From positions 1 to 26,678 of the IMG/VR virus record IMGVR_UViG_3300049491_000538: a stretch of DNA of 26,678 nt. One strand, given 5' to 3'. Below, one piece after another: positions 1 through 26,678 of the stretch. Position numbers and translations under genes: made by a program. The notes beneath the pieces are model-generated. The model was not told the origin of the DNA and did no database searches. It was given only the letters and a program-made list of their open reading frames with translations. The first letter of the stretch is position 1, and each line of letters starts with the position of its first letter. This stretch comes from a virus.

Positions 1-57
1 TCGTGGCGCGGTCGGGTAATTCCGCTTGCGCCGTGCCCCCACCCTACGCTTGATCCG

Positions 58-109
58 GCGCCGGGTCAAGTCTGGCGTTCGTGGTTCTTTCTTTTTTGTG
101 ACCCGGCGC
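58..109. repeat. 11-bp perfect inverted repeat with T-rich spacer
   Basis: GCGCCGGGTCA at 58-68 is repeated as its exact reverse complement at 99-109. The 30-base spacer contains a run of six T. The loop is long for an intrinsic terminator and no U-tract follows the right arm, so a protein-binding dyad or cruciform is as likely as an RNA hairpin. Confidence 0.5.
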
Positions 110-151
110 ACACGGAATCATGGCAAGCGGCTTTGTGGCGCGATGATCTAG

Positions 152-271
152 CTCGAAGAAAAACGCAGATCAGGCTCGAGGCACCGCACAGATCCGCAGG
201 TCTACCAGATTCGTATCGGCATGGCCAAGGGCATGATCCGGCACTGCATCGCCACGGCAACCGCAAAATAG
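152..271 (+). pseudogene. Possible 3' remnant of a small gene
   Basis: In the frame ending at TAG 269-271 the last 27 or so codons (from about 191) read as a plausible protein end, finishing with MIRHCIATATAK. The frame opens only after a TAG at 149-151, lacks a good start and ribosome binding site, and the upstream codons look random. It could be a decayed gene end or chance. Confidence 0.15.
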
Positions 272-321
272 GCCGCGCCATGGCGATGGAATCAGGCCCC
301 GCGCCGGACGGACTACGCGTA

Positions 322-332
322 ACGCAATGCGT
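322..332. repeat. Dyad ACGCAATGCGT, copy 1
   Basis: This 11-bp near-palindrome (arms ACGCA/TGCGT around one A) recurs exactly at 647-657. Two exact copies inside one 875-base non-coding region suggest a protein-binding site, but no cognate regulator is identifiable. Confidence 0.4.
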
Positions 333-392
333 AAAAGACAGTGACGGACATCACAGCACAGTCGTGCGTAGTCGGTAGTCGGACCGTAGTTC

Positions 393-410
393 GGCGTAGC
401 AGACTACGCC
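393..410 (+). other. Hairpin, 7-bp stem
   Basis: GGCGTAG (393-399) pairs perfectly with CTACGCC (404-410) across a CAGA tetraloop. It belongs to a cluster of CGTAG motifs between 367 and 470. No T-tract follows, so it is not an intrinsic terminator. Confidence 0.5.
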
Positions 411-421
411 TCCCTCTTCGC

Positions 422-470
422 CGTAGCAAACGTAGTCACTACTCCTATAGGGAGTGACTACGGTGCTACG
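422..470 (+). other. Large two-part hairpin/cruciform dyad
   Basis: CGTAGCA (422-428) pairs with TGCTACG (464-470), and CGTAGTCACT (431-440) pairs with AGTGACTACG (453-462). The two stems are separated by a small internal loop (AA opposite G), giving 17 base pairs. The 12-base apical loop contains the palindrome CCTATAGG (444-451). Both strands would fold equally well. An origin, packaging signal or structured leader are all possible. Overlap of the loop with a T7-promoter-like core is noted separately. Confidence 0.6.
433..455 (+). promoter_or_regulatory. T7-class promoter-like core (weak candidate)
   Basis: TATAGGGAG at 446-454 is identical to the melting/initiation part of T7-class phage promoters (-4 to +5 if g450 is +1). 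Upstream, only -17, -16, -14 and -5 also agree with the T7 consensus, and the specificity region around -12 to -6 does not. No single-subunit RNA polymerase gene is in the window, so this may be coincidence within the dyad. Confidence 0.15.
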
Positions 471-646
471 CAGGAGTGGGTGCCGACAGAGTACGGTCGC
501 TGAACGACCTCGTATTTCGCTGATGTCGCGCTAAGGGCTCTAGGGGCTCGCCAGGGCGCTACTGAGGTGCTGGTAGTGGCAGTGGACGGGTCTGGCCATT
601 GCGACCGTCTCAGTCGATCCTAGGGCGTTTTAGGGTTCCGGCCCTG

Positions 647-657
647 ACGCAATGCGT
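647..657. repeat. Dyad ACGCAATGCGT, copy 2
   Basis: Exact second copy of the motif at 322-332. Here the dyad extends one base each side (GAC...GTC, 646-658). Confidence 0.4.
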
Positions 658-677
658 CTAAGGTAAGCAAAGGTGAG

Positions 678-704
678 CCAGTGTACGTGTGTGCACTACA
701 CTGG
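678..704 (+). other. Hairpin, 8+3-bp stem
   Basis: CCAGTGTA (678-685) pairs with TACACTGG (697-704). After a bulged C, GTG (687-689) pairs with CAC (694-696) around a TGTG loop. No T-tract follows. It lies 19 bases before a second strong hairpin at 723-745, so the pair may form a structured element. Confidence 0.5.
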
Positions 705-722
705 ACCGGTAGTCGGGCGTAG

Positions 723-745
723 CTGCCGGGCGTTTTGCCCGGCAG
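723..745 (+). other. Hairpin, 9-bp GC-rich stem
   Basis: CTGCCGGGC (723-731) and GCCCGGCAG (737-745) form a perfect stem with a GTTTT loop. The downstream bases (agaaagtg) are not U-rich, so classic intrinsic termination on + is unlikely. On the - strand the following bases are not T-rich either. It may serve as an RNA structure or end-protecting element. Confidence 0.55.
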
Positions 746-840
746 AGAAAGTGCTGAAGCCGGCGAACGTGGGTGGCGCTATATATGGGGCTTGCGCGGG
801 CGGGACTTGAATTGAATCGAACGTTTGTTTGGTTCGCCGA

Positions 841-869
841 TTGCACGCTCACAACCGAACAGCTAGTAT
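841..869 (+). promoter_or_regulatory. Sigma70-like promoter for the packaging operon
   Basis: TTGCAC (841-846), a 17-base spacer and TAGTAT (864-869) fit the -35/-10 layout. The expected start point, about 7 bases after the -10, is at 876, the A of the first gene's ATG. No Shine-Dalgarno sequence lies between the -10 and the ATG. The first gene may therefore be translated from a leaderless mRNA. Confidence 0.5.
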
Positions 870-875
870 ATTTGG

Positions 876-1328
876 ATGGCTGACACCAACGACAGACTCG
901 TCACGGCCATAGCGACCGTGACGACACAAAAGACCGACAGCGACCCGATCGCGCGAGGCGAACGGGGGCATTTTTTGCCAGGCAACAAGGGTGGGCCAGG
1001 CAGGAGTCGGCTGCCGTCATGGTGTGGCGCGCACGTCGACGCGGCGCTGGCCGTGATCGTGGCGCAGGCAACAGGACAGACGGTGCCCGGCTACGAGCAC
1101 GTCGTCACGGAGGCGGACCTGTCGGCGTCGACAGAGCACCGATTCGCCGCGGCGAAGTGGTACGTGGAGAGGATCTGTGGCAAGGCAAAAGAGACAATCG
1201 ACGTCGACGTCAAGAGTGAGACGACGATTACGCAGATCGCACGCGTGATCGTCGACAGCGTCCACGCCAAGCCGCCGGCGCTCACAGCCGAGACAGTGGA
1301 CGTGCTGCCGGCGAAGAGAGACGCGTGA
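876..1328 (+). CDS. Putative terminase small subunit
   Basis: A 150-residue protein directly upstream of the packaging ATPase gene. Small terminase subunits recognise phage DNA and feed it to the large subunit at the portal. Residues about 33-43 (FLPGNKGGPGR) resemble the GN-GG-P-G segment seen near the N-terminus of several terminase-small-like phage proteins. The rest is a charged, probably helical region (about 48-110) and a short C-terminal tail. No classical helix-turn-helix is obvious, so the call rests on position, size and that motif. The ATG lacks a ribosome binding site but sits where a sigma70 promoter would start transcription. The stop overlaps a GTG (1325) that could open the next frame. 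An unrelated early late-operon protein is the alternative. Confidence 0.6.
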   Translation: MADTNDRLVTAIATVTTQKTDSDPIARGERGHFLPGNKGGPGRSRLPSWCGAHVDAALAVIVAQATGQTVPGYEHVVTEADLSASTEHRFAAAKWYVERICGKAKETIDVDVKSETTITQIARVIVDSVHAKPPALTAETVDVLPAKRDA

Positions 1329-1381
1329 CGGACGGCGCGCGGCACGCTACGCATCACTTACAAGTTGCCGGGAGGCACAGC

Positions 1382-1612
1382 ATGAGCCGGTGGCGCGACG
1401 TCGACGATCAGCATCCAAGGCCCGGGCTCGAGGTCCTCACGCCGTCGGGCGTGGCCAAACGCTACCCAACACCGCAGGGCTGGCGCTGGCTGTACGGGTC
1501 GCCCGGTGAGGACCAGCGCGAGGGGCCAGCACCGACTGGGTGGGTGCCTCTTCCGCGACACGAGCTCGTCGCGGGAACCCCGATTGCCGAGCCATCCTTC
1601 GGGCTGACGTAG
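1382..1612 (+). CDS. Small hypothetical protein between terminase genes
   Basis: A 76-residue protein of unknown function. I chose the ATG at 1382 because GGGAGG (1370-1375) lies six bases upstream. The same frame is open back to a GTG at 1325 that overlaps the previous stop (GTGA) and would add 19 residues. The sequence is rich in Pro, Gly, Trp and Arg (for example TPQGWRWLYG and TGWVPLPRHELVAG), with no signal peptide or membrane segment. Its place between the two terminase genes suggests a small packaging-associated factor, which is inference only. It ends 27 bases before the large-subunit start. Confidence 0.6.
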   Translation: MSRWRDVDDQHPRPGLEVLTPSGVAKRYPTPQGWRWLYGSPGEDQREGPAPTGWVPLPRHELVAGTPIAEPSFGLT

Positions 1613-1639
1613 CGCTACCGGCCTGCTACGCTGCCCGCT

Positions 1640-2863
1640 GTGTCCACACTCGCGATTGAAACACCCCGCTGGGCGGTCCCTCTGCTTGCTCCGGGGCGAT
1701 ACAAGGGCGCCCACGGTGGAAGAGGCGCGGGCAAGTCCGAATTCTTCGCTGGCCTGATCGTAGAGCGGATGGTGGCCGATCCCTCTTGCTCGGCACTCTG
1801 CGTGCGCGAGTTTCAGAATTCACTCGGCAACAGCGTCAAGCGCACCATCGAACTATGCATTGAGTCGCTCGGTGTCGGCCACCTTTTTGATGTCCAGCGC
1901 AGCACCATTCTCCGCCGTGGGGGCAGCGGCATCATCACTTTTGTGGGCATGCGCGACCATACAGCAGACACAATCAAGTCCTACGCGAACTACGACATAG
2001 CCTTCGTCGAGGAAGCACAGGCTTTGTCGCAGTTGTCTCTCGATCTCTTGCGGCCCACGGTCCGTAAGCCCGGCTCTGAGCTCTGGTTCGCCTGGAACCC
2101 ACGCAGCGCCGTCGACGCTGTCGACCGATTTTTACGTGTCGAGAAGCCAGACGGGGCCATCGTCGTCGAGGTCAACTGGTGGGGTAACCGCTGGTTTCCC
2201 GACGAGCTCAAGCAAGAGATGGAGCACGATCGCAAGCGCAATCGTGATCGATACCTGCACGTTTGGTGCGGGCAGTACGAGCAACTGTCGTCGAGAAAGG
2301 TGTTCAAAAACTGGCGCATTGAAGAGTTCGAAGCGCCGTCGTCTGCTCATCTTCGCTTCGGGATCGACTTCGGTTTTGCTGTCGATCCCACCGTCGGTGT
2401 GCGGTGTTACCTCGACGGGCGCACGCTGTACGTCGACCACGAGGTCTTTGCTGTCGGCGTCGAAACGGTGGACCTTCCCGACTTTCTGCTCCAGCTCCCC
2501 GACGTGGAGAAGTGGCCGTCTATCGCCGATAGCAGCCGCCCCGAGCACATCAGTCACCTTCGGAACAACGGGCTGCGCAAGGTGCAGTCCTCGGTCAAGG
2601 GTGCTGGCTCTGTCGACGAGGGCATCGCGTTCTTGCAGGGCTTTGATCTCGTCATTCACCCGCGTTGCCACAACACGATCCGTGAGATCGGCGGCTACTG
2701 CTACAAGGTCGACGAGAGCGGCAAGGTGCTGCCCAAGCTGCAAGATAAAGACAACCACGTGATCGACGCGCTACGCTATGCGTGCGAAGGTGCGCGTCGG
2801 CTGTCCAATCATGCCGCAAGGGGCCCCTATATCCCGCCACCGACTATCTCCCACCGATGGTGA
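1640..2863 (+). CDS. terL: Terminase large subunit (packaging ATPase/nuclease)
   Basis: A 407-residue motor protein that pumps DNA through the portal into the prohead and cuts the concatemer. The N-terminal ATPase shows Walker A GGRGAGKS (26-33), Walker B IAFVEEAQ (120-127) and a coupling-type FAWNPRS (150-156). The C-terminal RNase H-like nuclease shows GIDFGF (241-246, D243), ADSSRP (296-301, D297) and the closing DNHVIDALRY (371-380, D371/D376). These match the PBSX/Terminase_3 plus Terminase_3C families closely, and the length is typical. The start is a GTG with no clear Shine-Dalgarno sequence, but no better in-frame start precedes the Walker A motif. The portal gene follows after three bases. 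Confidence 0.95.
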   Translation: MSTLAIETPRWAVPLLAPGRYKGAHGGRGAGKSEFFAGLIVERMVADPSCSALCVREFQNSLGNSVKRTIELCIESLGVGHLFDVQRSTILRRGGSGIITFVGMRDHTADTIKSYANYDIAFVEEAQALSQLSLDLLRPTVRKPGSELWFAWNPRSAVDAVDRFLRVEKPDGAIVVEVNWWGNRWFPDELKQEMEHDRKRNRDRYLHVWCGQYEQLSSRKVFKNWRIEEFEAPSSAHLRFGIDFGFAVDPTVGVRCYLDGRTLYVDHEVFAVGVETVDLPDFLLQLPDVEKWPSIADSSRPEHISHLRNNGLRKVQSSVKGAGSVDEGIAFLQGFDLVIHPRCHNTIREIGGYCYKVDESGKVLPKLQDKDNHVIDALRYACEGARRLSNHAARGPYIPPPTISHRW

Positions 2864-2866
2864 CCC

Positions 2867-4933
2867 ATGTCTCGACCCACGAAACAAGACCGCGAATCAG
2901 CCGTACACGCTCGGGCGCTGCGAACGTTTGACGTCGTCGCCATCGCCACACTCGAAGGGCGCAAACAGTGTCTGCAAGACCGCCGCTTTGCGCACATCGC
3001 CGGCGCACAGTGGGAGACTCTTTCCGAGCAATTCGCGAACAAGCCGAAGTTCGAGCTGAACAAGATTGCGCGATCAATCCGCCGCATTTTCAACGACATG
3101 CGCAACCACCGCATCGACGTGGTTTTCAACCCAAAGGACGACGACGACGACGGCACCAAGCGGGACCTCGCCGACGCCGTCATGGGCATCTACCGTGCAG
3201 ATGCGAAGGCGAGCAACGCCAACCAGGCGAGAGACAACGGCTTTGATGAGGCCGTCACCGGAGGCATCGGTGCATGGCGGCTGTGCACAGACTACATCGA
3301 CGACGACAACAACAACGACGAGAGCCAGCGCATCCAGTGGAAGCCCATCTATGATGCCGACAGCTGCGTTTACTGGGATCCCTCGTCGAAGTCGATGGAC
3401 AAGAGCGATGCCATGTGTGCGTTCGTCCTGCACCCGATGACGTGGGACGCCTACAAGGACAAGTACGACGACGATCCGGCATCTTGGCCCAAGCCCGTCA
3501 CCCAGGTTCAGTTCGACTGGACGACGTCGGACACCGTCGTGGTCTGCGAGTACTACGAGGTCGAGGAAAAGAAGCGCACGGTCCGCGTGCTCCAGTCGCT
3601 GGCGGGCGAAGAGGCGCGCTACGACGACGAACAGCTTGACGCGCCTGTCGGCGAGGGCGAGCAAACCCTGCGGATGCGGCTCGAGATCACAGGTTGGCGC
3701 GAGGTACGAACGAAGAAGTCCACCAAGAGGCGCGTACGCAAGTGGATTCTCAACGGCGCGTCCATCATTGAAGACTGCGGATACACCGCGGGGCCAAACA
3801 TCCCGATCGTGATGGGCTACGGCAACCGCGCGGTGATCGACGGCGTGGAGCGAGCCTACGGCCATGTCCGCATGGCCACCGACGCACAGCGGCTGAAGAA
3901 CATGGCCATGTCGAAGATTGCTGAGATTGCCTCGGTGTCGTCGACGAAGAAACCCATCTTCACCCCCGAACAAGTGCAAGGCCACGAGGCCATTTGGCGG
4001 GATGCCAACATCGAAGAGCGCGCGTACATGACGATCAACCCGCTGACACAGGCCGACGGGACGACGGCGCCAGCGGGCCCGCTTGGGTGGACAGAACAGC
4101 CTGAGATTCCGCCTGCGCTGGCGGCTCTCGTGCAGACGTCTGACGCCGACATGAATGATATCCTCGGCAACCAGGGCGGTGCCGATCAACTCATGAGCAA
4201 CGTCAGCGGGCGCACGGTAGAAGCCATTCAGGAGCGCCTCGACGAACAGACGTATCTTTACGTCGACAACCACGCCAAGGCGCTGCAACGCGAAGCTGAG
4301 ATTTGGCTCGGCATGGCGCGCGAGATCTACAGCGAGGAGGGTCGCAGCATGATGGCTGTCGACGAGAACGGCGAGCCGTCGCAGTTGGTGCTCAAGCGCC
4401 CGAACAAAGCGGACGATGGCGCCCTGTACATGGAGAACGACCTTGACGACGCCGACTTTGACGTCGACGTCACCATTGGCCCGTCGTCCTCGTCGAAGCG
4501 CAAATCAGTCGTCACGCAGGCGACGTCACTGCTCTCGGTGGTACAAGACCCTCAGACGCAGCAGGTGCTGACGTCGTTCATCCTCATGAACATGGAGGGC
4601 GAAGGCGTCGGCGACCTCAACAAGTTTGCTCGCAACAAGCTGGTTCGTCTTGGCGTCGTCGAGCCCACCGAAGAGGAACAGCAGCAGCTGGCGCAAGAGG
4701 CCCAAGCCGCATCACAGAAGCCGCCTGACCCACAGCAGCAGCTCTTGCAGGCGGCAGCCATGGAAGCGGCGGCGAAGGCGGAGAAGGCCAAGGCCGAGGT
4801 CTTGGAGACGTTTGCCGAGACGGAACTCAAGCGGGCGCAGACGGCAAAGGTCAAGGCCGAGGTGCCTGGCATCGCGCGGGACAGCTTCGCGCCGGCGTTG
4901 GCCTTGTCTCTGCGCGGCCTTCGGCGCCAATAG
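2867..4933 (+). CDS. P22-type portal protein
   Basis: A 688-residue protein at the expected portal position, three bases after the terminase stop. Portal dodecamers form the DNA channel at one head vertex and nucleate assembly. The N-terminal half (about residues 30-230) has the P22-portal pattern: a charged helix followed by AGAQWE, a segment predicting the stem/wing fold, acidic Asp-rich loops, then KPIYDADSCVYWDP. The C-terminal 110 residues or so are Gln/Ala/Glu/Lys-rich and strongly helical (QQQLAQEAQAASQ, MEAAAKAEKAKAEVLETFAE), like the long helical barrel of P22 gp1. The length is close to P22 gp1 (about 725). The ribosome binding site is weak, so coupling to terL is likely. Confidence 0.9.
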   Translation: MSRPTKQDRESAVHARALRTFDVVAIATLEGRKQCLQDRRFAHIAGAQWETLSEQFANKPKFELNKIARSIRRIFNDMRNHRIDVVFNPKDDDDDGTKRDLADAVMGIYRADAKASNANQARDNGFDEAVTGGIGAWRLCTDYIDDDNNNDESQRIQWKPIYDADSCVYWDPSSKSMDKSDAMCAFVLHPMTWDAYKDKYDDDPASWPKPVTQVQFDWTTSDTVVVCEYYEVEEKKRTVRVLQSLAGEEARYDDEQLDAPVGEGEQTLRMRLEITGWREVRTKKSTKRRVRKWILNGASIIEDCGYTAGPNIPIVMGYGNRAVIDGVERAYGHVRMATDAQRLKNMAMSKIAEIASVSSTKKPIFTPEQVQGHEAIWRDANIEERAYMTINPLTQADGTTAPAGPLGWTEQPEIPPALAALVQTSDADMNDILGNQGGADQLMSNVSGRTVEAIQERLDEQTYLYVDNHAKALQREAEIWLGMAREIYSEEGRSMMAVDENGEPSQLVLKRPNKADDGALYMENDLDDADFDVDVTIGPSSSSKRKSVVTQATSLLSVVQDPQTQQVLTSFILMNMEGEGVGDLNKFARNKLVRLGVVEPTEEEQQQLAQEAQAASQKPPDPQQQLLQAAAMEAAAKAEKAKAEVLETFAETELKRAQTAKVKAEVPGIARDSFAPALALSLRGLRRQ

Positions 4934-4951
4934 CCCCAAAATCGCGCAACT

Positions 4952-4968
4952 TGCACCAAAATGGTGCA
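4952..4968 (+). other. Hairpin upstream of scaffold gene
   Basis: TGCACCA (4952-4958) pairs with TGGTGCA (4962-4968) across an AAA loop. It sits in the 96-base gap between portal and scaffold genes, about 60 bases before the scaffold ATG. No T-tract follows. It could affect processing or translation of the scaffold message. Confidence 0.35.
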
Positions 4969-5029
4969 GGTGCCATAGTGGCCACACGGCAATCCGGCCC
5001 GCCGCGCACCAGGGCTGAGCAAGGGACAC

Positions 5030-5923
5030 ATGGCCAGCAAGACGCAACCACAGGCAGAGGTGGCAGAGACACAGGACCAGATTCAACAGGAGACGCCCCC
5101 AGAGGCCGCAGAAGCCACAACCGAGGCGCAAGCCGAGGCAGAGGCCAAGCCCGAGGAGAACGCCGCACAGGACGAGTCTAGCGAAGTCCAAGTCACCATC
5201 GGAGCAACGCCGGCTCCAGAGGAAGAGGCCGAGAGCGAAAAAGCACCCGACTGGCTGAAGCAACTGCGCAAGCGAGAGCGAGAAGTCAGCAAGGAGAACA
5301 GGGACCTCAAGGCGGCACTCGCCAAGACTCAACAGACCCAGTCTGTTGCCCTTGTTGTTCCTGCTGCACCACCGCAGCTTCGGGATTTTGATTGGGACGA
5401 AGACAGGCATCGCGATGCCGTGGCCAAGTGGGCGGAAGACGAAGCCGCCCGCAAGGTCACGGCGAGGCAACGAGAGCAGGCACAGAGCCAAGCGGTCGAA
5501 GCGGTCTACGCCGACCACCGCAAAAAGGCTGCCACGCTTTCGTCCAAGGTGAAAGACTACGACGCAGCCGTCGACGTCGTCACCACGGCGCTTTCGATCG
5601 AGCAGCAGAACATGATTTTGCGTGCTGCCGACGATTCTGCTCTTCTCACATACGCTCTTGGTAAGAATCCAGCAAAGGCGCGCGCACTCGCTGACATCAA
5701 AGACCCTGTGAAGTTCATTGCGGCACTGGCGAAAACGGAGCAAGAAGTGAAGGTCACCCCTCGCCGCCCAGCATCATCGCCCGATCAACCTGTTCGAGGC
5801 GCGAATGGTTCGCCGTCGTCGGCAGGGCGGGACAAAGAAATGGCAAAGGCTCAAGAGAAAGCATCCAAGGGCGACGCAACCGACTTGATGCGACTCCTCG
5901 CAGAGCAAGCCAAAAAGAAGTAA
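5030..5923 (+). CDS. Scaffolding protein
   Basis: A 297-residue, very hydrophilic protein placed between portal and coat genes, exactly as in P22-like phages. Scaffolding proteins guide coat assembly into the prohead and then leave. The N-terminal 75 residues or so are disordered and Glu/Ala/Gln/Pro-rich. DWLKQLRKREREVSKENRDLKAALAK (about 76-101) looks like a coiled coil. A central helical region follows, and the C-terminus is basic and helical (LMRLLAEQAKKK), fitting the coat-binding helix-turn-helix of P22 gp8 in character. AAGGGA lies just before the ATG. Sequence identity to gp8 is not evident by eye, so the call is from position, composition and length (P22 gp8 is 303 residues). Confidence 0.85.
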   Translation: MASKTQPQAEVAETQDQIQQETPPEAAEATTEAQAEAEAKPEENAAQDESSEVQVTIGATPAPEEEAESEKAPDWLKQLRKREREVSKENRDLKAALAKTQQTQSVALVVPAAPPQLRDFDWDEDRHRDAVAKWAEDEAARKVTARQREQAQSQAVEAVYADHRKKAATLSSKVKDYDAAVDVVTTALSIEQQNMILRAADDSALLTYALGKNPAKARALADIKDPVKFIAALAKTEQEVKVTPRRPASSPDQPVRGANGSPSSAGRDKEMAKAQEKASKGDATDLMRLLAEQAKKK

Positions 5924-5935
5924 GGATTTCAGGCC

Positions 5936-7219
5936 ATGGCAAATCAGTTCACCAAGCAAGAACTCGTCGACTTCGCCAAGGTTGGCGTCAAGTTTGAGGA
6001 CAATCTCGTCATCTCGGGATTGGCCGAGAAGTACCAGACCGACCAGACTCAGATGGCGCGAGCCAATGATACCATCTGGCGCGTGTTGCCGTACATCGGC
6101 GTCAGCTATGACGGCACCGACCAGACGGCGAACTTCCAAGAGAACACGCAGACCGCCGTGCCTGCGACGATCGATCAGTACAAATCAGCACCGTTCTCCC
6201 TGACCACGCTGGACCTTCGCGACCAGCTCCAGAGCGAGCGACTCCAGCAGGCGATGGCCGACAAGCTGGCCAGTGACGTCAACAAGTCGGTCCTGGACGC
6301 CGTCTGCAACCAGGGTTCGATCTTCGTCAAGCGCTCGGCCGCTGCGGCTGGCTACGACGATATCTCGCTGGTTGATGCCATCATGAACGAGCGTGGTATT
6401 CCGTACCGCAATCGCTGGCTGGCGATGTCTTCGCGCGACTACAACAGCGCGGCAAGCAACCTTCAGACTGCGACTCGATCTCTCGACAACGAGATCAGCT
6501 CCGGCGCTCTGCGTGATGCCTACATCGGCCGCGTGGCGTCGATCGACACGTTCAAACTCGACTACCCTCGCCAGAAGGCTGCTGCGCTCGGCGGTGGTGG
6601 TCTGACCATCTCGACGTTGTACACGGCTGGCGGCGCGGGCAACTACCTCTTGCCGCAGGGCTATGCCGCTGCGACGACGGGTCAGGCTCAGAACTTCGAC
6701 AACCGCAAACAGCAGGTGACCGTGTCGGCGACGACCAACGTTGCCGCCGGCGACCGCTTCACCGTTGCGGGCGTCAACTCCTGCAACATGATGACGAAGG
6801 ACTCGACGGGTCAGCTTCAGACCTTCATCGTCACCAAGGTCATCAGCGGCACCGTGTTGGAAATCAGCCCGCCGTTGATCAACGCGGCAGGCACCACACA
6901 GGCGGAAAAGGCCTACGGCAACGTGTCGCTGGCCTCGCAGTCCGCAACAGCCGCGATCGTGTTTCAGAACACCGCCCTCGGTGCGATCAACCCCTTCGCG
7001 ATGAAGGGCGCAATCGAGATCTTGCCGGGTCGCATTGAAGTCCCCGCCAACGAAGGTGTGGCGTCGATGCGCATGACCACCCAGAACGGCGTTGAGCTCG
7101 TCGTGACCAAGTTCTTCGACGGCAATGTCATGAAGGAAAAGGTCCGCGTCGACTGCTTCTGGGGCGTGTGCATTCTGCGGCCCGAGATGGCTGGCGCGAT
7201 CATGTTCAGCCAGCCCTGA
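5936..7219 (+). CDS. Major capsid (coat) protein, P22 gp5 type
   Basis: A 427-residue protein close in length to P22 coat (430). The central segment (DNRKQQVTVSATTNVAAGDRF, about 250-270) followed by FTVAGVN and TVLEISP aligns well by eye with the P22 coat stretch running from DNRFATVTLSATTG through the inserted domain. The end (FWGVCILRPEMAG) matches the P22 WYGVNATRPEAIG region. The fold is therefore HK97-like with a gp5-type architecture. The start has a good ribosome binding site, AAGGA, nine bases upstream. A hairpin followed by a pyrimidine-rich tract lies just downstream of the stop. Confidence 0.93.
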   Translation: MANQFTKQELVDFAKVGVKFEDNLVISGLAEKYQTDQTQMARANDTIWRVLPYIGVSYDGTDQTANFQENTQTAVPATIDQYKSAPFSLTTLDLRDQLQSERLQQAMADKLASDVNKSVLDAVCNQGSIFVKRSAAAAGYDDISLVDAIMNERGIPYRNRWLAMSSRDYNSAASNLQTATRSLDNEISSGALRDAYIGRVASIDTFKLDYPRQKAAALGGGGLTISTLYTAGGAGNYLLPQGYAAATTGQAQNFDNRKQQVTVSATTNVAAGDRFTVAGVNSCNMMTKDSTGQLQTFIVTKVISGTVLEISPPLINAAGTTQAEKAYGNVSLASQSATAAIVFQNTALGAINPFAMKGAIEILPGRIEVPANEGVASMRMTTQNGVELVVTKFFDGNVMKEKVRVDCFWGVCILRPEMAGAIMFSQP

Positions 7220-7227
7220 CCTCGTCG

Positions 7228-7276
7228 GGGGCGGCTCATTTATTTGGGCCGCCTCTGCTTCCTTTTCTTCTCTTTT
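7228..7276 (+). terminator. Candidate intrinsic terminator after coat gene
   Basis: GGGGCGGC (7228-7235) pairs with GCCGCCTC (7248-7255), eight pairs including one G-U, around a 12-base A/T-rich loop. A long T/C tract (7256-7276) follows. The tract is not pure T, so partial termination that lowers expression downstream of the coat gene is the most plausible reading. Confidence 0.5.
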
Positions 7277-7297
7277 CAAGGTTTACAGGAGACTCAT

Positions 7298-7921
7298 ATG
7301 GCTCTCGTTCTTGTTCCCGCAAACGCCATCACGGCGCCCATCAACATTCCGGCCGGCGCGAAAATCAGCGTTGCGTCGATCGGTGTCTTTAAGGTCAATC
7401 AGGTTGGCACGTTCACCAACTTCCCCAGCGTCGACGCACAAATCGCCGACGTGGCGGCTGGTGGCGCGCCGTACTTGTCTCCGACCTTTGCCGCAGCGGC
7501 GCAGGTCACCATCGACGCCTACGGTGGCCAGCCCTGTTGGTACTCGGTCGGCGTCGATCCTGCTGTTTCAATCGACGGCCGGCTCGGGCCATTTCAGGTG
7601 ACGCCCGCCTCGGTTCCTGCGACGGCCACACTCACACAGGCCCAGATGCTTGGCGGCGCGATTGCGTCGACGACGGCTGCGGCCGTCGTCGCCACGACCC
7701 TGACCGGCACTCAGCTTGACGCCGCATCGACGTTCACGATCGGCGACAGCTTCGAGCTGACGTTGATCAACAGCGGCGCAGCGAACACGCTGACCCTCGG
7801 GCTGGGCGCAGGCGTGACTGGCGACGGCAACGCCGCTGACTTGGTCGTTGCGCTGTCGACGTCGAAAACGTTCCGCTTCTACAAGACCGCAGCGAACACG
7901 TTCCGCGTCTTCCGCGTTTGA
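7298..7921 (+). CDS. Probable capsid decoration or head-associated protein
   Basis: A 207-residue protein starting at ATG 7298, with AGGAGA (7287-7292) five bases upstream. This is one of the clearest ribosome binding sites in the window and fits an abundant product. The frame is open further upstream, but that part includes the terminator. The sequence is Ala/Thr/Gly/Val-rich and predicted all-beta, with hydrophobic beta strands (MALVLVPANAITAPINIPAG at the N-terminus, FELTLIN and TFRVFRV later). There are no catalytic motifs. Its place right after the coat gene suggests a decoration or head-stabilising protein. The family is not recognised. Confidence 0.6.
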   Translation: MALVLVPANAITAPINIPAGAKISVASIGVFKVNQVGTFTNFPSVDAQIADVAAGGAPYLSPTFAAAAQVTIDAYGGQPCWYSVGVDPAVSIDGRLGPFQVTPASVPATATLTQAQMLGGAIASTTAAAVVATTLTGTQLDAASTFTIGDSFELTLINSGAANTLTLGLGAGVTGDGNAADLVVALSTSKTFRFYKTAANTFRVFRV

Positions 7922-7925
7922 TGTA

Positions 7926-7953
7926 GGGCTTGGGGTCAGCCTCTGAAAAGCCC
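7926..7953 (+). other. Nested weak hairpin between head genes
   Basis: GGGCTT (7926-7931) can pair with AAGCCC (7948-7953), and within it TCAG (7936-7939) pairs with CTGA (7943-7946). There is no T-tract afterwards. It lies in the 64-base gap before the next gene and may be incidental. Confidence 0.25.
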
Positions 7954-7985
7954 CACCATTCAACCCACACCGACGAGGTTTGCGC

Positions 7986-8327
7986 GTGTCTGACTTCCCC
8001 ACCATCGTCTACCGCTCGCCCGGTCGCCACAGTGGCCCGCCCGGCAAGACGTACGATTACAAGGGCATCGCCAACGAGATTGAGTTGACCGCAGCCCTGA
8101 CTGATGGATGGCTCCGAACGTTGCCCGAGGCATGTGCTCCGCCTCCTGTGGTCGAGCCTGCTGCGGTTTCGGTCGCCACCCCCGTCGAACCCCCGGCCGA
8201 CGATGCTCCGCCCACTAGAGAAGAACTGAAGGCGAAAGCTGCCGATCTTGGTCTCGACTACGACGGGCGCATCTCGGATGCTCGTTTGCTGGACTTGATC
8301 AACAAGGCCATCGACGCGAAAGGGTGA
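7986..8327 (+). CDS. Small head-region protein with C-terminal HeH/LEM-like motif
   Basis: A 113-residue protein. I chose GTG 7986 because GAGG (7975-7978) sits seven bases upstream. A TTG two codons earlier is the alternative. The N-terminal half contains KTYDYKGIANEIEL and a Trp-bearing TDGWLRTLPEA. A Pro/Ala-rich linker follows. The last 38 residues or so (PTREELKAKAADLGLDYDGR and the ISDARLLDLINKAI stretch) have the helix-extension-helix look of SAP/HeH/LEM-type domains that often end small phage head-region proteins. Such domains commonly bind nucleic acid or protein, so a head-completion or adaptor role is possible. P22 has no gene with this layout between coat and gp4. Confidence 0.6.
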   Translation: MSDFPTIVYRSPGRHSGPPGKTYDYKGIANEIELTAALTDGWLRTLPEACAPPPVVEPAAVSVATPVEPPADDAPPTREELKAKAADLGLDYDGRISDARLLDLINKAIDAKG

Positions 8328-8330
8328 CCC

Positions 8331-8807
8331 TTGAGCTTCACAAAGCGCCAGTTCGTTGACCAGGCGATGGCGGAAATCGGCATGGCGACGAACATGTACG
8401 ATCTTCAGGCTGATGACCTTCTGCGTGGGTGCCAGAGGCTGGACACGATGATGGCGTCGTGGAATGGCCAAGGCATCCGCCTTGGTTACCCGATGAGCAA
8501 CCCCAACGACGTCGACCCCGACGCCGACACGGGGATTCCTGACTGGGCAAACGAGGCCGTGATCGCAAACCTCGCTATTGTGTTGGCGCCTGCGTTCGGG
8601 CGCACGCCGATGGCTGAGACACGTGTGTCGGCGTCGCGCGGCATGAACGCAATGCGCACGCGCACCGCGACCCCGCCGCTGATGCAGTACCCGTCGACGC
8701 TGCCCGTTGGCGCTGGCAACAAGCCGTGGCGCAACACCGACAGCCCGTTCTTTCAACCCACCGATGACCTCGACGTTGGCCCTGATGGCGAACTGGATTT
8801 GGAGTAG
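8331..8807 (+). CDS. Head-completion / tail accessory factor, P22 gp4-like
   Basis: A 158-residue protein similar in size to P22 gp4 (166). The N-terminal part, FTKRQFVDQAMAEIGMA, then LQADDLLRGCQRLDTMMASW and the following LGYPM, has the typical gp4-family helical pattern. The gp4 ring assembles under the portal and stabilises packaged DNA before gp10 joins. The gp10-like gene is one gene away, which supports the call. The start is TTG, with AAGGG (8319-8323) about seven bases upstream and three bases after the preceding stop. The C-terminal tail (about 125-158) is acidic and probably flexible. Confidence 0.88.
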   Translation: MSFTKRQFVDQAMAEIGMATNMYDLQADDLLRGCQRLDTMMASWNGQGIRLGYPMSNPNDVDPDADTGIPDWANEAVIANLAIVLAPAFGRTPMAETRVSASRGMNAMRTRTATPPLMQYPSTLPVGAGNKPWRNTDSPFFQPTDDLDVGPDGELDLE

Positions 8808-8810
8808 ACA

Positions 8811-9794
8811 GTGAGCAAGACAATCAACCAGCTCTCGACGGCGTCATCCCTTTCGTCGGGTGACCAGATTGTCACCTACTCGTCGGCGAACGGTGACGCG
8901 CGCAAGGCGTCGCTGTCGGCGCTGCTGGACTTCTTTTCGGACACGTTCGCCAATCCTCAGTTTGAAGTGCAGACCGCCGCGCCGACGTCTTCGGGGTTCA
9001 CGGTCGCATTGACGGCGTCCGCGTCGAACATTTGGGCGATCATCTCACCGACGGGTGGATTTGCTGCTGGCACGGTGGTGTTGCCCGCTGCGGCGAGTGC
9101 GGTGGATGGACAAGAGGTTATTGTCACATCACGGCAGGCCGTAACATCGTTCTCCGTCACGCTAAGCGGAGCGCTGGGGTCAGGAATCCCAACAGCTATC
9201 CAGTCGGGCGGATTCTTCGCTTTGCGGTTCAACACGCTCCAAAATACTTGGTTCTGCGTCTCGCAAAGTCTTGGTGCAACCTCGACATTCAGCGACATCA
9301 CGGTGACGGGCGGGCTGATCAAGGATCTGAACGGTGGGACCGCGCTTGAACTGGCGCGAAACTACGTCGACCCCGGACCAGTCGCCAACTACGTTCGCAT
9401 GACGAACCGGGCGGCAGGCGGCAGCCCGGCGATTTCCGCCATCGGAAGCGACACTAACATCGGGCTCACGGTATCGTCAAAGGGCACAGGTGCTCTCACC
9501 CTGAATGCTGTGTCCGGAGATTGCGCCATCGTTGCCACCACCATCACATTGGGTGGCACCGTTGCCGGCATGACGTCGTCTGCTGATGTAGCGATCACCG
9601 GAAAAGCGACAACGACTTTGGGTGTCAGCGTGCCAGCGTCAACTGTTGCTGCGTTGCCCGCAGCGGCAAGCAACACCAACATCATCCGCATTGTCACTGA
9701 CGCAAACGCAACCACGTCGGGCGGCATCGTCGCTGGCGGAGGCGCGAACCGCCTTCTTGTTGTCAGCGACGGCACCAACTGGCGGATCGGCTGA
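8811..9794 (+). CDS. Beta-rich tail/virion surface protein
   Basis: A 327-residue protein beginning at GTG 8811 with GGAG six bases upstream. The N-terminus (MSKTINQLSTASSLSSGDQI) resembles short adaptor segments of podovirus tail proteins. A beta domain (about 60-165) has the pattern SASNIWAIISPTGGFAAGTV, typical of phage fibre head modules. The middle has GSDTNIGLTVSSKGTGALTL-type repeats, and the end (LLVVSDGTNWRIG) is common in tail-fibre C-termini. It sits between the gp4-like and gp10-like genes, so it probably decorates or plugs the short tail. Whether it replaces the P22 gp26 needle cannot be judged. Confidence 0.65.
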   Translation: MSKTINQLSTASSLSSGDQIVTYSSANGDARKASLSALLDFFSDTFANPQFEVQTAAPTSSGFTVALTASASNIWAIISPTGGFAAGTVVLPAAASAVDGQEVIVTSRQAVTSFSVTLSGALGSGIPTAIQSGGFFALRFNTLQNTWFCVSQSLGATSTFSDITVTGGLIKDLNGGTALELARNYVDPGPVANYVRMTNRAAGGSPAISAIGSDTNIGLTVSSKGTGALTLNAVSGDCAIVATTITLGGTVAGMTSSADVAITGKATTTLGVSVPASTVAALPAAASNTNIIRIVTDANATTSGGIVAGGGANRLLVVSDGTNWRIG

Positions 9795-9797
9795 CCG

Positions 9798-11201
9798 ATG
9801 GCACAAATTCCCATCCTGCAGGGCATCTACACGAGCAACGGGCCAGACATCCGCGCGAGTCTGCCCGTCAATCTCGTGCCAGTGGCGTTGCAGAATGGCG
9901 TGAGCGCTGGCTATCTGCGCCCCGCTGAAGGCATCATCGACGCTGGCACGGGCGTAGGCGCAACGCGCGGTATGATTTACTGGGAGGGCGCAATCCACGC
10001 CGTGCAAGGCACATCCCTTGTTCGCATCGACAGCAACGGTGCAGTGACCACACTGGCAACAGTTGCAGACGGTGGCCCTGTGCGATTCACGTACAGCTTT
10101 GACCGTCTCGGCATCCAGAGCGGTCAGCGGCTCTACTATTGGGATGGCTCATCCTTGGTCGAGGTCACTGACATCGACCTTGGCGTCTGCGTCGATGTTG
10201 TGTGGATTGCGGGTTTTTTCATGTCGACCGACGGCACGAACGTCGTCGTCACTGAGTTGAATGACCCAATGCAGGTTCGCATTGACAAATACGCCAGCAA
10301 TGAGGCGAACCCCGACCCCATTTTGGGCCTGCTTCGTCTGCGCAACGAGGTCTACAGCTTCAACCGCTACACCATCGAGGTGTTTGACCTCGTCGGCGGA
10401 ACCGGCTTTCCCTTCGCCGTCGTTGATGGTGCACAGGTGCAGAAGGGCGCGCTCGGCACGTTCGCTTCGTGCGTGTTCGGTGACGTCGTGGCGTTCGTTG
10501 GTGGCGGCTTCAACGAGGCGCCTGGCGTCTACCTCGCGCAAAGCGGCACGGCGGTGAAGTTGTCCACTGTCGAGGTAGACCGTGTGCTGGCGGGGTTCAC
10601 TGAGGGGCAACTCGCGACGACGGTGTGTGAGTCACGCATCTTCAACGGCTTCGAGCACCTCTACATCCATCTGCCGGACCGGACGCTGGTGTTCGATCGC
10701 GTTGCCACACAGCTACTTGGCCAGCAGGTTTGGTTCACGTTGTCGTCGGGCCTTGTCGGCTTCCAGCCAACGCGCGCGCGGTACTTCACGTTTGCGTTCG
10801 ACCGATGGTGGGTGGGTGACCCGACGTCGAATAGCTTCGGTGTTCTCGACGAGAGAATCGGCACCATTTACGGTGAGCCTCGCCGATGGGAGTTCTCGAC
10901 GCCCATCATCTACAACGCAGGCAAGAGCGCCGTCGTTCGTAGCCTTGAGCTTTCATCGCTCACCGGGCGCGTCGCCGTTGGTGCCAATCCGCGCATCTCG
11001 ACGTCGCACAGCTTCGACGGCATGACATGGTCCCTGCCTCGCTACATCAACGCAGGCTCGATTGGGGAGCGCAACAAGCGGCTGGCTTGGTTCCGCATGG
11101 GTCCACTCTACGATCAACGAATCCAGCGGTTTCAGGGCACTTCAGACGCGCACCTGTCATTCGCTCGCCTTGAAGCCGAGATTGAAAGCGGCGTGTACTG
11201 A
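9798..11201 (+). CDS. Packaged-DNA stabilisation / tail protein, P22 gp10-like
   Basis: A 467-residue protein nearly the length of P22 gp10 (472). Family features run in register by eye: LPVNLVPVALQNGVSAGYLR near the N-terminus (cf. LPVNMLATPKE...GYLR in P22), a mid-region RNEVYSFNRYTIEVFDLVGG (cf. FGSSTIEYFSLTG), VQKGALGTFASC (cf. VQKGIAGTYCK) and FEHLYIHLPDRTLVFD (cf. HELLIIHLPRHVLVYD). The product forms the second ring of the tail machine, bound to gp4, closing the DNA channel. The start is three bases after the preceding stop, with only a weak ribosome binding site. The stop overlaps the next ATG (TGATG). Confidence 0.92.
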   Translation: MAQIPILQGIYTSNGPDIRASLPVNLVPVALQNGVSAGYLRPAEGIIDAGTGVGATRGMIYWEGAIHAVQGTSLVRIDSNGAVTTLATVADGGPVRFTYSFDRLGIQSGQRLYYWDGSSLVEVTDIDLGVCVDVVWIAGFFMSTDGTNVVVTELNDPMQVRIDKYASNEANPDPILGLLRLRNEVYSFNRYTIEVFDLVGGTGFPFAVVDGAQVQKGALGTFASCVFGDVVAFVGGGFNEAPGVYLAQSGTAVKLSTVEVDRVLAGFTEGQLATTVCESRIFNGFEHLYIHLPDRTLVFDRVATQLLGQQVWFTLSSGLVGFQPTRARYFTFAFDRWWVGDPTSNSFGVLDERIGTIYGEPRRWEFSTPIIYNAGKSAVVRSLELSSLTGRVAVGANPRISTSHSFDGMTWSLPRYINAGSIGERNKRLAWFRMGPLYDQRIQRFQGTSDAHLSFARLEAEIESGVY

Positions 11202-12742
11202 TGACTTCGACAACGGCGACGCTCAAGGTCACCCGTGAACAGCTTGACCGGCTGTGCAACGGTGATTTGCGTCTTCGCCGTCAGCTCGAGCTCTTGTTCG
11301 CCGCCGTTGACGCGCTCCTCGCAGGCGGAGGTGGCGGTGGCGGTGGGCCACCATCAGGCCCAGCGGGTGGCGACCTCACGGGCACGTACCCGAACCCCAC
11401 AATCGCCGCCGATGCCGTGAGCAACGCCAAACTGGCGAACATGCCGGCGTCGACTTTCAAAGCGAACAATACCGGAGGGTCAGCCAACCCCCTCGACATC
11501 ACTACGACTCAAGCGAAGGCGTTGCTTGCAATCAGCGAGGCTGATGTGTCACCCCTTGGATGGGCGACGCCAGCAGTGATGACGGGCGACGTCAACGACT
11601 ACGCCATTGGTACGGTTTCAAAGTTCCGGCTCGACCCAGGCGCCGGGACACGAACGATCACCGGCATCTCGGGTGGCGTCGACGGGCGAGTGATTGAAAT
11701 CGCCAACATCGGATCAGGGCAGAACATCAATCTGGCCAACGAATCCGCTTTGTCGTCGGCAGCAAATCGAATCCGCACACTAACCGGCGTGGCATTGTCG
11801 TTCACGCCACCCGAGATTGTGCGACTGGTTTACGACGGGACATCGTCGCGGTGGCGGCTGGCGAATCCGACACCTGTCATCACGGTCGCAGCTGGCGACG
11901 TCTTGATCACTGGTGGCGCGTCGCCGTCGACGCTCATCGGTAACGGCGTTGTGAGCAACGCCAAACTGGCGAACATGCCGGCTAACACAATTAAGGGGAA
12001 CAACACCGGCGGCGTGTCCAGCCCGCTTGATCTCACCGTTGCCCAAGCACAAGCACTTCTTGGCCTGACGCCATTCGGCGCAGACCCGGGCACCACTGAA
12101 GGCGTAGTCGGATTCGACGGCACAAACCTTTTCGATTTCGGCAACCTCACACACAACAGCACGACAAAAACAACGGGGACGTCGACTCTTGATGCCGCCA
12201 TTGAGGTGAAAGGCCCACTGGTCTCGACGAACCAAGTCGCTGTCAGCGAGGGCCTGCTCCCGTCGACAGTGGCGAACAAGATGGTGGTCTTCGCTGACAC
12301 GTCCAACCGGCTGAAGGTTGTCCGCGAAACTGGTGTCGTTGTTCAGCTTGACGCCGTCGAGGTGGGTCAAGCCGGTGCCACCATCTCGACTCGCAAGCGC
12401 ATCAACTTCGTCAGCGGCGCGACGGTCGCAGATAACGCGGGAACCGACAGCGCCGATGTCACAATCCTTGGCGGCTCAGGCGTCGCGATTAAAACCGTTT
12501 CCGTCACCGTGCCATACGGTGGGCAACAGCAGACGACGACGTTTATTGACGCAAGTGTAACGGCAGCGTCGAAGATCATCATCGGGTGGGGGCCGACAGT
12601 CGAGGCTGACGAGAATGAGCCCAGTGCCATGCCCATTTCGTTCAGCGCTGTGCCGGACACGGGGTTTGTTACTGTCACCATCTCCGCCGACGATGACAAC
12701 GTCATTGGCGGACAGTTCAATCTTTCATACGTAGTTGGGTGA
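11201..12742 (+). CDS. Tail fibre protein with internal repeat
   Basis: A 513-residue protein translated from an ATG overlapping the gp10-like stop. It has a helical N-terminus (REQLDRLCNGDLRLRRQLEL, about 11-30), then a poly-Gly hinge (about 47-54) and GDLTGTYPNPTI, a motif common in phage fibres. Two copies follow of a module reading SNAKLANMPA, then NNTGG, then PLD (about 73-102 and 251-280), each part of a shaft repeat. Between them is a domain with NIGSGQNINLANESALSSAA and VRLVYDGTSSRWRL, found in many fibre knobs. The C-terminal region is beta-rich. It probably extends from the tail hub as a receptor-binding or spacer fibre. Confidence 0.8.
   Translation: MTSTTATLKVTREQLDRLCNGDLRLRRQLELLFAAVDALLAGGGGGGGGPPSGPAGGDLTGTYPNPTIAADAVSNAKLANMPASTFKANNTGGSANPLDITTTQAKALLAISEADVSPLGWATPAVMTGDVNDYAIGTVSKFRLDPGAGTRTITGISGGVDGRVIEIANIGSGQNINLANESALSSAANRIRTLTGVALSFTPPEIVRLVYDGTSSRWRLANPTPVITVAAGDVLITGGASPSTLIGNGVVSNAKLANMPANTIKGNNTGGVSSPLDLTVAQAQALLGLTPFGADPGTTEGVVGFDGTNLFDFGNLTHNSTTKTTGTSTLDAAIEVKGPLVSTNQVAVSEGLLPSTVANKMVVFADTSNRLKVVRETGVVVQLDAVEVGQAGATISTRKRINFVSGATVADNAGTDSADVTILGGSGVAIKTVSVTVPYGGQQQTTTFIDASVTAASKIIIGWGPTVEADENEPSAMPISFSAVPDTGFVTVTISADDDNVIGGQFNLSYVVG
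11417..11448 (+). repeat. 32-bp exact internal repeat, copy 1
   Basis: Bases 11417-11448 are identical to 11951-11982. Both encode the NAKLANMP part of the fibre shaft module. Exact nucleotide identity, including third positions, points to recent duplication or recombination between the modules. Confidence 0.85.
11951..11982 (+). repeat. 32-bp exact internal repeat, copy 2
   Basis: Second copy of the repeat at 11417-11448, 534 bases downstream (178 codons), so the reading frame is preserved. The flanking codons of the module are only similar, not identical. Confidence 0.85.
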
Positions 12743-12745
12743 TTT

Positions 12746-13513
12746 ATGACTGTTTGGCGCGACGCCCGTGGCAATGAATACAGGGGATTCCTCGACGGGA
12801 TCACCAATGTAACAGTGACCGATGCGCGTGCCGCAACCGCATCGCTTGCGGCGCTGAATGCCGAAGCCGTGGTCGACATGGACGGCGTTGCTGTCGTCAT
12901 GGTCGACATTCGCGGCACATTCGTCGGCACATTCGTTTTTGAGGCATCTGTCGACGGGACTAACTACGTTGGGATCAGCGGCATCAACGTTCTGACTCAG
13001 CAAGTGGTTGCATCAATCACAGCCACCGCTACCACTGTCGCCGTTGGCGTGACGGGGTTTCGCCGGTTTCGCGTGCGGTGTTCGGCATTCACCTCCGGCG
13101 CTGGCGTCGTGGCGCTGCGTGCGACAGCTGCGGACTACGCAATCATCACGGTGCCGCTTCCTGCTCTACTTTCTGTGACCAATACTGCCATTGTAAACAC
13201 GGCGGTGACCCTCACCGTGCCCGCCGCTGGCGCTGGGCTGTTTCACTACTTCACACGCATCATGGTTCAGCGGTTCTTCGCGACTGCGGGCCTCGCGGGC
13301 GCAACCCCGACGCTGGTTACGACGACAAATCTGCCCGGCGCTCGTGCCTTTTCTTTCCCCACCGCCGGAGCGCTTGGCACAAGTGTGGCCGAGATTCTTG
13401 AACAATCACAGCCGCTCAAATCGTCGGCGGCGAACACGGCGACGACGATTGTCTGCCCGGCGAGCACTGACACCATTTGGCGTGTGACTGCTGACTACTA
13501 CGTCGGTGCGTGA
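12746..13513 (+). CDS. Beta-sandwich virion protein of unknown role
   Basis: A 255-residue protein starting three bases after the fibre gene. The N-terminal half (about 1-130) contains VDIRGTFVGTFVFEASVDGT and FRRFRVRCSAFTSGAGVVAL, patterns of a jelly-roll domain seen in other phage structural proteins. The C-terminal half (about 145-255) is another beta-rich domain with GAGLFHYFTRIMVQRFFA and ends VTADYYVGA. No enzyme motif is visible. The location between the fibre and ejection genes implies a tail component. Confidence 0.6.
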   Translation: MTVWRDARGNEYRGFLDGITNVTVTDARAATASLAALNAEAVVDMDGVAVVMVDIRGTFVGTFVFEASVDGTNYVGISGINVLTQQVVASITATATTVAVGVTGFRRFRVRCSAFTSGAGVVALRATAADYAIITVPLPALLSVTNTAIVNTAVTLTVPAAGAGLFHYFTRIMVQRFFATAGLAGATPTLVTTTNLPGARAFSFPTAGALGTSVAEILEQSQPLKSSAANTATTIVCPASTDTIWRVTADYYVGA

Positions 13514-13555
13514 CGTTCTCGACGATTGGTGTAGTCTCTGTGTGCGAGGTGTCCG

Positions 13556-14356
13556 ATGGACTTTGGCGAGTGGCTTGGCGAGGATGGGTTCGTTGACACT
13601 GGGTTCTTGGAGGGCATCCCCGGATTTCAAGATGCTCGCCCTCGCACCAAAGGTGAGCAACTTGCATTCCTCGCCAACGCCCCGATCTACATGGGCACAT
13701 ATGGCGCGTATCAGGCCATCACCGGCAGGGGTGGAGAGCGCCAGCTCGGCATTGATGACGAGATTGCCCGCGCGGGCGAAGCTGGCGCGGGCGAACTGAA
13801 TGCGGGTATCGACGGCGCAGACGACGCGCTGGGCCTTTACAACGAGGCCGGCCAGCAGGCGACACAGCAGCAGCAAGCGTTGATGGGTTTGCTTGGCCCG
13901 CAGGCTCAGCAAGAGGCCTACGCGATGATCGAAAACTCGCCGGCATTCGCCGCACAGTTGCAGACGGGTGAAGAAGCTATCTTGCAGAACGCAGCGGCAA
14001 CGGGCGGGCTGCGTGGCGGCAACACACAATCGATGTTGGCGCAGTTTCGGCCGCAGCTTCTGGATCAACTGATTCAGCAGCAGCTCGGTGGCCTCTCTGG
14101 CCTCTCGGGGCAGGGGCTGGGCGCTGCTGGCCAGTTCGCCGGTATTCAGGCTGGGTTGCGCGGTGACCTCGCTGGGCTTCGGTCTGGCGTCGCCCTTTCA
14201 CAGATCGACGCACGTCGCCAACGCGAACAGGAGTTTCGCGACAGCGCCGGCACGCTCTTCGGACTTGGCGCAAACATCGCGACAGGTGGTGCGAGCGGCG
14301 CGTTCTCCGGCATTGGGCAGGCGGCAGCCAGTAACACGCAGCGTCGAGGCTTCTGA
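13556..14356 (+). CDS. Ejection (DNA transfer) protein, P22 gp7-like
   Basis: A 266-residue protein with GAGG about seven bases before its ATG. It is first in the three-gene block that in P22 codes for the pilot proteins gp7, gp20 and gp16, which leave the virion with the DNA and cross the cell envelope. The central region (about 100-190) shows the gp7-family pattern: ENSPAFAAQLQTGEEAILQN, AAATGGLRGGNTQS, then LGGLSGLSGQGLGAAGQFAG. Gly/Ala-rich helices near the C-terminus (GTLFGLGANIATGGASGAFS) could enter membranes. The stop overlaps the next start (TGATG). Confidence 0.85.
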   Translation: MDFGEWLGEDGFVDTGFLEGIPGFQDARPRTKGEQLAFLANAPIYMGTYGAYQAITGRGGERQLGIDDEIARAGEAGAGELNAGIDGADDALGLYNEAGQQATQQQQALMGLLGPQAQQEAYAMIENSPAFAAQLQTGEEAILQNAAATGGLRGGNTQSMLAQFRPQLLDQLIQQQLGGLSGLSGQGLGAAGQFAGIQAGLRGDLAGLRSGVALSQIDARRQREQEFRDSAGTLFGLGANIATGGASGAFSGIGQAAASNTQRRGF

Positions 14357-15753
14357 TGGCTGGTCCTTGGGATTTCAATCTTCGCGAATTCCGCCCCATG
14401 TCACAGGGGCTTCAGTCCGGCATGAACCTTGGGCAGGGTCTTCTTGACGCGCGCGCCCAAGGCGTGAACATCGCCAATGCCCAGCGGCAGGCACAACAGC
14501 AGGCTCTTGAGTTTCAGCAGAAGCAAGCAGCTATGGCGCAGGCCCAGGAAGCAGCGCAGTTGCAGGCGCAGCAAGCAGCAGCGGCGCGCGCTGAATGGGG
14601 GGCAATGGGCGACGGCGCGACGTTGCGGCAAATGGATGACCTCATCCGCCGCAACCCGCAAGCGCTGGGCGTCACCGGCTTCAAAGATGCCTATGACCGC
14701 CAGACCACCACCGAGAAGCAGCAGGCCTACGCCGACTTGGCGGAGCCGTTTGCTGCGCTTCAGAATGGCGACGTCGATACCGCCATCGAGGTGCTGGATA
14801 AGCAATGGGCTGGTTACACAAACGCCAACGATGAGAAGACCGCGCGGTCTCGCGCTCGGCTCGTCGAGATGGCGAAGGTGAACCCCGAAGCGGCACGACG
14901 ACGCATGTTCGCCATGTTGTCGTCGGTGGCTGACAAGGATCAGAGAGAGAGCCTGTTCGCCCTCGACAACGCCGACGTCAAGTTGCGCAAAGACACTGCC
15001 GACGCTGATAAGGCTGAGGAAGAATCTCGACGCGCAGCGGAAACGATCGAGGCCGACCTCAACCTCAAGGGGGCACAACGCGCGCAGTACGAGGCGGCAA
15101 CCAAGAACTTCGCCGACCGCCTTGGCTACGACTACTGGAAGGCTCGTGAAGACTTCGCACTTCAGCGCGCAAAGAACGAGGCGGCGAACAAGGCAAACGA
15201 GATCATGGGCGAAAAGCTCTCAAACAAAGAGCTTGAGCAGCAAAACAAGATGTCTGACGAAGCTGCGGCGACGCTCGTGATGAAGAAGCGAGCAAGCATT
15301 ATCGCTGCCCGATTCCGTGACCCTGCCGTCAAGAACGCGTGGGCGGGTCGCCTCGGAACCGAAACTGAGAAAGTCAAGGCTTTTCTTGGGTTCAAAGACG
15401 ATGTCTCTGAAGCGCGCGCCATGTATGACGCATTCAAGAACGAGAAGGTTCTAGAGCAGCTCCCGCCCGGTGCGGCGTCGGACAACGACATCAAAATGAT
15501 GTCGCAGCCGTTCCCCGCTGCCACCGATGATCCTGAGTACATCGCGCGCTACATGGACAAAGTTGTCGAACTCACTGAAAAGGCTTATCGCATCAAAAGC
15601 GCACGAGCGCAGTGGCAGGCAAACAATCACAGCTTGGGGGCCATGCGGCGCGATGGCGCCCAGATTGACCTCGATGGCGAGCAAATCACGATCCCCAACG
15701 GCATGACGTACGACTCGTTCGTGCGCGAGATGATCGACGAGGGCGACGAATGA
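14356..15753 (+). CDS. Ejection (DNA transfer) protein, P22 gp20-like
   Basis: A 465-residue, almost wholly helical protein. The N-terminal 90 residues are dominated by Gln/Ala (QRQAQQQALEFQQKQAAMAQ) and probably form a long coiled coil. The middle is Lys/Glu/Ala-rich. Near the C-terminus SDNDIKMMSQPFPAATDDPE and the following YMDKVVELTEKAY resemble C-terminal segments of gp20-type ejection proteins. Length (P22 gp20 is 471) and second position in the ejection block agree. Start and stop both overlap neighbours (TGATG and ATGA), consistent with stoichiometric coupled translation. Confidence 0.78.
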   Translation: MAGPWDFNLREFRPMSQGLQSGMNLGQGLLDARAQGVNIANAQRQAQQQALEFQQKQAAMAQAQEAAQLQAQQAAAARAEWGAMGDGATLRQMDDLIRRNPQALGVTGFKDAYDRQTTTEKQQAYADLAEPFAALQNGDVDTAIEVLDKQWAGYTNANDEKTARSRARLVEMAKVNPEAARRRMFAMLSSVADKDQRESLFALDNADVKLRKDTADADKAEEESRRAAETIEADLNLKGAQRAQYEAATKNFADRLGYDYWKAREDFALQRAKNEAANKANEIMGEKLSNKELEQQNKMSDEAAATLVMKKRASIIAARFRDPAVKNAWAGRLGTETEKVKAFLGFKDDVSEARAMYDAFKNEKVLEQLPPGAASDNDIKMMSQPFPAATDDPEYIARYMDKVVELTEKAYRIKSARAQWQANNHSLGAMRRDGAQIDLDGEQITIPNGMTYDSFVREMIDEGDE

Positions 15754-17675
15754 GCGGCAAAGTTCCAAGCATGGCCGAGATTGCCGCGTTTGACGCCGGT
15801 CGGATGTCACCTGAGGAGGAGGCGGCGTTTACCGCTCGCGTTCAAGATGCGGGGAACCTCTTCATTCCCAAACGTTTCGCACGTGCTCGATCGCTGACGA
15901 CGAAAGGACAGCAGGATCAGGCCGTCGCACAAGCTCAACAACGAAGCACGGAAGAGCCCCTCCTCGCCAACTTCCCCGCCGACATGGTGGCGAAGATGTC
16001 GCCCGCACAGCGTGCACGATTCGCTCGTGGCCAGCAGCTTGCCGACGAGGCGCGGCAGGGCGAAAACGAAGCAGACATTGCCGTTCAGCGCGACTCCATG
16101 ACGGCGGTGGATAAGGCCGGTGCGTTCGCTCTTGGAGCGGCTGACACCATGTCGATGGGCTTCGCCGACGAGGCGCGCGGCGCGTTGGCGCTGGCTGACC
16201 CCCGACTGCACCTCGGCAACATTGTGCGCAGCATCAAGGGCCAAGAGGCAATCAATCCGCTGGACTACGCCCGAGACGCGCGCGACGAGCAAGCCGAGGT
16301 CTCACGCATTGCGCGCGAGGACGTTGCTCCGATGGAGTACGGCATCGGATCCCTCGTCGGCATCGTTCCAGGCGCGCTGGGCGGCGCAGGTTCAACTGTG
16401 GCGCGCGCAGGCATCGCGGCCAAGGTTGCGCAGGGTGCGAAGGCTGGCGCAGCTCAGGCGGGCGCTCAGGGCTTCGGCGAAGGCCGAGGGCTTGAGGACT
16501 CAGCCAAGCGTGCGGCGCTGAACTCAGTGATTGGCGCCGTCATGGGTGGCGGGCTAACTGGCGCGGGTGCGCTGGCCACCAAGGCAGGCCGTGCCGAGAT
16601 TGCCGCCGGCGCGAACGCGGCGGGAAACGCAGGCAAGGCGGCAGTCAGCAAGGTCATGCCGACCGTGAGGGCATTCGCGGACAAGACCGACAACATCGAT
16701 CCCATTGTCTTAGTCGGCCTCACTCAGCTTCCCGGCGTTGGCAAGCCGTTGGCGGCGAGCATTGCCGCCGCTCGATGGTTGCGGAAGATGGCCCCAGAAA
16801 TCGCAGACGCCACACCGTTGATCATTGAAGAGTCAACGCCTGACGCGGCAGCCGGCGTGACTCGCGCGATGGCCGACGACATCGGGGCAGTGGTCCCTCA
16901 AGCCAGCGGACTCGGCCTTGCCCGTCCACCAAGACCGCCCGTCGACGCTCCACCCCCAGCCGCCGATGACCTCGGTAACATGTCGACGCAAGAGATCGAC
17001 GCCATGGCTCGGAGCTTCGAGGGTGGCACTGGACCACAGACCAGCGCATCCCCTGCGGCAACGGGGGGCGACGTTGACGTTGCTCGTGCTCGCGCAGCGT
17101 TTCAGGCTGTGCGTGCAGGCCAACCCATCCCCGAGGGCGGTATCCAGGCAGGCACCAGAACGATGCGCGCCGTCACGCCAACTCCACCGCCGCCGGCGAG
17201 ATTGAGTCGCATGACCCCCGACGAGCAGACCGCACTCGTCAGGTCAAAAGCGATCGAGATGGGTACGCGGGACGTGGCTGCGCTGAGCAGCGCAACAGGG
17301 CTTTCGTCGTCGGCGACGGCAGACGCTGTCCGTCGGCTTGTCAAAACGTTCAGCTTCCGTGACGCCGTCGAAAAAGCCAAGATGGCGAAGGGAGGCGCGC
17401 CCTCGCCGCCAGCTGCATCAGCGCCGCCTCTGCCCCCGCCTGAACTTGTCGAACACTTTTTGAAGCAGGGGGCTACGCGCGAGCAGGCGCTTGCTCAAGC
17501 GTACGCCGTCATGGCAAAACGTTTTGCCAGCAAGGGGCCAGAGCTTGCGCGTGGGCGCCAGCGGTCTGCGGTGAAGTTTGACGACGCATCACCGGGCCCG
17601 GCACCCATCGCCACGCCCAAGGGCCGCAACCGTTCGTCTGCCCCGTTCCAGAAGAAGAATAAGGATCGCAGATGA
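15750..17675 (+). CDS. Ejection (DNA transfer) protein, P22 gp16-like
   Basis: A 641-residue protein in the third ejection position (P22 gp16 is 609). After a charged N-terminus there is a motif GALALADPRLHLGNIV region, then Gly/Ala-rich hydrophobic helices at about 197-215 (GIGSLVGIVPGALGGAG) and 256-276 (ALNSVIGAVMGGGLTGAGAL) that could insert into the cytoplasmic membrane. The C-terminal third contains Pro-rich linkers (RPPRPPVDAPPPA-like and SPPAASAPPLPPPEL) and a highly basic tail that may touch DNA. No lytic transglycosylase or peptidase motif is visible. The call is from position, length and the membrane-active composition. Confidence 0.75.
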   Translation: MSGKVPSMAEIAAFDAGRMSPEEEAAFTARVQDAGNLFIPKRFARARSLTTKGQQDQAVAQAQQRSTEEPLLANFPADMVAKMSPAQRARFARGQQLADEARQGENEADIAVQRDSMTAVDKAGAFALGAADTMSMGFADEARGALALADPRLHLGNIVRSIKGQEAINPLDYARDARDEQAEVSRIAREDVAPMEYGIGSLVGIVPGALGGAGSTVARAGIAAKVAQGAKAGAAQAGAQGFGEGRGLEDSAKRAALNSVIGAVMGGGLTGAGALATKAGRAEIAAGANAAGNAGKAAVSKVMPTVRAFADKTDNIDPIVLVGLTQLPGVGKPLAASIAAARWLRKMAPEIADATPLIIEESTPDAAAGVTRAMADDIGAVVPQASGLGLARPPRPPVDAPPPAADDLGNMSTQEIDAMARSFEGGTGPQTSASPAATGGDVDVARARAAFQAVRAGQPIPEGGIQAGTRTMRAVTPTPPPPARLSRMTPDEQTALVRSKAIEMGTRDVAALSSATGLSSSATADAVRRLVKTFSFRDAVEKAKMAKGGAPSPPAASAPPLPPPELVEHFLKQGATREQALAQAYAVMAKRFASKGPELARGRQRSAVKFDDASPGPAPIATPKGRNRSSAPFQKKNKDRR

Positions 17676-18487
17676 CCGTTTCCATCTTCTCGCCATTTCC
17701 GCGCTTTGACGACGTCGATGGCCAGCCCCTTGACGGCGGGTTCATCTACGTCGGCACGGCGAACATGGACCCGGTGAGCAATCCCGTCGCGGTGTTCTTC
17801 GACGCGGCCATGACGGTGTCGGCGTCGCAACCGCTGCGAACGTCGGGCGGCTTCATCGTCGACGGCAGCGGGACCCCGCAGAACATCTACACGGCGGCGG
17901 ACTTCTCAATCGTCGTGTGCAATCGGCTGAACGTGCCACGGTACTCGCTAGCGTCGTACGGGTTCCGCATCTTCTCCGACGCCATCACGTTCAATAGCCT
18001 CATCGTCGGCACGTCCATTGTGCCCGACGCGGCGGGTGGCGCCTTCGACGGCACCATTGCGCTGCCTTGGTCGAATCAGGTGACACGCAACCTGCAAGCG
18101 AAGACGGCCACGGTCTACGACACGGCGCAGCCTGTGGTCGCGGCGGACTTGGCGAAGTTGAACCAGCGCCGTCTGCCTGTGATGATTGGGGGCCAGTCTT
18201 CAATCGGCGCACCCTCGTCGGTGAACATCTACAACGTGGCCAGCATCGTACGCACGGCGGCTGTGCCTGCTGGCTCGTACGACATCGTCCCGACCGTTGC
18301 GCTGCCTGCGTCGGTGTGCGTGCAGGTCACGGGCATCCTGTCGTCCGGCACCGCGCAGCTTTATCAGGTCGTCGCACGTTCGACGACGTTGATTCGCGTC
18401 GAGACCTACCTTGCAGGCGTGCTGACGGATCTTGCATTCGATTTCGTTGTCTTCGGCAATCCCGCCGTCACAGACCCCATTCTCTGA
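17672..18487 (+). CDS. Adhesin with P22 tailspike-type head-binding domain
   Basis: A 271-residue protein overlapping the gp16-like gene by ATGA. Residues about 5-100 match the head-binding fold of the P22 tailspike: PFPRFDDVDGQPLDGGFIYV, GTANMDPVSNPVAVFFD, then LRTSGGFIVDGSGTPQNIYT, as in other phages where this domain docks fibres to the tail hub. What follows is only about 160 residues, beta-rich, with no parallel beta-helix length and no visible endorhamnosidase or depolymerase residues. It may be a short adaptor that carries separate receptor-binding proteins, or a lectin-like spike. The next two genes may supply those partners. Confidence 0.8.
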   Translation: MTVSIFSPFPRFDDVDGQPLDGGFIYVGTANMDPVSNPVAVFFDAAMTVSASQPLRTSGGFIVDGSGTPQNIYTAADFSIVVCNRLNVPRYSLASYGFRIFSDAITFNSLIVGTSIVPDAAGGAFDGTIALPWSNQVTRNLQAKTATVYDTAQPVVAADLAKLNQRRLPVMIGGQSSIGAPSSVNIYNVASIVRTAAVPAGSYDIVPTVALPASVCVQVTGILSSGTAQLYQVVARSTTLIRVETYLAGVLTDLAFDFVVFGNPAVTDPIL

Positions 18488-18499
18488 GGACCCAACACC

Positions 18500-18892
18500 A
18501 TGAGCAACACCGCCATCGACAGAGCAGGATTTGGCCCCATCGAGGGGCAAGAGTCCGTCGTCCCGTTCAACGCCAACCTAGGAACGTCGGCTGTCGAGGT
18601 CACGGCACAACCTGCGTTCCTCGCCGCGCAGACCGCCTACCCAGGCGCCCAGTTTTGGCGCGTGAAGATCTTCAACAGCTCAGCGTCCGCCACGATCGCG
18701 TGGGGCACCGGCAACGACCGGTCCACCATGACCGCCGACTTCGCGGTAACGTGCGGGTCCCACATTGCGCCGGGGCAGGCCGAGTACTTCGCCATCCAAG
18801 GCAGCCGCTCCGGTGTGCCCCTCCGCAAGCTGTGGCTTGTTGCCAGCGCCATTGGTACCTCGGCCAGTGTCACATTCACACCGGTGGGATGA
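18500..18892 (+). CDS. Small beta-rich virion protein, unknown
   Basis: A 130-residue protein with GAGGA (18486-18490) nine bases upstream of its ATG. The sequence reads as a small beta-sandwich (WRVKIFNSSASATIAWGTGN, SHIAPGQAEYFAIQG, KLWLVASAIGTSASVTFTP). Such small proteins often cap or associate with phage fibres. I do not recognise the family. Its stop overlaps the ATGATG start of the next gene. Confidence 0.6.
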   Translation: MSNTAIDRAGFGPIEGQESVVPFNANLGTSAVEVTAQPAFLAAQTAYPGAQFWRVKIFNSSASATIAWGTGNDRSTMTADFAVTCGSHIAPGQAEYFAIQGSRSGVPLRKLWLVASAIGTSASVTFTPVG

Positions 18893-19596
18893 TGCAACGC
18901 TCTTGGTCTCCCCTTGGTTGGCAAATGTCGCCCCGTAGGGGCGCGGCCTTCTCACCCCTTGCTCTCACTTCTCTTTTGGGGTGGTGGAAGAGCGACGTCG
19001 GCGTCACCGTCTCTGCCGGCGTTAGCCAGTGGAACGACCAGAGCGGCAACGGCAACCATCTCGTGCAAGCGACTGGTGCAGCGCAACCAACCAGGACACT
19101 CGGCGCCGTCAATGGCCTGCCGTCCATCGACTTCGACGGCTCCGACGACAGCATGGGCGTCACGTTCGCGATGGCTCAACCGACAACGGTGTTCCTGTTC
19201 GCTTCTCAGACGACGTGGACAATCTTCGATGTGCTGCTTGATGGCAATCCGACGAACGGCACCATGCAAATTTTGCAAAACGCTGTCTCGCCAAACCTTG
19301 AAATGCGCGCAGGCGCCGCGCTTGGTCCAAACACCAACCTGCCGTTGACAACGTTTGGACTCATCACGGCGATTTTCAACGGCGCTTCGTCGACACTGCA
19401 AGTCAACAACACTGCCGAGGTGAACGGCAACGCAGGAGCCAGCGGCGGCGGCGGCATCCGTCTTGGGTGCCGTGGCGACGGCGGCGGTAACTTTGCCAAC
19501 ATGCGAGTGCTTGAGGCGATCGTAACGGGCGCCGTCGCCACATCGACAGAGCGAACCAATGTCCGCGCTTACGGCAGTGCGCGGTATGGTATCTGA
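18889..19596 (+). CDS. LamG/concanavalin-like lectin-domain protein
   Basis: A 235-residue protein starting at the double ATG 18889/18892. The same frame is open far upstream, but that part is out-of-frame translation of the adhesin genes. The core (about residues 25-230) carries the hallmark pattern LLGWWKSDVGVTVSAGVSQW, NDQSGNGNHL, then LPSIDFDGSDD of LamG/jelly-roll lectin domains found in phage and bacterial surface proteins. It probably binds glycans on the host or assists adsorption. The N-terminal 25 residues include a short hydrophobic stretch but no convincing signal peptide. It overlaps the lipoprotein gene by TGATG. Confidence 0.72.
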   Translation: MMQRSWSPLGWQMSPRRGAAFSPLALTSLLGWWKSDVGVTVSAGVSQWNDQSGNGNHLVQATGAAQPTRTLGAVNGLPSIDFDGSDDSMGVTFAMAQPTTVFLFASQTTWTIFDVLLDGNPTNGTMQILQNAVSPNLEMRAGAALGPNTNLPLTTFGLITAIFNGASSTLQVNNTAEVNGNAGASGGGGIRLGCRGDGGGNFANMRVLEAIVTGAVATSTERTNVRAYGSARYGI

Positions 19597-19964
19597 TGCG
19601 TGTTGCCGTCGCCCTCTTGCTTTGCGCATCCTGCGGATGGGGACCGGAGTTCTTCGACTGTGGCGACGTCGACGAAAACACAGCGCGCGCACTGGCCACC
19701 GACCGCGAAGTTCTCGCCGTGTTCAACCGCATGGATTTCTTTTGCGAGTCGCGTGATGAGGTCGTTCGTGATTGTCGGAACGAAACAGCAGAGGCCTGTA
19801 CACTCTGGCTCGGGTCATCCCTTGCTCGTGGCCGTTCCTTTTATTCGAACGAGGCAACCGAGGGGCTGTTGCCCTTACTCGAACACGAGATGACGCACTG
19901 GGATGGTCCTCGTCGTGGCGATACCTGCGAGCAACACCCCCCACAGTGTGATGGCGAACCATGA
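19596..19964 (+). CDS. Secreted lipoprotein with HExxH zincin-like motif
   Basis: A 122-residue protein. The first 13 residues (MRVAVALLLCASC) make a very short lipoprotein-type signal ending at Cys13, or possibly Cys10. The mature part has six further cysteines (22, 50, 60, 68, 111, 118), suggesting disulfides outside the cytoplasm. Near the C-terminus LLEHEMTHWDG holds HEMTH (97-101), the zinc-binding/catalytic pattern of HExxH metallopeptidases. D109 or H114 could be a third ligand. It begins the lysis-like cassette and overlaps the coiled-coil gene by ATGA. Outer-spanin position and topology suggest a role in envelope disruption, but exclusion or receptor masking are alternatives. Function is inferred only. 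The signal is short and lacks a strongly charged n-region. Confidence 0.65.
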   Translation: MRVAVALLLCASCGWGPEFFDCGDVDENTARALATDREVLAVFNRMDFFCESRDEVVRDCRNETAEACTLWLGSSLARGRSFYSNEATEGLLPLLEHEMTHWDGPRRGDTCEQHPPQCDGEP

Positions 19965-20338
19965 CAATCGAAATAGGCCTTGCATTGTTGGCGCTGCTTA
20001 CCGCCGTCGGCAGCGTCGCCCGAGTCATGTTTTCCACCGAGGTCAAGGCCGAGCACCTCGCCGCGGCGAACACCTCGACCGAGAAGAAGATTGAAACCTT
20101 GACCGGAAAGTCTCAGGCGCAGGACATGCTCATTAGCGACGCTGCGGCGAGCCACGCAGGGTTAAGCGCTCGCGTCGACGCCATCGCTGCCACGCTTGCA
20201 ATGAAGGCATCGGCTGAATCCGTTGTCGCCCTGAAAGAGTCTGTCGAGAGTCTTCGCCGCGACATCCACGACGGATTCGCCCGCACCGAGAAGTTGATCC
20301 AGCACGCAACACCACGACGCAACGACAACCGCGAATGA
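19961..20338 (+). CDS. N-terminally anchored coiled-coil protein, inner-spanin-like
   Basis: A 125-residue protein with one membrane helix at residues 2-24 (TIEIGLALLALLTAVGSVA) followed by about 95 residues of charged heptad-like helix (AEHLAAANTSTEKKIETLTG, VVALKESVESLRRDIHDGFA). This matches the topology of inner spanins (Rz-like) and of DUF2730-type lysis-region proteins. It lies between the lipoprotein and the holin-like gene, overlapping the former by ATGA. Together the two could span the periplasm. No sequence family is certain. Confidence 0.6.
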   Translation: MTIEIGLALLALLTAVGSVARVMFSTEVKAEHLAAANTSTEKKIETLTGKSQAQDMLISDAAASHAGLSARVDAIAATLAMKASAESVVALKESVESLRRDIHDGFARTEKLIQHATPRRNDNRE

Positions 20339-20348
20339 GAGGTAATCT

Positions 20349-20588
20349 ATGAGCAACGCACCCGACCCCGCCCACGACGGCGCCCTTGACCGATTCATGA
20401 CCAAGATCTTCGGCCGCAGCTGGCGCACCACCTGCGGCGGGCTCACGTCGCTGCTGCTGGGCGTTCTCGCCTTTGCTCCCGGTGTCCCCCCGGCCGTGAA
20501 AGATTTCGCTCGCGAAATCGCCCCCATCGTCGCCGGTGGCGGCTTGCTCTTGGCGAAAGATGCCAAGGTCAGCGGTCCGCCCAAGTGA
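20349..20588 (+). CDS. Holin-like small membrane protein
   Basis: A 79-residue protein with AGAGG six bases before the ATG. Two short hydrophobic segments are visible: GGLTSLLLGVLAFAPGVPPA (about 30-49) and IAPIVAGGGLLLAKDA (about 57-72), with RSWRTT before the first and LLLAKDAKVSG at the end. This arrangement is shared by a widespread small phage protein family found next to endolysins and usually labelled holin-like. A holin would permeabilise the inner membrane and time lysis. The gene overlaps the peptidase gene by GTGA, which supports a lysis cassette. Activity itself cannot be read from sequence. Confidence 0.6.
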   Translation: MSNAPDPAHDGALDRFMTKIFGRSWRTTCGGLTSLLLGVLAFAPGVPPAVKDFAREIAPIVAGGGLLLAKDAKVSGPPK

Positions 20589-21133
20589 CCATCCGTCAAG
20601 GCTTCACGGAGTGGGCAGACGAACCCGTCGGCGATGGAACGTCGTCGTTTCGGAATTCCGGATGCCTCGTCTGCTGCATTCGCGAGGCTGCTTTGCTCTT
20701 GGTGCCCGGCGAGACAGATGCCGACCCACGCATCACCAACGAGCGCGGGCGCAAGGCTGGCGCGTTCGTGAAATCGATGGCCATCATCGACAAGTTGGCG
20801 GCGGCAGAAGGCATCGAGGCAGGACCACGCATTGAGGGCTTTTCGGTAATGCGTGCCGTCATCATGCGCGCCATCTTGAGCAAAGAACTCGTGCTCCTGC
20901 ACGTCGACCACAACGCCGCTCGCCCTCACGGCGACGAAGCGCCCGACCACTTTGTTCTAGCGATCATGGTGTCGGAGAACGGCATCACGTTTACGGATCC
21001 CGCAACGGGAAAGACTGGCGTGCTGTCGGTGGCGACGCTCGAAGGTCCGTCAGGGTGGAAAGACGGCAGACACTACAAGGTCAAAGCCGTCCGGGTGCTG
21101 AAGCGAATGAAGCCGCCCGTGGCGCCGACGTAG
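20585..21133 (+). CDS. C39-like papain-fold cysteine peptidase; candidate endolysin
   Basis: A 182-residue protein starting with GTG inside the preceding stop codon. The pattern fits the C39-like papain fold: SGCLVCC (C27 as nucleophile after Ser-Gly, with C30/C31 nearby), then DHFVLAIMVSENGITFTDPATGK with H121 and D137 at the usual positions of catalytic His and Asp. Downstream of a holin-like gene and with no other muramidase, amidase or transglycosylase in the window, it is the best endolysin candidate. It would presumably cleave peptide bonds in peptidoglycan. There is no signal peptide, so a holin would be needed for export. A non-lytic virion or maturation peptidase is the alternative. 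Confidence 0.65.
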   Translation: MTIRQGFTEWADEPVGDGTSSFRNSGCLVCCIREAALLLVPGETDADPRITNERGRKAGAFVKSMAIIDKLAAAEGIEAGPRIEGFSVMRAVIMRAILSKELVLLHVDHNAARPHGDEAPDHFVLAIMVSENGITFTDPATGKTGVLSVATLEGPSGWKDGRHYKVKAVRVLKRMKPPVAPT

Positions 21134-21199
21134 TCAGGGCATGCCCTCGGTGTCGATCGGCATGTTTGCCATCACGCTGCGCGAGAGTTGATCGATCAT
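21134..21199 (-). CDS. Micro-ORF closing the minus-strand operon
   Basis: A 21-codon frame whose ATG (21197-21199) overlaps the TGA of the preceding minus-strand gene (ATGA), in the same manner as most other genes of this operon. The peptide MIDQLSRSVMANMPIDTEGM-P looks protein-like. It ends immediately next to the stop of the plus-strand peptidase gene (21131-21133), so the two operons meet without a gap. The perfect palindrome AGGGCATGCCCT (21136-21147) falls in its end. Function unknown. Confidence 0.4.
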   Translation of the reverse strand: MIDQLSRSVMANMPIDTEGMP

Positions 21200-21453
21200 G
21201 CCACGGGCTTTGCCAGCTCATTGGCGAGCTCCATATTTTCTTCGCGACACGTTGCGAGCATCTTCTCAGCCTGCTCGTACCTTGTGACAGCGCCCGCATA
21301 AGTTGCGGCGCTGACCACGTGGATTAGGTACCCGTCAAGCGCGTCTTTGATGCGCTGCCTCGCCCATGCAACACGGTTGCTGTCGGCAGTCAAGTCGAAG
21401 ATGGTCGCGAAGGCCTCGGCGATGATCGAAAGTTTCTCGGCGTCAGTGTTCAT
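21196..21453 (-). CDS. Small hypothetical helical protein
   Basis: An 85-residue protein. GGAG lies six bases upstream of its ATG, and the start overlaps the previous gene's stop (ATGA). The sequence is mostly helical and hydrophilic (EKLSIIAEAFATIFDLT, RYEQAEKMLATCREENMELA), possibly a coiled coil at the C-terminal half. No domain recognised. Its place suggests an early, host-takeover or replication accessory gene. Confidence 0.6.
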   Translation of the reverse strand: MNTDAEKLSIIAEAFATIFDLTADSNRVAWARQRIKDALDGYLIHVVSAATYAGAVTRYEQAEKMLATCREENMELANELAKPVA

Positions 21454-21722
21454 TCTCTGCTCCGTGCTCTAGTTTCGGTCATGTGCATTCGCTTGCGGAC
21501 ACGTTGGCAGATTTCGTTGTCGCAACATGGACGCTCAGCGCTCATGCCTCGACCGTTCAACTTGAGTTTGTCGCCGCACCAGAAACACGAGGGCTTGGCC
21601 TGCGTGTTTCTTGCGCGGCCTCGGCACGGCTTCACCTTGGCGATGTCGTCGTCGTCGCGGCACGCAAGGCCCGCGTCAACGCCGCATTCATCGCACCGCT
21701 GGAATCTGGCCCACGCGCTCAT
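21450..21722 (-). CDS. Small cysteine-rich, zinc-ribbon-like protein
   Basis: A 90-residue protein with two cysteine clusters. The first is CDECGVDAGLACRDDDD (residues about 10-26), a pattern common in phage zinc-ribbon proteins of the CxxC-x-P/G-x-x-C type. The second is CFWCG followed by CC and EIC (about 46-72). It probably binds zinc and may contact nucleic acid or RNA polymerase. Start and stop both overlap neighbours by ATGA. The C-terminus is Arg-rich. Confidence 0.6.
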   Translation of the reverse strand: MSAWARFQRCDECGVDAGLACRDDDDIAKVKPCRGRARNTQAKPSCFWCGDKLKLNGRGMSAERPCCDNEICQRVRKRMHMTETRARSRE

Positions 21723-21988
21723 TTCTTCACCTTCGCCAGTTTCTTCGCAGCCAGCAACGCCAGTGCACGCACCCCGAGCACGCCGCCGGCGTGGTCTTTG
21801 CCGAGAACGCTGCGGACCTCGTCGTCAATGGCAAGCAGCTCTGTGCGACAAAGCTCCAGCGCAAAGAGGTGTTCGCGCGCTTCATGATAGGCGCCGTCAG
21901 CCAAATTATCGACGGCTTGCTGCGCCGCTTGGAGTCGCTTCAGCTGCTGTTCACTCATGATGGGCTCACTTGTTGTAAAAATCTTCAT
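21719..21988 (-). CDS. Small hypothetical helical protein
   Basis: An 89-residue protein. I chose ATG 21988 because GGAG is six bases upstream and the codon overlaps the previous stop (ATGA). An internal ATG (21958) and a longer upstream start (22045) are alternatives. The product is Ala/Leu/Lys/Glu-rich and helical (EQQLKRLQAAQQAVDNLADG, LGVRALALLAAKKLAKVKK), with a basic C-terminus. No domain is recognised. Confidence 0.55.
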   Translation of the reverse strand: MKIFTTSEPIMSEQQLKRLQAAQQAVDNLADGAYHEAREHLFALELCRTELLAIDDEVRSVLGKDHAGGVLGVRALALLAAKKLAKVKK

Positions 21989-22317
21989 CGGCATCTCCGA
22001 CGACCACACGTTGCGCCGACCTTGGCTGGACGACCGCAGGCACACGGCGGCAAGGTCGCCAAGCGCGCGTTCTTGGCTTTGAGGCGCTGGCTGTTTACGA
22101 TGTTCCCGCGGCGGTTCTTACGAGTCTGCTCCGCTCGCCCGCTCGGCGTCTTCGCGATGCACGGCTTGCACATCGTGCGGCCGTCCACCACTTCCTCGAC
22201 GCCGCACGCGCACATCCGATAGGCGGGCTTGATTCGCGGCTCGTCGACGGGGCGCGCAGCGTCAGGCGCACGGTAGCCGGGCTCTACGATGGCGAGACAA
22301 TCAAGAATCAGGGTCAT
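21985..22317 (-). CDS. Small protein with two CxC/CxxC zinc-binding clusters
   Basis: A 110-residue protein with MCACG and CKPC (about 35-53), then PCACGRPAKVGATCGRRRC at the C-terminus. These pairs look like zinc-knuckle or zinc-ribbon ligands, and the basic region between them (TRKNRRGNIVNSQRLKAK) suggests nucleic-acid binding. The N-terminus is not cysteine-rich. ATGA overlaps occur at both ends. It lies directly downstream of the RusA-like gene. Function unknown. Confidence 0.6.
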   Translation of the reverse strand: MTLILDCLAIVEPGYRAPDAARPVDEPRIKPAYRMCACGVEEVVDGRTMCKPCIAKTPSGRAEQTRKNRRGNIVNSQRLKAKNARLATLPPCACGRPAKVGATCGRRRCR

Positions 22318-22787
22318 CGCTTCACCTCGTTGGTTGTGTCGTCGCCGTCGGTGTCGTCGAGCACGGCGGACTTGGGTTTTTCTTGCCAGACCTTGACGTC
22401 GGTGCGTCCCTCACTGCCCCAAACCTTTGCAGCGGAGACACATGCCACCTGTGCGTCGTCGGTCCACATCAACCCGTTCAGGGCGTCACACGCCAGCTTG
22501 ACTAAGTTGTCGAGGTCTGGGCGCTGCGTGTGCGGCATGCCCGGCATCTGGTGCGGCTTTGGCCTTCTGGGGGCGGGCATGGTGAACACCATATCGGTCC
22601 GCAACGCCCCGGCGAGCGGCAGTAAGTGCCGACACCTGGCCAGGGCCGCAGCGGCGCTCCTGGTGAACCCTGCTTCGCCGCACGCGGTCTTCTCTGGGGT
22701 GTACGTGCGGCCACCGCCAAAGCGAGGCCGGCCCTTCGCCACGGGGTCAAGCGCAACCGAAAAGCTAACGATGGGGTCAGCCACCAA
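22314..22787 (-). CDS. rusA: RusA-like Holliday-junction resolvase
   Basis: A 157-residue endonuclease of the RusA family. The region HTQRPDLDNLVKLACDALNG (86-105) followed by WTDDAQV (108-114) is the family signature. D91 and D93 of the DLDN, K97 and D110/D111 match the acidic residues and lysine needed for catalysis. RusA enzymes cut four-way junctions during recombination or replication of phage DNA and help make packaging substrates. The first codon is TTG 22787 or GTG 22784, just inside the end of the preceding gene, preceded by a G-run. A long acidic tail (DDTDGDD) follows the domain. Confidence 0.88.
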   Translation of the reverse strand: MVADPIVSFSVALDPVAKGRPRFGGGRTYTPEKTACGEAGFTRSAAAALARCRHLLPLAGALRTDMVFTMPAPRRPKPHQMPGMPHTQRPDLDNLVKLACDALNGLMWTDDAQVACVSAAKVWGSEGRTDVKVWQEKPKSAVLDDTDGDDTTNEVKR

Positions 22788-22980
22788 TCCCCCCGGTGCG
22801 CTGGTACGGCGTCAAGACCTCGTAGGGCACGTCAGGGCGCGTCTGCGGGGCGTAGGCGACGATGGGTGCCGGCGCGGCTTCGTTCTCCAGTTCTTGGATT
22901 TCGGCGTCGAGCGCTGGGGTATCAAGGCCGCAGCAGCGCAGGGCGCGGCGCATCTCGCGCAGGGTGTCGAGGCGGGTCAT
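22777..22980 (-). CDS. Small hypothetical protein
   Basis: A 67-residue protein starting at an ATG that overlaps the previous stop (ATGA) and ending inside the start of the RusA-like gene. The first half is helical and charged (MTRLDTLREMRRALRCCGLD), the second Pro/Tyr-rich (PDVPYEVLTPYQRTGG). No domain is recognised. Confidence 0.55.
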   Translation of the reverse strand: MTRLDTLREMRRALRCCGLDTPALDAEIQELENEAAPAPIVAYAPQTRPDVPYEVLTPYQRTGGIGG

Positions 22981-23081
22981 GACGCCCTCGCTGCGGCAAA
23001 GACTTCGGCGAAGGTGCCCGCAACAACGGCCGTGTCGCCGACGTACAGGACCCAGAGACGGTTGCGACGGACGATGTTCAT
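22977..23081 (-). CDS. 34-residue small protein
   Basis: The frame is open upstream to 23273, but the upstream part reads Arg/Pro/Ala-rich and lies across a hairpin. ATG 23081 has GGAG seven bases before it and gives a protein-like product (MNIVRRNRLWVLYVGDTAVV...). I therefore take the 34-residue version. Its stop overlaps the next ATG. Such tiny phage proteins often modulate host functions, but nothing specific can be said. Confidence 0.5.
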   Translation of the reverse strand: MNIVRRNRLWVLYVGDTAVVAGTFAEVFAAARAS

Positions 23082-23109
23082 GGTGTTGCTCCGAGAGAAG
23101 AGAAGAGAG

Positions 23110-23133
23110 GCCCTGCCCGAGAGTGGGCAGGGC
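23110..23133 (-). terminator. Strong hairpin; possible attenuator
   Basis: A perfect 9-bp stem, GCCCTGCCC (23110-23118) with GGGCAGGGC (23125-23133), and a 6-base loop. On the minus strand it is followed by a 19-base C/T tract and then the ribosome binding site of the 34-residue gene. The tract is not a T-run, so full termination is unlikely, and the promoter at 23316-23344 must read through to serve the downstream genes. An attenuator or mRNA-stabilising role fits. Confidence 0.45.
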
Positions 23134-23142
23134 GAGAGAGAA

Positions 23143-23273
23143 TCAGTCCTGCACTCGCCGCCAGCCCTGCGGCGTGTGCTCACGTTGGGCGGCGGACCTC
23201 GAAGACGTCGCCAGGCTTGCCGAGGAATCGCAGCGTCTCGTGCGTGTCGTAGCTGCGCAGGTGCTCGACGCAT
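23143..23273 (-). pseudogene. Frameshifted small gene (about 43 codons)
   Basis: ATG 23273 has AGAGG six bases upstream and lies about 36 bases after the predicted start of a strong promoter, so it looks like the first gene of a transcript. Its own frame gives Arg-rich nonsense, but one base over the sequence reads VEHLRSYDTHETLRFLGKPG then DVFEVRRPT, ending at a TGA. One further base over it continues EHTPQGWRRVQD to a TGA at 23143-23145. Third codon positions in these pieces are almost all G or C, as in real genes here. Two +1 shifts are needed, fitting the length of 131 (3n+2). Sequencing indels, decay or programmed frameshifting at the TGA are possible. Confidence 0.5.
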
Positions 23274-23315
23274 GCTTTGCCTCTGGTTGCGACCGGAGTC
23301 GCAGGGTGTGATCAG

Positions 23316-23344
23316 ATTCTACGGACGCCCGCCCGCAAAGTCAA
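23316..23344 (-). promoter_or_regulatory. Sigma70-type promoter for the minus-strand small-gene operon
   Basis: On the minus strand, TTGACT (23339-23344), a 17-base spacer and TAGAAT (23316-23321) make a near-consensus promoter. The start is expected near 23309. It sits between the methyltransferase stop (23389) and the frameshifted small gene (start 23273), and would drive the RusA-containing operon. A run of six T lies just upstream, but no convincing terminator hairpin precedes it. Confidence 0.65.
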
Positions 23345-23388
23345 GCGTCCGCGCAAGAAAAAAGCAGCAAGCGGGCAAGTAGGCGGAT

Positions 23389-24603
23389 CTACGGGCGAAA
23401 AAGGTCTGGTATTTTTTCGCCCTTGCGGACTTTCTTTGCGGCTGCCCTGGCGCTGCTGCCCGGCGCGAGTTGGCGACGGCTCCATTCATCGCAGCGGTGC
23501 CAAGCGATGCATGCATGTGCGGTGTCCATCTCGACGCCGATGATGTCGAAGCCCTCAAGGATCGCGGCGACGCCCGTCGTGCCGCTGCCGAAAAACGGAT
23601 CGAGGACGACACCGCCGGGTGGGGTGACGAGACGACAGAGGTGGCGCATGAGGTCGATTGGCTTCACGGTTGCGTGGATATTGCGTCGACCGTCAGCGGA
23701 GCGGCCTGCACCTGCACCTGGACTGCTGATCCCGACGCTGCCTTCAGCGCGATTGACGATCTCACCCGGCGACATCGACGGCAACCTCTCAAGACCCGCA
23801 TCGCGCTCGGCGCCGTCAGCCTTCGCCGAGTAGAAAAACCGTGACGTCGCCAGTGTACCACTCATCTCGTTGAGCGCTTGCCCCGCCTCATCGTCGAGGA
23901 TCACGTTGGCGGGCCAGCGGCCGACTGCTTGCGTCGGTGATGCATCCTCACGCCATCCACCGCCCATTGCGAGGCGTGGAGCCGTTGGCCCAGGCTGATT
24001 TATCATGACCTCGTCGCCGATCCTGCAACCGTCGACGTTGATTGCCCCCGTGCCGTGTGCCAGCACGTTTGCAGCGACAGTGCCGACGAGCGGCTTGCGT
24101 GCGACGATGACGGGCTCCATCGCAGGCTTGAGCGCGGTCCCCCAGCCCTGCCATTGTTTTGCATCGTTGGTGATCGGGTCGCCTTTGTCGGTCCGCTCGT
24201 AAAGCTGGCCAAATGAACGCTTGACCACATGCGCCGCGCCAGCTCGTCCGCGCCACTGGCCAACCGCCTTGTCGATCGCTTTGCTGACGTCGTGAGACTT
24301 GGGGAAGCCTGACCCAAACATCCACGCGATCTGGTCACGAATGTCGAATCCAGCGTCTTCGATCGCGCACGCGATGCGATGCACCGTGCGGGTCGCGCCG
24401 AACGCCAGCAGATGCCCGCCGGGCTTGAGGGCACGCAGGCACGCGGCCCACGTCGCAGGGTCAAAGGCGACGCCCGTCGAATCCCATGCCTTCCCCATGA
24501 AGCCATATTCGTAAGGCGGGTCGCAGACGATGCTGTCGACGGATTCGGCGGGCATCAATGCAAGAACGAGGCGCATGTCGTCGACGAGAACAGTAAACGT
24601 CAT
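23389..24603 (-). CDS. Beta-class DNA methyltransferase (N4-cytosine or N6-adenine)
   Basis: A 404-residue enzyme that would methylate phage DNA with S-adenosylmethionine. I chose ATG 24603 because it overlaps the helicase stop (ATGA). The open frame upstream is out-of-frame helicase. Motif IV DPPYEYG (28-34) comes first, HATVKP (310-315) follows, and the SAM-binding motif DPFFGSGTTG (335-344) is near the C-terminus, the order of beta-class enzymes. The intervening 270 residues include a variable target-recognition region. No restriction endonuclease is adjacent, so it is probably a solitary phage enzyme that protects against host restriction or marks its own DNA. The target is unknown. Confidence 0.88.
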   Translation of the reverse strand: MTFTVLVDDMRLVLALMPAESVDSIVCDPPYEYGFMGKAWDSTGVAFDPATWAACLRALKPGGHLLAFGATRTVHRIACAIEDAGFDIRDQIAWMFGSGFPKSHDVSKAIDKAVGQWRGRAGAAHVVKRSFGQLYERTDKGDPITNDAKQWQGWGTALKPAMEPVIVARKPLVGTVAANVLAHGTGAINVDGCRIGDEVMINQPGPTAPRLAMGGGWREDASPTQAVGRWPANVILDDEAGQALNEMSGTLATSRFFYSAKADGAERDAGLERLPSMSPGEIVNRAEGSVGISSPGAGAGRSADGRRNIHATVKPIDLMRHLCRLVTPPGGVVLDPFFGSGTTGVAAILEGFDIIGVEMDTAHACIAWHRCDEWSRRQLAPGSSARAAAKKVRKGEKIPDLFRP

Positions 24604-26213
24604 CCCTTGCTCCAGTTTCGCGCCAGCACGCGGAAGAACTTCTTTTCGCGCACGTAGCGCACGGTGTCCGGCGGTGGTGCCGCGCTCAGAGAGGCCGCTA
24701 CGTCGCTCAGAGAGGCCGTCAGCCAGCCATCGGCGAACTTGTGCCCACTGGCGCGGCAGTGGTCCGCAATCGCGCTCACGGTGCGCCACGCGCGCTCTCC
24801 GACGAAGCCATCGTGCGTGACCGTCATGTATTCCGTCACCGCGGGCGCCATGAGGTCGCTCCCGTAGTAGGTGGCCTGCAACATTTCTTTGCCGCTCGTC
24901 GTCGAGACATGGCGGCGCCAGACCCATTCTTTGACCGTCATCTCCAGCGCGGCGTCGAGGTCTTCGCCCATGATGTCAGCGTTGCGCAGGCTGAGATCTT
25001 TGTCCTTGGCGACGACCTCGAACCAGGTGCCGCAGGCGGGGCACTGCTTGACGCTGGCGTGGCAGATTTCGCCGCATTCCTTGCAGACCTTCGTCGGCGC
25101 GTCGCCTTTGCCCTTCTTCTTCGGCGGCTCGACGCGCGTGATCGGGCCGTGCGTCTCGACGACGCCAGCGAAGTCGAGCACAAGACAGTGGTCGGTGTGG
25201 CTCTTCGGCCGCAGGCCACGCCCCGCCATCTGCACGTAGAGCACGGGGCTTTTTGTCGGCCGCAGCATGGCGATCAGGTCGATGTCCGGATAATCGAATC
25301 CCGTCGTCAGCACGTTGGCGTTCGTCACCGCGCGCAGCTCGCCACGCTTGAATCGCCCGAGGATATCCTTGCGCTCTGCCTTCGGCGTGTCGCCGGTGAC
25401 GCACGCTGCCGGCACACCGCGCTGCTCGAGCACGGCAGCGATGTGGCGTGCGTGCTCGACACCGGAGCAGAAGAACAACCACGCCTTGCGCTCGCCAGCT
25501 TGCGCTATGACCTCGTCCACCACGGCGAGATTTTGCGGGTCGGTGTCGACAGCCGCGGCAAGCTCGGCCTCTTTGAAGTCACCGCGCGCAGTGCCGACGT
25601 CGCTGGTGTCGTATCGCAGCTTCGTCACCTTGGAGCGCAACGGCGCCAGATGCTTTTTGAAAAGCAATTCTTCGATGGTCACCGGCTCCACCAGGTGATC
25701 GAAGATCCCCGGCTTCTCGGTGATGAGACCGTGCCCAAGACGCCATGGTGTCGCCGTCAGCCCGACCACGCGCAGCGCTGGGTTGATCACTGTGAGCTCG
25801 CCGATCAGCTTGCGGTACCCGCCCTCGTCTTTGTGCGAGCACATATGTGCTTCGTCGATAATGACGAGGTCAACATGTCCGATGCGGTCCGCCTTGGTGC
25901 GCACCGTCTGGATGCCGGCGAAGGTGATGGGCTCGCCGAGACGCTTCCGCCCGAGGCTCGCCGAACAAATCCCCATCGGTGCACCGGGCCAGTGCTGGCG
26001 CATCTTCTCGGCGTTCTGCGTGATGAGCTCGCCGACGTGGGTGAGCATGAGCACGCGTGTGCCTGGCCATTGCGTCAGCGCGTCTTTGCACAGCGCAGCG
26101 ATGACGTGGCTCTTTCCCGCCCCCGTCGGCAAGACGAGGCACGGGTTGCCTTCCTTCGTCGACATGCACTCGTAGAGCATGTCGATCGAGCGCTGCTGGT
26201 AGTCACGCAACAT
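24600..26213 (-). CDS. SF2 DNA helicase with C-terminal zinc knuckle
   Basis: A 537-residue protein. I chose ATG 26213, which overlaps a preceding TGA (TGATG) and has AAGGA nine bases before that, although the frame is open to 26582. Motifs: RDYQ (3-6), Walker A PTGAGKS (29-35), DEAH (120-123), LTATPWR (152-158), TTGFDYP (303-309) and arginine-finger QMAGRGLR (328-335). This is the ResIII/UvsW-like layout of superfamily 2. A CxxC...CxxC knuckle (C377, C380, C391, C394) follows, then about 140 residues typical of phage replication helicases of this kind. It probably unwinds forks or R-loops during phage replication or recombination. It overlaps the methyltransferase start by ATGA. Confidence 0.9.
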   Translation of the reverse strand: MLRDYQQRSIDMLYECMSTKEGNPCLVLPTGAGKSHVIAALCKDALTQWPGTRVLMLTHVGELITQNAEKMRQHWPGAPMGICSASLGRKRLGEPITFAGIQTVRTKADRIGHVDLVIIDEAHMCSHKDEGGYRKLIGELTVINPALRVVGLTATPWRLGHGLITEKPGIFDHLVEPVTIEELLFKKHLAPLRSKVTKLRYDTSDVGTARGDFKEAELAAAVDTDPQNLAVVDEVIAQAGERKAWLFFCSGVEHARHIAAVLEQRGVPAACVTGDTPKAERKDILGRFKRGELRAVTNANVLTTGFDYPDIDLIAMLRPTKSPVLYVQMAGRGLRPKSHTDHCLVLDFAGVVETHGPITRVEPPKKKGKGDAPTKVCKECGEICHASVKQCPACGTWFEVVAKDKDLSLRNADIMGEDLDAALEMTVKEWVWRRHVSTTSGKEMLQATYYGSDLMAPAVTEYMTVTHDGFVGERAWRTVSAIADHCRASGHKFADGWLTASLSDVAASLSAAPPPDTVRYVREKKFFRVLARNWSKG

Positions 26214-26582
26214 CACGGCGGATCCTTCTTCGCGGCGTCTTTGGCAGCGTCTCCAGCGAGCAGCGCGGGCACGTCGTCGAGCGCGACGAGGCGAGAGCCG
26301 CGGGGCTTCTTCGCCGGGTCGATGGCCGTGGCCCCGAACGCCACGGCGACGTCGAGGTGTTCGCGTCACGCCGGGTCGCGACGTGCGAGCGGGTGTCGAC
26401 GGGCTTCGCGGCCGGGGCCGGCATCGACCCGGGAGTCGGTGCGCCAGCCGAGGTGCATGAGAACCTCGACGAGGGTGAGCCCGCCCCCGATCATTCATCA
26501 CCCACAGGGCTGCGATCGTCAGCTCGGCCCGGTGTGCCTCGGCTTCGCTGGGGGGGATGCGGAGGTAGGCGGGCTCGGTCAC
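26213..26582 (-). pseudogene. Frameshifted small gene upstream of the helicase
   Basis: GTG 26582 overlaps the previous stop (GTGA) and reads well for 30 codons (TEPAYLRIPPSEAEAHRAEL, TIAALWVMN). One base over, the next segment is protein-like (IGGGLTLVEVLMHLGWRTDS). A third frame then reads PAAKPVDTRSHVATRRDA, and the final segment is in the second frame (EHLDVAVAFGATAIDPAKKP, SRLVALDDVPALLAGDA), ending at TGA 26213-26215, which overlaps the helicase ATG. Length 370 is 3n+1, fitting one net inserted base. Codon bias stays strong in each piece, so sequencing indels or recent mutation are likelier than ancient decay. The intact protein would be about 120 residues, function unknown. Confidence 0.5.
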
Positions 26583-26678
26583 GGCGTCACCGACGCCTGC
26601 TCAGCGATCCACTCGTCGACCCAGCCGACGGTGATGGCCACGATCTGGTTGCGTCCGACGGTGTCGCCCTTGGCGACA
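26579..26678 (-). CDS. C-terminal fragment of an unknown gene (runs off window)
   Basis: The last 32 residues of a minus-strand gene whose start lies beyond the right edge. The codons are GC-rich at third positions and the product ends VGWVDEWIAEQASVTP. The stop TGA (26579-26581) overlaps the GTG start of the next gene, continuing the coupled layout of the operon. Too short for a family call. Confidence 0.6.
   Translation of the reverse strand, partial: VAKGDTVGRNQIVAITVGWVDEWIAEQASVTP

Follow-up and report, generated by a model that had tools for sequence, protein, structure and literature searches.

A zincin-motif gene between the tail and probable lysis genes of a P22-like podovirus fragment

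We identified a gene for a small protein with the zincin signature HExxH in the whole stretch of DNA analysed here (the window), a 26678-base virus record without host assignment. The record carries a terminase, a portal and a coat protein of P22-like type and is a fragment of a P22-like podovirus. The reading we tentatively favor is that the product is an exported zincin whose HEMTHWDG segment binds zinc, and that it is made late and acts alone on the envelope, probably aiding lysis or release. Features of the region are as follows.

18889-19596, plus strand: 235-aa virion surface or tail protein (phrog_10356, 2e-16), with copies in related phages
19596-19964, plus strand: 122-aa zincin-motif protein, overlapping both neighbors, with a probable short export signal (CASC) at residues 1-13 and H97-E98-M-T-H101-W-D-G104
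19884-19907, plus strand: HEMTHWDG codons (residues 97-104), putative end of a metal-binding helix
19961-20338, plus strand: 125-aa Cys-free protein that has a single hydrophobic helix at its N-terminus and probably a coiled coil
20349-20588, plus strand: holin-sized protein of 79 aa, moderately hydrophobic over one stretch, no family match
20585-21133, plus strand: 182-aa possible C39-like cysteine peptidase with C27, H122 and the Asp of a downstream TDP, no family match

The zincin-motif gene and its neighborhood

The ORF, its motif, its Cys content and the gene order were read directly from the DNA, and they bear out the original observation of 122 residues, HEMTH, six further Cys residues and an ATGA overlap. 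The gene starts within a TGATG that it shares with the stop of the upstream gene, and it ends in an ATGA over the next start. Cys residues are present at positions 10, 13, 22, 50, 60, 68, 111 and 118, i.e., six beyond C13. Overlaps of 4 nt occur at five junctions of this operon, and the overlap between 19596-19964 and 19961-20338 is therefore uninformative.

We took 19596-19964 as coding because it overlaps genes at both ends and the surrounding genes are tightly packed; treating it as non-coding would open a gap of >360 nt in this stretch. It is the sole late gene without synonymous bias toward the phage's own codon usage, and its simple codon score is near zero and is equaled by one reverse frame. 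Such atypical codon use suggests that the gene may be a recent arrival. It would fit an exported zincin acquired recently as an accessory gene with a role outside lysis, such as alteration of the host surface or protection of the virion, a reading that also agrees with the zincin motif, with the orphan status described below and with the failure to find the gene in related phages. We consider it unlikely, though worth some weight: the gene is joined to a late gene on either side, an arrangement that points to late expression.

Family searches gave no match for the 19596-19964 product. A single-sequence query, which reaches close relatives only, found none in phages, viral contigs, bacterial genomes or the loci of related phages, and for the four genes encoding the zincin-motif, coiled-coil, holin-sized and C39-like proteins no relatives were found. 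Two candidates were rejected. The sole listed match, L002, was a shadow-frame match over 13 residues, and G047 matched residues 46-84 weakly, without the motif and with no similar ORF seen there.

The nearest known relative of the window is an IMG/VR contig with a portal segment 82% identical; it carries tail genes followed by a 590-aa ORF running off its end, and thus stops short of the lysis region. Further related phages were taken from bacterial genome records, several of which are bins of doubtful assignment. Screening of approximately 80 portal relatives, approximately 80 Hc3 relatives and 14 genome loci, many of which stop before the lysis region, revealed no small HExxH protein with lipoprotein-like features.

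Two further observations concern gene layout. In L083 (1778-3145, minus strand), the protein of 18889-19596 occurs in two tandem copies, and the next ORF, of 590 aa, is cut off by the contig end. Elsewhere in the window, ORFs for a methyltransferase and a helicase (23389-24927 and 24600-26582, minus strand) have a listed overlap of approximately 330 nt, and the true start of the methyltransferase ORF probably lies further in.

The HEMTHW motif and the candidate export signal

HExxH (here H97, E98 and H101) was present in only one of the 31 likely gene products of the window, the zincin-motif protein. By chance, 0.14 proteins with this signature were expected when all 31 were shuffled, and it arose in 0.5% of shuffles of the zincin-motif protein itself. 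We also scanned viral contigs for the DNA of HEMTHW, read in frame, and obtained 96 other viral stretches, a set selected by the motif itself. Two recurrent families accounted for 75 of these, one with the ArdC/MPTase third-ligand helix (49) and a second with 26 members. Of the remainder, 17 were long frames of other kinds, most of which have a comparable helix ahead of the motif, and only 4 were short. An ArdC-type representative gave 6e-48 against PF18818. The commonest form was HEMTHW followed by TG or SG (45 stretches), which is close to the HEMTHWDG of the zincin-motif protein. In viral proteins, then, HEMTHW appears nearly always to mark a zincin-like site, and that of 19596-19964 is probably a real zincin motif as well, by an analogy only, since the scanned set was chosen by the motif. 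This context of viral zincins lends support to the metallopeptidase-type motif first proposed for the protein.

Similarity to ArdC and MPTase-PolyVal proteins (PF18818) is limited to the HEMTHW[T/S]G string, with no similarity outside the motif. The zincin-motif protein lacks the ArdC N-terminal domain and the EELVAE third-ligand helix, and, unlike ArdC, looks exported and Cys-rich. Membership in this family was rejected: 103 of 200 motif-keeping shuffles scored as high on the ArdC profile. Only 21 residues follow H101 and the ArdC-type third ligand is absent; from the sequence, D109, E112 or H114 could be guessed as the third metal ligand. AlphaFold models built without an alignment had very low confidence, with a pLDDT of 48 for the full-length protein and 44 when restricted to residues 14-122, and could not be used.

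A recurrent viral family, present in L180, L185, L190, L194, L240 and approximately 20 more loci, contains SYGVHEMTHWLQQT in proteins mostly of approximately 173 aa. It often occurs on large contigs, up to approximately 480 kb. No Pfam match was obtained for the L240 member, and this family may be an undescribed zincin family.

The HExxH of the window could instead be coincidental, 19596-19964 being either a small exported protein that evolves fast and has no catalytic role, or an unexpressed ORF. The failure to find homologs that might share H97, E98 and H101, the near-zero codon score matched by another frame and the low-confidence models would all be compatible with coincidence. We nevertheless regard it as quite unlikely, given the 0.5% chance for a protein of this composition and the near-constant occurrence of HEMTHW in long zincin-like frames; an unexpressed ORF would, in addition, leave the long non-coding gap mentioned above.

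The N-terminal signal of the protein, MRVAVALLLCASC, is short, and C13 is closer to the N-terminus than usual. A loose lipoprotein pattern was passed by three starts in the window, two of them in shadow frames, and the only one within a likely gene was that of 19596-19964. However, the CASC lipobox has a Cys at position -3 and conforms neither to the PROSITE-type pattern PS00013 nor to the published [LVI][ASTVI][GAS]C consensus. The lipoprotein-like signal claimed originally thus stood by the loose pattern and fell by the two stricter ones, in line with the accompanying caution that the lipobox is short and lipidation uncertain. Judged from these residues, export is plausible but weakly indicated, and lipidation is uncertain. 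The many Cys residues would suit an exported location.

The coiled-coil neighbor and the proposed spanin-type pair

Spanins act by membrane fusion. It had been proposed that the zincin-motif protein and the product of 19961-20338 form a spanin-like pair, in which an outer-membrane zincin lipoprotein and an inner-membrane coiled-coil protein together span the periplasm and break the envelope, proteolysis being an added activity. The outer-membrane role in this proposal presupposes a host with an outer membrane. Resemblance to lambda Rz/Rz1 is evident in that two adjacent, overlapping genes lie near probable lysis genes, one with a lipoprotein-like start and the other with a TM segment and a coiled coil. 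In addition, the operon ends at 21133, with no further same-strand gene where Rz lies in L171 (in which the Rz gene is placed after the lysozyme gene), and 19961-20338 was found to contain no lipoprotein-like start, both of which would suit a pairing with 19596-19964.

The neighbor itself matched its original description in part: it lacks Cys and has a single hydrophobic stretch that starts near residue 5, as expected for one N-terminal helix, and its coiled coil is probable, having been assigned by eye. Both flanks of the helix have a charge of -1, and with an acidic N-terminal flank the topology is not clearly the N-in one that an inner-membrane spanin would have. PHROG Rz-like models matched the Rz proteins of the related prophages L168 and L171, used as positive controls (best E values 5e-11 and 8e-23), whereas the 19961-20338 product scored 0.024 against phrog_739. 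This value is weak and non-specific, as a coiled-coil protein of a related phage that best matches a different family scores 0.02 against the Rz-like models.

Three related phages (L085, L120 and L167) have a gene for a TM and coiled-coil protein in the lysis region, which in L085 overlaps the endolysin gene by one base. These P22-like proteins (phrog_462) share layout and lysis-region position with the 19961-20338 product; homology between them was not detectable and was rejected. In none of the three was an HExxH lipoprotein found beside this gene, and its absence is suggestive evidence against the pairing.

Gene order and Cys content also depart from Rz/Rz1 and other known spanins. The spanin survey PMC6139136 describes o-spanin genes as lying within the i-spanin gene or after it, an order to which there may be exceptions, and gives a maximum of 4 periplasmic Cys residues among 526 o-spanins. 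In the window the order is reversed, with the lipoprotein-like gene first, and the candidate lipoprotein has 6 such residues. With these departures, the lack of a specific Rz match and the related phages without the lipoprotein, the proposal of a spanin-like pair is poorly supported. We retain it as a very unlikely reading because PMC6139136 leaves room for spanins of other topology. It is likewise very unlikely that a lipid-anchored metalloprotease with an inner-membrane coiled-coil partner cuts the ties between outer membrane and wall, replacing membrane-fusing spanins. No literature linking spanins to HExxH, a metallopeptidase or a metalloprotease was found.

Position, probable lysis genes and proposed function

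As first described, holin-like and peptidase genes follow the pair: a holin-sized gene and a gene for a possible C39-like enzyme are present. The Cys/His/Asp spacing of the latter was judged by eye and, together with gene position, suggests that the 20585-21133 product is likely a lysis enzyme. The same layout, which would fit the favored reading, was observed in a related phage in a Spirochaetota bin (L177:8244-9139), where a TM protein gene overlaps a C39/DUF261-like gene by 4 nt; the protein at 8648-9139 of L177 matches DUF261 (2e-7). BLASTP gave no significant match between this protein and the 20585-21133 product.

Location also brings to mind the superinfection-exclusion lipoproteins of the Cor/Llp type; such a protein, produced during infection of the cell, would sit under the outer membrane and block the phage's own receptor, leaving HExxH structural or coincidental. 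In T5, Llp is encoded directly downstream of pb5 (PMC9586334); in T1, HK022, N15, ES18 and phi80, the Cor locus comes after the tail fiber cluster (PMC13164509). The zincin-motif protein is likewise small, Cys-containing and lipoprotein-like, and its gene comes immediately after the tail and virion-surface genes, so that position alone favors exclusion as much as lysis. However, at 122 aa the protein is larger than Llp (approximately 61 residues in the Llp structure), has more Cys residues and contains HExxH. In addition, a chance origin of HEMTHW is hard to accept, and the overlap with the probable lysis module is as tight as that with the tail genes. Exclusion of this type is an unlikely reading but a live rival, with a precedent in gene order.

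Export, zinc binding, catalysis, substrate and timing are inferred in the favored reading, an exported zincin acting alone. The gene 19596-19964 would encode a small, disulfide-rich exported protein, possibly lipid-anchored, and its HEMTHWDG helix would bind zinc as zincin peptidases do. The gene, at the end of the tail operon, would be expressed late. Its product would act on its own, at the envelope or within the periplasm, and probably cut an envelope protein, helping lysis or release. The possible C39-like enzyme would make up the main lysis module together with the holin-sized and coiled-coil proteins.

According to PMC6139136, some phages of Gram-negative hosts have no recognizable spanin, and their route through the outer membrane is called open there. 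The present case is one orphan sequence; an exported phage metalloprotease at the spanin position would, if true, be a directly testable alternative.
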